In this document: one piece after another, positions 1 through 64,000 of the stretch
How positions within the stretch are numbered: position 1 is the first letter of the stretch
Layout: each line of letters opens with the position of its first letter
Source: Sphingomonas sp.
GTDB taxonomy: Bacteria > Pseudomonadota > Alphaproteobacteria > Sphingomonadales > Sphingomonadaceae
Direction of reading: 5' to 3'
Length of the DNA: 64,000 nucleotides
Assembly: GCF_019749955.1 (NCBI RefSeq)
Contig: NZ_JAIEPC010000008.1
Coordinates: 124,001 to 188,000 of the forward strand
The notes under the pieces: model-generated
The model's database searches: none
What the model was told of the DNA's origin: nothing
Seen by the model: the letters and a program-made list of their open reading frames with translations, nothing else
Translations under genes and position numbers: made by a program

Positions 1-372
1 AATCCGCAGGCTGCATTGCTGTTTCACTGGAAATCGCTGCGGCGCCAGATCCGCATCGAAGGGCCGGTGTCGACGGTGAGCGAGGCCGAGGCTGATGCCT
101 ATTTCGCGACGCGCAGCCGGGATTCGCGGCTCGGCGCCTGGGCGAGCGACCAGTCGCGGCCGCTCGATAGCCGCACGACTTTTGAGGCGCGTTTTGCCGA
201 CATGCAGGCGCGGTTCGAGGGCGGCGACGTGCCGCGCCCGCCGCATTGGTCGGGCTATCGCGTGACGCCCACGGCAATCGAATTCTGGCAGGATCGCGAG
301 CACCGGCTGCATGAGCGGCGGCTGTTCACGCGCGACGGCGATAGCTGGACCGAGGGGCTGTTGTATCCGTGA
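1..372 (+). CDS. pdxH: Pyridoxamine 5'-phosphate oxidase, C-terminal part (truncated by window start)
   Basis: Reading frame open from base 1; contains FHWKSLRRQIRIEG, ADAYFATRSRDSRLGAWASDQS and C-terminal RPPHWSGYRVTP.IEFWQDREHRLHERRLF, typical of PdxH. Confidence 0.93.
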   Translation, partial: NPQAALLFHWKSLRRQIRIEGPVSTVSEAEADAYFATRSRDSRLGAWASDQSRPLDSRTTFEARFADMQARFEGGDVPRPPHWSGYRVTPTAIEFWQDREHRLHERRLFTRDGDSWTEGLLYP

Positions 373-1343
373 CCATCGGCAACCATCATGATGATCGCGC
401 GACGCTCGCTGCCGAGATGGGGACGATCACCCAGCGCGCGGCGATCGCGAGCGTGGCCACTGCCACGCTGCTGTTGGGGGTGAAGGGGTTCGCCGCGTTC
501 CATACCGGGTCGGTAGCGATGCTGGCGTCGCTCGCCGATAGTGGCCTTGATCTGGTCGCCTCGCTGATGACCTTGTTCGGCGTGCGGCTGGCGGCACAGC
601 CCGCCGATCACGACCACCGCTTTGGCCACGGCAAGGCGGAGGCGCTGGTGGCGCTGGTGCAGGTCGCGCTGATCGCTGCGTCGGCCTTTGCGATTTGCTG
701 GCGGGCGATCGGGCAATTGGCCGGCGCGCAGCCGATTGAGGACATCGGCTTTGGCATCGGCGCGTCGGTGGTAGCGATGGTCGCGACGGCGATGCTGATT
801 GCCTATCAGCGCCACGTCATCGCGCGCACCGGATCGGTCGCGATCAGGACCGACCATATGCATTATCAGTCCGATCTGGTGATCAATGCCGCCGTCGTGG
901 TTGCGCTGGTGATGGAACAGCAATTGGGGCTGAAGGGTGCCGATGCGCTGTTCGGCATCGGCATCGCGATCTGGTTGCTGTGGGGTGCGTGGCGCGGATC
1001 GAGCGAGGCGATCAACCAGCTGATGGACAAGGAATGGCCCGAGCCGAAGCGCCGCCGCTTTGTCGAAATCGCCAGCCGCCACCCCGAACTCAAAGGGCTG
1101 CACGATCTGCGCACGCGCACCAGCGGGGCGACCGATTTCGTGCAATTCCATATGTGGATGGACCCGAGCATGACAGTGGCCGAGGCGCATGATGTGGTCG
1201 AGGATATCGAGCGGCGGCTAGCGGCGGAATTTCCCGGCACCGAAATCCTCATCCACATTGATCCCGAGGGGCAAGTCGATCATCCCGGCAACCCGCTGGT
1301 TGAGGCGGACGAAATCGCCAAGCTGAAGGGAAGTCCCGCATGA
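369..1343 (+). CDS. Cation diffusion facilitator family transporter
   Basis: CDF-type TM pattern, SLADSGLDLVASLMTLFGVRLAAQPADHDHRFGHGKAEALVAL and DHMHYQSDLVIN motifs; overlaps pdxH stop. Confidence 0.9.
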   Translation: MTIGNHHDDRATLAAEMGTITQRAAIASVATATLLLGVKGFAAFHTGSVAMLASLADSGLDLVASLMTLFGVRLAAQPADHDHRFGHGKAEALVALVQVALIAASAFAICWRAIGQLAGAQPIEDIGFGIGASVVAMVATAMLIAYQRHVIARTGSVAIRTDHMHYQSDLVINAAVVVALVMEQQLGLKGADALFGIGIAIWLLWGAWRGSSEAINQLMDKEWPEPKRRRFVEIASRHPELKGLHDLRTRTSGATDFVQFHMWMDPSMTVAEAHDVVEDIERRLAAEFPGTEILIHIDPEGQVDHPGNPLVEADEIAKLKGSPA

Positions 1344-2137
1344 TACGTCTGCCATTTGTTCAGATCGATGCCTTTGCCGACCGGCCTTTCACCGGCAATC
1401 CGGCAGCAGTGATGCCGCTCGATGCTTGGCTCGACGACGCTGTGCTGCAAGCCATCGCGCTGGAGAATAACCTGAGCGAGACCGCGTTTCTGGTGAAGGA
1501 TGCGACCGGCGCGGCGGATTATGAGCTGCGCTGGTTTACGCCTGCTGCCGAAGTGGTGCTGTGCGGCCATGCGACGCTGGCGAGCGGGCATTATCTGCTG
1601 GAGGGTGATCCGGCGCTGGAGCGGGTGACGTTCCGCACGCGCAAGGCGGGGATGCTGTCGGTGGCGCGGGCGGGCGCGGGGTACGAACTCGGCTTGCCGG
1701 CATGGGTGCCGGTGCCCAAGCCTTTGCCGGAGATTGTCGCGGCACTCGGGATCGAGGGGGAGTTTTCGACGCTCTGGCATGAGTCCGGTTATCCGCTGAT
1801 CGTGGTCGATCGCGCGGCGGTGGTGCAGGGATTGAAGCCCGATCTCGGCGCGCTCGCAAAGCTTGGTCCGCTGGTCGCGATCGTCACCGCGCCGGGCGAT
1901 GACAGCGACGTGATCAGCCGGGTTTTCACGCCCTTCTACGACATCCCCGAAGACCCGGTGACCGGGTCGGCGCACGCCGTGCTGACGCCCTATTGGGCCG
2001 ACCGGTTGGGGCGCGACAGCTTCACCGCGTATCAGGCATCGAAGCGCGGCGGGCGACTGACGTGTCGGCTCGATGGCGACCGGGTGGTGTTGGGCGGGAG
2101 CTGCGTGACGGTGATCGAGGGCATTTTTTTGCTGTAG
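1340..2137 (+). CDS. PhzF family phenazine biosynthesis-like isomerase/epimerase
   Basis: IDAFADRPFTGNPAAV, LSETAFL, LCGHATLASGH, DPVTGSAHAVL motifs. Confidence 0.92.
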   Translation: MIRLPFVQIDAFADRPFTGNPAAVMPLDAWLDDAVLQAIALENNLSETAFLVKDATGAADYELRWFTPAAEVVLCGHATLASGHYLLEGDPALERVTFRTRKAGMLSVARAGAGYELGLPAWVPVPKPLPEIVAALGIEGEFSTLWHESGYPLIVVDRAAVVQGLKPDLGALAKLGPLVAIVTAPGDDSDVISRVFTPFYDIPEDPVTGSAHAVLTPYWADRLGRDSFTAYQASKRGGRLTCRLDGDRVVLGGSCVTVIEGIFLL

Positions 2138-2160
2138 GGTGCGCCCCACCTTCCGCTACG

Positions 2161-2323
2161 CGTCACCCCGGCCTTGTGCCGGGGCCCACGGATCAACGGG
2201 CGAAACGATCCACAATCTGAGCCCGACAATTGCCGAACTGGCGCTTGCGGCACGTCCGCCCACGTCCCCCTGAAGCCGTCTCGCGCTCTGCGCGGTGGGC
2301 CCCGGCACAAGGCCGGGGTGACG
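2161..2323. repeat. Convergent pair of REP-like palindromes (family A)
   Basis: cgtcaccccggccttgtgccggggcccacg at 2161-2190 and reverse complement at 2295-2323; same pair recurs at 9831-9918. Confidence 0.9.
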
Positions 2324-2351
2324 AACGGAATTGGTATTCGCCCGCTTTCCG

Positions 2352-2963
2352 TCACTCGCCCGTCGCAAACGCCCCGCGCACCTTGCCCACCGCATCGCGA
2401 TACGGCGCGCGGATCGCCTCGATATCGGCGGCATAATCGCCGGTCGGGTGGAAGACGCCCGCGATGCGGATCGTGCGGGTGCCATAGTCGAGCACGGTCA
2501 GGATGATCGGCACCTGCGCCTGACAGGCGATGTGGTAGAAGCCGGTCTTCCATTCGCGCGTCAGGCTGCGGGTGCCTTCGGGCGGGATGGCGAGGATCAT
2601 GCGGTCGGCGGCGGCAAAGGCGTCGGCCATCACCCGCACGACATCGTTGCTCGCCGCGCGGTCGATCGGCACGCAGCCGAGCCACAGGATCACCCGCCCG
2701 AACGGCCCGGTGGTGAGGCTCTTCTTGCCCATCCAGCGCAGGCTCACCCGGAAATAGCCGGCGGCGGCGAGCATATTGAGCCCGTCCCAGTTCGAGGTGT
2801 GGGGTGCGGCGACCAGCACCGCCTTGGCCAGCGGCGGCCAATCACCACGTACCTTCCAGCCGCCGAGCCGCAGAAAAGCGATGCACAGCCAGCGCAGCAT
2901 TTCGCCGCCGATCCCGCGATAGGGACCGGGCCGGCCGCTGCGCGCCGTGGTTACGTCATCCAT
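2352..2963 (-). CDS. Lysophospholipid acyltransferase family protein
   Basis: AAPHTSNWDGL (HxxxxD-type) and IPPEGTRS motifs of PlsC-like acyltransferases. Confidence 0.82.
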   Translation of the reverse strand: MDDVTTARSGRPGPYRGIGGEMLRWLCIAFLRLGGWKVRGDWPPLAKAVLVAAPHTSNWDGLNMLAAAGYFRVSLRWMGKKSLTTGPFGRVILWLGCVPIDRAASNDVVRVMADAFAAADRMILAIPPEGTRSLTREWKTGFYHIACQAQVPIILTVLDYGTRTIRIAGVFHPTGDYAADIEAIRAPYRDAVGKVRGAFATGE

Positions 2964-3125
2964 GCATCCGATCCCCCTTATCGGCGCGAGCCTAGCATCA
3001 ATCGGGGACGGCGCATCGACTCATTACAGTGGTGCGGCGGCGCCGCGTGCGCCAGACGCTTAATCAAGGGGGGGAGAGAGATGCGGCCGCAGCCGCCACG
3101 GCGCGCGCAAACGCCGCGCAATAAA

Positions 3126-3155
3126 ATGGGGGCCGGCATTGCTGCCAGCCCCCTG
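3126..3155 (-). terminator. Intrinsic terminator (leftward)
   Basis: On minus strand GGGGGCTGGCAGCAATGCCGGCCCCC followed by ATTTTATT. Confidence 0.6.
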
Positions 3156-3779
3156 TCGCCGGACTTCGGCACCGCGACTTCCATGGCTTTCGCCGCTTGC
3201 TCGCGCCACCTGGTTTCGGCGGCATGCACGGCCCCACCGCGGGGGGCGTTAGGCCGCACGTGACCGCTCCCGTTCGATCGGCCGGAGATGTCTTCCAAGG
3301 CTTGCGCCCTTTCCCTCATCCGCCGGTTGGTCAGCCGTGAACGATCGGCATGTTTTCCGCACCGAAGCGCTTCCCTCATGCCTTGGACGCCGGTTCTTCC
3401 TTTCCCGATTCGCCCCGTCGCAAGCGACGTTGCTCCTCCTTCAGTCCGATCGACTTCCCGCCTGGATCCTTGCGCGGTTTGCCAAAAGCCACCTGCGCCG
3501 GTTTTCCCGACCTAAGCTGCTGCTCTTTCAGTGGTTTCCCGCCTGTCCGACCCGCTGCCTACAAATGAATGGTGTCACCGAATCCGAGTCGCACCAAGCG
3601 CAATCACGCGCGGCGCGCCTGTGGATAATGTGGATATCGTGGAGCGAATCGGCACCCGCCTTGCGGCGATGCGTTGCTTCGGTGCGACCTAAATGGCGCC
3701 TTGTTGTTTCAGGTTCATGAAACTGCCCGCATAAATTGCGCGTTATGGCCCCGTTCTCAACCTGAAGCAGGAGCTTGCA

Positions 3780-4088
3780 ATGCGTAATCTATTGATGGTG
3801 ATCGCTGCCGCCGGGCTGATCGTGCCGCCCGCCGCGATGAGCTTTCCAACCAAGGCCGAAGCGAAGGAGAAGAAGCATCGCGCCTATACCTATCGCCGGG
3901 GTGGCCGCACCTATTGCCGCCATTCGGACGGCACCACCGGGCTGATCGTCGGTGGCGTCGGCGGTGCCGTGGTCGGCAATTCGGTCGACAATGGTGGGCT
4001 GCTCGGCACCGCGCTGGGTGCCGTGGGCGGCGCATTTGCGGGGCGCGCGGTCGACCGCACGCTGACCGCCAACAAGCGCTGCCGCTAA
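3780..4088 (+). CDS. Small secreted glycine-zipper 2TM domain protein
   Basis: Signal peptide; TYCRHSDGTTGLIVGGVGGAVVGNSVDNGGLLGTALGAVGGAFAGRAVD. Confidence 0.75.
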   Translation: MRNLLMVIAAAGLIVPPAAMSFPTKAEAKEKKHRAYTYRRGGRTYCRHSDGTTGLIVGGVGGAVVGNSVDNGGLLGTALGAVGGAFAGRAVDRTLTANKRCR

Positions 4089-4144
4089 CCTGCGGAGCGT
4101 CGCTTGCGAGAGGGCTCGGCAGCAATGCCGGGCCCGCGTCGCGT

Positions 4145-4366
4145 TCAGAGAATGCCGAAGCCCAGCCAGAGCCGCACGCAGCCGACGATAATCACGAAGA
4201 TGTTGAAGTTGCGCCCCGATGGGTGGCGCGAAAACATGCCGACGACCGCGCCGACGATTGCGATCGGAATCGACAGCCAGTTGAGCGCGCCCAGCAGCGG
4301 GATGAAGCCGATCAGCGCGATCGGCAGCGCGATCAGGCCAATGAGGATCGAGACAATGTTGAGCAT
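4145..4366 (-). CDS. Small hypothetical membrane protein
   Basis: 73 aa, two or more hydrophobic segments (MLNIVSILIGLIALPIALIGFIPLLG...). Confidence 0.55.
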   Translation of the reverse strand: MLNIVSILIGLIALPIALIGFIPLLGALNWLSIPIAIVGAVVGMFSRHPSGRNFNIFVIIVGCVRLWLGFGIL

Positions 4367-4462
4367 CGCCTCCCTCTAGCCGATACGCAAGTGTGTTGCA
4401 ATGATAATGCACCAACGCCAATGCCACGCTTCTTTAACCGTCTTGCGGCATAAACGGCGTCT

Positions 4463-5218
4463 ATGTCGATCCGTTCCCCTTTGCGCGCCGCGACTGTGGC
4501 GATGATCGCCCTGATGTTGCCGCTTGCCGCGTGCGGTGGCGCCACCGACAATAGTCTCGACGCGCTCGACGCCGAGCTGAATGACGGCAATGCGCAAGCC
4601 AACGCCCGCGACCCGGCGCTGACGAGCGCGCTGCACGACCAGATCATGGTCGATCCCAATCTCGCCAGCCAAAGCAACCGCGACGCGATCCGCCCGCCAA
4701 GCCAGCCCTATGCCGCGCCGGTGCCGACTGCGGAAGGCGCGCCGGTTGCGGGTGATGTGCGGGTGAGCGAAGCGACCAAGACCGCGCCTGCCGCCAAGAC
4801 CGATTGCCCCAATTGCAAGGCGCAGCGCGAGTCGATGACGCTCGGCGGCCTTGCGTCGCGTCAGGCTGATCGGCGCACGGCGGCTTGTGCCGCCAATGTC
4901 AGCTATTCGACGCGCTGGTCGCTGCGGCTGCCCGCCGATATGCCGCTTTATCCTGACGCGCATGTGGTGGAAGCGGCGGGCAATGCCGATAATGGCTGTG
5001 CGCTTCGCATCGTCAGCTTCACCAGCCGCGCGCCGGTGCAAAGCGTGATCGATTTCTACTACACGCGCGCGACCAATGGCGGCTATTCGGCCGACCATCA
5101 GGCCGACGCCGAAGGGCATGTGCTGGCGGGATCGCGCGGCAATGATGCCTATGCGGTGTTCGTGACCAAGGTGTCGGGTGGGACGCAGGTCGATCTGGTC
5201 GCCAATAACGGGCGCTAG
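4463..5218 (+). CDS. Hypothetical lipoprotein
   Basis: N-terminal signal with lipobox-like LPLAACGG; no family recognised. Confidence 0.7.
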   Translation: MSIRSPLRAATVAMIALMLPLAACGGATDNSLDALDAELNDGNAQANARDPALTSALHDQIMVDPNLASQSNRDAIRPPSQPYAAPVPTAEGAPVAGDVRVSEATKTAPAAKTDCPNCKAQRESMTLGGLASRQADRRTAACAANVSYSTRWSLRLPADMPLYPDAHVVEAAGNADNGCALRIVSFTSRAPVQSVIDFYYTRATNGGYSADHQADAEGHVLAGSRGNDAYAVFVTKVSGGTQVDLVANNGR

Positions 5219-5254
5219 AGTTCCCATAGCGCGCGGTTCGCGCTAGGCGCGGGC

Positions 5255-5620
5255 ATGGTCAATCTTTTCCTCGTGATGGCAGGCGGCGCGTTGGGCGCGG
5301 GGGCGCGCTACCTTGTCGGGCTGTCGTTCGCCGGTGCGCGTTACCCTTGGGGGACGCTGGCGGTGAATATCGTGGGCGCGCTGGCGATGGGATTGCTGGC
5401 CGGGGTTATCGCCAAGGGGTTGGCGGGTGAGCCTGCACGGCTGTTGCTCGGCGTCGGTGTGCTGGGCGGTTTCACGACTTTTTCCGCATTCTCGCTGGAG
5501 CTGGTGACAATGGCCGAGCGCGGCGCGATGCTCGCCGCGATCGGCTATGCGCTGGCGTCGGTGATCGGCTCGGTCGTCGCACTCTTCATCGGCCTAAGCG
5601 CCGTGAGGGCCATCGCATGA
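5255..5620 (+). CDS. crcB: Fluoride efflux channel CrcB
   Basis: GGALGAGARYLVG, YPWGTLAVNIVGALAMG, GVLGGFTTFSAFSLE motifs. Confidence 0.92.
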   Translation: MVNLFLVMAGGALGAGARYLVGLSFAGARYPWGTLAVNIVGALAMGLLAGVIAKGLAGEPARLLLGVGVLGGFTTFSAFSLELVTMAERGAMLAAIGYALASVIGSVVALFIGLSAVRAIA

Positions 5621-6720
5621 GCGACGTGCGGCAATTCACCGTTTCGGCCGAGGATGACGGCATCCGGCTCGATCGCTGGTTCAAGCGGCATCTGGAGGAC
5701 ACGAGCTTTACCACCGTCGCCAAATGGGCACGCACCGGGCAGCTGCGCATCGACGGCGCGCGCGCGACGCCGGGCGACCGGCTGGTGGCGGGGCAAGTGC
5801 TCCGCCTGCCCCCCGCCGAGCCGGTGCGCACCGATGCGCCGCAGAAGCGCGAACGCGCGCCGATCAGCGATGATCAGGCCGCCTTCATCCAGGAAATGGT
5901 GATCCACAAGGATGCGCAGGCAATCGTGCTCAACAAGCCGCCGGGCCTCGCGACGCAAGGGGGGACCAAGACCACCGAGCATGTCGATGCGCTGCTCGAC
6001 GGGGTGCAGTTCGAAAGCGAAGGGCGCCCGAAGCTCGTCCACCGGCTCGACAAGGATACGTCGGGCGTGCTGCTGGTCGCGCGCAATGCCCGCGCGGCGG
6101 GGTTCTTCGCCAAGAGCTTCTCCAGCCGCACCGCGCGCAAAGTCTATTGGGCACTCGTCGTCGGCGTGCCGCACATCCACGACGGGATGATCGAACTCCC
6201 CATCGCCAAGCAACCCGGCACCGGCGGCGAGAAGATGCACGTCGACGAAGCCGAGGGCGCCGCCGCGCGCACCCGCTACCGCGTGATCGAGCGCGCGGGC
6301 AACCGCGCCGCCTGGGTCGAGCTGCAACCCTTCACCGGGCGCACGCATCAGCTGCGCGTGCACATGGCGGCGATCGGCCACCCGATCGTCGGCGACGGCA
6401 AATATGGCGGGCAAGCGGCATTCCTGACCGGGGGCGTCAGCCGCAAGATGCATTTGCACGCGCGGCGGCTGCGGATCGATCACCCCGATGGCGGGCAGAT
6501 CGACGTCGGCGCCGAGCTGCCGCATCACTTCGTCGAAAGCCTCGCGCTGCTGGGGTTCGAGGAGCGACAGGGCGACCTGATGCCGCTCGACGAGCCCAAG
6601 TTCAGCGAGACGGCGGAAGGCAAGCGCCGCGTGACCGCCGCCATCGCCAAGTCGCGGCGGCAGGACCGCAAGGGCGAACGTCGCGGGCGGACACGGGCTG
6701 CGCCGCCGCCGAAGCGGTAG
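5617..6720 (+). CDS. RluA family pseudouridine synthase
   Basis: S4-like N-terminus; VHRLDKDTSGVLLVARN and TGRTHQLRVHMAAIGHPIVGD motifs. Confidence 0.93.
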   Translation: MSDVRQFTVSAEDDGIRLDRWFKRHLEDTSFTTVAKWARTGQLRIDGARATPGDRLVAGQVLRLPPAEPVRTDAPQKRERAPISDDQAAFIQEMVIHKDAQAIVLNKPPGLATQGGTKTTEHVDALLDGVQFESEGRPKLVHRLDKDTSGVLLVARNARAAGFFAKSFSSRTARKVYWALVVGVPHIHDGMIELPIAKQPGTGGEKMHVDEAEGAAARTRYRVIERAGNRAAWVELQPFTGRTHQLRVHMAAIGHPIVGDGKYGGQAAFLTGGVSRKMHLHARRLRIDHPDGGQIDVGAELPHHFVESLALLGFEERQGDLMPLDEPKFSETAEGKRRVTAAIAKSRRQDRKGERRGRTRAAPPPKR

Positions 6721-6744
6721 TTGCCGCCCGTTTAGTCTTCACGC

Positions 6745-7446
6745 CTACTTTCGTGAAAGCGAGAGCCGGGTTTCTTTGTTCGCCAAGGCTGGGAAGCGTG
6801 CCGTCAGTGCGCTGGTCAGCGGCACATCCTTGCCGACTACTTGGACGGTGATCCGCTTGATGGCGTAGCCCTTACCGAGGTGCTCCTGAAAGGATTTTGC
6901 CTGAAACTCAGTGTCCGAGTGCGGGTTCGTCACGTCTGCAAATGTCGCAAACACCGGAAAGTCGGTCGGCGCGACCTCCCCCAGCGGCTTGGTTCGATTG
7001 AGTTCACGAAAGACCGCTTCGTTGCTGTCTTCAGCCGTGGCGCGTCGTCGGGCGAACATTTTTAGGCCATCGGTGATGACGTATTCGGCCTCGGGCCGAC
7101 TGTCTTTAGAGGAGTATTTCATGAACAGCACTTGGTTGCCAAGATTCACGAACGGCGCTTCGCCGAACAGTTGGAACCCACCACCACTTTCGCTCCCGTT
7201 TCCACCCGGCATAGGCACGATAAATGGTCGTTTGAGAACCAGTTCCATCACCGACGAACCAATCTTGAGGCCGCCGGGGGTGTCAACTTCGATGACGATC
7301 CGGCAACGAAGGGTCGCCGCAGGCGTTGTGCAGCGATAGACGAGCAAAGCCAATGCGAGCGCCAGCGCGACAAAAATGGTGGCTTTGGACATTGATCGCG
7401 CTCCCGGAGTCGCTGCGAGCTTAGCGGCTCCTCCTTTCCAGATCAT
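6745..7446 (-). CDS. Hypothetical membrane-anchored protein
   Basis: 233 aa ORF, N-terminal TM segment, lower GC than flanks; no family recognised. Confidence 0.6.
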   Translation of the reverse strand: MIWKGGAAKLAATPGARSMSKATIFVALALALALLVYRCTTPAATLRCRIVIEVDTPGGLKIGSSVMELVLKRPFIVPMPGGNGSESGGGFQLFGEAPFVNLGNQVLFMKYSSKDSRPEAEYVITDGLKMFARRRATAEDSNEAVFRELNRTKPLGEVAPTDFPVFATFADVTNPHSDTEFQAKSFQEHLGKGYAIKRITVQVVGKDVPLTSALTARFPALANKETRLSLSRK

Positions 7447-7573
7447 GTTTCATCCTTCGGTCACAGGATCGAAGCGGCATGGACCTGAAGGATGGTTCCA
7501 CCAATTGTGGTCGATCCTGATTCATACTTTCGAGCCGAAACCCGCAGACACGCCAAATCGACGCTGACGAAAG

Positions 7574-8878
7574 CTAGTCCGCTTCTGCGCGTCGGAATGG
7601 AAAGCGCTTTCCATAGGTCAGGCAACGCCAAAGCCATTCGAGCGGACCGTAGCGGAACCGGGCGAGCCACGGCTTCGACCATCCCAGCATCAGCGCCCAA
7701 ACGCACAGCACGACGCCGAACAACTCGATCCGGTTGAGCTCTCCATACAGGCCCAGCCCCCAGCCATGAAATATGGGCATCATCAGCAGCGACGTGCCGA
7801 GATAGTTCGAGAATGCCATCCGCCCGGCGGCGGCGAACCGCTGGCCTAGCGGAGTCTGCGCCGCATTAGGTGCCCAGACCACCAGCAGGAACAGCAGGCC
7901 GAATGCGGTCAACAGATGCGGCAATTTGCCGAGGCTGCTGAAGACCAGAATGGTCTTGGTCAGGCCGAAGCCCGTCGCCCACGGCCAGTATCCGGCGACA
8001 GCCGCGAGCAACAACCCGGGTATCAGCAAGCTCCAGCCCCACCGTCTAAGGCGCGTGGCCTCGACGGCGCCAGAAAACAGGCCAAGGCGGTACAATGCCA
8101 TTCCAATGAGGACCAGGCAGAACGTCTCGGCCCCCCCGGTCAGCAGGCCTGCCCTCAGGAATTTTCCCGCCTCCGAAAGCCGGTCGGCCAGGATAGCCGC
8201 GTAGGACCCCTGATAGACGACGGTTTCCTTTCGCGCCTCGGCGAGGGCTTCGGTTTCGACCTGCGCGATCTGCGCGCGGGCCGCCGCCGACGTGGTTTCT
8301 GCCGCCGCCGACACATTGGCAGCGGTGTAACTCATCGTCGCCAGCGCGGTCATCCCCAGCGACTTGATCACGATGATGGCGATCCCGACTCTCAGCTGCG
8401 TTTTCGCCTTCCACTTCATCGTGCTCAGCGCGACGAGCCCCCAGACCGCGTAAAGCGACAGGATGTCGCCGATCCAGATCAGAAAATAATGCATTAGCCC
8501 GAATAACAGCAGGATAAGGAGCCGCCGGGCCTGCAAGCCGCGCCCGTCGCCGCGCGCCCAGGCGCGTTCCGTGAAAAGGTAAAGACCCGCCCCGAACAAC
8601 AGCACAAAGAGAACACGGAACTTTTCATCAATGAAGACGAACTGAAACAGCCAGAACGTCTCGTCGAGGCGCGTCGCGCCTGCGCCGAGCGCTGGTGGCC
8701 AGAGATAGGCGATTTCGGGCTGGCCGAAGGCGACGATATTGGCGAACAGAATGCCAAGAACTGCGATACCACGAATGAAGTCGAGGCTTACAATCCGCTC
8801 GGCCGACGCCGCAGGCGCGCGCTGCGGCTGATCGGGCGTCACGGGCACCGCAAACGTCGCGGCTGTGCTATCGGTCAC
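7574..8878 (-). CDS. DUF418 domain-containing membrane protein
   Basis: ERIVSLDFIRGIAVLGILFANI, multiple TM segments, C-terminal GPLEWLWRCLTYGKRFPFRR typical of DUF418. Confidence 0.88.
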   Translation of the reverse strand: MTDSTAATFAVPVTPDQPQRAPAASAERIVSLDFIRGIAVLGILFANIVAFGQPEIAYLWPPALGAGATRLDETFWLFQFVFIDEKFRVLFVLLFGAGLYLFTERAWARGDGRGLQARRLLILLLFGLMHYFLIWIGDILSLYAVWGLVALSTMKWKAKTQLRVGIAIIVIKSLGMTALATMSYTAANVSAAAETTSAAARAQIAQVETEALAEARKETVVYQGSYAAILADRLSEAGKFLRAGLLTGGAETFCLVLIGMALYRLGLFSGAVEATRLRRWGWSLLIPGLLLAAVAGYWPWATGFGLTKTILVFSSLGKLPHLLTAFGLLFLLVVWAPNAAQTPLGQRFAAAGRMAFSNYLGTSLLMMPIFHGWGLGLYGELNRIELFGVVLCVWALMLGWSKPWLARFRYGPLEWLWRCLTYGKRFPFRRAEAD

Positions 8879-9550
8879 GAGAATTCACCTCAAACTTGAT
8901 CCCCGGGCGCAACATCCCTCACCGACTCATCCAAGACAAGGCAATTTCGTCCGGCACGCTTGCGCACGGCGTTGTTACTGCGGTGTTTTTCAATTTGCCG
9001 ATTGCTGACTTTGTCCTGTCGCTGGCAGATGCCCTCGCGACGACCGAACTGAAACGGGCCCGTCGGATTACGAAAGTTCAAATTGCTTGAAGCGGCAGGC
9101 GTTGAGTTACCCATCGGGACTCCAGCATGAACCGGCAAGCAGACTTTCAAAAAACCACGCAAACTCCGCCATCCCGCATCCACCCACTCAGAGCCCAAGC
9201 CCGCAGACACGCCAAAGCGCGCGGGCGCGTGGATGCGCGCTCGCGGGAAACGAGGGAGGCGATCGACCGGCGCGTCCTGCCACGGGCATCCGGGGCTTGA
9301 CGACTTTGGGTAGTCTCAATTTGCAAGCGTCAAGGCTTGGCAAGTCGACGATGAAGGGGCACGCTCCGGCTCCGACACCGGTTAAAGTGGCATCCACACC
9401 GGTGATGGGACGAATCCCGCCACCGCTGCTTCGCGTGCATTTAGCCTGGTCTCCCTCACCGCCCAGTTGCGGAAAATCCGTCTTCTTTCCACGGATGGCT
9501 CCGCGCCGGTCGATTGATCGGTCGGGGTTTAGCCCTGCCGATCGCAGCCA

Positions 9551-9589
9551 TCATTCCACTTGCGCACCGGCCGGATACGGTTGGAATGA
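9551..9589 (-). other. Hairpin at predicted transcript 5' end
   Basis: TCATTCCA (9551-9558) / TGGAATGA (9582-9589), perfect 8-bp inverted repeat just downstream of the predicted promoter. Confidence 0.5.
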
Positions 9590-9597
9590 CGGGCACA

Positions 9598-9626
9598 CTT
9601 ATAACCCAATTGGTTGTAAATGTCAA
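9598..9626 (-). promoter_or_regulatory. Near-consensus sigma70 promoter, minus strand
   Basis: TTGACA - 17 nt - TATAAG read on the minus strand (tgtcaa 9621-9626, cttata 9598-9603 on plus). Confidence 0.5.
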
Positions 9627-9635
9627 GCGAAAACG

Positions 9636-9818
9636 CGGCTGCGCCCGGTCGAAGCACTCGAAGCGAGCGGCAAGCGCGACAAGGCGGCGGTGGCCCATGA
9701 GCTGGCGCCGCTCAACCCGGCGGTGGTCGATGCCTATGGCTGGGTCGCCTATCAGGCGGGCGGGACCAAGGCGAACATCGCGGCGGCGCTGGCCTGGGGG
9801 GTGAGGCTGGAGCGCATA
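9636..9818 (+). pseudogene. Possible truncated gene fragment, TPR-like C-terminus
   Basis: Frame reads RPVEALEASGKRDKAAVAHELAPLNPAVVDAYGWVAYQAGGTKANIAAALAWGVRLE with no plausible gene start; abuts the family A repeat pair. Confidence 0.3.
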
Positions 9819-9830
9819 GCTCCCCCCAAC

Positions 9831-9918
9831 CGTCACCCCGGCCTTGTGCCGGGGCCCACGTCCCCACCAGCGACACCGCCTGCGGCTCGGTGGGCCCCGG
9901 CACAAGGCCGGGGTGACG
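9831..9918. repeat. Convergent pair of REP-like palindromes (family A)
   Basis: cgtcaccccggccttgtgccggggcccacg at 9831-9860 and reverse complement at 9890-9918. Confidence 0.9.
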
Positions 9919-10170
9919 ATGGGGTGTGATAGGGCCGATGGCTCGCTACGCGAATGGCACGAATTGGTGGAGAACGCTGATCCGGTTTCGAGTTTGCAGA
10001 TCGAGGTAGCAGCCGCGAGGCTTGGCCCTCTGATACGACCAGCCCCCCGACAGTCCGTGCGTCTACAAACAGGAAGAAGAACGTCGATCCGGCAACCAAG
10101 GTATCACCTATGCGCTAAGCCGGATCGGCACTATACCCGTCCCGGCGAGCATCGGAATTTTGAGGAGTAG

Positions 10171-10710
10171 GTGATGCGTCATTGGACTTTGTCGGCGGCG
10201 ATAGGCGCTGCGATCTTGAGCTCTAGCTCAGGTATCGCGAGTCCAGTTCAAGTTGTGGTTTCAGGCATCTATGTTCTGGACGATGAACGGAGCGACAACG
10301 CCTTTAAAGTGATCGACAGCGCTACCGCCGACCTTCCCGACGCCAAGCACCCTGGCCTTCGCCAGAGGCTCCGCAAGTCCGTCGCGGTAAGTAGACTTAG
10401 AATTTCGACTGCAGGAAGTCGAGTGGGGGTTGCGTACGATGCCAAAGCACCTATCGTCGTTTGGATAGGCGAAGCACCCATCAAGTGGAAGCTCGTGGAA
10501 GGGTTTGTTTTCGACGTGTCGGCCAAAGCGAATGACGACTCCGTCTCTCTAACTTTCCGTGATGAAAGCGCACGGACCGTAACATATGGAATCGAACGGA
10601 CCGTAACATATCGCAGTGTTGGTCAGGACTTGGTGGCGGATACCACCATCATCAGTCCACTCTTCTCTAAACCGATCGTCTATAGGCAAGTCTATATGCC
10701 GACGAGATGA
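10171..10710 (+). CDS. Hypothetical secreted protein
   Basis: 179 aa with signal peptide (LSAAIGAAILSSSSGIASP); no family recognised; internal 24-bp-period duplication (RTVTYGIE/RTVTYRSV). Confidence 0.6.
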   Translation: MMRHWTLSAAIGAAILSSSSGIASPVQVVVSGIYVLDDERSDNAFKVIDSATADLPDAKHPGLRQRLRKSVAVSRLRISTAGSRVGVAYDAKAPIVVWIGEAPIKWKLVEGFVFDVSAKANDDSVSLTFRDESARTVTYGIERTVTYRSVGQDLVADTTIISPLFSKPIVYRQVYMPTR

Positions 10711-10906
10711 CAGAATTACGAGGGAAACTTTCTGGTTAGAAGCCGTCGAACGGTCTTCGACTTGTGATGTGGATGCCGGTCAAGATGATCTCTCGCGCGT
10801 CTGCCATAGGGCGCGCTACGACCGTGAACGAACGGCAGCAACTGGGCGAAAGCCGCCGTTCGGTCTGTAAGTTCACGACCTAGCGGTGCTCAACCCCTCA
10901 AGCCCC

Positions 10907-12679
10907 CTACCCCTCCACCATCTCCGCCAGTTCCAGCCAGCGCAGTTCCGCCGCTTCCTTCTCCGCCCGCGCCGCATCGACCGCCTTCGTCAGCATCTGA
11001 AACCGCGCGAAGTCCTTCGTGTACAGCCCCGGGTCCGCTAGCGCCGCTTCGTCCCGCGCAATCGCCGCATCTAAAGCCTCGATCCGCTTGGGCAGTTGCT
11101 CGTAGTCGCGCTGGTCCTTGTAGGTCAGCCGCACCTTCGGCGGTGGCGGCGGTGCAGGAGCAGGGGCCGCCGCCTTGGCGATCTTCTTCGCGCCCGGCCG
11201 CTGGCGTTTGGCTTCCCAATCGGCATAGCCGCCCGCGACGACATCGACCGTCCCCGACCCGTCGAGCCCCAAAGTCACCGTCACCGTGCGGTCGAGGAAA
11301 TCGCGGTCGTGGCTGACGATCAGCACAGTGCCGCCATAATCGCCGATCACTTCCTGGAGCAGATCGAGCGTTTCGAGATCGAGGTCATTGGTCGGCTCGT
11401 CGAGCACGAGCAGGTTCGACGGTCGCGCAAATTCGCGCGCGAGCAGCAGCCGCGACCGCTCGCCGCCCGAGAGCGTGCCGATCTTGGCGTCGACCATATT
11501 GCCGTCGAAGAGGAACTCTTTCAGGTAGCCGACGACGTGCTTCTTTTGCCCAAGCACTTCGATCCAGTCGCCGCCGTCCGCCAGCACGTCGCGGATCGTT
11601 TTCTCCGGCGCCATCAGCTTGCGCTGCTGGTCGATCACCACGCCGTCGAGCGTCTTCGCCAGCCGGATCGTGCCGCTGTCGGGCGCGAGTTCGCCGGTGA
11701 GCAGGCGGATCAGCGTCGTCTTGCCCGCGCCGTTCCGCCCGACGATCCCGATCCGGTCGCCGCGCGTCACCCGCAGCGACAAGTCGCGGATGATCGTGCG
11801 GTCGCCATACGCCTTGGAGATATGCTTGGCGTCGATCACGACCTTGGTCTTGGCGTCGTCGCTGGCGATCGCGAGGTTCGCCGCCCCCTGCGGCCCGAGC
11901 ATCGACGCGCGTTCGGCGCGCATTTCCTTGAGCTTCGAGAGCCGCCCCTGGTTGCGCCGCCGCCGCCCGGTGACGCCGCGCAGCAGCCAATGTTCCTCGA
12001 TCTTGAGCTTGGCGTCGAGCCGCTCGGCATTGCGTTCTTCCTCGGCATAGACTTGCTCCGTCCACGCCTCGAACCCGCCAAAGCCGACTTCGGCGCGGCG
12101 GATCGCGCCGCGATCGAGCCACAAGGTCTGCTTGGTCAGCCGCGTCAGGAACGTGCGGTCGTGGCTGATGACGATGAACGCGCCATTGTAGCGCGCGAGC
12201 CAGTTTTCGAGCCATTCGATCGCGGCGATGTCGAGATGGTTGGTCGGCTCGTCGAGCAGCAGCACATCCGGGCCCTGCGCCAGCGCGCGCACGATCGCCG
12301 CGCGCCGCCGCTCGCCGCCCGATGCGCTCGCGGCCTCGCGGTCGAGGTCGATGCCGAGCTGGTCGGCAATCGCATCGGCTTCATAGCCGAGCGGGGCATC
12401 GTCGCCCGCCATGACGAAATCGCGCAAGGTCTCGTGGCCCGCGACGCTGGGGTCCTGTTCGAGCAGGATCACCTTGGTCCCCGGCACGATCGTGCGCCGC
12501 CCCTCGTCGCAGTCGATCGCGCCGGCGATGAGCTTCAACAGCGTCGTCTTGCCCGCGCCATTGCGGCCAATGAGCGCGAGCCGGTCGCGTGGCCCCACAT
12601 GAATGTCGAGTCCGCGAAACAGCCAGCCCGATCCCTGAACAAGGCCGAGATTTTCATATGCGAGAATTGGTGCTGCCAT
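10907..12679 (-). CDS. ABC-F family ATPase (Uup-like)
   Basis: Two Walker A motifs ([26 protein letters not shown]), two signature motifs (SGGERRRAAIVRAL, LSGGERSRLLLAREFA), C-terminal coiled coil. Confidence 0.93.
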   Translation of the reverse strand: MAAPILAYENLGLVQGSGWLFRGLDIHVGPRDRLALIGRNGAGKTTLLKLIAGAIDCDEGRRTIVPGTKVILLEQDPSVAGHETLRDFVMAGDDAPLGYEADAIADQLGIDLDREAASASGGERRRAAIVRALAQGPDVLLLDEPTNHLDIAAIEWLENWLARYNGAFIVISHDRTFLTRLTKQTLWLDRGAIRRAEVGFGGFEAWTEQVYAEEERNAERLDAKLKIEEHWLLRGVTGRRRRNQGRLSKLKEMRAERASMLGPQGAANLAIASDDAKTKVVIDAKHISKAYGDRTIIRDLSLRVTRGDRIGIVGRNGAGKTTLIRLLTGELAPDSGTIRLAKTLDGVVIDQQRKLMAPEKTIRDVLADGGDWIEVLGQKKHVVGYLKEFLFDGNMVDAKIGTLSGGERSRLLLAREFARPSNLLVLDEPTNDLDLETLDLLQEVIGDYGGTVLIVSHDRDFLDRTVTVTLGLDGSGTVDVVAGGYADWEAKRQRPGAKKIAKAAAPAPAPPPPPKVRLTYKDQRDYEQLPKRIEALDAAIARDEAALADPGLYTKDFARFQMLTKAVDAARAEKEAAELRWLELAEMVEG

Positions 12680-12690
12680 GAGGAGCGCGC

Positions 12691-14097
12691 TTAGGGGGCT
12701 GGCGGCGGTCCAGCAAGCGCGGTGCAGGGGCCGGGGGCAAGGATGAACTGCGGCACGCCGCCGTCAACCCGCATTGTCCCGCACGGCAGCAGATCGGCGG
12801 GCAGGGTGGCGAGGCCCTCGCGCGTCAGCATCGCCGCCACGCGGACGAGGCCACCGGGCAGCGCGCGCTCGATCGCAGCTTCGGCACGCGGTCGGTCGCC
12901 GAGACCGCCGCTGCGGTTGATCTCGGCGATGATCGGCAGCAGCCCCGGCTTGCCAGCGGCACGGAGCTGCGCGTCGAGGATCGTCGCGGTCAGTTGCCCT
13001 TCGTCATAGGGAAATTGCTGCGCCGCGTCGTCGGTCCAGAACCGCTCGAAGCGCTGCTGCGGCGTCAGCGCGAGCGCTGAGGAGGTCGCGTGGCGCTTGA
13101 GCACGGCGTTGAACTGCTGCGCCCAGCGCGCGGCGTCCCAATCGCCGGTGCGCAGCATCGCCTGCGCGCTGAACCAGTCGTTGAAGCCTTCGGTCAGCCA
13201 ATAGCTGTTCGCCTCGTCGCTGCCGCTACTGTTGAACCAGCGATGCGCATATTCATGCCCCAGCAGCCGGGGCAGATTGCGAAATGGCATGTTGGGGGTG
13301 CCCGTCAGCGCGAAGCCGGCGGTGCGGCCAGTGCCGCCATAGGACAGCGAGGTCGGCTTCGACTGGATAAGCGGCGTGAGCGTTACCAGAAAGGGAATCG
13401 CGGGCGCGCCCAGCATCGCATTTTCGGTTTCGATCACTTTTCGGGTGTGATCGACGAGCTGATCGTCGGTGAAACCCCATTGCCCGAGCAAGGCGAAGCG
13501 CAGCGGCGTACTGCCCACCCGCCGCTCGACCAGTCGCAGTTCACGGCCGCCGGTGAAAATGCCTTGCGCCACCTGGTTCGCGGTGAGCGTGGGCGGCGGC
13601 GTGTCGAGATCGCTCGCCACCCGCCAGCCCTTGGGCGCGGCGCCCCAGCGAAAGCGCGCGGGGCGGTTCTCGCCGCCGGTGGGAATCACGATCACCCCCT
13701 CGCCGTGCAGCGTCACCCAGTCGCGCTCGATCCACGGCAGCGCCTTGTGAAAATCGGCGCCAGGCGGCAGCGGATCGGGATCGGTGACGCGGTACCGGAT
13801 CGTCAGCAGCGCGCCGGGCTTGTGCCGCACACGCTTGACCTCGGGCTTGTCGGTATCGACGATCGTGCCGCCGGTGACGCGCCAGCCGCCGATGTTCCGC
13901 CACAGCGTATCGCTGCCTGCCCATGTGTTGGGCAGATCGAGGTCGGTAATTCCGTCGGCATCGCCGCGCATCGTCAGCGTCACGGTCACCGCCGGCTGCG
14001 GATCAGCGGCGGTGATCGACAGCCGATAGCCAATTGGCTCAGCCGCAGGGGCAGCTACCGGCGCGGCCAGCATGAGTACGGCGACGAGGAGCTTCAT
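12691..14097 (-). CDS. M61-type peptidase-like secreted protein
   Basis: Signal peptide, LGHEYAHRWFN (HExxH) and NSYWLTEGFNDWFSAQ. Confidence 0.7.
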   Translation of the reverse strand: MKLLVAVLMLAAPVAAPAAEPIGYRLSITAADPQPAVTVTLTMRGDADGITDLDLPNTWAGSDTLWRNIGGWRVTGGTIVDTDKPEVKRVRHKPGALLTIRYRVTDPDPLPPGADFHKALPWIERDWVTLHGEGVIVIPTGGENRPARFRWGAAPKGWRVASDLDTPPPTLTANQVAQGIFTGGRELRLVERRVGSTPLRFALLGQWGFTDDQLVDHTRKVIETENAMLGAPAIPFLVTLTPLIQSKPTSLSYGGTGRTAGFALTGTPNMPFRNLPRLLGHEYAHRWFNSSGSDEANSYWLTEGFNDWFSAQAMLRTGDWDAARWAQQFNAVLKRHATSSALALTPQQRFERFWTDDAAQQFPYDEGQLTATILDAQLRAAGKPGLLPIIAEINRSGGLGDRPRAEAAIERALPGGLVRVAAMLTREGLATLPADLLPCGTMRVDGGVPQFILAPGPCTALAGPPPAP

Positions 14098-14172
14098 GAT
14101 GCTTTTCCTGAGCCGATGCTGTCGATACCATTCATTGGCTATTCAATGGGCCGATCCTATGCAAGCTGCACC

Positions 14173-14481
14173 ATGATGTTTCGCGTCGCCCTTTTTGCCC
14201 CCCTGTTCGTGCTCGCGGGCCTGCTGGCCGCCGCGCCTGCAGAGGCGCAGCGCCGGGGCGAGAGCCGTGATGTTTTCGAAGCGATGCGAACGGGCAAGCT
14301 GTTGTCGATCCGCGACATCGAGCATCGCGTCGTGCCGACGATGCGCGACGCGCAATATCTCGGCTTCGACTTCGATTCGGGGAGCGGGATTTACACGCTG
14401 AAGTTCCTGCGCAATGGGAATGTCATCTGGGTCGAGGTTGACGGGCATTCGGGGCAAGTCGTCGGCCGCAGCGGCAATTGA
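14173..14481 (+). CDS. Small secreted PepSY-like protein
   Basis: Signal peptide; DAQYLGFDFDSGSGIYTLKFLRNGNVIWVEVDGHSGQVVGR; immediately upstream of a two-component system. Confidence 0.75.
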   Translation: MMFRVALFAPLFVLAGLLAAAPAEAQRRGESRDVFEAMRTGKLLSIRDIEHRVVPTMRDAQYLGFDFDSGSGIYTLKFLRNGNVIWVEVDGHSGQVVGRSGN

Positions 14482-14506
14482 ACGCCGCAAAAACGGGGAT
14501 GACAGC

Positions 14507-15172
14507 ATGCGCGTTCTGATCGTCGAGGACGAACCCAGCCTGGGCCAGCAGCTCAAGAACACGCTCGAAGGCGCGGGCTATGCGATCGATCTCGCCACCG
14601 ATGGCGAGGAAGGGCATTTCCTGGGGAGCACCGAAGCCTATGACGCGGTCGTGCTCGACCTTGGCCTGCCCGAGATCGACGGGCTGACCGTGCTCGATCG
14701 CTGGCGGCGCGAGGGGCGGGTGATGCCCGTGCTCGTGCTCACCGCGCGCGATAGCTGGTCGGACAAGGTCGCCGGGCTCGACGCGGGTGCCGATGATTAT
14801 GTCGCCAAGCCGTTCCAGTCGGAGGAACTGATCGCGCGGCTGCGGGCTTTGATCCGCCGCGCCTCGGGCAATGCCTCGTCCGAACTGACGGCGGGCGATG
14901 TCCGGCTCGACACCCGCAGCGGCAAGGTGACCAAGGCCGGCGAGCCGGTGAAGCTGACCGCGCAGGAATATAAGCTGCTGAGCTATCTGCTCCACCACAA
15001 GGGCAAGGTCGTCAGCCGTACCGAGCTGATCGAGCATATCTATGACCAGGATTTCGATCGCGATTCGAACACGATCGAAGTGTTCGTGACCCGCATCCGC
15101 AAGAAGCTGGGGCAGGATGTGATCACCACGATCCGCGGGCTTGGCTACAGCCTCGAAGAACCGAATGGCTGA
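14507..15172 (+). CDS. OmpR/PhoP-type response regulator transcription factor
   Basis: MRVLIVEDEPSLGQQL, VVLDLGLPEIDGL, GADDYVAKPF receiver motifs; C-terminal winged helix (DSNTIEVFVTRIRKKLG). Confidence 0.95.
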   Translation: MRVLIVEDEPSLGQQLKNTLEGAGYAIDLATDGEEGHFLGSTEAYDAVVLDLGLPEIDGLTVLDRWRREGRVMPVLVLTARDSWSDKVAGLDAGADDYVAKPFQSEELIARLRALIRRASGNASSELTAGDVRLDTRSGKVTKAGEPVKLTAQEYKLLSYLLHHKGKVVSRTELIEHIYDQDFDRDSNTIEVFVTRIRKKLGQDVITTIRGLGYSLEEPNG

Positions 15173-15189
15173 GATGCTCCAATGACCAC

Positions 15190-15301
15190 AAGCGTTCGCC
15201 CTGAGCTTGTCGGGCCGAAGGCGGGCGGAGCCCAACGGCTGTTCTTCTTTTTCCGGCGTTCCGAAAAGAAGGACGGTGCTTCGACAAGCTCAGCACGAAC
15301 G
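15190..15301. repeat. REP-like palindrome pair (family B)
   Basis: gttcgccctgagcttgtcg...ggtgcttcgacaagctcagcacgaacgg; lies between response regulator and kinase genes. Confidence 0.85.
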
Positions 15302-15322
15302 GGGAGAGGGTAAAGGCATGTC

Positions 15323-16714
15323 ATGGACGCGGTAACCGTTTCTGCGCCGCCCGCGACCGAGTCTGCCGCCCCCCCACGCCGCGCGACCGGATCGCTCAGC
15401 CGCCGGATGATCCTGATTGCGACATTGTGGATTTCGGTGCTGCTGGCGGGCGGTGCTTTCGCGCTCGACCGCGTGCTGACGGGTGCGATCACGCGCAATT
15501 TTGATGATCAGCTCGAATATGTGCTCAAGACGCTGATCCTGTCGGCGCAGATCGGCCCTGACGGCGAAGTCATTTTCAACCGCGAGCCCGCCGACCAGCG
15601 CTTTCTCGAACCCTATTCGGGGCTTTACTGGCAAGTCAGCGCCAAGGGGCGCGAGGATTTTCCGTCGCGGTCGCTATGGGACCGGCGGCTGGCGTACGGC
15701 CAGGATCATAATGATCGCGAGGTCCATCTCTATGACAGCCGTCAATTCGGCGAGGAGAAGCTGCGGATCGTCGAGCGCGACGTGAAGCTGCCCGGATCGC
15801 CGGTGCGGTGGCGGTTCAAGATCGCGGGCAATCGCGACACGCTCGACGCGCAGATTTCAGCGCTGCGCCAGATTCTCGCGATCAGCTTTGCACTGCTCGC
15901 GCTGGGCCTGATCATCATGGCGGGGTTGCAGACCTTCTACGGGCTGCGCCCTCTGCGCAAGGTGCGTGAGGAAATCGCCCGGATGCGCAGTGGCGCGGCG
16001 CGCCAGATCGAGGCGCCGATGCCGGTCGAAGTGATGCCGCTGGTCGACGAACTCAATGCATTGATCGCGCACAACGAGCGCCAGGCCGAGGAAGCGCGCC
16101 GCCATGCCGGCAATCTGGCGCATGCGCTCAAGACCCCGCTGACCGTCATCATGAACGCCGCGACCGCGCACGCCGATGATCTGGCGCCGACAGTGATCCG
16201 CGAAGCAACGACGATGCGGCGCCAGGTCGATCACCACCTTGCGCGGGCAAGGGCGGTCGGGCGGCGCGGCCATGCGCATAGCCGCGCGGCCGTGTGGCCG
16301 AGCCTCGAATCGGTCGAGCGCGCGGTCGGGCGGCTCTACCCGCATGTCCGCTTCGATGCCGATGGCCCGAAGGATTTGCAGGTCCATGTCGAGCGGCAGG
16401 ACCTCGACGAAATGCTCGGCAACCTGATCGAGAATGCCGCCAAATATGGCGGCGGCAGCGTGTTTGTGACCGTCAAGCCGGTGGGGACCTTCGTTGAATT
16501 TCTGGTCGAGGACGACGGGCCGGGCATCGCCGAGGCCGACCGCCAGCGGCTGTTCGATCGCGGCGCGCGGCTCGATACGGGGAAGCCGGGGACCGGGCTG
16601 GGTCTGGCGATCGTGCGCGACGTGGCGGAGATTTACGAAGGCGGGGTCGAGCTCGACGAGAGCGAGGATCTGGGCGGGTTGCTGGTGCGACTGAAGCTGC
16701 CGGTGGCGGGGTGA
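15323..16714 (+). CDS. Sensor histidine kinase
   Basis: NLAHALKTPLTVIMN H-box, GNLIENAAKYGGG N-box, VEDDGPGI and GTGLGLAIVRDVAEIYEG. Confidence 0.95.
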   Translation: MDAVTVSAPPATESAAPPRRATGSLSRRMILIATLWISVLLAGGAFALDRVLTGAITRNFDDQLEYVLKTLILSAQIGPDGEVIFNREPADQRFLEPYSGLYWQVSAKGREDFPSRSLWDRRLAYGQDHNDREVHLYDSRQFGEEKLRIVERDVKLPGSPVRWRFKIAGNRDTLDAQISALRQILAISFALLALGLIIMAGLQTFYGLRPLRKVREEIARMRSGAARQIEAPMPVEVMPLVDELNALIAHNERQAEEARRHAGNLAHALKTPLTVIMNAATAHADDLAPTVIREATTMRRQVDHHLARARAVGRRGHAHSRAAVWPSLESVERAVGRLYPHVRFDADGPKDLQVHVERQDLDEMLGNLIENAAKYGGGSVFVTVKPVGTFVEFLVEDDGPGIAEADRQRLFDRGARLDTGKPGTGLGLAIVRDVAEIYEGGVELDESEDLGGLLVRLKLPVAG

Positions 16715-17418
16715 GGGCGATGGCGATTGCGGTGGGCGAAGTCGAAGAGTGCCGGATGATCACGATCGATCGCCCGCCGGTGAACGCGCTCGATCTTGAG
16801 GCCATCCTGGCGCTGGAGGCGGCGTTCGTTGCCGCCGCGGCTGACCGACCGCGCGGGGTGGTGCTGACGGGGGCGGGGAATGCCTTTTGCGCGGGGGTCG
16901 ATACGCGGGCGTTCGGCAGCTATGACCGCGCGACGCGGCACGAAATGGTCCGTGCGATCACGCGGATGGTCGCGGCACTGCTGGCGATTCCGGTGCCGGT
17001 GGTGGTGGCCGTCAATGGCCATGCGCTCGGCGGCGGCTTTGTGCTGATGCTGGGCGGCGATTACCGGCTGGTGGCGGATGCGGCGGGGGCGAAGCTCGGG
17101 CTGACTGAGGCCAAGGCGGGGGTGCCGTTTCCGGCGGGGCCGCGCGCGATGATTGCGGCCGAACTCGCGCCATCGCTGCTGCGGCGGCTGACGCTGACCA
17201 GCGCGACGCTGAGCCCCGCCGAAGCGGTTGCGGCCGACATCGCTGATACGCTGGTGGTGCCAGAGGATTTGATCACGCAGGCCTGCTCGGTGGCGGCGGC
17301 AATGGCCGCGCAGCCCGCCTTTGGCGCGGTCAAGCAGCAGGTGCGGGGGCCGCTTGCCGCGCGGGTGGCAGCGCTCGCCGCATCGGGTGAGGAGCCGTTT
17401 CTGGCCGCCTTTGGCTGA
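16711..17418 (+). CDS. Enoyl-CoA hydratase/isomerase (crotonase) family protein
   Basis: ITIDRPPVNALDLEAI, LTGAGNAFCAGVDTRAF, AVNGHALGGGFVLML motifs. Confidence 0.9.
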   Translation: MRAMAIAVGEVEECRMITIDRPPVNALDLEAILALEAAFVAAAADRPRGVVLTGAGNAFCAGVDTRAFGSYDRATRHEMVRAITRMVAALLAIPVPVVVAVNGHALGGGFVLMLGGDYRLVADAAGAKLGLTEAKAGVPFPAGPRAMIAAELAPSLLRRLTLTSATLSPAEAVAADIADTLVVPEDLITQACSVAAAMAAQPAFGAVKQQVRGPLAARVAALAASGEEPFLAAFG

Positions 17419-17427
17419 AGCCCCGGC

Positions 17428-18426
17428 TCACGCCGCCGCGCGCACCTCCTGCATCGCCGTCGCCGCATAGCTGAGGCTGGCTTTGCGCGCTTCGTGGTCG
17501 AAGATCGAGCTGGTCAGGATCAGCTCGTCGGCGCCAGTGCGCGCGACGAACGACGCGATCCCGCGCGCGAGCTTGGCCGGGCCGCCGGTCGCCGAGCATT
17601 GCAGCACGTGGCCGAGGATCGCGGCGGCACTGTCGGGCAGGCTCTCGCGGTAGCCCGCGACCGGCGGCGGCAGCTGGCGCGGCTGGCCGGTGCGCAGGGC
17701 GACAAAGGCCTGCGCCTGCGAGCTCGCGAGATACTCGGCCTCGGCATCGGTTGCGGCACCGAACACGTTGAACCCGGCGGCGACATAGGGCCGGGCAAGC
17801 GCCGCCGAGGGGCGGAACTGGCTGCGGTAGATTTGCAAAGCCGCATCGAGCGCATCGGGCGCGAAGTGCGAGGCGAAGGCATAGGGTAGCCCAAGCGCGG
17901 CGGCGAGTTGCGCGCCGAACGTGCTTGAGCCGAGAATCCACATCTCGACCTTCGCCCCCGCACCCGGCATCGCGCTTATGCCGGTCTGGCCGTCATCGGC
18001 GAAATAGCTCTGGATTTCGAGCACATCCTGCGGGAAGGCATTGGGATCGCTGTCGAGACCCCGGCGCAGCGCCCGCGCGACCCGCTGGTCCGATCCCGGC
18101 GCGCGGCCGAGCCCGAGATCGATCCGCCCCGGAAACAGCGCGTCGAGCGTGCCGAATTGTTCGGCGACCACGAGCGGCGCATGGTTGGGCAGCATGATCC
18201 CGCCCGCGCCGACGCGGATGCTGCGCGTGGCAGCAGCGACATGGCCGATCACGACGGCGGTGGCGCCGCCTGCGATCCCCGGCATGCCGTGATGCTCGGC
18301 AATCCAGTAGCGGGTGAAGCCGAGGTCCTCGGCATGGCGCGCGAGATCGGCGGTGTTGGCAAACGCCTGCGCCACGCTGCCGCCTTCGACGACGGGGACC
18401 AGATCGAGGAGCGAGTATTTCGTCAT
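17428..18426 (-). CDS. LLM class flavin-dependent oxidoreductase
   Basis: Luciferase-like: [75 protein letters not shown]. Confidence 0.92.
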
Positions 18427-18548
18427 GGGCGGAAGATGGGGAAGATCGGGGCGGAGCGCCAGTGGCTGTCGCGCACTTAGTAGGGCGCTTACCTGACGAA
18501 CGCCCACAGCCGCAAACGCGAACGACCGGAAGCCGCAGGAAGCGGACG

Positions 18549-19055
18549 TTAAAAAATTACCAGACGCCCACCGTTGGGAAAAGCACCCTTCCATCCGCAG
18601 GGGAAGTGACCTCCTGCATACCAGTAAGCTTGACTGGCGTAGAATCCGGGAGGGTAAACGTCAGCAAACTCTGCCTCCATGCAGAGGTGCAAAACGTCCC
18701 ATTCTACCGTATTCACGAACACCGGAGGTAGCTGGTTCTCCGCTATGACCGCCGCCGTTTTTTCATCTACGAGACTTTCAACCGTTGGTTTGACGGCTGA
18801 GACCCTGGCGTTCCAGTCGCCGAGTATTCCGGGGCACCGCTCCTGTAATCTCTCTCTGAATTGATTAGCCGCTTCTAGGCACAGGTCCTCCCACTCGGGA
18901 GCGCTACACGAGGCTATAGCGCTCACCCAGTCCGGTAGAACATCGGCGGCATCTGTATCGACGCGACCTACATTTGCGAACCAAGCCACCCCTTTAAGCT
19001 GATCCAGCGTTGCGCTTGTTCTCGGATGCATACTTATTGCCTCTCCTGCCATCAA
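18549..19055 (-). CDS. Hypothetical protein
   Basis: 168 aa ORF in a lower-GC segment; no family recognised. Confidence 0.5.
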
Positions 19056-19235
19056 GCTGGTAGCAGGCCGAGCATATCCAACTGGGGCGAAAGCTTATAG
19101 GCCAATTTGTTGGGCTACGCTCTGTAGTTGATAGCGTTATGGCGAGCGTTGCGAAGCAATGACGGACCGGGCTGCGTTGCCGACCCTCACCCCCCCCGCT
19201 TGCCCCCATCCCCCGTCCCCCTTAGGACCACGCCC

Positions 19236-19901
19236 ATGCTCGCGCGCTTGGCCCCGATCCGGAACTGGATCTTCGATCTCGACAATACGCTCTACCCCGC
19301 GCGGACCAATATCGCCGGGCAGATGGACGCGCGGATCACGCAATATATCATCGATCTGCTGGGGCTCGAGTGGCCCGAAGCGCGCACGCTCCAGAAGAAA
19401 TTCTTCCATGAGAAGGGCACGACGCTCGCCGGGCTGATCGCGCATCACGGCGTCGATCCGCACCATTATCTCGATTTCGTCCATGATCTCGAGATGGACG
19501 TGCTCGAACATGACGCGCCGCTCGTCGCCGCGATTGCGCAGCTGCCGGGGCGCAAGCTCATCTTCACCAATGCCGACGCGCCCTATGCGACGCGGGTGCT
19601 CGAACGGCTCGGCCTTTCCGATAGCTTCGAGGCGATCCACGACATTCACGCCACCAATTACGTCCCCAAGCCCGACCCGCAGGTCTATCGCGGGCTGTGC
19701 GAAGCCTATGATCTCGATCCGTGCGAAAGCCTGTTCGTCGAGGACATGGCGCGCAACCTTGCGCCCGCGAAGGCGATCGGCATGACGACGGTGTGGGTCA
19801 ACAACGGCTCTGAACAGCCGCCGGGGCCAGCCAATGACTTTATCGATTTCACCACGCACGATCTCGCGGCATGGTTGCACGCGATAATGGAGGCAGCATG
19901 A
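19236..19901 (+). CDS. Pyrimidine 5'-nucleotidase (HAD family)
   Basis: [62 protein letters not shown]. Confidence 0.9.
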
Positions 19902-20725
19902 CCGAAGCCCTGCAAACGACGATCGACGCCGCGTGGGAAGCGCGCGACACGATCAATTTCGATACACGCGGCGCAGTGCGCGATGCCGTGGTCGACTCGA
20001 TCCGCTTGCTCGACGCCGGCACCGCGCGCGTCGCCGAGCCTGACAGCCATGGCGGCTGGCGCGTCAATCAGTGGCTCAAAAAAGCCGTGCTGCTGTCGTT
20101 CCGGCTGAACGACAATATGCTGATCGCAGGCGGGCCGAGCGACGGGCCGTGGTTCGACAAGGTGCCGTCGAAATTTGCGGGCTGGGGCGACGCCGAGTTC
20201 CGCAGCGCGGGCTTTCGCGCCGTACCGGGCAGCATCGTGCGGCGCGGCGCCTATATCGCCAAGGGCGCGGTGCTGATGCCGAGCTTCGTCAACATCGGCG
20301 CGCATGTCGGCGAAGGGACGATGGTCGACACCTGGGCGACGGTAGGGAGCTGCGCGCAGATCGGCCGCAATGTCCATCTGTCGGGCGGCGCGGGGATCGG
20401 CGGCGTGCTTGAGCCGTTGCAGGCCGGGCCGGTGGTGATCGAGGACGGCGCCTTCATCGGCGCACGGGCCGAAGTCGCCGAAGGCGTGCGCGTCGGCGAA
20501 GGCGCGGTGCTGTCGATGGGCGTGTATCTCGGCGCCTCAACCAAGATCATCGACCGCGCGACCGGCGAAATCCACCGCGGCTTCGTGCCGCCCTATTCGG
20601 TGGTGGTGCCGGGGACGATCGGCGGCGGGAATGGCGTGCCCGCGCTGTACTGCGCGGTGATCGTGAAGCAGGTCGACGCGCAGACGCGGTCGAAGACGAG
20701 CATTAATGAGCTGCTGCGGGATTAG
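19898..20725 (+). CDS. dapD: 2,3,4,5-tetrahydropyridine-2,6-dicarboxylate N-succinyltransferase
   Basis: Left-handed beta-helix hexapeptide repeats with [46 protein letters not shown]. Confidence 0.96.
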
Positions 20726-20889
20726 GGGGACTTGGTAAACCAGTTCGCTATCAACGTCCCAATGTGGCTGTTGGTTGCTCGACTCCGGCTACGGTCGAGA
20801 GGACCGTCTCCCCGTTAAAGCCAGAGGGCAGATTGACAGAACCTTCGACTTAATTGCACACTTTCTCAAATATTGTTGAGGGAGTCAGT

Positions 20890-22581
20890 ATGTCGAAGAA
20901 AATAAGCGGTGCGGAATTTCCACTGTCAAAAATCTTCAGCTCGGATTTCGAATATGTAATACCTTCCTACCAGCGACCCTACGCATGGGGGGTAGAGCAA
21001 GCTTCCGAGCTATTCGACGATCTCGTGGCATTTTTTCGTGCCGAGGCCGAGGAAGGATACTTCCTCGGTAGCATCGTTCTGATCAAGGCAGAGGGCAGCG
21101 CCCTTTCTCAGGTTATAGACGGACAGCAGCGGCTCACTACACTGACAATATTGCTGTCCTCAATGGCATGCGCTCATGGCGGAGCCGACAAGGAAGAGTT
21201 GCGTCCTTATATTCTTGAGCCCGGTAAAAAAATGGAAGGCATTATGCCGAAGCCGCGCCTCTCGCTTCGAGAGCGGGATCGGGATTTTTTCTCAAAATAC
21301 GTCCAAGATCTCCAGATCGATTCACTGATTGAAATCGACCCTTCGTCATTGAATAATGAATCGCAAATCAATATTCGCAAGAATGCAGAGTATTTCGTAG
21401 GCGCTGTACAAGAAACCTTTCCGAACTCGAAAGATTTGGAGGCGTTCAGTCATTTTCTTTTGACTCGTTGCTATCTGGTGGCAGTCTCGACACCGAGTCA
21501 GGAGTCGGCATTTCGTGTGTTTTCTGTGATGAATAGTCGCGGTCTCAATCTACAACATACCGATATCATTAAGGCCGATACCATAGGAAAACTTAAAAGC
21601 GAGGTAGATCAGGAAGCATACAACAAAAAATGGGAGTCAATGGAGGTCGATCTCACACGATCCGGATTTAACGATCTCTTCGCATATATCCGAATGATAT
21701 ACGCCAAAGAGAAAGCTAAGAGATCACTTTTAGAAGAGTTTCGTGCTTATGTTTTGCCGTATAATCCCGATGCAAAATGCTTTATCGACAACGTTCTAAA
21801 GCCTTACGCTGATGCGCTTGAAGACATTCGGACTGCCTCCTACGCTGCCACGTCGCATGCCGAAGAAATTAACTACTACATCACTTGGTTAAATCGTATC
21901 GACAATTCGGACTGGATTCCGCCAGCGATACTCTTTTTGAAGAAGAATCGCAGTAAGCCTAAACGAGTGGCGCGCTTCTTCGAAATGTTGGAACGGCTTG
22001 CGGCATATATGCACATTTGTCGTTTCAACGTGAACGATCGCATCGAAGTGTACGCGCACGTTATCTCGGATATCCAGAGCGACCTCCAGCCCGATGACAT
22101 GGAAGCGCTCGACCTTGATGAGGAGGATTGTGAGGCGTTTCGTGAAGCGCTGGATGGCAATATTTATGAGCTAGCGCCACGTCGTCGAAATTATCTAATC
22201 CTGCGGCTGGACTCCTTCATCTCGGACGGTGCCGCCACTTACGATCCAAGAATTCTGACGATCGAACACGTTCTCCCTCAAACCGTACCAGTTGATAGCG
22301 AGTGGCGCGATTGGTGGCCCGACGCATCGATTCGAAAGGAATGGCTTCACCGTCTCGCGAACCTAGTGCCGCTTAACAAGAAGAAGAATTCGTCCGCCCA
22401 GAATTACGAGTTCGCCGACAAATGCAGAATCTACTTCGCGGGTACCAAGAGCGTTTCTTCGTATGCGCTCACCAGCCAAGTCATCTCTCAACAGGAATGG
22501 ACGCCCGAGTCGGTTGAAAAACGGCAAGGCATGCTGCTCAAGGTGCTCTATGAGGGTTGGGCAATAGATAGTGGGAGCTAG
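20890..22581 (+). CDS. DUF262 + DUF1524 (GmrSD-like) protein; candidate anti-phage nuclease
   Basis: N-terminal YVIPSYQRPYAWG...DGQQRLTTLTILL (DUF262); C-terminal LTIEHVLPQTVP...W...HRLANLVPLNKKKNSSAQNYEFADKC (DUF1524 HNH-like); lower GC than flanks. Confidence 0.9.
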   Translation: MSKKISGAEFPLSKIFSSDFEYVIPSYQRPYAWGVEQASELFDDLVAFFRAEAEEGYFLGSIVLIKAEGSALSQVIDGQQRLTTLTILLSSMACAHGGADKEELRPYILEPGKKMEGIMPKPRLSLRERDRDFFSKYVQDLQIDSLIEIDPSSLNNESQINIRKNAEYFVGAVQETFPNSKDLEAFSHFLLTRCYLVAVSTPSQESAFRVFSVMNSRGLNLQHTDIIKADTIGKLKSEVDQEAYNKKWESMEVDLTRSGFNDLFAYIRMIYAKEKAKRSLLEEFRAYVLPYNPDAKCFIDNVLKPYADALEDIRTASYAATSHAEEINYYITWLNRIDNSDWIPPAILFLKKNRSKPKRVARFFEMLERLAAYMHICRFNVNDRIEVYAHVISDIQSDLQPDDMEALDLDEEDCEAFREALDGNIYELAPRRRNYLILRLDSFISDGAATYDPRILTIEHVLPQTVPVDSEWRDWWPDASIRKEWLHRLANLVPLNKKKNSSAQNYEFADKCRIYFAGTKSVSSYALTSQVISQQEWTPESVEKRQGMLLKVLYEGWAIDSGS

Positions 22582-22691
22582 TATCTATCGTTCCTGCGGG
22601 CTGTTTGCTGGCGAAGCCCCTCACCCCCATTCTCGACAACCCGCCGCCAACCGCCTATCGCGCACCCCAACAAATCAAAGGGGAGCCCGAA

Positions 22692-23660
22692 ATGCCCAAA
22701 GCCTCCAAGACGCTCGACCGTGTGCTCGTGCTCGAAATGGTGCGCGTTACCGAAGCCGCGGCGGTTGCCGCCGCCAGCCTGATCGGGCGCGGGGATGAGA
22801 AGGCGGCCGATGCCGCCGCGGTCGAGGCGATGCGGGAGGCGCTCAACAAGCTCTACATGGACGGCACCGTGGTGATCGGTGAGGGCGAGCGCGACGAAGC
22901 GCCGATGCTCTATATCGGCGAAAAGGTCGGCTCGGCGATCGGCAAGGGACCGAAGATCGACATTGCGCTCGATCCGCTCGAAGGCACGACGATCACCGCG
23001 AAGGCCGGGCCGAATGCGCTCGCGGTGCTGGCGATTGCCGAGGAAGGCTGCCTGCTCAACGCGCCCGACGTCTATATGGACAAGATCGCGGTCGGGCCGG
23101 GTTACCCGAAGGACCTGATCGACCTCGACAAGACGCCGACCGAAAATGTGAAGGCGCTGGCCAAGGCCAAGGGTGTGAAGCCGCGCGAGATCATCGCCTG
23201 CGTGCTCGATCGCCCGCGCCACGAAAAGCTGATCGCCGAATTGCGCAAGATCGGCTGCGGGATCGTGCTGATCGATGACGGCGATGTCGCGGGCGTGATC
23301 GCGACGACCAACCCCGAGACCAACATCGACATCTACATCGGCCAGGGTGGCGCGCCCGAGGGTGTGCTGGCGGCCGCCGCGCTGCGCTGTGTCGGCGGGC
23401 AGTTCAAGGGGCGGCTGGTGTTCCGCAACGACGACGAGCGCGCGCGGGCGGCGAAATGGGGCGTCACCGATCTCGACAAGCAGTACGACCTGAAGGAGCT
23501 GGCGAAGGGCGATTGCATCTTTGCCGCGACCGGGGTGACCGACGGGTCGCTGCTCGGCGGCGTCAAGCGCGTCGGCGGCAAGCTGATCACCCACAGCGTC
23601 GTGATGCGCGCGTCGAGCGGCACGGTGCGCTGGGTAAAGGGCGAACGCCGGATCGATTGA
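22692..23660 (+). CDS. glpX: Fructose-1,6-bisphosphatase class II
   Basis: MDGTVVIGEGERDEAPMLYIGEKVG, IALDPLEGTTITAKAGPNALAVLAIAEEG. Confidence 0.95.
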   Translation: MPKASKTLDRVLVLEMVRVTEAAAVAAASLIGRGDEKAADAAAVEAMREALNKLYMDGTVVIGEGERDEAPMLYIGEKVGSAIGKGPKIDIALDPLEGTTITAKAGPNALAVLAIAEEGCLLNAPDVYMDKIAVGPGYPKDLIDLDKTPTENVKALAKAKGVKPREIIACVLDRPRHEKLIAELRKIGCGIVLIDDGDVAGVIATTNPETNIDIYIGQGGAPEGVLAAAALRCVGGQFKGRLVFRNDDERARAAKWGVTDLDKQYDLKELAKGDCIFAATGVTDGSLLGGVKRVGGKLITHSVVMRASSGTVRWVKGERRID

Positions 23661-23753
23661 GGGGGCGGGGACTGCGATTGGCGCTTGAAGCTGACGCGGT
23701 GAGGGTGACGCGCCATCCCGGCACGCCGCCGGAATGGCCGAACTACCGCGCGT

Positions 23754-24269
23754 TCAGCCGAGCTTCACCTTGCCCATCATCACGCCCTCACTGAACATCA
23801 TCAGGTCGAAGGTTGCATATTTGCGGGCATGGTCACTGAGGTCGCTACGTGTGGCGAATTCGCGCAGCTTTTCAGCCTGCATCACGACCAGGCCATCATG
23901 ATAGCCGTTCTCGGCATCGGGATTGTAGAGGTTCACCCCGAAGCGCGCGCTTTCCAGCGTGCTACGCAGCGGGCTGTCGGCCTTCATGGCCGCGAGCTTG
24001 GCGACCGACACCGGGCTTTTGAGCAGCGCGATGCGGTTACCGGCCATGTTGGGCTGAAGTCCGAGCCCGGTCAGCATCGCGCCGATCGCACGATCGTGCC
24101 AGAGGCTCGGCGCGAAGATGAAGGCGCTCCCAAAATCGAGGTCCAAGCCGAGTGCTTGCGAGAGCAGCGCGATCGCTTCATCGGCGCCGTCATTCGCGCC
24201 GGACTGCGACGGGCGGGGCTGCGGGGCGAAGCGCATCGGCTCCGGCTTAGGCTTCTTGCGACCGAACAT
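23754..24269 (-). CDS. Hypothetical protein
   Basis: ORF from MFGRKKPKPEPM; soluble protein, no family recognised. Confidence 0.6.
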   Translation of the reverse strand: MFGRKKPKPEPMRFAPQPRPSQSGANDGADEAIALLSQALGLDLDFGSAFIFAPSLWHDRAIGAMLTGLGLQPNMAGNRIALLKSPVSVAKLAAMKADSPLRSTLESARFGVNLYNPDAENGYHDGLVVMQAEKLREFATRSDLSDHARKYATFDLMMFSEGVMMGKVKLG

Positions 24270-24550
24270 GAGGCACTCCGGACTTGCGGTTCTTCCGCGA
24301 CACTTACGCAGGTCAAGTTGAAAAGAAGTGAAAACTACCACGAGCGCTTCTCGCTCGACTGCCTCGTCTAGTTGAAGCTCGCGGTACCGCAGCGGGCCGA
24401 TCCGTCTCCCTACTGGGAGAAGGCCATTCCAAACCGCCCTCGCCATGGCTTCCGCCGCGCGCGCCTTGGTGGGCGGCAACAGTCCCGTTGCGCCCACGCC
24501 CGCGCCCCGATAGCCTGCGCGGGTCGCTCCCCAAGCAGGAATCCCGCCCC

Positions 24551-26407
24551 ATGCGCCTTTCCCATATCGCCGTCCTGCTCGCCGCCGTTGCCGCGCCTGC
24601 CGCTTTTGCGCGTCCGCAAGCGGCGCCCGCGCCTGCCGCCACCCCGCAACCCGCCTTCACCTTTGAAAAGGTGATGGTGCCAATGCGCGACGGGGCGAAG
24701 ATGGAGACGGTGATCCTGCGCCCGACCGGCGCGACCGGGCCGCTGCCGATCCTGTTCCAGCGCACCCCTTATGGCGTGCCGCAAGCCGCGCTGCCGCGCG
24801 TGCCCGGCGGATGGAAGGCGCTCGCCGACGACGGCTATATCTTCGTGTTCCAGTCGATGCGCGGGCGCTTTGGCTCGGACGGGGTGTTCACCTTGTCGAC
24901 GGCGGTCCACCCCAAGGACCCCAAAGCGACCGACGAAGCGACCGACGCTTATGATTCGATCGGCTGGCTGGTCAAGAATGTGAAGGGCAACAATGGCAAG
25001 GTCGGGATGTGGGGCATTTCCTATCCCGGCTTCACCGCCGCGATTGCGCTCGCCAAGCCGCATCCGGCGCTCAAAGCGGTCAGCCCGCAGGCGGCGTGGA
25101 TCGATTATTGGCAGAATGACGATCTCCACCGCAATGGCGCGCTGCGGATGGCCTATCTGGTCGATTGGGTGGCCGCGCTCCAGCTCAAGAAGGATGGCTT
25201 TGCCGATTTCGATTACGGCACCGTCGATACCTATGATTATTTCCTGAAGCTCGGCAGCGCCGCCAATCTCGACAAGATTTGGCAGGGGCGCGCCGCGACT
25301 GCGACCGCGCTGTTCGACCACCCCAATCATGACGCGTTTTTCACCGATCAGCGCTGGTCCGATACGCTCGGCAAGACGACGGTGCCGACGCTCAACGTGG
25401 CGGGCTTTTGGGATCAGGAAGACCCATGGGGGTCGTGGCAAATCTACGCCAAGCAGAAGGCGAATGACCCCGATCATCTGAGCCAGATGGTCGCGGGGCC
25501 GTGGGCGCATGGCACCTGGTCGGCGCCGGGCAAGGATTTGGGGCGCATCCCGATCCCGGTCGACAGCCCGCAGCAATTCCGTGACGAGATTCAGGCGCCC
25601 TTCTTCCGCTATTGGCTGCACGGCAAGGGCGAACGGCCGAATTTCGACACGCGCATGTTCCAGTCGGGGTCGTGGGTGTGGAAGACTTACGAAAGCTGGC
25701 CGCCCAAGGGCACGGCGGCGACCGCGCTGTATCTCCACGCCGATGGGTCGCTTGATTTCGCCGCGCCCGCTGCCGGTGAAGCCTGTCGCAGCTATGTCTC
25801 GGACCCCGCGAACCCGGTGCCGTTCCGCCCGCGCCCGATCTCACCGACCTATCCGCGCCCCGAATGGCGCTGGTGGGAAGCCGAGGACCAGCGCTTTGTC
25901 GATCACCGCCCCGATGTGCTGAGCTACGTCTCGGCGCCACTGACCGAGGATTTGACGGTCACGGGCCAGATCGCCGCCGAGCTGATGGCATCGACCAGCG
26001 GCACCGACAGCGATTTCGTGGTCAAGCTGATCGACGTGCTGCCCGACGATTTTGAGAAGTTCAACGAGGGCGCGCCGCTCGGGGCCTATACCCGGCAGCT
26101 CAACGGCTATCAGTGGCCGATCGCGATGGAAATCCGGCGCGGGCGCTTCCTGAAGAGCGATGTGACGCCGCAGGCGTTGGTGCCGGGGCAAGTAACGCCG
26201 TGGGATGTGCCACTCCGCGACCACGACCATGTCTTCAAAAAGGGCCACCGGATCATGGTGCAAATCCAGTCGAGCTGGTTCCCGGTGATCGACCGCAACC
26301 CGCAGAGCTTCGTGGCAAATATCGCGAAGGCGAAGCCGGAGGATTATGTGAAGGCCGAGCAGAAGGTTTGTGCTGGGTCGCGGGTGGTGTTGCCGGTGAT
26401 GCGGTGA
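24551..26407 (+). CDS. CocE/NonD family hydrolase (S15-like)
   Basis: Signal peptide; MRDGAKMETVILRP, LFQRTPYG, GKVGMWGISYPGFTA nucleophile motif, C-terminal galactose-binding-like domain. Confidence 0.93.
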   Translation: MRLSHIAVLLAAVAAPAAFARPQAAPAPAATPQPAFTFEKVMVPMRDGAKMETVILRPTGATGPLPILFQRTPYGVPQAALPRVPGGWKALADDGYIFVFQSMRGRFGSDGVFTLSTAVHPKDPKATDEATDAYDSIGWLVKNVKGNNGKVGMWGISYPGFTAAIALAKPHPALKAVSPQAAWIDYWQNDDLHRNGALRMAYLVDWVAALQLKKDGFADFDYGTVDTYDYFLKLGSAANLDKIWQGRAATATALFDHPNHDAFFTDQRWSDTLGKTTVPTLNVAGFWDQEDPWGSWQIYAKQKANDPDHLSQMVAGPWAHGTWSAPGKDLGRIPIPVDSPQQFRDEIQAPFFRYWLHGKGERPNFDTRMFQSGSWVWKTYESWPPKGTAATALYLHADGSLDFAAPAAGEACRSYVSDPANPVPFRPRPISPTYPRPEWRWWEAEDQRFVDHRPDVLSYVSAPLTEDLTVTGQIAAELMASTSGTDSDFVVKLIDVLPDDFEKFNEGAPLGAYTRQLNGYQWPIAMEIRRGRFLKSDVTPQALVPGQVTPWDVPLRDHDHVFKKGHRIMVQIQSSWFPVIDRNPQSFVANIAKAKPEDYVKAEQKVCAGSRVVLPVMR

Positions 26408-26419
26408 GGGACGGAAAAA

Positions 26420-26647
26420 ATGGTAAATCTTGAAATTCAGGAACTTAACACGGGCGAGAAGATCGGAACCTTCACCTTCTCGATCTTACCAAGGATCGGG
26501 GAAGAGATTGTCGTGCCTTGGGCTTCAGACAGTGAAGGTGTCAGGTTTTTCGAGATCCATGACATCTGCCACTCCGCCTTAGAACTCAGCGTTGGGGTTG
26601 ACGCGATCGCACGGGCTACAAACGCAATGGTCGTGGAGATAACCTAG
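26420..26647 (+). CDS. Small hypothetical protein
   Basis: 75 aa ORF closely downstream of the hydrolase; no family recognised. Confidence 0.45.
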   Translation: MVNLEIQELNTGEKIGTFTFSILPRIGEEIVVPWASDSEGVRFFEIHDICHSALELSVGVDAIARATNAMVVEIT

Positions 26648-27418
26648 CTAACTCTTCAGCCGCCATCCGGTGCGGAAAATCCACGCCACCGCGCCCAGGC
26701 ACAGCAGCAGGAACACGCCCGTCACGCCCAGGCTCCAGCCGATGCTCACGTCGCCGCGCCCGAAAAACGTCCAGCGGAAGCCGCTGATGAGGTAGACGAT
26801 CGGATTGAGCAGCGCGATCTGCTGCCACGCGGGGGGCAGCATCGAGATTGAGTAGAAAGTGCCGCCCAGAAATGTCAGCGGGGTGATGACGAGCAGCGGG
26901 ATCACCTGCAATTGCTCGAAGCTGTTCGCCCAGATGCCGAGCACGAAGCCGAACAGGCAGAAAGTCACCGCCGTCAGCGCCATGAAGCCGATCATGTAGA
27001 GCGGATGCGCGATCGGTAGCGCGACAAACAGATGCGCGGTCGCGAAAATTACCAGCCCCAGGATCATCGATTTGGTTGCCGCCGCGCCGACATAGGCGAG
27101 CACGGTTTCGAACGGCGACAGCGGCGCCGACAGCAGCTCGTAAATCGTCCCCGACCATTTGGGCAGGTATATCCCGAAGCTCGCATTGCCGATGCCTTCG
27201 GTCAGCATCGACAGCAGCATCAGCCCCGGCACGATGAACGCGCCATAGGGCACGCCGTCGACAGTGTTGATCCGGCCGCCGATGGCGGAGCCGAACACCA
27301 CGAAATAGAGCGATGTGGTGATCACCGGGGTCGCCAGGCTGGTGAGGATCGTGCGGCGGAAGCGCGCGAGTTCGAAGCGGTAGATCGCGCTGACGCCCGC
27401 CCAGTTGAAGCCGTTCAT
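26648..27418 (-). CDS. ABC transporter permease (ABC-2 type)
   Basis: Six predicted TM segments, [32 protein letters not shown]; overlaps ATPase gene stop. Confidence 0.92.
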
Positions 27419-28371
27419 GCCGCGACTTCCTCTGCCAGCGCATGCTCGCCTGCGTCGTGGAGCAGCCCGACGAAGATATCCTCGAGCGAGCTTTGCTGGG
27501 TGTTGATGTCCTTATAGGCGATCCCCGCATCGCCGATCGCGCGGAGCAGCCCGGCAATGCCGGTGCGTTCGCTCCCCGCCTCGAACACATATTCGAGTTC
27601 ATGGCCGTCATTCTTCAGCGTCGGCGCCCAATCGGCGAGCGCGGGCGGCACGGCGCTCAGCGGCTCGGTGAGGGTCACGGTCAAGGTGCGCTTGCCGAGC
27701 TTTTGCATCAGCGTCGCTTTCTCCTCAACGAGGATCAGCTTGCCCTTCAGGATCACGCCGACGCGGTCGGCCATTTCCTCGGCCTCTTCGATATAATGCG
27801 TCGTCAGGATGATCGTGGTGCCGCCGTCGCGCAGCTTGCGCACCAGCGCCCACATGTCACGGCGCAGCTCGACATCGACTCCCGCGGTCGGCTCGTCGAG
27901 GAACAGCACTTCGGGTTCGTGCGCGAGCGCCTTGGCGATCAGCACGCGGCGCTTCATCCCGCCCGACAGCGCCATGATTTTCGAGTGGCGCTTGTCCCAC
28001 AGCGACAGGTCGCGCAGGATCCGCTCGATATGCGCGGGGTCGGGCTTGCGGCCGAACAGGCCCCGGCTGAAGGTGACAGTGTCGATCACCGTTTCGAACG
28101 CATCGGTCGACAATTCCTGCGGCACCAGCCCGATCCGGTAGCGTGCCTGACGATAGTCGGCGGCAATGTCATAGCCCGCGACGCGCACGCTGCCGCCGCT
28201 CGCGGTCACAATGCCGCAGACGATCGAGATCAGCGTCGTTTTCCCTGCGCCATTGGGGCCGAGCAGCGCGAAGATTTCCCCCTTGGCGATCGACAGGTCG
28301 ACATGGTCGAGCGCGGTCAGCCCCGAGGCATAGGTTTTGGTGAGGCCGGCAATGGCGAGGATCGGTTCCAA
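27415..28371 (-). CDS. ABC transporter ATP-binding protein (ABC-2 type)
   Basis: [47 protein letters not shown]; probable TTG start at 28371, because the upstream extension of the track ORF runs through repeat C. Confidence 0.92.
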
Positions 28372-28465
28372 AGGCGTGGTGTCCCCGAATGGCGTGAGGG
28401 CTGGAGATAGGGGCGGGGGGCGGGAGGCGCAACGTGGCGACGGGGCTAGAGTTTTATACCCTGAC

Positions 28466-28550
28466 CCGTTCGTTTCGAGCGTAGTCGAGAAACAGGCCAA
28501 GGGCGACGTCGCTTGTGGCCTGTTTCTCGACTGCGCTCGAAACAAACGGG
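28466..28550. repeat. REP-like palindrome pair (family C)
   Basis: cccgttcgtttcgagcgtagtcgagaaacaggcc...ggcctgtttctcgactgcgctcgaaacaaacggg. Confidence 0.9.
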
Positions 28551-28590
28551 GGGTGAAGGTGCCGGGAAAGCGAGGTGACCTATCCCCCCC

Positions 28591-29319
28591 TCAGCGCGCC
28601 GCCCGCGCCTCGGCCACCAGTCGCTGCAACTCCTCGATCGGGAGTGCCGAGGAAATCACCTGATCACCGATCACCCACGACGGAGTGCCGCTCATGCCGA
28701 GCCTCTTGGCGGTATCGAGATTGCGCGCGAGTTCGGCTTCGATGCGCGGCGTCTTGGCAGCGGCCTGTACCTTGGCCAGATCGAGCCCGGCGGTGGTGAC
28801 GGCAGCAGCCAGCGTCGCGTCGCTCACCGGGCCACCGGCATAAAGCGCGCGGTGGAATTCGGCGAATTTGCCCATGTCGGCGGCGACGAGGCTGTAGCGC
28901 GCGGCGGTCGCGCTTTCGGGCGACAGGATCGGCCAGTCGCGATAAACGACGCGCAGCTTGGGGTCGCCCGCAATCAGCGCGTCGATGGCCGGCAGGGTGG
29001 ACCGGCAATAGCCGCAGTTATAATCGAAATATTCGACGATCGTCAGATCGCCCTGCGGATTGCCTGCCCAGGCAGTGCCAAAGGGTTCGAGGATCGCAGC
29101 CTTGTCGGCGTCGATCGCTTGCCCGCTCTGGCGGCGGCGCAGCGCGCTCGATGCTTCGACCAGCACTTCGGGATGGCTGACGAGATAGTCGTGGACGATC
29201 TGCTCGGTACGCGCGCGGTCGCTGGCGATGGGTGCCCCCATGCGGCCCGCGAAATACATCCCGCCCGCACCCAGCAACGCGGCGCCAATCGCCACCGCCA
29301 ACAGCAGCAACCGGTTCAT
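28591..29319 (-). CDS. DsbA family thiol-disulfide oxidoreductase
   Basis: LTIVEYFDYNCGYCRSTLPAI (CxxC), GTPSWVIGDQVISSALPIEELQRLV. Confidence 0.92.
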   Translation of the reverse strand: MNRLLLLAVAIGAALLGAGGMYFAGRMGAPIASDRARTEQIVHDYLVSHPEVLVEASSALRRRQSGQAIDADKAAILEPFGTAWAGNPQGDLTIVEYFDYNCGYCRSTLPAIDALIAGDPKLRVVYRDWPILSPESATAARYSLVAADMGKFAEFHRALYAGGPVSDATLAAAVTTAGLDLAKVQAAAKTPRIEAELARNLDTAKRLGMSGTPSWVIGDQVISSALPIEELQRLVAEARAAR

Positions 29320-30662
29320 CGCCGTCCTTTACGCTGATCATCGATCACATTTTGCGTCAGCAGCACCAGATCCTGCGCGCGGATCCAGTCGGGCGTGTTG
29401 GGCGGTAGGCCCGCCAGCGCGCCGCGGGCGCTGACCGATGCGGTGCGCAGATCGCCGTTGAGCGCGGCGCGCTCGGCGGTCGCGAGCAAGGCGCGCGGCT
29501 GATCGCCCTTGCGTTCATACACAACGCCGAGTTGGAACCAGGCAAAGGGGTTTTCCTCGTCGCGGCCCACGGCCTGACGCAGTACTTTTTCGGCTTCGGG
29601 GAAATTGGCGGGATTCTCGGTCGCGATCAGCGCGTGGCCAAACGTGGTCGCGATCAGCGGCTGGTAGCCGCTGCGCTCGGTCGCTTCGCGCAGCGGGGTG
29701 AGGGCTTCATCGGGCTTGCCCGATTCGAGCAGAATCTGGCCCTTGATTTCGAGAAAATAGGGATCGTGCGGCAGCGCCTTCACCAGCGCATCGGCCTCGG
29801 CATTGGCTTTTTCCGGGTAGCCACCTTTGTGATAGGCATAGGCGCGCGCATAATGCGCGTAGATGCTCTGGTCCTCGACCGGATAAGCGGTCAGCGTGCG
29901 CGGCGGATCGTTGACGAAGCCCGCAAGCTTGGCCTTCACCCGTTTGAACTTGTCTTCGAGCACGGGATCGGTCGGCTTGCCGAATGCGGGCGATTCGCGC
30001 ACGGTTTCGGTCAGCGTCGCGACGCGCTCGCCGCTCAAAGGGTGGCTCTGCGAGAAGGGGTCGATGTTGTTGTAGCCCGCGCGATATTCGAGACTCTGGA
30101 GCTTTTTGAAGAATTCGAGCATCCCGCGCCCGCTGACGCCTGCCGTTTGCAGGAATTTGGCGCCGGTCGCGTCTGCCGTTGATTCCTGCACGCGACTGAA
30201 CGCGAGATATTTGCCGATCGCTGCCTGCTGCCCCGCCGCGATGATGCCGGCGGCGGCGTCGCCTGAGCCAGCGGCGGCGGCGGCGACCCCGAGCACGAGG
30301 CTCAAAATCTGGATCGCGACCGCCGGCTTGATCCCGGCATCGCCGAGCGGGACATGGCCGTCGGCGACATGGCCGAGTTCATGCGCGATCACGCCCTGCA
30401 CCTGATTGGCATTGTCGGCCGACGTGATCAGCCCTGAATGGACATAGACGATCTGGCCGCCCGCGACGAAGGCATTGATCGAGTCGTCCTTGATCATCAC
30501 GACCTTGACGTTGCGCGGTGATAGCCCGGCCGCGATGATCAGGGGGCGCGACATGTCGTCGAACATCGCCTCGGTCTCGGCGTCGCGCAGGAGCGACTGA
30601 GCTTGCGCAGGCTGCACAGCGGCGAGGAGCGACAGCGCGAGCGCGGCAACGAATTTCTTCAT
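29316..30662 (-). CDS. M48 family metalloprotease with TPR-like C-terminus
   Basis: VIAHELGHVADGH (HExxH), ESTADATGAKFL, signal peptide. Confidence 0.93.
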   Translation of the reverse strand: MKKFVAALALSLLAAVQPAQAQSLLRDAETEAMFDDMSRPLIIAAGLSPRNVKVVMIKDDSINAFVAGGQIVYVHSGLITSADNANQVQGVIAHELGHVADGHVPLGDAGIKPAVAIQILSLVLGVAAAAAGSGDAAAGIIAAGQQAAIGKYLAFSRVQESTADATGAKFLQTAGVSGRGMLEFFKKLQSLEYRAGYNNIDPFSQSHPLSGERVATLTETVRESPAFGKPTDPVLEDKFKRVKAKLAGFVNDPPRTLTAYPVEDQSIYAHYARAYAYHKGGYPEKANAEADALVKALPHDPYFLEIKGQILLESGKPDEALTPLREATERSGYQPLIATTFGHALIATENPANFPEAEKVLRQAVGRDEENPFAWFQLGVVYERKGDQPRALLATAERAALNGDLRTASVSARGALAGLPPNTPDWIRAQDLVLLTQNVIDDQRKGRR

Positions 30663-30751
30663 GAGTCGGCTATCGGCCAATTCGCGTTTGCGTTCAACGC
30701 TTGGCATGTGCCCTGACAGCGCACGGTCGCGCGCAAAGAACTCAATCTCGT

Positions 30752-30844
30752 TCCGTTCGCCCTGAGCTTGTCGAAGGGCTGTCTTTCTTTTGCTGTGACG
30801 TCGCGAAAGAAGGGCAGTGCTTCGACAAGCTCAGCACGAACGGA
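30752..30844. repeat. REP-like palindrome pair (family B)
   Basis: gttcgccctgagcttgtcgaagggctg...cagtgcttcgacaagctcagcacgaacgg. Confidence 0.9.
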
Positions 30845-30928
30845 ACAAGGGTATCACGTGATTCCAAAAACGGACGGGCGCGGGATCGCCCGTGCCGCCA
30901 GATCAGACGGCACGGGCGCGTTGGGCGT

Positions 30929-33580
30929 TCAGGCGCCGAAGGTGCTGCTCCACCACCCCTTGCGGCGCGGGGCGGCGGGGCCGGTGTCCGGGGCCACCGC
31001 ATCGTCGTTCGACGCGACCGGCTCGGGCGCTGCCTCGGCTGCTTCGGCGACCCGTTCGGCTTCGGCCACCGGTTCGGCTTCGGCGACTTCGGCCTTTTTG
31101 CGGCGCGCGCGCTTGGGCTTGGCGTCGGATTCCTCGACAGCTTCGGCTTCGACCGGGGCTTCCGCTGGGGCTTCGACCTCGACCTCGGCCTTTTTGGCGC
31201 GGCTGCGCGTCCGCTTCGGCGCTTCCTCGGCGGCGGGTTCAACCTCGACGGGCGTGCTCAGCTCAGGAGCCTCAGCGACGGCTTCGGCCGCCTTGCCGCG
31301 ACGACGGCGTGCAGGCTTGGCTGCGGGCTCCTCGACCATAACCTCGGCAATTTCGGCAAGCGCGTCGGACTCAGGCGCCGCATCGGCGTCGACCGGTGCG
31401 CCAGCATCGCTCGGCTGACCCTCGCCACGCCGACCCCGGCGACCGCGACGGCCCCGGCGACGCGATGCCCCGCCTTCGCCGCGCTCGGCGGTTTCGGCGC
31501 CAGTCGCTTCAGTGGTGTCGTCGCCGGTGTCGTCACCGGCATCGGCCTCATCGGCTCCGGCATCGACCGGACGCTCATCGTCACGCTCAAAGCCTTCGCC
31601 CGGTGCATCGCTGCGCTCACCGCCCTCGGCACTGCGACCGCGACGGCCGCGCCGACGCCGCCGTTTGCGGCGCGTGCCATCGCCCTCGGCGGGGCGATCC
31701 TCGCGCGGCGGGCGGGCATCACGCGGACGCTCGGCGCGCTCCGCAGGCTCTTCCTCGGCTTCTTCTTCCTCGTCGATTTCTTCCTCGACGTCATCGATAT
31801 CGTCGTCGAGATCGACCTTGGGCGGTTCGAAGCGCGGGGTGAAGGCAGGCGGCGGGCCTGACGCTTCGACCGCCATGCGTGCGCCTTCGCGTTCGCCGTC
31901 GGACATGACTTCGACCGTTACGCCGTAGCGTTCCTCGATCTCGGCGAGTTCGGCGCGCTTGCGGTTGAGCAGATAAAAGGCTGCTTCCTGGCTCGCGCGC
32001 AAAGTGATGATCGAACCGCGACCGCGTGCGGCCTCATCCTCAATCAGCCGCAGCGCGCTCAAGCCCGCCGACGAGGCGGTGCGCACGAAGCCCGAGCCTT
32101 CGCAATGCGGGCAGGGGCGGGTGGAAGCTTCGAGCACGCCGGTGCGCAAGCGCTGACGGCTCATTTCCATGAGGCCAAAGGACGAAATGCGACCGACCTG
32201 AATGCGGGCGCGGTCGTTCTTCATCGCCTCCTTCATCGCCTTTTCGACTTTGCGGACGTTGGAGTTGTTGTCCATGTCGATAAAGTCGATGACGACGAGG
32301 CCGGCCATGTCGCGTAAGCGCAACTGGCGCGCGATTTCCTGCGCGGCTTCGAGGTTGGTCGCGGTCGCGGTCTGCTCGATATTATGCTCGCGCGTCGACC
32401 GGCCCGAGTTGATGTCGATCGAGACCAAAGCCTCGGTCGGGTTGATCACGAGGTAACCGCCCGACTTGAGCTGGACGACGGGGTGATACATCGCCGCGAG
32501 CTGATCCTCGACCGCGCTGCGCTGGAACAGCGGCACCGGGTCGCTGTAATGCTTCACGCGGCGGGCATGGCTCGGCATCAGCAGTTTCATGAACTGCTTG
32601 GCCTGGGCATAGCCCTCGTCGCCCTCGACGATCACCTCGTCGATATCCTTGTTATATATGTCGCGGATCGCGCGTTTGATCAGGTCGCTGTCGCCATAGA
32701 CGAGCGCAGGCGCCGCCGAGGCGAGCGTCTTCTCACGGATTTCGTCCCACAGCCGCGCGAGATAATCGAAGTCCCGCTTGATCTCGACCTTGGTGCGCTG
32801 GAGCCCGGCGGTGCGGACGATGCAGCCCATCGACGGCGGCAGCCGCAGATCGGCCATGATCGACTTCAGCCGCTTGCGATCGGCGGCGTTGGAGATTTTG
32901 CGGCTGATCCCGCCGCCATGCGACGTGTTGGGCATCAACACGCAGTATCGGCCCGCGAGGCTCAGATAGGTGGTGAGCGCCGCACCCTTGTTGCCGCGTT
33001 CTTCCTTGACGACCTGCACCAACAGCACCTGGCGGCGGCGGATGACGTCCTGGATCTTGTAGCGGCGGCGCAGATTCATCCGGCGTTCGCGCAACGCGTC
33101 GACATCGTCGCCGCCGCTCGATTTGGCGCGGCGGCGCGGGGCGTCCTCGCCTTCGCTCGCGGTTTCGGACTCGCCATCGCCGTCGTCGTCGCGGCGTTCG
33201 GCGGCGTCGCGATCGGCTTCCCCATTGCCGTCGTCGTCGCCGTCATCCTCATCGTCGTCATGCTCGGCGCGCAGCGCTGCCTCTTCGGCGGCGTGCTCGG
33301 CCTCTTCGCGGAGCAGTGCTTCGCGATCCTCCTTGGGGATCTGATAATAGTCGGGGTGGATTTCCGAAAAAGCGAGGAAGCCGTGGCGGTTGCCGCCGTA
33401 GTCGACGAAAGCGGCCTGGAGCGATGGCTCCACGCGCGTCACCTTGGCGAGATAGATATTGCCTTTGAGCTGCTTGCGCTCGGCGGATTCGAAATCAAAC
33501 TCCTCGATTCGGTTCCCTTTGACGACGGCAACCCGGGTTTCCTCCCGGTGCCGCGCGTCGATCAGCATACGCATGGTCAT
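30929..33580 (-). CDS. rne: Ribonuclease E/G family (RNase E) with long low-complexity C-terminus
   Basis: MLIDARHREETRVAVVKGNRIEEFDFES, S1-like domain with acidic insert, CPHCEGSG zinc-link motif, Arg/Glu/Ala-rich tail. Confidence 0.95.
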   Translation of the reverse strand: MTMRMLIDARHREETRVAVVKGNRIEEFDFESAERKQLKGNIYLAKVTRVEPSLQAAFVDYGGNRHGFLAFSEIHPDYYQIPKEDREALLREEAEHAAEEAALRAEHDDDEDDGDDDGNGEADRDAAERRDDDGDGESETASEGEDAPRRRAKSSGGDDVDALRERRMNLRRRYKIQDVIRRRQVLLVQVVKEERGNKGAALTTYLSLAGRYCVLMPNTSHGGGISRKISNAADRKRLKSIMADLRLPPSMGCIVRTAGLQRTKVEIKRDFDYLARLWDEIREKTLASAAPALVYGDSDLIKRAIRDIYNKDIDEVIVEGDEGYAQAKQFMKLLMPSHARRVKHYSDPVPLFQRSAVEDQLAAMYHPVVQLKSGGYLVINPTEALVSIDINSGRSTREHNIEQTATATNLEAAQEIARQLRLRDMAGLVVIDFIDMDNNSNVRKVEKAMKEAMKNDRARIQVGRISSFGLMEMSRQRLRTGVLEASTRPCPHCEGSGFVRTASSAGLSALRLIEDEAARGRGSIITLRASQEAAFYLLNRKRAELAEIEERYGVTVEVMSDGEREGARMAVEASGPPPAFTPRFEPPKVDLDDDIDDVEEEIDEEEEAEEEPAERAERPRDARPPREDRPAEGDGTRRKRRRRRGRRGRSAEGGERSDAPGEGFERDDERPVDAGADEADAGDDTGDDTTEATGAETAERGEGGASRRRGRRGRRGRRGEGQPSDAGAPVDADAAPESDALAEIAEVMVEEPAAKPARRRRGKAAEAVAEAPELSTPVEVEPAAEEAPKRTRSRAKKAEVEVEAPAEAPVEAEAVEESDAKPKRARRKKAEVAEAEPVAEAERVAEAAEAAPEPVASNDDAVAPDTGPAAPRRKGWWSSTFGA

Positions 33581-34054
33581 TTATTGGTCTCCGTGCGCGC
33601 GCGGCGCCGGAAAATGGGGTTCGCGCGCGAAATGGCGTGCGCTGGGCGGCGGCGAAGCGGCCTGCCCCAGACGCGAGCGGGATGGTGTAAACTGCGTCTG
33701 CCCGCTGTGCATCCGACCCAAACGGGGCCGCCAAGCCCCATGCGACCACATACCCGCCGGCGTGGGCCGGTCGGTGTGCGGGGCAAGGGGAATGCAACAT
33801 GCGGACGTCAACCTGGATGAACCGCGCGCGGGCGAGATCGCCCATCAGCGGTTGGTTTACCGGCGCGACGCCTGTGGCATCAGCCGATATATTTCATGCG
33901 TAGCACTGCTATCCGCAAGCAGCAACCGGCATGAATTTGCCGCCCGAACGGCAAGAAGATGCCGAATGCCTTGTTAACCGCCTCCTTTCACGACGATTTG
34001 ACAAGGGGGCGGTTACGAGGGGGTCAATCGAGTAACCGAGCGGAGCCCCCCGCA

Positions 34055-35305
34055 ATGCCTTTTCGCTGGACCGCCGGTGCCCCCGCGCGGCAATACCGCC
34101 CTGTGTCTTTTTTCCTGGCCATGCTGACATTGTGGTTCGGCGGTGTGCCGGCCTGGGCTGCGACCGTCGAGCGGGTCGAAGTCGCGGCTGATCATGTCGT
34201 GCTGCATTTTGATGCGCGCGTCGCGGGCGCCTCCGCCGTGCTGCTCGACGGGCCACAGCGGATCGCAATCGATGTCGCGGGGGCGACGCCGGGGGGCGTG
34301 TCGACCACCGACGGCCCGGTGCTGCGCGTGCGGCAGGGCGTTTATCGCGACGGCGCGCGCATCGTGCTCGATCTCGCGCAGCCCGCGATCGTTTCCGAAG
34401 GCCGGTTCGGCGCCGATGGCATGACCCTCACGCTCGCGCTGCGCACCGTCAGCGATGCGCGGTTCGCGCGCGCGGCGGCGGAAGGCAAGCTGCGCTATCT
34501 GCCGCCGTTCAGCTATGGCGGCCGCGCGATTCCGGCGAGCTATAGCGTGACCACGCCGATCCCCGCGCCGCGCGCGCAGCTCGCGCTGCCGCGCGTCTAC
34601 GGTGACGACGATAGCCGCCCGCTCGTGGTGATCGACGCGGGGCATGGCGGCATTGATCCGGGCGCGATTTCGCCGACCACGGGCCTGAAGGAAAAGGACG
34701 TGACGCTGCGCATCGCCAGGGCGATCCGCGACGAACTGCTTGCCTCGGGCCGGGTGCGCGTGGCGCTGACCCGCGACGACGATCGCTTTCTGGTGCTGCA
34801 GGAACGCTATGGCGTCGCGCGCAAACTCAAGGCCGATTTGTTCATTTCGGTCCACTGCGACAGCGTCGGCGGCGGCGATGCGTCGGGCGCCTCGGTCTAT
34901 ACCCTGTCCGAAGTCGCGTCGGACAAGGAAGCCGCGCGGCTGGCGGCGCGCGAGAACAAGGCCGACATTATTCAGGGCATTAATCTGGGCGAGGCGTCGC
35001 CCGACATTTCGTCGCTGCTGATCGATCTCACCCAGCGCGAGACGATGAACAATTCGGCGAGTTTCGCGCAATTGCTGGGCCGCGAAGCCCGGCCGCTGGT
35101 GCCGGTGAAGTCCAATTTCCACCGCATGGCGTCGCTCGTGGTACTCAAGGCGCCCGACATGCCGTCGATCCTGTTCGAAACGGGCTATATCTCCAACCCG
35201 CGCGACGCGGCCTTCATCGATTCGCGCGAAGGGCGGGCACGGATTGCCGAGAGCGTGCGGCGCGCGGTCGACATCCATTTCGCGCGGCGGCTGGCGTCGA
35301 ATTAG
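34055..35305 (+). CDS. N-acetylmuramoyl-L-alanine amidase with AMIN-like N-terminus
   Basis: VVIDAGHGGIDPGAI, LKADLFISVHCDS, PSILFETGYISNPRDAAFI. Confidence 0.94.
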   Translation: MPFRWTAGAPARQYRPVSFFLAMLTLWFGGVPAWAATVERVEVAADHVVLHFDARVAGASAVLLDGPQRIAIDVAGATPGGVSTTDGPVLRVRQGVYRDGARIVLDLAQPAIVSEGRFGADGMTLTLALRTVSDARFARAAAEGKLRYLPPFSYGGRAIPASYSVTTPIPAPRAQLALPRVYGDDDSRPLVVIDAGHGGIDPGAISPTTGLKEKDVTLRIARAIRDELLASGRVRVALTRDDDRFLVLQERYGVARKLKADLFISVHCDSVGGGDASGASVYTLSEVASDKEAARLAARENKADIIQGINLGEASPDISSLLIDLTQRETMNNSASFAQLLGREARPLVPVKSNFHRMASLVVLKAPDMPSILFETGYISNPRDAAFIDSREGRARIAESVRRAVDIHFARRLASN

Positions 35306-35328
35306 CGGCCTCTTGCTTAATCTCTGCA

Positions 35329-35424
35329 CCCGTTTGTTTCGAGCGAAGTCGAGAAACAGGCCACAAGCGGTGCGCTCGGCGCCGCTCGCTCCGCTCGCCT
35401 CGACTTCGCTCGACACGAACGGGG
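35329..35424. repeat. REP-like palindrome pair (family C)
   Basis: cccgtttgtttcgagcgaagtcgagaaacaggcc...ctcgacttcgctcgacacgaacgggg. Confidence 0.88.
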
Positions 35425-35541
35425 GGCAAGGGGATTCTTACCAAACCCTGTCCCCTTTGCGCTGGGTGACGATGGGGGCGGGGGGATGACGCATACGCCC
35501 ACTGGCGCGCGGCGCCAGTTTTGCTACAGCCTGCGCCAATC

Positions 35542-38088
35542 ATGCCAGCGTCTGACTCGTCCGTAAATTTTCGCCTGCACCGCGAGACCAACCGCTTGCG
35601 GGCCGGGGTGCGCTGGCTGTGGGCGCGCTGGTGGGGCAAGCTGTTGGCGGTGCTCGCAGCGCTGGCGGCGATTGGCTATGCGCTCGTCTGGGTGCTGGTC
35701 GCGCGCGATCTGCCCTCGGTCGACAAGCTGCGCACTTATGAACCGCCGCTGCCGACCAATGTCCGCTCGGTCGAGGGGATGCCGATCCACAGCTACGCGC
35801 GCGAACGCCGCGTCGAGCTGAGCTATGACGAATATCCGCCGCTGCTCGTGCGCGCGTTTCTGGCGGCTGAGGACAAGAGCTTTTTCGAGCACCACGGCGT
35901 CGATTATCCCGGCGTCGCGGGCGCGGTGATCGATTATGTCAGCAAGCTCGGCACGGGCAAGCGCGCCAAGGGCGGCTCGACGATCACCCAGCAGGTCGCG
36001 AAAAACCTGCTCGTCGGCAATGAATATTCGCCCGTGCGCAAGCTGCGCGAGGCGATTCTGGCGTACCGGATCGAGGATACGCTCACCAAGCAGCAGATTC
36101 TGGAACTTTACCTCAACCAGATTCCGCTGGGTCGCAATGCGTTTGGCGTCGCGGCGGCGAGCCATGCCTATTTCGACAAGGAGCTGACCGAACTGACGCT
36201 CGGCCAGTTCGCTTTCCTCGCGATTCTGCCCAAGGGGCCGTCGCTGTTCGACCCGTTCCGCAATACCGAGCGCGCGCTGGGGCGGCGCAATTATGTGCTG
36301 CGCGAAATGCTCAAGAACCGCTTCATCGAGCAGGCGCAATTTGATCAGGCCAATGCCGAGCCAATCGGGGCGGTGCTGCGCCAGACGCCGAAGTTCGAAC
36401 GCGTCGGCGGCTATTTCGTCGAGGAAGTCCGCCGCCAGCTGATCGACAAATTCGGCGAAAGCGAGCGCGACGGGCCGTATAGCGTCTATTCGGGCGGGCT
36501 GTGGGTGCGCACTTCCTATGATCCGCAGCTCCAGCAATATGCGCAAAAGGCACTGCGCGAGGGGCTGCTCCGCTATGATCGCGGGCGCGGCTGGAACGGG
36601 CCGCTCGGCCATGTCGATCTGCCGGCCGGCGCCTCGGCGGAGAGCGGCGGGTGGCTGCAGCCGTTCCTCAACACCAATATCGGGCTCGATTATGAGGATT
36701 GGCGCGCGGCAATCGTGATCGCGCGTGGCGACAATCAGGCGGTGATCGGCTTTGCCGATGGCAAGACGGGCATGCTGCCGCGCTGGGCCGCGCAAATGCC
36801 GGTGCGCGGCAAGGGCGGCAATGTTTTTTCGGCGATTGTCCCCGGCGACATTATCTCGGTCGCGCCCGAAGGCGATGTGTTCGCGATGCGGGCGATTCCG
36901 CGCGTGGCGGGCGGGATGGTGGTCGAACAGCCATCGACCGGCCGCGTGCTGGCGATGCAGGGCGGGTTCGATGCCCGGCTCAATTCGTTCAACCGCGCGA
37001 CACAGGCGATGCGCCAGCCGGGATCGACGATCAAACCGATCGTTTATTCGGCCGCGCTCGAAAACGGCCTGACGCCAGCCTCGATCATCGTCGATGCGCC
37101 TTATTGCGTCTATCAGGGCGCGCGGCTCGGGCAGAAATGCTTCCGCAATTTCGGCGGCGGGCAAGGGTCGGGGCCGCACACTTTGCGCTGGGGGATTGAG
37201 CAATCGCGCAACCTGATGACGGTGCGCGCCGCCAGCACCGTCGGGATGGACCATGTCGTCGACACGATCAGCCGGATGGGGATCGGCAAATACCCGCCCT
37301 ATCTGTCGATCGCGCTCGGTGCGGGTGAGACGACGGTGCAGCGGATGGTCAACGCCTTTTCGATCATCGCCAATCAGGGGCGCGGCGCGCCGTCGACCTT
37401 GATCGACTATGTCCAGGATCGCCACGGCAAGGTCGTCTGGCCCGAAAACTGGCGCGCCTGCGCGCGGTGCAACGCGCCCGACTGGAATGGCCGCGCGATG
37501 CCGCGCCCGGTCGTGCGCCAACGCCAGGTGATCGATGCGGTGACCGCGTTCCAGATGGTGCACATCACCGAAGGCGTCATCCAGCGCGGCACCGCAACCG
37601 TGCTGCGCGACCTCAACCGGCCGATCATGGGCAAGACCGGCACCTCGACCGGGCCGACCGATGTGTGGTTCATCGGCGGGACGCCGCAGATCATCGCTGG
37701 CCTCTACATCGGCTATGACAGCCCCAAGAGTCTCGGTGGCTATGCGCAGGGCGGCACGCTCGCCGCGCCGATCTTCAAGGCGTTTGCCGAAAAAGCTTAT
37801 GAAGGGCTCGATCCGCTCCCGTTTCGCGCCCCCGCCGGCGTGCGGTTCGTGCGGATCGACCGCGGATCGGGGCGTCCGGTCTATGGCGGCTGGCCGAGCG
37901 ACGACCCCAAGGCGGCGGTGATCTGGGAAGCCTTCAAGCCCGACAGCGAGCCGCGCCGCGCGGTCGCGCGGTCGGTGGGTGCCGATCCTGCCGTCGCCGC
38001 GCGCCCGCGGGAAGTGGCCCCGCAGGCCAACCCCGCCAAACGCCAGAGCGACAGCGATTTCTTGCAAAGACAGGGCGGAATCTACTAG
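35542..38088 (+). CDS. mrcA: Penicillin-binding protein 1A
   Basis: Glycosyltransferase motifs AAEDKSFFEHHGVD, GGSTITQQVAKNLL; transpeptidase QPGSTIKPIVY, MGKTGTSTGPTDVWFIG. Confidence 0.95.
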   Translation: MPASDSSVNFRLHRETNRLRAGVRWLWARWWGKLLAVLAALAAIGYALVWVLVARDLPSVDKLRTYEPPLPTNVRSVEGMPIHSYARERRVELSYDEYPPLLVRAFLAAEDKSFFEHHGVDYPGVAGAVIDYVSKLGTGKRAKGGSTITQQVAKNLLVGNEYSPVRKLREAILAYRIEDTLTKQQILELYLNQIPLGRNAFGVAAASHAYFDKELTELTLGQFAFLAILPKGPSLFDPFRNTERALGRRNYVLREMLKNRFIEQAQFDQANAEPIGAVLRQTPKFERVGGYFVEEVRRQLIDKFGESERDGPYSVYSGGLWVRTSYDPQLQQYAQKALREGLLRYDRGRGWNGPLGHVDLPAGASAESGGWLQPFLNTNIGLDYEDWRAAIVIARGDNQAVIGFADGKTGMLPRWAAQMPVRGKGGNVFSAIVPGDIISVAPEGDVFAMRAIPRVAGGMVVEQPSTGRVLAMQGGFDARLNSFNRATQAMRQPGSTIKPIVYSAALENGLTPASIIVDAPYCVYQGARLGQKCFRNFGGGQGSGPHTLRWGIEQSRNLMTVRAASTVGMDHVVDTISRMGIGKYPPYLSIALGAGETTVQRMVNAFSIIANQGRGAPSTLIDYVQDRHGKVVWPENWRACARCNAPDWNGRAMPRPVVRQRQVIDAVTAFQMVHITEGVIQRGTATVLRDLNRPIMGKTGTSTGPTDVWFIGGTPQIIAGLYIGYDSPKSLGGYAQGGTLAAPIFKAFAEKAYEGLDPLPFRAPAGVRFVRIDRGSGRPVYGGWPSDDPKAAVIWEAFKPDSEPRRAVARSVGADPAVAARPREVAPQANPAKRQSDSDFLQRQGGIY

Positions 38089-38191
38089 CGGCGGCAGCTG
38101 CGGCTCATCAGATAGGCAGAAAATCGTCGCCACCCGATCGTCACGTTCCGCCGACGTCGCAGCGACCAGTGTGGAAAAAGGTTGAAGTTCA

Positions 38192-39319
38192 ATGCGCGCC
38201 GAAGCGCAGGCCCATATCGACAGCATTCACGAGTCGCTCGCGCTCGTCCGCCGGTTCCTCGACTGGGACCGTGCGTTGCGCCGCCTCGACGAACTCAACG
38301 CGCGCGTCGAGGACCCGAGTTTGTGGAACGATGCCAAGGCCGCGCAAGCGGTGATGCGCGAACGGCGTCGGCTCGACGAAGCGATTGCCGCGACGCGCGC
38401 GATCGAGCAGGAACTCAACGATACTGCCGAGCTGATCGAGATGGCCGAAGCCGAGGGCGACAGCGCGATGGCCGATGAAGGCGTCGCCGATCTCGCCAAG
38501 CTCGCCGCGCGCGCCAATGACGACAAGGTCAGGGCGCTGCTCGCGGGCGAAGCCGATGGCAATGACACCTATATCGAAGTCAACGCGGGCGCGGGCGGCA
38601 CCGAAAGCCAGGACTGGGCGGGCATGTTGAGCCGCATGTATACGCGCTGGGGCGAGCGGCGCGGGCTGAAGGTCGAGCTGATCGACCAGCATTCGGGCGA
38701 GCAGGCGGGCATCAAATCGGCGACGCTGCTGCTGAAGGGCGAAAATGCTTACGGCTATGCCAAGACCGAAAGCGGGGTGCACCGGCTGGTGCGGATCAGC
38801 CCTTATGACAGCGCGGCGCGGCGGCACACCAGCTTTGCGAGCGTGTGGGTTTATCCGGTGATCGACGACAATATTGAGGTCGACATCAACGAAGGCGACC
38901 TGCGCATCGACACGTACCGTGCGTCGGGCGCGGGCGGGCAGCACATCAACACCACCGATTCGGCCGTGCGCATCACCCATTTGCCGACGGGCATCGTCGT
39001 CCAGTGCCAGAACCAGCGCAGCCAGCACAAGAACAAGGCCGAAGCCTATAACCAGCTCCGCGCGCGGCTGTACGAACGCGAACTCTCGATCCGCGAAGCA
39101 GCGGCCAATGCCGAAAATGCCGCCAAGACCGACATTGGCTGGGGGCACCAGATCCGCTCCTATGTCCTCCAGCCTTATCAGCTCGTGAAGGATTTGCGCA
39201 CCGGCGTCACCTCGACCGCGCCGGGTGATGTGCTCGACGGCGCGCTCGAACCCTTTATGGCGGCAGCGCTGTCGCAGCGCGTGACCGGCGAAACGGTCGA
39301 TGTGGAAGACGTCGATTAA
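38192..39319 (+). CDS. prfB: Peptide chain release factor 2
   Basis: [27 protein letters not shown] (GGQ) and [18 protein letters not shown]; continuous frame, no programmed frameshift site apparent. Confidence 0.95.
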
Positions 39320-40004
39320 GGCGCGCACCGCCCTTGCCGCCGTGCTGGCGCTGCTGGCTGCGTGCGGCCAGAGCGCGGCGCCGACGTTTCCGGCGGCCGA
39401 CCGCCCCGTCGCGCGCATCGTGTCGCCACGCTGGTCGACCGAAGAAGCGCGTGATCGCAAGAATGAAGCCGGCGAGGTGATGGACAAGGCCCGGATCGCG
39501 CCGGGCATGACGGTGGCCGATATCGGCGCGGGCGAGGGTTACTACACCATCCGCCTCGCCCAGCGCGTCGGGCCGAGCGGGCGCGTGCTGGCGCAGGATA
39601 TCGTGCCCGCGACGCGCGATGCGCTCGCCGAACGCGTCACGCGCGAGCGGTTGCAGAGCGTGTCGGTCCGGCTCGGCGAACCCGCCGATCCCAAGCTGCC
39701 CGACAACAGCTTCGACCGCGTTTTCATGATCCATATGTATCATGAGATTGCGCAGCCCTATGAATTCCTCTGGCGGCTGCGGCCCTCGCTCAAGCCCGAC
39801 GGGCTGGTGATTGTGGTCGATGCCGATCGACCCACGCAGAATCACGGCACGCCGCCCGCGCTGCTCAAATGCGAATTCGCGGCCATCGGTTATCAGCTCG
39901 TGTCGACCGAAGACATGCCCTCGGCCGGCGGCTATCTGGCGGCGTTCAAGGCGGTCGGCCCGCGGCCCTATCCCGCCGCGATCAAGGGTTGTCGATTGAA
40001 ATAG
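39300..40004 (+). CDS. Class I SAM-dependent methyltransferase (exported or lipoprotein-like N-terminus)
   Basis: [33 protein letters not shown]-terminal [13 protein letters not shown]. Confidence 0.85.
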
Positions 40005-40054
40005 CGGGTGCTGTCACAGCGCGACCACGATCTCGACAGAGAAATCCTGCTTCA

Positions 40055-40146
40055 CCGTTCGCCCTGAGCTTGTCGAAGGGCTGTTCTTCTTTTCCACCGG
40101 CGGGGCTGAAGAAGGACGGTGCTTCGACAAGCTCAGCACGAACGGG
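40055..40146. repeat. REP-like palindrome pair (family B)
   Basis: gttcgccctgagcttgtcgaagggctgttcttc...gaagaaggacggtgcttcgacaagctcagcacgaacggg. Confidence 0.9.
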
Positions 40147-40192
40147 TTGAGAGTGAATTCCCTTCATCGCGACGCTGCGCTAACGTCCTGCG

Positions 40193-40987
40193 ATGCACGC
40201 TTATCACGACCTTATGCAGCGCATCCTCGACGACGGCGTCGAGACCGCCGACCGCACCGGCGTCGGCACCCTCTCGGTGTTCGGCCACCAGATGCGGTTC
40301 CGGCTGAGCGACGGTTTCCCGCTCGTCACGACGAAGAAATTGCACTTGCGCTCGATCATCATCGAATTGCTCTGGTTCCTGCGCGGCGAGACCAATGTCG
40401 GCTGGCTGCGCGACCGCAAAGTCAGCATCTGGGACGAATGGGCTGATGAGGCGGGTGAGCTTGGCCCCGTATACGGCAAGCAGTGGCGCGACTGGGAAAC
40501 CCCCGACGGCGGCCATGTCGACCAGATCGCCGAACTGATCCGCCAGATTCGCGAGACGCCATCGTCGCGGCGCCAGATCGTGTCGGCGTGGAATCCGGCG
40601 GACCTGCCGCGGATGGCGCTCGCGCCCTGCCACTGCCTGTTCCAGACGCATGTCGCGAACGGCAAGCTATCGCTTCAGTTGTACCAGCGCTCGGCCGACG
40701 TCTTCCTTGGCGTGCCGTTCAATATCGCCAGCTATGCGCTGCTGACGCATATCCTTGCCGATCAATGCGGGCTGGAAGCGGGCGACTTCATCTGGACCGG
40801 CGGCGATTGCCATTTGTACCTGAACCATCTCGAGCAAGCACGGCTGCAACTGACGCGCACGCCGGGGCCGCTGCCGCGCCTCGAAATCCTGCGGCGGCCC
40901 GACGCGATCGACGGGTATGAGTATGAGGATTTCGCGATCCACGATTATGTCGCCGATCCGCACATCAAGGCACCGGTGGCGGTGTGA
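40193..40987 (+). CDS. thyA: Thymidylate synthase
   Basis: [44 protein letters not shown] catalytic Cys, [22 protein letters not shown]. Confidence 0.97.
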
Positions 40988-41451
40988 TCACTTTCTTCCT
41001 CGCCCGCGCCGATAATGGCGTGATCGGCGCCGACGGCAAAATCCCCTGGCGTTTGCCCGCCGACATGAAGCGGTTCAAGGCGATGACGATGGGCCTGCCG
41101 ATGATCATGGGCCGCAAGACTTTCGAGAGCTTTCCGAAGCCGCTGCCGGGAAGGCGCCATATCGTCCTCACGCGCTGTCCGGATTGGCGCGCGGCAGGTG
41201 CGGAGCCAGCGCATGATCCGGACAGCGCGCTGGCGCTCTGCGGCGGCCCAGCGGCGGTGATCGGCGGCGCGGAGGTCTATGCGCTATTTCTGCCGCGCGC
41301 GACCCGGATCGAATTGACCGAAGTCCACATCACGCCACCGGGCGACGCGATCGTCCCGCCGTTCACCGGCTGGGGCGAGATCGCGCGCGAGGATTTTGCC
41401 GCTGAGGGGGAACGCCCGGCCTATAGCTTCGTGACGCTCGCCCCCCTATAG
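40984..41451 (+). CDS. folA: Dihydrofolate reductase
   Basis: [43 protein letters not shown]; overlaps thyA stop. Confidence 0.95.
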
Positions 41452-41454
41452 CCC

Positions 41455-42390
41455 GTGGCTATGGAGCGCCTTGACGGGGGTGCCGGGGTGCCCGAGGCTT
41501 TGCGCGGCGGCATCGTGGCGCTTGGCAATTTCGACGGCTTTCACCTGGGCCATCAGGCGGTCGTCGGGCGCGCGCGGGAGCGTGCGCAGGCCGAGCAGCG
41601 GCCGCTGCTGGTCGCGACCTTCGATCCGCACCCGGTGCGCTTCTTCAAGCCCGATGCAGCACCGTTTCGCCTGACGACACTCGACCAGCGCGCGCGGTTG
41701 TTCGCCGAAGCCGGGGCGGACGGCATGGTAGTGTTCGGCTTCGACGCCGCGCTCGCCGGGCTGACGGCGGAGGAATTCGTTGCGCAGCGGCTGGTGGCGG
41801 GGCTGGGCGTCGCGGGCGTGGTGACGGGCGACGACTTCACCTTTGGAAAAGGTCGCGGCGGCAATGTTTCCGTGTTGGCCGCGCTGGGGGAGCGCCACGG
41901 CTTCAGCGTCGACACGGTTTGCGCGGTCGGGGCAGGCGGCGAGGCGGTGTCGTCGAGCCGCATCCGCGATCTGCTCAAAAGCGGTGACCCGGCCGGGGCC
42001 GCCAAGCTGCTCACCCGCCCCTTCGCGATCGAGGGCGTGGTGCAGCACGGTGACAAGCTGGGCCGCACGATCGGCTATCCCACCGCCAATGTGGCGCTCG
42101 GCACTTATCTGCGGCCCGCTTATGGCATTTACGCGGTGCGGGTGCGGCTCGACGATGGGCGCATTGTCGATGGCGCCGCCAACCTTGGCATCCGTCCGAC
42201 CTTCGATCCGCCCAAGGAACTGCTCGAAGCTTATCTCTTCGATTTCGCCGAGGATTTGTACGGGCGCACGATCGAGGTTGCCCTGATCGCGTATTTGCGG
42301 GCGGAAGCGAAGTTCGACGGGCTGGAGGCGCTGGTGGCGCAGATGGATGCCGATTGCGTGGCAGCGCGCGTGGTGCTGGCGGGGGGTTGA
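41455..42390 (+). CDS. ribF: Bifunctional riboflavin kinase/FAD synthetase
   Basis: VALGNFDGFHLGHQAVVGRA, TFDPHPVRFF, VSSSRIRDLLKSGD, GRTIGYPTANV. Confidence 0.95.
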   Translation: MAMERLDGGAGVPEALRGGIVALGNFDGFHLGHQAVVGRARERAQAEQRPLLVATFDPHPVRFFKPDAAPFRLTTLDQRARLFAEAGADGMVVFGFDAALAGLTAEEFVAQRLVAGLGVAGVVTGDDFTFGKGRGGNVSVLAALGERHGFSVDTVCAVGAGGEAVSSSRIRDLLKSGDPAGAAKLLTRPFAIEGVVQHGDKLGRTIGYPTANVALGTYLRPAYGIYAVRVRLDDGRIVDGAANLGIRPTFDPPKELLEAYLFDFAEDLYGRTIEVALIAYLRAEAKFDGLEALVAQMDADCVAARVVLAGG

Positions 42391-42742
42391 GTTCACGCGA
42401 AGGCGCGAAGTTTCGCGAAGGGCGAGCAGATTTTGGTTCACGCGAAGGGCGCGAAGTTTCGCGAAGAGCGCGAAGGCTTTGGTTCACGCGGAGGCGCGGC
42501 GGCGCGGAGAAGAAGATTTCTGCGCGCAGAGGGCGCAGGGCACTTGCTCAACCCGTCTCGCGCCAGCGAGACCTTCATTCATCGTCGAAGCGAGCGACTT
42601 GGTTTCGGCTACGCCGAAGGCCTGCCGCGACGCCCATTTCCTCCGCGTCTCCGCGTCTCCGCGCCTCCGCGTGGACTCACTTTTCTCTTCGCGCCCTTCG
42701 CGAAACTTCGCGCCCTTCGCGTGAACGGCTTCTTCTTCTGAC
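42388..42742. repeat. Nested inverted-repeat block
   Basis: Direct copies of ttcacgcgaagg(g)cgcgaagtttcgcgaag (42391-42477) and cgcggaggcgcggcggcgcggag; reverse complements at 42645-42742 (ctccgcgcctccgcg...cttcgcgaaacttcgcgcccttcgcgtgaac). Confidence 0.85.
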
Positions 42743-42753
42743 CCCCGCGCGCC

Positions 42754-43632
42754 TCAGTTGAAGCGGAAGCGATAGCTCAGCGCAGCGCCGATCGACACCT
42801 GGTTGCGGCTGCCGAAGCGGCTGGTGGTGATTGGTGAACTCGCGGCCTGATCGATCAACCGGCTGTAGCTCGCAAAGACGGTGCCGTTCCATTTGCCGCC
42901 CAGCCGCCGCGACACGAAGCCCGATACGCCGACATCGTTCAGCCCCGCGCCCGGTTGATAGACCCGCAGTCCGCTGGTCAGCGCAGCGGCAGGCGTGACG
43001 CCATAATAATTGCGGAAATAGGTCGCGTCGGCGAAGCGGATGCGCCCGCCATAGCCGAGCGTCCATTTGCCCTTCAGCGCGATCTTGCGCAGCGACAGAT
43101 CGGCGAGCGTGCCGTTGTGGCCGCTCACTGCCTTGCGCACTTCGAGCTGGAGCGTGGTGAAGAGCGACGGCTGGTAGGCCACGAAGCCGCCTGCTTCGAC
43201 CGTGAAGTTGATCCGCCGCAGCCCCGGAAACACCGCGATGTCGCGCGTCGTGCGGCCGAATTCGGGGCGCAGGATCGGCCCTGCCCGCAGATGCCGCGTG
43301 TTGATCAGATTATAGCCGATGCCCTGCTGCACCGAGGCGAAGAATTGATTCTTGTAGCGGATGTCGAGCTGCGGAATCGGCAGGATGCGCAAGCCCTTGC
43401 TGCCCGGAAATTCGGGGACGGCAAGCAGGCCGGGGCCGAAATCAATCTGCCAGCCGGGCGGATAGGGGCCGAAGCTGAGCGGCGCGGGTTTGCGCGGCGG
43501 CTGGGGTGGCGGCGGCGCGGGCTGGTCCTGCGCCTCGATTGTCGCTTCGGCGATCACGGTTGCGGGCGGCGCCTCCTCGACCGGTGCCGGTGCGCCAAGG
43601 GCCAGTGCCGCCAAAATCAGTCCACCCGTCAT
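42754..43632 (-). CDS. MipA/OmpV family outer membrane protein
   Basis: LLAVPEFPGSKGLRILPIPQLDIRYKNQFFASVQQGIGYNL, alternating beta-strand pattern, terminal SYRFRFN. Confidence 0.85.
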   Translation of the reverse strand: MTGGLILAALALGAPAPVEEAPPATVIAEATIEAQDQPAPPPPQPPRKPAPLSFGPYPPGWQIDFGPGLLAVPEFPGSKGLRILPIPQLDIRYKNQFFASVQQGIGYNLINTRHLRAGPILRPEFGRTTRDIAVFPGLRRINFTVEAGGFVAYQPSLFTTLQLEVRKAVSGHNGTLADLSLRKIALKGKWTLGYGGRIRFADATYFRNYYGVTPAAALTSGLRVYQPGAGLNDVGVSGFVSRRLGGKWNGTVFASYSRLIDQAASSPITTSRFGSRNQVSIGAALSYRFRFN

Positions 43633-43755
43633 ATCGTCCCCGCTTGTTGGATCTTGCCACCCCCTACATTGCTTTTCCCCAATCTCAAGCCGGATGACGC
43701 ACCGCAACGCGATAGGCGTGACGAACGCTTTGCGACGCGGTAAGGCCTGCCCCCC

Positions 43756-46755
43756 ATGAGCGACACACAGACTACGCCGAAGGACTGGCGCGACACCGTC
43801 TTCCTGCCGAAGACCGATTTTCCGATGAAGGCGGGCCTCCCCCAGAAGGAGCCCGGCATTCTGGCGACGTGGCAGGAAGCCAAGCTCTACGATCGCCTGC
43901 GCGATGCCCGCCGCGGCCGCGAGAAGTTCATTTTCCACGACGGCCCGCCCTATGCCAATGGCGACATGCACATCGGCCATGCGCTCAACCATATCCTGAA
44001 GGACATGGTGGTCCGCACGCAGACCCTGCTCGGCAAGGATGCGCCCTATGTGCCCGGCTGGGATTGTCACGGCCTGCCGATCGAATGGAAGGTCGAGGAG
44101 GAATATCGCAAGCGCAAGCGCAACAAGGACGAAGTCGACCCCGACGAGTTCCGCGCCGAATGTCGGGCCTATGCGCAGAAATGGGTCGACATCCAGCGCG
44201 AGCAGCTAAAGCGGCTCGGCATCAATGCCGATTGGGATCACCCCTATCTGACGATGGATTTCCAGGCCGAAGCGACGATCGTATCGGAACTGATGAAATT
44301 CGCCGAGAGCGACCAGCTCTATCGCGGGGCCAAGCCGGTGATGTGGTCGCCGGTCGAAAAGACCGCGCTGGCGGAGGCCGAGATCGAATATGAGGATATC
44401 ACGTCGACGCAGATCGACGTGGCGTTCGAGATTGTCGAGGCGCCCAACGCACCCGAACTGGTCGGCGCGCATGCGGTGATCTGGACGACGACGCCGTGGA
44501 CGATCCCGGTGAACCAGGCTTTGGCTTACGGGCCGGAGATTTGGTATAATACCATCGTGTTGCAAAAAGCGACTTGGGACGGTCAACCTTATAGTCTTCC
44601 CCGAGCACAAGTCACCGATGGGCTGGGAATCAAAGTCGTCATTGCTGAGGACTTAGCGCTCGCCTTTCGGGATCGAATTGATCCCCGAAGGAATGGCGGT
44701 AGAGGGTATGTGGCTGGCCAATACGGAACTCGATTCCAAGGCTCCGACCTCGTTGGTGCCACCGCCCGGCACCCGATGCATGAACTCGGCGGGTTCTTCG
44801 CGAACCCCCGCCCCTTCCTGCCCGGCTATTTCGTCACCACCGACGCGGGCACCGGGCTCGTTCACATGGCGCCCGACCACGGCGAGGACGATTTCGCGCT
44901 GTGCAAGGTTTATGGCATCGACCCCGTGTTCGTCGTTGGTGCCGATGGCCGGTATCGCGAAAATTGGCCGTGGCTCGGTGGCGAGCCGCTGTCGGTCATC
45001 AACAACAAGCTCAACGCGCCCGACGGGCCGATCTGTAATGCACTTCGCGAGGCGAATGCTCTCCTTTCCGCGCGCAACGATGAGAGCACGAGGCACAGCT
45101 ATCCGCATTCGTGGCGGTCGAAGGCCAAGGTGATCTATCGCTGCACGCCGCAGTGGTTTGTGTCGATGGATAAACTTCTGAGCGGTGGGGAGGAGGCCCG
45201 TGTCTCGACTTCGCTCGACACTAACGGTGTGGAAAACATTGCCACCCAACCCCCGTTCGTCCCGAGCAACGTCGAGGGACAGGCCCCAAGCGATACGCTG
45301 CGCCACCGCGCCATGACCGCCATCGCCAACACCAAATTCATCCCCGAAAAGGGCCGCAACCGGCTCGGGTCGATGGTCGAGGGGCGGCCCGATTGGGTGT
45401 TGTCGCGCCAGCGCGCCTGGGGCGTGCCGATCACCTTGTTCGTCGATCGCAAGACCGGCAAATATCTCTGCGACGCGTCCGTCAACGCGCGGATCATCGC
45501 GGCGGTGCGCGAAGGCGGCGTTGATGCGTGGTCGGAGCGCAATGCATTCTTCTTCTTGAATGGCTTTGAAGAGAACGACGATCCAAGCTTCATGAGGGCG
45601 CTTCATACAGACAATCTCAGGAAGATTGACGATTATGAGCGCGTCACCGACATTCTCGACGTGTGGTTCGACAGCGGCTGCACCCATGCCTTCGTGCTCG
45701 AATCCGGCCGCTGGCCCGACCTGCAATGGCCCGCCGACCTCTATCTCGAAGGCAGCGACCAGCATCGCGGCTGGTTCCAGTCATCGCTGCTCGAGTCGTG
45801 CGGCACGCGCGGGCGGGCGCCCTACAAGACCGTGCTGACGCACGGCTTCACGATGGACCAAAAGGGCATGAAAATGTCCAAGTCGCTCGGCAACACGATC
45901 AATCCGCTCGATCTGATGCGCGATTATGGCGCCGACATCCTGCGGCTGTGGGCGTTGTCGGTCGATTTCACCGAGGATCACCGCATCGGCGACGAAATCC
46001 TGAAAGGGGTCGCCGACCAGTATCGCAAGCTGCGCAACAGCTTCCGCTATCTGCTCGGCGCGCTGGAGGGTTTTGACGAGGCCGAGCGGGTGGCGGTGGC
46101 GGAAATGCCCGAGCTGGAGCGCTACATGCTCCATCTGCTGGCGGAGCTCGACGCCAAGCTGCGTACGGCGGTGAGCGACTTTGACTTCAACAGCTACACG
46201 CGGCTGCTGAGCGATTTCGCCAACAATGATCTGTCGGCCTTCTACTTCGATATCCGCAAGGATTCGCTTTATTGCGATGCGCCGGGGAGCCTCAAGCGCC
46301 GCGCGTGCCGCACCGTGTTCGACACGATGTTCCACGCGCTGGTGCGTTATGCGGCGCCGGTGCTGGTCTTTACGGCGGAAGAAGTATGGCAGACGCGCTA
46401 TCCCGACAGCGAGAGCGTGCATCTGCTCGAGTGGCCGGTGCTTGAAGTGGCGCAAGCCGACGCGACGGTGTGGGCCGAAGTCCGCGCACTGCGCACGCAG
46501 GTGAACGAGGCGATCGAGCCGTTGCGCCGCGACAAATTGGTGCGCACCAGCATGGACGCCGAAGTCACCGTGCCCGCGCTGCCGCTGCCCGCCGATCTGC
46601 TCGCCGAGCTGTTCATCGTGGCGAGCGTCACGCAAGGGACCGCGGTCATTGTCACGCCGACCGCCTTCCACAAATGCGGCCGCTGCTGGCGGTTGCTGCC
46701 CGAAGTCGTTGAGGATGGCGATCTCTGCAACCGCTGCACTGAGGTGGTGGCATGA
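43756..46755 (+). CDS. ileS: Isoleucine--tRNA ligase
   Basis: DGPPYANGDMHIGHALNHILKDM (HIGH), TTTPWTIPVNQALAYG, GMKMSKSLGN (KMSKS), C-terminal zinc motif CGRCWRLL...CNRC. Confidence 0.97.
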   Translation: MSDTQTTPKDWRDTVFLPKTDFPMKAGLPQKEPGILATWQEAKLYDRLRDARRGREKFIFHDGPPYANGDMHIGHALNHILKDMVVRTQTLLGKDAPYVPGWDCHGLPIEWKVEEEYRKRKRNKDEVDPDEFRAECRAYAQKWVDIQREQLKRLGINADWDHPYLTMDFQAEATIVSELMKFAESDQLYRGAKPVMWSPVEKTALAEAEIEYEDITSTQIDVAFEIVEAPNAPELVGAHAVIWTTTPWTIPVNQALAYGPEIWYNTIVLQKATWDGQPYSLPRAQVTDGLGIKVVIAEDLALAFRDRIDPRRNGGRGYVAGQYGTRFQGSDLVGATARHPMHELGGFFANPRPFLPGYFVTTDAGTGLVHMAPDHGEDDFALCKVYGIDPVFVVGADGRYRENWPWLGGEPLSVINNKLNAPDGPICNALREANALLSARNDESTRHSYPHSWRSKAKVIYRCTPQWFVSMDKLLSGGEEARVSTSLDTNGVENIATQPPFVPSNVEGQAPSDTLRHRAMTAIANTKFIPEKGRNRLGSMVEGRPDWVLSRQRAWGVPITLFVDRKTGKYLCDASVNARIIAAVREGGVDAWSERNAFFFLNGFEENDDPSFMRALHTDNLRKIDDYERVTDILDVWFDSGCTHAFVLESGRWPDLQWPADLYLEGSDQHRGWFQSSLLESCGTRGRAPYKTVLTHGFTMDQKGMKMSKSLGNTINPLDLMRDYGADILRLWALSVDFTEDHRIGDEILKGVADQYRKLRNSFRYLLGALEGFDEAERVAVAEMPELERYMLHLLAELDAKLRTAVSDFDFNSYTRLLSDFANNDLSAFYFDIRKDSLYCDAPGSLKRRACRTVFDTMFHALVRYAAPVLVFTAEEVWQTRYPDSESVHLLEWPVLEVAQADATVWAEVRALRTQVNEAIEPLRRDKLVRTSMDAEVTVPALPLPADLLAELFIVASVTQGTAVIVTPTAFHKCGRCWRLLPEVVEDGDLCNRCTEVVA
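45195..45287. repeat. REP-like family C element inside the ileS reading frame
   Basis: ggcccgtgtctcgacttcgctcgacactaacgg...ccgttcgtcccgagcaacgtcgagggacaggcc, both halves related to the copy at 55741-55818. Confidence 0.85.
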
Positions 46756-47294
46756 AGCTCCCCGGCATTGGCTTGGCGACGGCGGGTGCCGCGTTCGGCC
46801 TCGATCAGCTCCTCAAATGGATCATGACCGGGCCGATGCAGCTCAACACGCTGGCCGCGCCCGTCGTCGATTTGCTGCCGATTTTCCGCGTGCGCTTCGT
46901 CGCCAATGACGGCGTGTCGCTCGGGCTGCTGCGGGCAGGCTCTGACGAAACGCGCTGGGCGCTGGTGGCGATGACGGGCGCGATTGCGATTGGCGTGCTG
47001 GTGTGGCTGTGGCGCGAGCCCAAGCGTTGGGATCAGGCCGCGCTTGGTCTCGTGCTCGGCGGGGCGCTCGGCAATATCCTCGACCGGGTGCGACTGGGCT
47101 ATGTCGTCGACTTCGCCGATCTGCACTTCGGCGACTGGAGCCCGTTTTTGGTCTTCAATCTGGGGGACGCGGCGATTACGGTGGGGGTACTCATCCTGCT
47201 GGCGCGCGCGCTGTTAATGCGCGACAAGGCGCCGGTGGGAGCACCGCAGGCGACTGCGGTGGAAAATGGATCGGTGGAGAATGACAATGCGTAA
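46752..47294 (+). CDS. lspA: Lipoprotein signal peptidase (signal peptidase II)
   Basis: Multi-TM; FVANDGVSLGLL, GGALGNILDRVRLGYVVDFADLHFGDWSPFLVFNLGDAAITVG. Confidence 0.94.
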   Translation: MKLPGIGLATAGAAFGLDQLLKWIMTGPMQLNTLAAPVVDLLPIFRVRFVANDGVSLGLLRAGSDETRWALVAMTGAIAIGVLVWLWREPKRWDQAALGLVLGGALGNILDRVRLGYVVDFADLHFGDWSPFLVFNLGDAAITVGVLILLARALLMRDKAPVGAPQATAVENGSVENDNA

Positions 47295-47703
47295 ATTTGT
47301 GCCGGTCGCGGTGATGGTCGGCCTGTCGGTCGCGCTCGCCGGTTGCGGCGGTGGCAGCGGGCTGAAGCGCGCCAAGCCCGATGAATATGCCGTCGCGCGC
47401 CAGGCGCCGCTCGTCATTCCGCCCGATTATGCGCTGGTGCCACCGCGCCCCGGTGCCGCGCGCCCGCAGGAAAACAACCCGAGCACGCTCGCGCTTGAAG
47501 CGCTGTTCGGTGGCGCGGCCGCGCGGAGCGTGGGCGAGCAGGCCGTGCTTAACAATGCCGGCGGCGACACGATTGCGCCGGGTGTGCGCTCCGAAGTCGG
47601 CGATCCCGAAACCAATGTCGTCGACAAGGGCGCGACGACGCGCGACATCGTCGCCGCCCCCGAAGGCGACGGCCAGAACGCAACGACGAAGACGCCGAAG
47701 TAA
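47281..47703 (+). CDS. DUF3035-like lipoprotein
   Basis: LAGCGG lipobox; KPDEYAVARQAPLVIPPDYALVPPRPGA. Confidence 0.82.
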   Translation: MTMRKFVPVAVMVGLSVALAGCGGGSGLKRAKPDEYAVARQAPLVIPPDYALVPPRPGAARPQENNPSTLALEALFGGAAARSVGEQAVLNNAGGDTIAPGVRSEVGDPETNVVDKGATTRDIVAAPEGDGQNATTKTPK

Positions 47704-47714
47704 GGTTATCCCGG

Positions 47715-47746
47715 AGGCGGGCCGCACCGGCTGGTGCAGCCCGCCT
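47715..47746. terminator. GC-rich hairpin between convergent genes
   Basis: aggcgggc-cgcacc-ggct-ggtgca-gcccgcct inverted repeat. Confidence 0.5.
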
Positions 47747-47752
47747 GCGCGA

Positions 47753-48577
47753 TTAAAAGGCTGCGGTCAGTCCGACCACCACGGTGCCGTTCGCGATCGA
47801 GCCACGATTGGCCTGCCCGCGCGTGAACTGCGGAAACAGATAGGCCGAGCCGCGCGTGGTGATGTCGGTGTCGATGTACGACACGTTGAACGTCAGGTTC
47901 TTGTAAGTGACATCGCTGCCGAGCGACCAGTCGAGGTACGTTCCCGTCGGCGCCACGCTGGTGCCGTTCGGCCCCAGACCGGGATTGCCCCAGCTATGGC
48001 CGATATGCGCCTTCAGCGTGAACGGTGTCTTGGGAATGCCGACGGCGGCGTCGCCCGCGGCATAGATATTGTCCTCGCGATCACCAACGCGGCTCTGCGG
48101 CGTGTTGGTGACGTTGCCCAGCGCGAGCTGCGGCGGCGCGTAATAGGCGCTACCGGTGAGGGACACCGGGCCGATCTGACCGGTGTATTTGCCGTAGAAT
48201 TCGACATAATCGGTCAGCGTCGCGCCGCCCGGATAATTATACCAGGTCAGCCCGACATCGGCCGTGCCCGGCCCGAGCTTTCGCTTGTAGCCGCCGATCA
48301 CGTCGAGTTCGAGGTTGGGACCGCCGAAGGTGCCCCAGCCAGCGAGGTTCGACGCGAACAGGCCGACATAAAGCCCGCTCTTGTGGCTGACGGTGAGCGT
48401 GGCCTGCAACGTCGGCTTGGTATCGGATTGCGAGACACCGCGCAGACGATAATCGCTGGCGAGCGTGACGCTGCCGTTGATCGTGACCGGCGGTGGTGGA
48501 TCGGTTTCGTCGGCAAGCGCCGGCGTGGCGGTAGCGGCGAGCACAAGCACGCCGAGAGTGGAGAGAGTGAAGCGCAT
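47753..48577 (-). CDS. TorF family putative porin
   Basis: Signal peptide; VTINGSVTLASDYRLRGVSQSDTKPTLQATLTVSHKSGLYVGLFASNL. Confidence 0.88.
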   Translation of the reverse strand: MRFTLSTLGVLVLAATATPALADETDPPPPVTINGSVTLASDYRLRGVSQSDTKPTLQATLTVSHKSGLYVGLFASNLAGWGTFGGPNLELDVIGGYKRKLGPGTADVGLTWYNYPGGATLTDYVEFYGKYTGQIGPVSLTGSAYYAPPQLALGNVTNTPQSRVGDREDNIYAAGDAAVGIPKTPFTLKAHIGHSWGNPGLGPNGTSVAPTGTYLDWSLGSDVTYKNLTFNVSYIDTDITTRGSAYLFPQFTRGQANRGSIANGTVVVGLTAAF

Positions 48578-48742
48578 CGGATCCCCCGAAATTGAGATGA
48601 CGATGTCCCCGCCTGCTAGAGCCGCAGCCACATCTGTCAGGGACAAGTCCCTCGCGTAGCTTGACGACCTTAACGAGAGACTGCCAATCGATGCTGCAAT
48701 GCACAAGAAAAATCGGTCGCGGTGCCCGATTTGGGTAAGATG

Positions 48743-49954
48743 CTATGGTGTCAGGGCAACAGTTTGGCCCGCCCGAAAGCGCGCCAGTCCCGCGTCGAGA
48801 TCGGCGATCAAGTCGTCGGGGTCTTCCAATCCGATCGACAAGCGCACCAGCGGTCCGGCGAAATCAGGCGTGGTCGCAGTGCGATAGCGCGCCGGATCGA
48901 CCGGGATTGCGAGGCTTTCGAAGCCGCCCCAGCTATAGCCGAGGCCGAACAGTTCGAGCCCGTCGAGCAGCGCCGCGCGCGCGGCATCGCTGCCGCCGTT
49001 CAGCACGAAACCGAACAGCCCCGAGCTGCCCTTGAAGTCGCGGACGAAATGGTCGTGGCCGGGGCACGAGGGGAGCGCCGGGTGGAGCACCTGCGCGACT
49101 TCGGGGCGGGTACTCAGCCACTGGGCGATCTTCAGCGCGCTCGCCTGATGCTGTGCGAGGCGGATCGCCATTGTCCGTAGGCCCCGCGATCCGAGCCAGC
49201 ACTCATCGGCGCTGGCAACCTGGCCGAGCTGAAAGCTGGTGTCGCGCAGCTTGGCGAAATGGCCGGGACCGGCGGTAACGCTGCCCAGCATCACATCCGA
49301 ATGGCCTGCGACATATTTGGTGCAGGCGAGGATCGACAGATCAATGCCCTTTTCGATCGCCGGAAACAGCAAAGGCGTCGCCCAGGTATTGTCGAGCAAG
49401 GTCACGAGTCCGTGCGCCTTGGCGACGCCGACGATCGCGGGCACGTCCATCACCTCGAACGTCAGGCTGCCGGGGCTTTCGAGCAGGATCGCGCGCGTCG
49501 CCGGGCCGATGAGGTCGGCAATGCCTGCCCCGATCAATGGATCGTAAAAGCGCGTCGCGATGCCGAAGCGATTGAGCAGCCCGGTCGCCATGCTGCGCGT
49601 CGGATCATAGCTGCTGTCGGTGATCAGCACTTCGTCGCCGGGGACCAGCACTGATAGCAGAGCCGCCGCGATTGCCGCGACGCCCGAGCAATAAAGGAAT
49701 GTTCCTTCGGCGCCCGGCTCAAGCTCGGTCAGCGCATCGGCCAGACTCCACTGCGTCGGGGTGCCGCGCCGCCCGTAGAAGAGGCGGTGGTGCGTGTTGG
49801 CGCCGGCCGCGCGCATCTCGGCGACCGACTCGTACAGGATCGTCGAGGCGCGCCAGACGGGGACGTTGACGATGCCCCGCGTCCATTCCTCGCGTCGCCC
49901 GGCGGTGACGACGCGCGTCTTGTCGCGCCGTCCCCCGTGCCCGCCTTCGCTCAC
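48743..49954 (-). CDS. Cystathionine beta-lyase (Cys/Met metabolism PLP enzyme)
   Basis: YGRRGTPTQWSLADALTELE, SGVAAIAAALLSVL, TLLDNTWATPLLFPAIEKGIDLSILACTKYVAGHSDVMLGSV (PLP Lys); GTG start inferred. Confidence 0.93.
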   Translation of the reverse strand: MSEGGHGGRRDKTRVVTAGRREEWTRGIVNVPVWRASTILYESVAEMRAAGANTHHRLFYGRRGTPTQWSLADALTELEPGAEGTFLYCSGVAAIAAALLSVLVPGDEVLITDSSYDPTRSMATGLLNRFGIATRFYDPLIGAGIADLIGPATRAILLESPGSLTFEVMDVPAIVGVAKAHGLVTLLDNTWATPLLFPAIEKGIDLSILACTKYVAGHSDVMLGSVTAGPGHFAKLRDTSFQLGQVASADECWLGSRGLRTMAIRLAQHQASALKIAQWLSTRPEVAQVLHPALPSCPGHDHFVRDFKGSSGLFGFVLNGGSDAARAALLDGLELFGLGYSWGGFESLAIPVDPARYRTATTPDFAGPLVRLSIGLEDPDDLIADLDAGLARFRAGQTVALTP

Positions 49955-50793
49955 GCGGCGCCCATGGCCTTTGGCGTGGTGCGGTCGGCGCCCCATTCGG
50001 ACCAGCTGCCGTCATAAAGCGCGGCGTCATTGCCGAGCAGGTGGGCGGCGAACACCAGCACGCCCGCCGTGATCCCTGAACCGCAGGTCGCGACGACGGG
50101 CTTCGACAGGTCGATGCCGGCGGCATCGAAAGCCGCCTTCAGGTCGTCGGGCGATTTCCACGTGCCATCGGCGTTGAAAAGCGTGGCGTAGTGGAGGTTC
50201 TTCGAGCCGGGGATGTGCCCGGCGTGCGTCGCGGGGCGCGGATCGGGCTCTTCGCCGGTGAAGCGCGCGGCGCTGCGGGCGTCGACGACTTGCTCGGCGG
50301 CCGAATCGAGATTGGCCTTCATCTGATCGAGCGTGCGCACGCCCTTGTCATCGGCCCAGACGGTGAAGTGGCGGTGGCGCAGCGATTCCTTGCCGGTCGC
50401 CAGCGCGCGCCCTTCGGCCTTCCACTTGGCGATGCCGCCGTCGAGAATCGCGACGTCATGCGCGCCAAAGGTCCGCAGCATCCACCACGCCCGCGCCGAG
50501 GTGTGCAGCGGCGAATCGTCGTACAGCACAATGCGGCTGCCATCGCCGAGGCCGAGCGACTGCATGCGACTCGCGAATTTTTCCGGGCTGGGGAGCATCG
50601 AGGGGAGCGGGTTCGACAGATCGGCAATCTCGCCCAAATCCATGAACACCGCGCCCGGGATGTGGCCGGCCTCATATTCCGCTGCGGCATCCCGGCTCGC
50701 ATCGCTGAAATAGCTGGCATCGACCACACGCAGGTCGGTTGCGGTAAGTTCGTTCGCCAGCCATTCGGTCGTCACCAACGCGTCCATTGCCAT
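49951..50793 (-). CDS. sseA: Sulfurtransferase (3-mercaptopyruvate sulfurtransferase type)
   Basis: Tandem rhodanese domains; GHIPGAVFMDLGEIADLSNPLPSMLPSPEKF, CGSGITAGVLVFA active site. Confidence 0.92.
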   Translation of the reverse strand: MAMDALVTTEWLANELTATDLRVVDASYFSDASRDAAAEYEAGHIPGAVFMDLGEIADLSNPLPSMLPSPEKFASRMQSLGLGDGSRIVLYDDSPLHTSARAWWMLRTFGAHDVAILDGGIAKWKAEGRALATGKESLRHRHFTVWADDKGVRTLDQMKANLDSAAEQVVDARSAARFTGEEPDPRPATHAGHIPGSKNLHYATLFNADGTWKSPDDLKAAFDAAGIDLSKPVVATCGSGITAGVLVFAAHLLGNDAALYDGSWSEWGADRTTPKAMGAA

Positions 50794-50901
50794 CTCCTGA
50801 TATCGTTACGCTTTCCCTAGCCGCGCCGCGCGGCGCCGTCGAGCATATCGCGCAAGCGTGCGCCATCGCCGCTTCACTTTGGCGCGCGAGCGATTAAGTC
50901 G

Positions 50902-51354
50902 GTGGCCATGACACCCAAATACCTAGGCCAGACCAGCGCGCTGCCAACGTCGCCTGACGATGCCGTGCTCGATTACGTCCCCAATCCGCGGCTGGGGCAG
51001 CGCTATATGGTGCGCTTCGTCTCGCCCGAATTCACCTCACTGTGCCCGGTGACCGCGCAGCCCGATTTCGCGCATCTGGTAATCGACTATGTCCCCGATG
51101 CGACGATCGTCGAATCGAAATCGCTCAAGCTGTTCCTCGGGTCGTTCCGCAACCATCAGGCGTTTCACGAGGATTGCACCGTCGGCATCGGCGTGCGGCT
51201 GTTTGACGAAATGAAGCCGCTCTGGCTGCGGATCGGCGGCTATTGGTATCCGCGCGGCGGCATCCCCATCGACGTCTTCTGGCAAAGCGGTCCGCCGCCC
51301 GAAGGGGTGTGGGTGCCTGCGCAGGACGTGCCGGGCTATCGCGGACGCGGTTGA
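50902..51354 (+). CDS. queF: NADPH-dependent 7-cyano-7-deazaguanine (preQ0) reductase
   Basis: [47 protein letters not shown]. Confidence 0.95.
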
Positions 51355-51503
51355 CCGCGCTTTCCGCGCGCATTGTAACAAAAGGCTTTGACTTGCACGC
51401 GTTGCAGTGCAGCATGGTCGCAACCATATTCCTGTCTATCGGTTAGGAGTCCATCGTTCATCAGGACCGGTGCCCGCGCGCCGTTCCGCGAAAGGATCAT
51501 TCT

Positions 51504-53777
51504 ATGACGCCAGCCCCCCGGAGCGAGATTGCTGTCACGCATATCGCCCTCATCGGCAACTTCCTGCCACGCAAGTGCGGGCTGGCGACGTTCACCACCG
51601 ATACCTACAATGCGCTGAGCGAGTCCTTCCCCGACCTTCGGGTCGATGTCTATGCGATGGATGATCATCCGGGGCGCTATGCCTATCCGCCGCAGGTAAC
51701 GGGCGCGATCCCGCAGGATGATCTGGCTGCCTATCTCGCGACCGCGCGCGCGATCGAGAATTCGGGCGCGCAAGCGCTGTGGCTCCAGCATGAATATGGC
51801 ATTTTCGGCGGGGCAGCGGGCGAGCATATCCTGACGTTGCTCGACCGGATCACGCTGCCGGTGATCGTCACGCTCCACACCATTCTCGAAAAGCCCAACG
51901 CCGATGAGCGGCGGGTGATGGAGGGCTTGCTGCGCCGCGCCGCGCGCGTTGTCGTCATGGCCGATCGTGGGCGCGAGATTCTGACGCGCGTCTATGGCGC
52001 CGCCAATCGCCAGATTCTGACGATCCCGCACGGCGTGCCCGACCGCACCTTTGCCGATACCGCGCTCTTCAAGCCGCGCTTCGGGTGGCAGGGCAAGCAG
52101 GTGATCTTCACCTTCGGGCTGCTCGCGCCCAACAAGGGCATTGAGACGATGATCGAGGCGATGCTCGCGATCGTCGCCGCGCATCCCAAGGCGCATTATA
52201 TGGTGCTCGGCGCCACCCATCCGAATCTCGTTGCGCATGAGGGCGAAGCCTATCGCGACCGGTTGAAAGCCCTCGCGGTCGATCGCGGCGTTGCCGATCA
52301 CGTCACTTTCATCGATTTCTTCGTCGAGCATGAGGAATTGATCGACTTCCTGCAGGCCGCCGACATCTATGCGACGCCTTACGTCAATCCGGCGCAGATC
52401 ACCTCGGGCACGCTCTCGTACGCGGTAGGCGTCGGCAAGGCGGTGGTGTCGACACCTTATGTCCATGCGACCGAAATCCTCGCCGACGGGCACGGCATTC
52501 TGGTCGATTTTGCCGACAGCGCGGCGTTTGCCCGCGCCATCATTGCGCTGCTCGATTCGGACAGCGAGCGCGAAGCCCTGTCGGCGCGGGCCTATGCGCG
52601 CGGGCGGACGATGCTGTGGCCGTGCCTTGCGACCAAGGCCGTCGCCGTAATCGCGTCGATGCTCGATCAGGCGCCGCGTCGGCTCGCCAAGCCACCCGCT
52701 GCGCTGCCACTGCTCAAGGCCGATTTTGCGGCGGTTGAGCGCATGAGCGATGCGACCGGCATGCTCCAGCACGCAATCTACTCGGTGCCCGATCGTCGCC
52801 ACGGCTATTGCATCGACGACAATGCCCGCGCGCTGATGCTGATCGCCAAGATAGACGATCTGCCCGAGGTGACCGTCGACAAATGGATGACGATCTACGC
52901 CGCGTTTGTGCAGCATGCGTGGAATCCGCACGCGCGCCGCTTCCGCAACTTCATGCGTTTCGACCGCGAATGGTGTGAGGATGTAGGGTCGGAGGATTCG
53001 AACGGCCGCACTTTGTGGGCCATCGGCACAGTGGTGCGCCATGCCAAGCTCCACAAGCATCGCGACTGGGCGATGGCGATGTTCGATTATACCGCGTCGC
53101 TGGCGCTCGACCTCGGCAGCCCGCGCGCACAGGCCTTTGCGATGCTCGGTGCGTGCGAAATCCTGGCCTGCGTGCCGGGGCATGCGCTGGCGATGAAAAT
53201 CCTCGAACGCTTTTCGGCCGAGCATCTCGCGCTGCTCGCCGAGGCGCGCCGCCCCGAATGGGAGTGGTTCGAAATCGTGCTGGCCTATGATAATGCCCGG
53301 CTGCCCGAAGCGATGATCCGCGCGGGCGTGGCGCTGGGGCGCGCCGATCTGGTCGATACCGGTATCGCGACGCTCGACTGGATCATGGCGCAGCAGACCT
53401 CGCCCGAGGGTCGTTTTCGCGCGGTCGGCACCGAAAGCTTTGGCCGCGCCTATGAAGCGCCACTCCAGTTCGACCAGCAGCCGCTCGAAGCGCAGGCGAC
53501 GGTCGAGGCTTGCGCGGCGGCGTTCGAGGCGACGGGCGACGCGCGCTGGATCGACGAAGCGATGCGTGCCTATCGCTGGTTCCTCGGCGCCAATGATCTC
53601 GATCTGGCGCTCACGTCGAGCAATGACGGCGGCTGTTTCGATGGGCTGACGCCCAATGGACTCAATCGCAATCAGGGTGCTGAGTCGATTCTGGCACTGC
53701 AATTGGCATCCTGCGCGATTTCGACGCTTTCAAAGCGGCGCGAATCCGTGGCAGGGGACAGCCGGGCAGTGGCTTGA
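51504..53777 (+). CDS. GT4-type glycosyltransferase fused to a helical C-terminal domain
   Basis: N-terminus HIALIGNFLPRKCGLATFTTDTYNAL, ILTIPHGVPDRTF, FTFGLLAPNKGIETMIEAM; C-terminal about 350 aa, helix-rich. Confidence 0.88.
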   Translation: MTPAPRSEIAVTHIALIGNFLPRKCGLATFTTDTYNALSESFPDLRVDVYAMDDHPGRYAYPPQVTGAIPQDDLAAYLATARAIENSGAQALWLQHEYGIFGGAAGEHILTLLDRITLPVIVTLHTILEKPNADERRVMEGLLRRAARVVVMADRGREILTRVYGAANRQILTIPHGVPDRTFADTALFKPRFGWQGKQVIFTFGLLAPNKGIETMIEAMLAIVAAHPKAHYMVLGATHPNLVAHEGEAYRDRLKALAVDRGVADHVTFIDFFVEHEELIDFLQAADIYATPYVNPAQITSGTLSYAVGVGKAVVSTPYVHATEILADGHGILVDFADSAAFARAIIALLDSDSEREALSARAYARGRTMLWPCLATKAVAVIASMLDQAPRRLAKPPAALPLLKADFAAVERMSDATGMLQHAIYSVPDRRHGYCIDDNARALMLIAKIDDLPEVTVDKWMTIYAAFVQHAWNPHARRFRNFMRFDREWCEDVGSEDSNGRTLWAIGTVVRHAKLHKHRDWAMAMFDYTASLALDLGSPRAQAFAMLGACEILACVPGHALAMKILERFSAEHLALLAEARRPEWEWFEIVLAYDNARLPEAMIRAGVALGRADLVDTGIATLDWIMAQQTSPEGRFRAVGTESFGRAYEAPLQFDQQPLEAQATVEACAAAFEATGDARWIDEAMRAYRWFLGANDLDLALTSSNDGGCFDGLTPNGLNRNQGAESILALQLASCAISTLSKRRESVAGDSRAVA

Positions 53778-53822
53778 TCGAGATTAGGCGCCGCCCCAGA
53801 GTGACCTAAAGCGGGGCGGTAG

Positions 53823-55112
53823 TTGCCAGTGCTCGACATTTTCAATCATCCGTTGCGTCTTTATGCCGATCCGTCGCGGGTCGTGGTGCGGCCCTTCCAC
53901 CTCGCCTGGCAATCGAACGGCGGCGCGCCGAGCCGGACCGAGCGGCTCGTGCGCGAAGTGCTTGAGATGAATCCCCATCAGGCGCACGCGCAGCTCGAGT
54001 TGGTGCTGAAGGATTTCGAGGCGCGCCACTGGATGACGCGGCGCGTTTTCATGACGCGCTATGATGACATTGCGGCTCAGCTCGGGCTCGATGGCGCCGC
54101 CATCGGCGACGAGAAGCGTCAGCTGATCGGCGCCTATTTCTGCCACGAATATAGCTATGCCGCCGCCGCGCTGATGAACCCCAGCGTCGTCCCGCATTTC
54201 GACCAGACCGGCATGCCCGAAGGATCGATGCGCATCCTGATGTCGATGCGCGCGGTGGGTGAGGGGCACATCAGCTCGGTTGCCTTTCGCGAAGGCATCA
54301 TCACCGATCGCAACGAGCTGAAGCTCGCGCCCGAACCGCCCTTTGCGACGGCCACCGATGCGGCCGGCGCCGATGGCCGTGCGCTGCCGTCGGGCGCCGT
54401 GACGGTGTTCCGCCACCGCGATTCGACGCTGTCGGGCACCGTGATCTTCCCGATCACCACGGCGCAGTCGAAGGGGCTGGAGGATTTGCGGCTGGTCCAC
54501 TTCACCCATGACGATGGCCGCGTCGAATGGGTGGGTACCTACACCGCCTATAATGGCTCGGCGATCCAGTCGGAGATGCTGCGCACCACCGATTTCCGCG
54601 CCTTCGATCTGGTGCCGATGACCGGATCGGCCGCGCGCAACAAGGGCATGGCGCTGTTCCCGCGCAAGGTCGGCGGCGAATATCTGATGATCGGGCGGCA
54701 GGACGGCGAAAATCTGTTCCTGATCCGCTCAGACAACATGACGCATTGGGATGAAGGCGCGATGCTGCTGACGCCCGAATATCCGTGGGAGCTGGTGCAG
54801 ATCGGCAATTGCGGTGCGCCGATCGAGCTCGACGAAGGCTGGCTGTTGCTGACCCACGGCGTCGGCGCGATGCGCAAATATTCGATCGGTGCGGTGTTGC
54901 TCGACAAGGATGATCCGTCGAAAGTGCTCGGCCGCACGCGCGAACCGATCCTGGCGGCGGCCGATCAGGACCGCGAAGGCTATGTCCCCAATGTCGTTTA
55001 TAGCTGCGGCGGCATCCGCCACGGCGACTGCATCTTCCTGCCCTATGGCGTGGCCGACAGTTCGATCGCCTTCGCGTTCGTGCCGATTTCGGCGTTGCTC
55101 GGTGCAATGTAG
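53823..55112 (+). CDS. GH130-family (beta-mannoside phosphorylase-like) glycosidase
   Basis: KGLEDLRLVHFTHDDG, WVGTYTAYNG, NKGMALFPRKVGGEYLMIGRQDGENL, IGNCGAPIELDEGWLLLTHGVG. Confidence 0.87.
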   Translation: MPVLDIFNHPLRLYADPSRVVVRPFHLAWQSNGGAPSRTERLVREVLEMNPHQAHAQLELVLKDFEARHWMTRRVFMTRYDDIAAQLGLDGAAIGDEKRQLIGAYFCHEYSYAAAALMNPSVVPHFDQTGMPEGSMRILMSMRAVGEGHISSVAFREGIITDRNELKLAPEPPFATATDAAGADGRALPSGAVTVFRHRDSTLSGTVIFPITTAQSKGLEDLRLVHFTHDDGRVEWVGTYTAYNGSAIQSEMLRTTDFRAFDLVPMTGSAARNKGMALFPRKVGGEYLMIGRQDGENLFLIRSDNMTHWDEGAMLLTPEYPWELVQIGNCGAPIELDEGWLLLTHGVGAMRKYSIGAVLLDKDDPSKVLGRTREPILAAADQDREGYVPNVVYSCGGIRHGDCIFLPYGVADSSIAFAFVPISALLGAM

Positions 55113-55187
55113 CACCGCAGCGGGTCGTTCAGGCAACGTTTAGGCGCCATCGGGTGTTGTGTCGCTATCGAAACAGGAGACCAATCG

Positions 55188-55724
55188 ATGAAACGCATGA
55201 CTTCGATGCTCGCGCTCGCCGCCGCCACGCTGGCGTTCGCGACCCCCGCGATGGCGCAGACCAGCCCGGAAGAGGCGCGCTATGCGCAGGCCCAGGCGCG
55301 TTTCCAGCAGGAACTGCGCGTGTTCCAGCAGGAATTTGATCGCTATCAGGCATGGCAATCGAGCCGCCCGCGCTTTGATGACCGGCGCTACGATGATCGC
55401 CGCGATCCCCGCTATGACCCGCGTGTCGATGACCGCGACGAGGGTGGCTATGATCCCTCACGCTATTATCGCAACGGGCCGAACTATAACGAGCGCGTGC
55501 TCTCGGCTGACGACCGCGTCTATCGCGGCAACGATGGCCGCTATTATTGCAAGCGCAACGACGGCACCACTGGCCTGATCATCGGCGCGGTCGGTGGCGG
55601 TATCTTGGGCAATGTGATCGACGGCGGCCGCTCGCGCGCGGTGGGCACACTGCTCGGCGGCGGGCTCGGCGCGATCCTGGGCAAGTCGATCGACCAGAAC
55701 AGCCAGCAAATTCGCTGCCGGTGA
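55188..55724 (+). CDS. Secreted glycine-zipper 2TM domain protein
   Basis: Signal peptide, Asp/Arg/Tyr-rich middle, YYCKRNDGTTGLIIGAVGGGILGNVIDGGRSRAVGTLLGGGLGAILGKSID. Confidence 0.8.
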   Translation: MKRMTSMLALAAATLAFATPAMAQTSPEEARYAQAQARFQQELRVFQQEFDRYQAWQSSRPRFDDRRYDDRRDPRYDPRVDDRDEGGYDPSRYYRNGPNYNERVLSADDRVYRGNDGRYYCKRNDGTTGLIIGAVGGGILGNVIDGGRSRAVGTLLGGGLGAILGKSIDQNSQQIRCR

Positions 55725-55740
55725 GGAAGTAGATCCCCGA

Positions 55741-55819
55741 CCGTTCGTGTCGAGCGCAGTCGAGACACCACGCGCATGGCTCGTGGCCTGTCCCTCGACG
55801 TTGCTCGGGACGAACGGGG
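55741..55819. repeat. REP-like palindrome pair (family C)
   Basis: ccgttcgtgtcgagcgcagtcgagacac...ggcctgtccctcgacgttgctcgggacgaacgg. Confidence 0.88.
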
Positions 55820-55832
55820 TGGGAGGTGAAAC

Positions 55833-57461
55833 CTACCCCTTGAACAGCCCCCCCAACACACCGCGTACGAGCTGACCAACCAGACCGCCGCTTGATGATC
55901 CGCGCCGTGACCCGGTGCCGAATACCGATTTGGCGACTTCATTGGCGACGGTGCGGGTGATCGTGGTCGTCGCGGTGCGCGTGGCGGCGGTCGCGATCTT
56001 GTTCCACGGTGAGGCAGCGGCGGCCTTGGCCTCTGCCTTTTCGGCGGCGATGCGCGCGCGTTCGGCTTCCTTGGCGGCGCGGGCGTCTTCCTTCGCCTGA
56101 AGCGCCGCCGTCTTGTCGGCCTCGCTCGCGGCCTTGGCTTCAGCAGCGGCAGCGGCGGCTTCCTGCGCCTTGGCGCCGAGCAATTCCTCGGCCGATTCCT
56201 TGTCGATCAGCGTGTCATATTTGTCACCGATCGCGTCGGTTGAAATCATCGTCGCGCGCTCGACCGGCGTCACCGGGCCGACGCGCGTCGCGGGCGGCTT
56301 GATCAGCGCGCGCTCGACCGGGGCGGGCGCGCCATCGGGCTGGAGCAGCGAGACGAGCGCTTCGCCGATCTTGAGCTCGGTGATCACGGTCGCGACATCG
56401 ACATCGGCATTGGCGCGGAAGGTCGTCGCGGCGGCGCGCACGGCGGCCTGATCGCGCGGGGTGAAGGCGTTCAACTTGTGCTGGATGCGGTTGTTGAGCT
56501 GCCCCGCGACGGTATCGGGAATGTCGATCGGGTTCTGGGTGATGAAATAGACGCCGACGCCTTTTGAGCGGATCAGCCGCACGACCTGTTCGATCTTTTC
56601 GAGCAGCGCCTTGGGCACATCGTTGAACAGCAGATGCGCTTCGTCGAAGAAGAAGCAGAGCTTGGGCTGATCGGGATCGCCGACTTCGGGGAGATTTTCG
56701 AACAGCTCGCTCAGCAACCAGAGCAGGAAGGTGGAGTAAAGCTTGGGGCTCGCCATCAGCTTGTCGGCGGCGAGGATGTTGACGATGCCGCGGCCCTTGT
56801 CGTCGACGCCCATGAAATCCTTCAGATCGAGCGCGGGCTCGCCGAAGAAATGCTCGCCGCCCTGGCTCCGCAGCTGGAGCAGCGCGCGCTGGATCGTGCC
56901 GACCGATTGCTTGCTGACATTGCCGTAAGTGGTCGTCAGCTCGGCAGCCTGTTCGCCGCAATAGCTGAGCATCGCTTGCAGATCGTCGAGGTCGAGCAGC
57001 AGCAGCCCTTCCTTGTCGGCGACGTGGAATGCGATCGTCAGCACGCCTTCCTGGACTTCATTGAGGTCCATCAGCCGCGCGAGCAGCAACGGCCCCATTT
57101 CGGAAATGGTGGTGCGGATCGGGTGGCCCTGATCGCCGAACAAGTCCCAGAATTGCACCGGCGTGTCCTGATAGGCCCAGCCTTCGAAGCCGATTTCCTT
57201 GGCGCGCGCGTCGAAAATGCCGTGCAGCTTGGCGTTGGTCGGCGATCCCGCCATTGCGAGGCCCGACAAATCGCCCTTCACATCGGCGACGAAGCACGAC
57301 ACGCCAACGGCGGAGAAACCCTCGATCAGGCCCTGCACCGTGACCGTTTTGCCGGTGCCGGTCGCGCCCGCGATCAGCCCGTGGCGGTTGGCGCGCTTGA
57401 GTTCGAGCGCCTGTGGCTTGGCCCCGCCTTCGCCCGCGCCAATGAAGATCGTCCCCGCCAT
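55833..57461 (-). CDS. HerA-like / DUF853 ATPase
   Basis: HGLIAGATGTGKTVTVQGLIEGFS (Walker A), LCFFFDEAHLLF (Walker B), VYFITQNPIDIPDTVAGQLNNRIQHKLNAFTP. Confidence 0.93.
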   Translation of the reverse strand: MAGTIFIGAGEGGAKPQALELKRANRHGLIAGATGTGKTVTVQGLIEGFSAVGVSCFVADVKGDLSGLAMAGSPTNAKLHGIFDARAKEIGFEGWAYQDTPVQFWDLFGDQGHPIRTTISEMGPLLLARLMDLNEVQEGVLTIAFHVADKEGLLLLDLDDLQAMLSYCGEQAAELTTTYGNVSKQSVGTIQRALLQLRSQGGEHFFGEPALDLKDFMGVDDKGRGIVNILAADKLMASPKLYSTFLLWLLSELFENLPEVGDPDQPKLCFFFDEAHLLFNDVPKALLEKIEQVVRLIRSKGVGVYFITQNPIDIPDTVAGQLNNRIQHKLNAFTPRDQAAVRAAATTFRANADVDVATVITELKIGEALVSLLQPDGAPAPVERALIKPPATRVGPVTPVERATMISTDAIGDKYDTLIDKESAEELLGAKAQEAAAAAAEAKAASEADKTAALQAKEDARAAKEAERARIAAEKAEAKAAAASPWNKIATAATRTATTTITRTVANEVAKSVFGTGSRRGSSSGGLVGQLVRGVLGGLFKG

Positions 57462-57521
57462 ATTGCCTCCCGCTGACCGCCCCGATCGAGCGTCCGATTG
57501 AAATTAGACCCCGGCCCTCAC

Positions 57522-57615
57522 CCCGTTTGCCCTGAGCTTGTCGAAGGGCTGCCCTTCTTCTGCCGGAACATCGCGAAAGAAGAACGGTGCTTCGACAAGC
57601 TCAGCACGAACGGGG
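57522..57615. repeat. REP-like palindrome pair (family B)
   Basis: gtttgccctgagcttgtcgaagggctgcccttcttc...gaagaacggtgcttcgacaagctcagcacgaacgggg. Confidence 0.9.
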
Positions 57616-57681
57616 TTAGGTTGTTCGACTATCTTGTCGGTCATCGCTATCGCGCGTTTTTGCCCCAAGCAGCAAGACACG

Positions 57682-57717
57682 AAAACGCCGCCCGGTCGCA
57701 GGACCGGACGGCGTTTC
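57682..57717 (-). terminator. Intrinsic terminator downstream of the Do-family protease gene
   Basis: aaaacgccgcccggtc-gcag-gaccggacggcgttt hairpin with T-run on the minus strand. Confidence 0.75.
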
Positions 57718-57734
57718 GAATCGATTGGCGCGGA

Positions 57735-59279
57735 TTATTTGTTGAAGCGGATCGAGATGAACTGCCCCGGCTGGCGCGCACGCTGGACATAGAGCAGCAC
57801 GGCCTCGCGCCCGGCTGCCTTCGCCTGACTGATGACGCGTGCCATGTCGGCGGTATTGGCCACCGGCGTACGGTTGACCGATACGATCAGGTCGCCGCGC
57901 TGGAGACCCTTTTGCGCGGCATCGCTCGACGGATCGGCCGAGACGATGACGACGCCGGTCGCGGTCGCGTCGAGCTGGAGCGCGCGGCGGATGTCGGCAT
58001 TGAGTTCGGTGACGCTCAGGCCGAGCGTCGAACTCATCATCGCGTCATTCTGGCCCTTGCCGCCGCTTTCGGGCACGGCATTGTCGTCGCCACCGCCGTT
58101 GACCGAAGCGGCCAGCGCGTCCTCCGACGGGCGCGTGCCTGCGACGGCGTTGAGCGTTATGTTCTTGCCGTCGCGATTGACGTCAAGCTTGATCGCGCCG
58201 CCCGGCTTCACATTGGCGACGAGATAGCTGAGCGTCTGATCGACCGTCACGTCCTGGCCATTGACCCTCAAAACAATGTCGCCGGTCTTGACGCCGCCCT
58301 TGTCGGCGGGGCCGTCGGGTTCGACCCGGTTGATAATCTCGCCGCGCCCCTTGGGCAGGCCGAGCGCGGCGCCGTCATCCTCGCGCAGCGGCTGGATGCC
58401 GACGCCGAGATAGCCGCGCTGGACGCTGGCGCCCTTCATGAGGGTTTCGATGATCGGCTTGGCTTCTTCGGCAGGGATCGCGAAGCCGATGCCAATATTG
58501 CCGCCGCTCTGCGAGAAGATCTGCGAATTGATGCCGATCACATTGCCAGAAAGGTCGAACATCGGCCCGCCCGAATTGCCCTGGTTGATCGCGGCATCGG
58601 TCTGAATGAAGCGATCATAGGCGCCGCCAGCGCCGGTGGAGCGGTGCAGCGCCGAAATAATCCCCGCCGTCACGGTCGAGCCAATCCCGAACGGATTGCC
58701 GATCGCGATGATCCAGTCGCCGACGCGCGCCTTGGTCGAATCGCCGAACTTAACGAAGGGCAGGTTGGTCGCATCGATCTTGAGCAGTGCGAGATCGGAC
58801 GCCGGGTCGCGGCCGATCAGCTTGGCCTTATATTCCTTGCGATCGGGCAAGATGACGGTGATCGAATCGACTGTCGCGCCCTTGGCGCCCGGCGCCACGA
58901 CGTGGTTGTTGGTGACGACATAGCCGTCGGGCGAGATCAGGAACCCCGAGCCGAGCGACTGCGCCTGACGGGTCACCGGCGGGGCATTGGGTTCCTGCCC
59001 GCCGCCGCCGCCAAAGAAATCCTGGAACGGCGTACCCTGAAACGGATTGGCCTGCGGCTGAACCTTGATGCTCTGCTTGGTCGAGATGTTGACGACGGCG
59101 GGCTGGAGCCGCGCGACAAGGTCGGCAAAGCTCGCGGGTGCCCCGGCGCGCGGCGCGAGCGCGGCCATCGCTGTCGGTTCATTCTGCGCGGTCTGCGCAC
59201 CGGCCGGCGGCTGCAGCGCCAGCGTCGCGGCGGCACCGCCGACTAGGAGAGCACCCGAAATGGCATAGGCGTAGCGCAC
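57735..59279 (-). CDS. Do-family periplasmic serine endopeptidase (DegP/DegQ type)
   Basis: GSGFLISPDGYVVTNNHV, DASDLALLK-like DPASDLALLKID, QTDAAINQGNSGGPMFDLSGNVIGIN; two PDZ domains. Confidence 0.95.
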   Translation of the reverse strand: MRYAYAISGALLVGGAAATLALQPPAGAQTAQNEPTAMAALAPRAGAPASFADLVARLQPAVVNISTKQSIKVQPQANPFQGTPFQDFFGGGGGQEPNAPPVTRQAQSLGSGFLISPDGYVVTNNHVVAPGAKGATVDSITVILPDRKEYKAKLIGRDPASDLALLKIDATNLPFVKFGDSTKARVGDWIIAIGNPFGIGSTVTAGIISALHRSTGAGGAYDRFIQTDAAINQGNSGGPMFDLSGNVIGINSQIFSQSGGNIGIGFAIPAEEAKPIIETLMKGASVQRGYLGVGIQPLREDDGAALGLPKGRGEIINRVEPDGPADKGGVKTGDIVLRVNGQDVTVDQTLSYLVANVKPGGAIKLDVNRDGKNITLNAVAGTRPSEDALAASVNGGGDDNAVPESGGKGQNDAMMSSTLGLSVTELNADIRRALQLDATATGVVIVSADPSSDAAQKGLQRGDLIVSVNRTPVANTADMARVISQAKAAGREAVLLYVQRARQPGQFISIRFNK

Positions 59280-59368
59280 GTTATGGTATTCCTCTCTGGT
59301 CGAACGACGGACTGTCGGGCGGCGTTATGCCCGGTCAGCCTGAACGGTAATTGAATATGAACCGATTG

Positions 59369-60247
59369 TCAGCGGGGCCGCCCCCGACCGGTGAACTGGC
59401 GCAGATAATCGTCATTGGGCGACAGGATGATCTGCGTCTCGCCCTGGTTCGGCCCGTCCTGCGCAAAGGTATATTTGTACGACTGCATCGCGCGGTAAAA
59501 ATCGTAGAATTCCGGGTCCTTGTTGCCGGCATCGGCATAGATTTTGGACGCATTGGCGTCGGCCGTCGCGCGGATGATCTGCGCGGTCTTTTCGCCCTGC
59601 GCGCGAATCGTCGCGGCTTCCTGCTGGCGCGCGGTCTTCATCCGGTTGAGCGCGCTTTCGAGCGGGCTGCCTTCGGGCAAGTCGGCGTGGCGGATGCGGA
59701 CATCGACGATTTGCGCACCATATTGGCGGGCGAGCTGCTGCAAGCCGGCCTGGATATTGTCCATCACCTTGCCGCGTTCAGGGCTGAGCAACGCAGCAAA
59801 CTGGCGGCGGCCGAGTTCGTTGCGGACTGCGGTGCCGAGCAGCGGGCGGAGCTGATCGGCGACGCGTTCCTCGGTCGACGAGGTGCTGCCGGTCGAGACC
59901 ACGGCCTTCAGCGGATCGACGATCCGGAAGCGCGCGAACGCATCGACTTCGAGCCGGAGCTGATCGGTCGACAGCACTTGCTGGTTGTTGAGATCGACAT
60001 CGAGCACGCGCTTGTCGATCCACACGATCTTGTCGAAGAACGGGATTTTCACTGCCAGCCCCGAATCGGTCTGACCGAACGGCTGGTTGGGCTTCCACCG
60101 GTTGATCGTGCCGACCGGCTTTTCGAAGCGCAGGATCACGCCTTGTTCGGTTTCAGGCACAATGAACACGCTCGACGCGAGCAGGATCAGCGCGAGTAAC
60201 GCCGCAATGCCAAAACCGATGGGGTTCCGCCAGACGCTGCCCATCAC
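59369..60247 (-). CDS. hflC: FtsH protease modulator HflC
   Basis: SPFH/band 7: VPETEQGVILRFEKPVG, PFFDKIVWIDKRVLDVDL; adjacent to hflK. Confidence 0.94.
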   Translation of the reverse strand: MMGSVWRNPIGFGIAALLALILLASSVFIVPETEQGVILRFEKPVGTINRWKPNQPFGQTDSGLAVKIPFFDKIVWIDKRVLDVDLNNQQVLSTDQLRLEVDAFARFRIVDPLKAVVSTGSTSSTEERVADQLRPLLGTAVRNELGRRQFAALLSPERGKVMDNIQAGLQQLARQYGAQIVDVRIRHADLPEGSPLESALNRMKTARQQEAATIRAQGEKTAQIIRATADANASKIYADAGNKDPEFYDFYRAMQSYKYTFAQDGPNQGETQIILSPNDDYLRQFTGRGRPR

Positions 60248-61317
60248 TGGCCTCCCGTCGACGGCGCGGGCGAGGCACTCGCTTGCGGTGCGGCCTCGGC
60301 GATGCGCGGCGGCGCGCCCTTCAGCGGCAGATAGGGGACCACGCCCCCGCTTTCGACGATCGTCTTGTTGTTCTTGGCGAGCACGGTTTCCATCGTTTCA
60401 TAATACATGCGCCGACGCGTCACTTCGGGCGCGAGCTTATACTGGGCATAGGCGAGGTCGAACTGCTGGGCCTCGGCCTGCGCGCGCGCCATCACCTGCT
60501 GTTCATAGGTGCGCGCGACATTCTGGTCCGACTGCGCCTTTTGCTGGGCAGCGCTGACGAGCTTGAAGTCGTCGATTACGCTCGCGGGCGGATCGGCCTT
60601 GTTGATCGCGACCGACTGGATGCGCACGCCCGAGCGATATTCGTCGAGGATCTGCTGCATCAGCGCCTGCGCGCGCTGTTCGATGTCGACGCGCCCGCCG
60701 GTGATCGCCTGGTTCATGTTGACCGTCGCGATCACTGACCGCATCGCGCTTTCGGCGGTGGCGCGTACGGTGCCGCGCGCATCCTTGATCTGGTAGAGAT
60801 AATCCTGCGGATCAACGATGTCCCAGCGCACCGCATAAGCGAGATCGACGATATTCTGGTCGCCGGTCAGCATCAGATTCTGCGCACTGCCGCCTTCGGG
60901 GAAATCCTCGGTCCGGATTTCCTGCACGTCGATTTTGGTCACGGTCGCGATCGGCGCGGGGAAGGTCGTGTTGAAGCCGGGTTCGAGTGTGCGCGAATAG
61001 CTGCCGAAGAAGGTCACCACGCCGCGCTGTTGCGGCGCGATGACGTGAAAGCTGGTGAAGACGATCCACAGCAGGACGATCAGCCCGGCGCCGATCAGCC
61101 ACAGCGATCGCCCGCTCGCGCCGCCGGGCAGGCCGGGAAAGCCGCCACCACCCCCGCCGCCGGGGCCACCGGGGCCGCGCGCACGGCGCAGAAACTCGTC
61201 GAGCGCAGTTGGCCGCGCATTACGGGGCTTGCCGCCGGGGGGCGTGGCCCAGGGATTGCGCGGGCCATCGTCGTCATTGCCGCCGCTGCCCCAAGGGCTC
61301 TTGGGCTTGTCGTTCAT
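60244..61317 (-). CDS. hflK: FtsH protease modulator HflK
   Basis: Gly-rich N-terminus, VIAPQQRGVVTFFGSYSRTLEPGFNTTFPAPI, MLTGDQNIVDLAYAVRW. Confidence 0.95.
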   Translation of the reverse strand: MNDKPKSPWGSGGNDDDGPRNPWATPPGGKPRNARPTALDEFLRRARGPGGPGGGGGGGFPGLPGGASGRSLWLIGAGLIVLLWIVFTSFHVIAPQQRGVVTFFGSYSRTLEPGFNTTFPAPIATVTKIDVQEIRTEDFPEGGSAQNLMLTGDQNIVDLAYAVRWDIVDPQDYLYQIKDARGTVRATAESAMRSVIATVNMNQAITGGRVDIEQRAQALMQQILDEYRSGVRIQSVAINKADPPASVIDDFKLVSAAQQKAQSDQNVARTYEQQVMARAQAEAQQFDLAYAQYKLAPEVTRRRMYYETMETVLAKNNKTIVESGGVVPYLPLKGAPPRIAEAAPQASASPAPSTGGQ

Positions 61318-61431
61318 CAGGAGCGGGAATTGGGGCCACCAGGCGGGACGGATCGTCATAACCCCCTTTATAAGAGGGCGCGGGCGGAAAAACAGTGGCA
61401 AGTGTATCAGGGATGCGTATCAGCCACGCGA

Positions 61432-62391
61432 ATGAGTGCTGAACCTGGTCTGGATGCTGTAGTCGATGCCATTGCGCCCGGGCGCGCGAGCGTCCGTGTT
61501 GTCGCGGGGCAGGCGCGGATCATCCTCGATGTGAGCGGAATCGACTCCGCCGACCATGCCGAGCTTGAGGCGCGGGTGCACGCTGCCGCACTGGGCATTG
61601 AGGGAATCGAGTCGGTGCAGATCGCGCTGACCGCTTCGCGACCCAAGCGCATGCTGATCGCGGTGGCGAGCGGCAAGGGCGGGGTCGGCAAGTCGACCGT
61701 CTCGGCCAATCTGGCGATTGCGCTTCAGCGGCGCGGGCGGCGGGTTGGGGTGGTCGACGCCGATATCTATGGACCGTCGCAGCCGAAGTTACTGGGCGTC
61801 GAAGGCATCAAGCCGCAGGCGCGCGACAAGGTGCTGCAACCGGTACCGACGCCGCACGGTGTATCGCTGTTGTCGATGGGGCAGTTCGTCGCCCCCGATC
61901 AGGCGATTGCGTGGCGCGGGCTGAAGGCGGCCGGCGCGCTTGGCCAGCTTGTTGATGCGAATTGGGGCAATGCCGACACGCTCGTGCTCGATCTGCCGCC
62001 GGGAACGGGCGATATCCAGCTGACGATGATCCGTAGCCACCGTCCGGCGGGCGCGGTGATTGTGTCGACGCCGCAGGACCTCGCGCTGATCGACGCGCGG
62101 CGCGCGATCGATTTGTTTGTGCAAGCCAAGGTGCCGGTGATCGGCCTGATTGAGAATATGGCGGGCTATGTCTGCCCGTCGTGCGGCGCGGTGTCCGATC
62201 CGTTCGGGCGCGGCGGGGCGGAGGCAGCGGCGGCCGAGCTTGGCATTGCGTTTCTGGGGCGGATTCCGCTCGACATCGCGATCCGCACGGCGTCGGATGG
62301 CGGGATGCCGCCTGCCGCCGGGAACGGGCCCGAGGCGCTGGCGTTTCAGCAGATTGCGGGCAAAGTCGCCGACTGGATCGACGCCCGCTGA
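61432..62391 (+). CDS. Mrp/NBP35-type P-loop ATPase (Fe-S carrier)
   Basis: IAVASGKGGVGKSTVSANLAIAL, VDADIYGPSQPKLLGVEG, DTLVLDLPPGTGDIQLT, NMAGYVCPSC. Confidence 0.95.
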   Translation: MSAEPGLDAVVDAIAPGRASVRVVAGQARIILDVSGIDSADHAELEARVHAAALGIEGIESVQIALTASRPKRMLIAVASGKGGVGKSTVSANLAIALQRRGRRVGVVDADIYGPSQPKLLGVEGIKPQARDKVLQPVPTPHGVSLLSMGQFVAPDQAIAWRGLKAAGALGQLVDANWGNADTLVLDLPPGTGDIQLTMIRSHRPAGAVIVSTPQDLALIDARRAIDLFVQAKVPVIGLIENMAGYVCPSCGAVSDPFGRGGAEAAAAELGIAFLGRIPLDIAIRTASDGGMPPAAGNGPEALAFQQIAGKVADWIDAR

Positions 62392-62403
62392 CAGGAGCCT
62401 GCC

Positions 62404-62832
62404 ATGCCGCTCACCACTGACGACGATATCCGCGCCTTGCTCGAGGGCGCGCGCACGATTGCGATGATCGGCGCGTCGGACCGGCCCGAGCGGCCGTCCT
62501 ACGAAGTGATGGCAACGCTGCAGGCGCACGGCTACCGCGTGATCCCGGTCAATCCGCAGATCGCGGGCGAGCATATCCACGGCGAATATATCTTCCACGA
62601 TCTCGCGCAGATCGGCGTGCCGATCGACATCGTCGACATTTTCCGCAATTCGGCGGCGGCAGGCGAGGCGGTCGATGCGGCAATCGCGGCGGGCGCGAAA
62701 GCGGTGTGGATGCAGCTTGGCGTCGTCAATGAGGCAGCGGCGGCCCGTGCCGAGGCGGTGGGGCTGAACGTGGTGATGGACCGTTGCCCGGTGATGGAGC
62801 TCAAGCGGCTGGGGATCGCGCCGATTGCCTGA
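62404..62832 (+). CDS. CoA-binding domain protein
   Basis: TIAMIGASDRPERPSYEVMATLQAHGYRVIPVNPQIAGE, CPVMELKRLG. Confidence 0.9.
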   Translation: MPLTTDDDIRALLEGARTIAMIGASDRPERPSYEVMATLQAHGYRVIPVNPQIAGEHIHGEYIFHDLAQIGVPIDIVDIFRNSAAAGEAVDAAIAAGAKAVWMQLGVVNEAAAARAEAVGLNVVMDRCPVMELKRLGIAPIA

Positions 62833-62869
62833 ATGCCCTTGATTCGCCGCGATTGTGCGCCACAAGCGC

Positions 62870-63313
62870 ATTATGTCGATGTTGCTGATTGCGCTGCTGC
62901 AGGCAGCCCCCGCGCCGCCCGCCGATGCCGCGCCGCCGACGCGCTTCTCGATCCTGGTGCCGGTCGCCGATGAACCCTGCCGCCCGCGTGACAAGCAGGA
63001 TGCGGACGTTGTCGTCTGCGGTAATGCGCTGCCGAGCCAGCGGCTGCCCTTTCCCAACGAGCCCGATCCGAGCCGAGGGCGCCCCTCCAACCCGGACCTG
63101 ACCGGCGCGCGCGCGCTCGAATTGCAGAACACACCCTGCGCGGCGCGATCGGACGGGTGCGGCGGCGCGGGGATCCCGATTTTGGGGATGGCGCTCTTTG
63201 CGGGCAAGAAGCTCGTCGAGGCCATTGGCGACGCAACCAGGGCCAAGCCCGACAAGTCAAAGCGGGTCGCGATCCCGCTTGATGATCCGGTGGTACCGGC
63301 CAAGGCGCCGTAG
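62870..63313 (+). CDS. Hypothetical secreted protein
   Basis: Signal peptide-like N-terminus MSMLLIALLQAAPAP; internal VADEPCRPRDKQDADVVVCGN. Confidence 0.6.
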   Translation: MMSMLLIALLQAAPAPPADAAPPTRFSILVPVADEPCRPRDKQDADVVVCGNALPSQRLPFPNEPDPSRGRPSNPDLTGARALELQNTPCAARSDGCGGAGIPILGMALFAGKKLVEAIGDATRAKPDKSKRVAIPLDDPVVPAKAP

Positions 63314-63344
63314 CGTCATGCGCGAAGCCTGGGCTTCGCTTTCA

Positions 63345-63403
63345 TTCCGTTCGTGCTGAGCTTGTCGAAGCACCGTCCTTCGACAAGCTCAGGGCAAGCG
63401 GAA
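63345..63403. repeat. REP-like palindrome pair (family B, short spacer, reverse orientation)
   Basis: ttccgttcgtgctgagcttgtcgaagcaccgtccttcgacaagctcagggcaagcgg between convergent genes. Confidence 0.9.
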
Positions 63404-63428
63404 TTGGTGCGGGATGCGCAATGCCCCA

Positions 63429-64000
63429 TCAATCGTCAGGCACCAATGCCGCGATGATCGCGTTGAGCACCAGCATCCCTGCTTCGGTCGCGCGCAGCCG
63501 GGGGCCGTCGCGCACGATCAGCCCCTCGGCAACCAGCGTTGCCGCCGCGCGCGCGTCGACCACAGTCTCCACCGCTTCCCCCGACAGTGCCGCGATCCGC
63601 GCCAGATCGACGCCTTCGCGCAAGCGCAGCCCCATCAGCAGCGCCTCCGCGCGGCGCGACGACGGCGACAGCGCCTCCTCAATCTCGATCCCGTGCCCGT
63701 TGCGTGCCACCGCGTTCAGCCAATTCTCGGGCTTTTTGTGGCGCATCGTCGCGATCCCGCCGCGCCGTCCATGTGCGCCGGGGCCGATGCCGGCATAATC
63801 GCGGTAGCGCCAATAGGTCAGGTTATGGCGGCTCTCGGCACCCGGTCGCGCGTGGTTCGACACTTCATAAGCGGGCAGCCCCGCCGCCGCCGCCATCGCG
63901 CGGGTCGCTTCGAACAGGCTCGCCGCTTCCTCGTCCCCCGGAATCGTCAGCCGCCCCGCCGCTGCTTCGGTCGCAAAGCGCGTGCCGGGTTCGATCGTGA
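63429..64000 (-). CDS. hemW: Radical SAM coproporphyrinogen oxidase-like protein HemW, C-terminal part (truncated by window end)
   Basis: TIEPGTRFA...GLPAYEVSNHARPGAESRHNLTYWRYRDYAGIGPGAHGRRGG; frame open to window end. Confidence 0.93.
   Translation of the reverse strand, partial: TIEPGTRFATEAAAGRLTIPGDEEAASLFEATRAMAAAAGLPAYEVSNHARPGAESRHNLTYWRYRDYAGIGPGAHGRRGGIATMRHKKPENWLNAVARNGHGIEIEEALSPSSRRAEALLMGLRLREGVDLARIAALSGEAVETVVDARAAATLVAEGLIVRDGPRLRATEAGMLVLNAIIAALVPDD

Follow-up and report, generated by a model that had tools for sequence, protein, structure and literature searches.

The ileS gene in this 64,000-nucleotide stretch of a Sphingomonas genome (the window) raises the question of how both halves of a dispersed palindromic repeat came to be read as part of an essential aminoacyl-tRNA synthetase, and whether a single capture, as proposed in a sequence-only reading of the locus, accounts for them.

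A repeat pair within the ileS frame

The ileS product matched the NCBIfam model TIGR00392 with 775.9 bits (cut-off 621.4), and its frame was open right through the repeat pair, as had been claimed. The parts of the gene and the further units of the same repeat family, F1, in the window were as follows.

43756-46755, + strand: ileS, isoleucine--tRNA ligase, 999 aa (open reading frame and translation; TIGR00392 match)
45172-45294, + strand: linker slot, residues 473-513, from QWFVSMD to TLRHRAM (alignment of 159 IleRS)
45197-45227: right half of a repeat unit, translated VSTSLDTNG (identical at 31/31 positions to the right halves of units at L025 and L012, both in this genome)
45228-45252: 25-nt junction where the outer ends of the two halves meet (tail-to-tail arrangement)
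45253-45298: left half of a repeat unit and start of the inner spacer, translated PFVPSNVEGQAPSD (match to the 55741-55817 unit runs 46 nt)
28466-28549: head-to-head F1 unit, 84 bp
35330-35422: head-to-head F1 unit, 93 bp
55741-55817: head-to-head F1 unit, 77 bp, the modal length (intergenic in the sequence-only reading)

As first delimited, the two arms in ileS lay at 45195-45227 and 45253-45285, where both halves had been reported; each was 33 nt long, with 76% complementarity and 25 nt between them. The second arm was identical to the minus strand of 55785-55817 at 33/33 positions, and the first matched 55741-55768 over 28 nt with few differences, which confirmed the proposed kinship with the copy at 55741-55819. 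Closer comparison shows that the ileS segment joins a right half and a left half, taken from two different units and placed tail to tail.

The source genome, a 3.2-Mb draft assembly of 125 contigs, contained 139 matches to the F1 core GTCGAGCGNAGTCGAGA with at most one mismatch (68 forward and 71 reverse), a count far above chance because the reversed-pattern control gave 0. In a survey that sampled 76 F1 units rather than every unit, 55 were head-to-head doublets like the 55741 copy, with CCGTTCG outside, a modal length of 77 bp and a range of 71-93 bp. Only two others shared the tail-to-tail form of ileS, in agreement with the earlier remark that its halves face the opposite way. Though rare in this genome, the tail-to-tail form of F1 was seen in the ileS genes of many lineages (L031, L042, L062, L106, L127, L182, and L187), and this recurrence may be due to old inheritance in part, or to permuted insertion.

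The slot sits where the long CP1 (editing) insertion returns to the catalytic domain. In an AlphaFold model that was mediocre overall (pTM 0.61), residues 477-510 had pLDDT <50 and were without secondary structure. The view that a repeat was captured as a surface loop stood as to the repeat origin, and a model of this quality gives a faint hint of the loop.

Repeated filling of one linker

The comparison covered 90 IleRS from the genus and 69 from elsewhere in the family. Beyond Sphingomonadaceae the linker was short, as the earlier reading had stated: of 28 class-level loci (other Alphaproteobacteria), 20 had one of 3 aa, and in the IleRS of S. aureus (1FFY) query residues 474 and 516 mapped to the adjacent positions 419/420, that is, essentially without a linker. 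The ileS linker of one class-level locus outside the family (L288) apparently held yet another repeat, GARHEARGTREEESLVS...SSLLAPRASCLAPES. Within Sphingomonadaceae, linker length ranged from ~7 aa (e.g. S. adhaesiva) to 67 aa. Of the 90 congeners sampled, 65 had a repeat there, always in frame, a fraction that is only indicative because the genus sample was non-random (the top-scoring matches were taken first, followed by some long genes); 15 of the 69 sequences from other genera also held one, and no recognised repeat was found in 25/90 and 54/69, respectively. By family, the congener repeats were assigned to F1 (7), F2 (10), F3 (13), F5 (4), F6 (8), F7 (14), F8 (6), F9 (1), and F10 (2), with labels based on short motifs. 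The slot is therefore a long-standing hypervariable linker in the family that has taken up repeats again and again, from about eight repeat families, a number that counts distinct arm types and not proven independent lineages, as F3/F5 and F2/F7/F8 have related hairpin cores. The claim that a selfish repeat had been captured once by an essential synthetase accordingly held for the translated dispersed repeat and failed for the single capture.

The inserts are true genome repeats, abundant in their carriers and nearly absent from the source genome of the window. F3/F5 hairpins numbered 61-129 copies in several genomes with F3/F5 in ileS (61-82 in G163, G198, G187, G141, G127, and G071) versus 1 in the source genome, and F6 hairpins numbered 89+86 in G136, which has F6 in ileS, versus 0; the reversed-pattern control was 0 in every genome. 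Dispersal was counted for F1, F3/F5, and F6.

The capture had been proposed as an exactly bounded insertion of about 30 aa, which was not what the nearest sampled relatives revealed: they carried an unrelated linker of 24-30 aa or another repeat, and the net difference in length from the repeat-free nearest relatives was only ~11-17 aa. Repeat-free linkers took several unrelated forms, one being that of the near relatives L033-L036. The finding named beforehand as adverse to the capture, an unrelated linker of similar length in near relatives, was thus made for some of them, while others held another repeat; such linkers argue against a clean insertion, not against the repeat origin. For the ileS copy, neither a target-site duplication nor a clean empty site could be demonstrated.

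Further peculiarities were seen in single sequences. In the ileS linkers of L135 and L147, additional short in-frame segments split the repeat arms (SSGSTAPRAVEVVPGAQPTPN and GRSCSQHDLNDAGHRLPETG, respectively), and a piece resembling the second segment also lay in the dnaE gene of L397, in the slot described below. Two more IleRS slots with repeat-derived peptides were found in the editing-domain region, at residues ~307-320 and 341-346 of relatives from some species (L131, L132, L133, L140, L149, L160, and L175).

The contents of the linker changed quickly between relatives. On a linker-free tree, which is a FastTree point estimate for a sample not drawn at random, the tree as a whole called for at least 24 changes between repeat and no repeat, and the genus for a minimum of 43 family changes. 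Eight disjoint species pairs with 95-97.5% IleRS identity held different repeat families. In the three closest pairs the DNA identity was 94-97% on both flanks and broke near the MD codons and just before the TLR motif. The ileS gene of L093 contained an F1 half followed by a full F3 unit, and its relatives carried F1 only or F3 only; the native linker was retained beside different inserts in L129, L142, and L145 (compare L136).

Such swaps could also be produced if ileS segments were exchanged between strains by homologous recombination, in place of insertion and loss at the site. The uneven identity upstream and downstream of the linker in two pairs (0.745 versus 0.941 in L093/L051, 0.713 versus 0.971 in L140/L143) is in its favor, but indels elsewhere in the editing domain can cause such unevenness too, and the even flanks of the three closest pairs, with the break at the linker, speak against it. 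Since exchange, moreover, cannot create the many families originally, we regard it as rather unlikely, and the swaps would be caused by insertion and deletion rather than by allele import.

Other host genes and a single reading frame

Nine of the 76 sampled F1 units lay in frame within conserved genes, eight of them in genes other than ileS, so that repeats inside further open reading frames of this genome, proposed as a check, were indeed found. In NCBIfam terms, the hosts were ileS, nitrite/sulfite reductase, dnaE, an acyl-CoA carboxyltransferase (closest to MccB), a biotin carboxylase subunit, dnaE2, uvrA, sufC, and hpnG. In SufC, 39 residues fell between nearly adjacent positions of 2ZU0, from which they are absent, and UvrA had a comparable gap in its alignment. 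Several candidates were rejected: the acyl-CoA ligase hit in L236 (NIYSSEVENV) reflected a conserved motif that matched by chance, and L007, L022, L197, and L217 had non-coding frames or unclear starts. None of 20 F6 loci was in frame by the GC3 filter.

All nine host genes used the same frame, PF(V)xSxVE / STSLDTNG. The probability that nine genes agree by chance is ~(1/3)^8, or 1.5 in 10,000, assuming independence and three equally likely frames. Because the genes share one frame although each frame was open in 41-52 of the 55 units, single-frame use suggests selection against the alternative frames, which are charged or cysteine-bearing.

The dnaE gene is a second recurrent slot, common to different repeat families. 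Before its ELDVI motif the slot was empty in most relatives (a segment of 61-69 aa) and filled in four lineages, with F1 in the source genome and F3/F5-type and other repeats in three others; the loci noted for this slot were L396, L397, L398, and L412.

The filling of one point behind CP1 by many unrelated families, with a like pattern in dnaE, would also be expected if the slot were selected for a strong hairpin, serving as an mRNA pause after the editing domain or as a DNA feature, for which any family would do and the peptide would be a by-product. The inserts are palindromic and that of ileS folds strongly (RNA fold z-score = -4.1), but the donor repeats are themselves palindromic in any case. 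The numerous family members with no recognised repeat and the 3-aa linker of other Alphaproteobacteria do not fit a required hairpin, and the consistent frame points to constraint on the peptide. A hairpin function of the ileS slot is thus quite improbable, and we give little credence to the wider proposal that the IleRS and dnaE slots are both functional hairpin slots, in which sphingomonad selection keeps some palindrome, e.g. for pacing translation at a domain boundary, and whichever family is active fills them. There is likewise only a slight chance that the slot is a hotspot targeted at the DNA level by the integration machinery of the elements: several families do occupy it, and further slots exist in dnaE and in the IleRS editing domain, but the insertion points varied by several codons across species, the flanks were conserved no more than coding constraint would give, and no target motif was identified. 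A chance resemblance or an assembly error, which a draft genome might invite, is practically negligible, as other copies in the genome agree with the ileS halves at 31/31 and 33/33 positions, which refutes chance, the frame is uninterrupted, and inserts of the same kind occur in the independently assembled S. aerolata, S. echinoides, and S. glacialis.

Origin of the inserts and relation to known elements

Our preferred explanation, which we consider likely, is that REPIN-like elements disperse, are tolerated only where a flexible linker takes them up in frame, and are then turned over fast. Sphingomonad genomes carry several unrelated families of palindromic units that would spread within the genome, and insertions into genes would normally be purged. 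A unit would survive only if it were in frame and the linker tolerated a foreign peptide; the IleRS linker would be one such slot and dnaE another. The ileS copy would be a rearranged REPIN-like unit, right and left half tail to tail, read as an unstructured and presumably neutral linker behind the CP1 insertion, and old units would be lost or overwritten while others came in, so that the contents of the slot turn over rapidly. Bacterial genomes consist mostly of coding sequence. Because only ~12% of the sampled F1 units (9/76) nevertheless lay in conserved genes, with most of them outside, tolerated capture, with insertions elsewhere purged, is the simplest account.

In their anatomy the units agree with REPINs. 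REPINs are inverted REP doublets with a spacer that form a dispersing unit with a predicted hairpin (Bertels and Rainey 2011, PMC3116915), and F1 resembles them in its many copies of inverted imperfect palindromes with a spacer, 55 of them head-to-head doublets. However, REPINs are extragenic and tied to RAYT (PMC3116915), whereas nine of the 76 F1 units were intragenic and F1 showed no RAYT flanked by its repeats. PF01797 (Y1_Tnp, RAYT) was present in 5 of 30 genomes and not found in 25. The source genome had two neighboring Y1-type transposase genes (L193 and L195, C121:9645-11254), whose ~3.3-kb loci contained no F1 core, so that RAYT as the mobilizer of F1 received no support.

The closest precedents are intragenic. 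S. alaskensis and E. litoralis are sphingomonads. In the account of Di Nocera et al. 2013 (PMC3733652), intragenic GTAG/CGTC REP dimers are in frame and encode 20-30 aa in uvrA, dnaE2, dnaE, and tRNA synthetases, including those of S. alaskensis and E. litoralis, much as F1 doublets do here. F1 had no clear fit to the CGTC/GTAG description, whereas F6, an insert family of other species, does resemble CGTC. A CGTC-tagged REP, as described there, has a CGTC (or TGTC/CCTC) tag, an 8-9 bp stem, a 4-5 bp loop, and a CCA-like tail (PMC3733652); compared by eye, the F1 arm CCGTTCGTGTCGAGCGAAGTCGAGACAC had TGTC on one strand, and the stem/tail pattern was not seen. The same account gives different REPs at about the same recB site in two Xanthomonas species, a single case as described, whereas one IleRS slot shows dozens of switches among about eight families. 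The parallel with Rickettsia palindromic elements drawn by the sequence-only reading was apt. These elements (RPE; Ogata et al. 2000, 2002, as cited in PMC10969869) are dispersed palindromic repeats of several families translated in frame in conserved genes, and F1 was in frame in nine unrelated ones. By description, they differ in size (~150 bp, against doublets of 71-93 bp with a mode of 77 here) and in that here many families refill the same slot.

Intragenic REPs, including those in tRNA synthetases (PMC3733652), and RPEs before them (PMC10969869) are thus already known, and a literature search for palindromes in isoleucyl-tRNA synthetase found no paper. The new findings are how many families fill one essential slot and how fast they replace one another there, the like behavior of dnaE, and the use of a single frame. 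Intragenic REPs had mostly been listed as scattered cases, whereas one slot of an essential enzyme here records dozens of fillings from unrelated repeat families, some of which differ between species only 3-5% apart in IleRS protein. The slot is a natural clock and assay for the movement of repeats, their rate of loss, and the peptides that a folded enzyme tolerates, and it warns that protein linkers of sphingomonads are often translated repeats. In these bacteria, mobile junk-like DNA is swapped quickly in and out of an essential enzyme.
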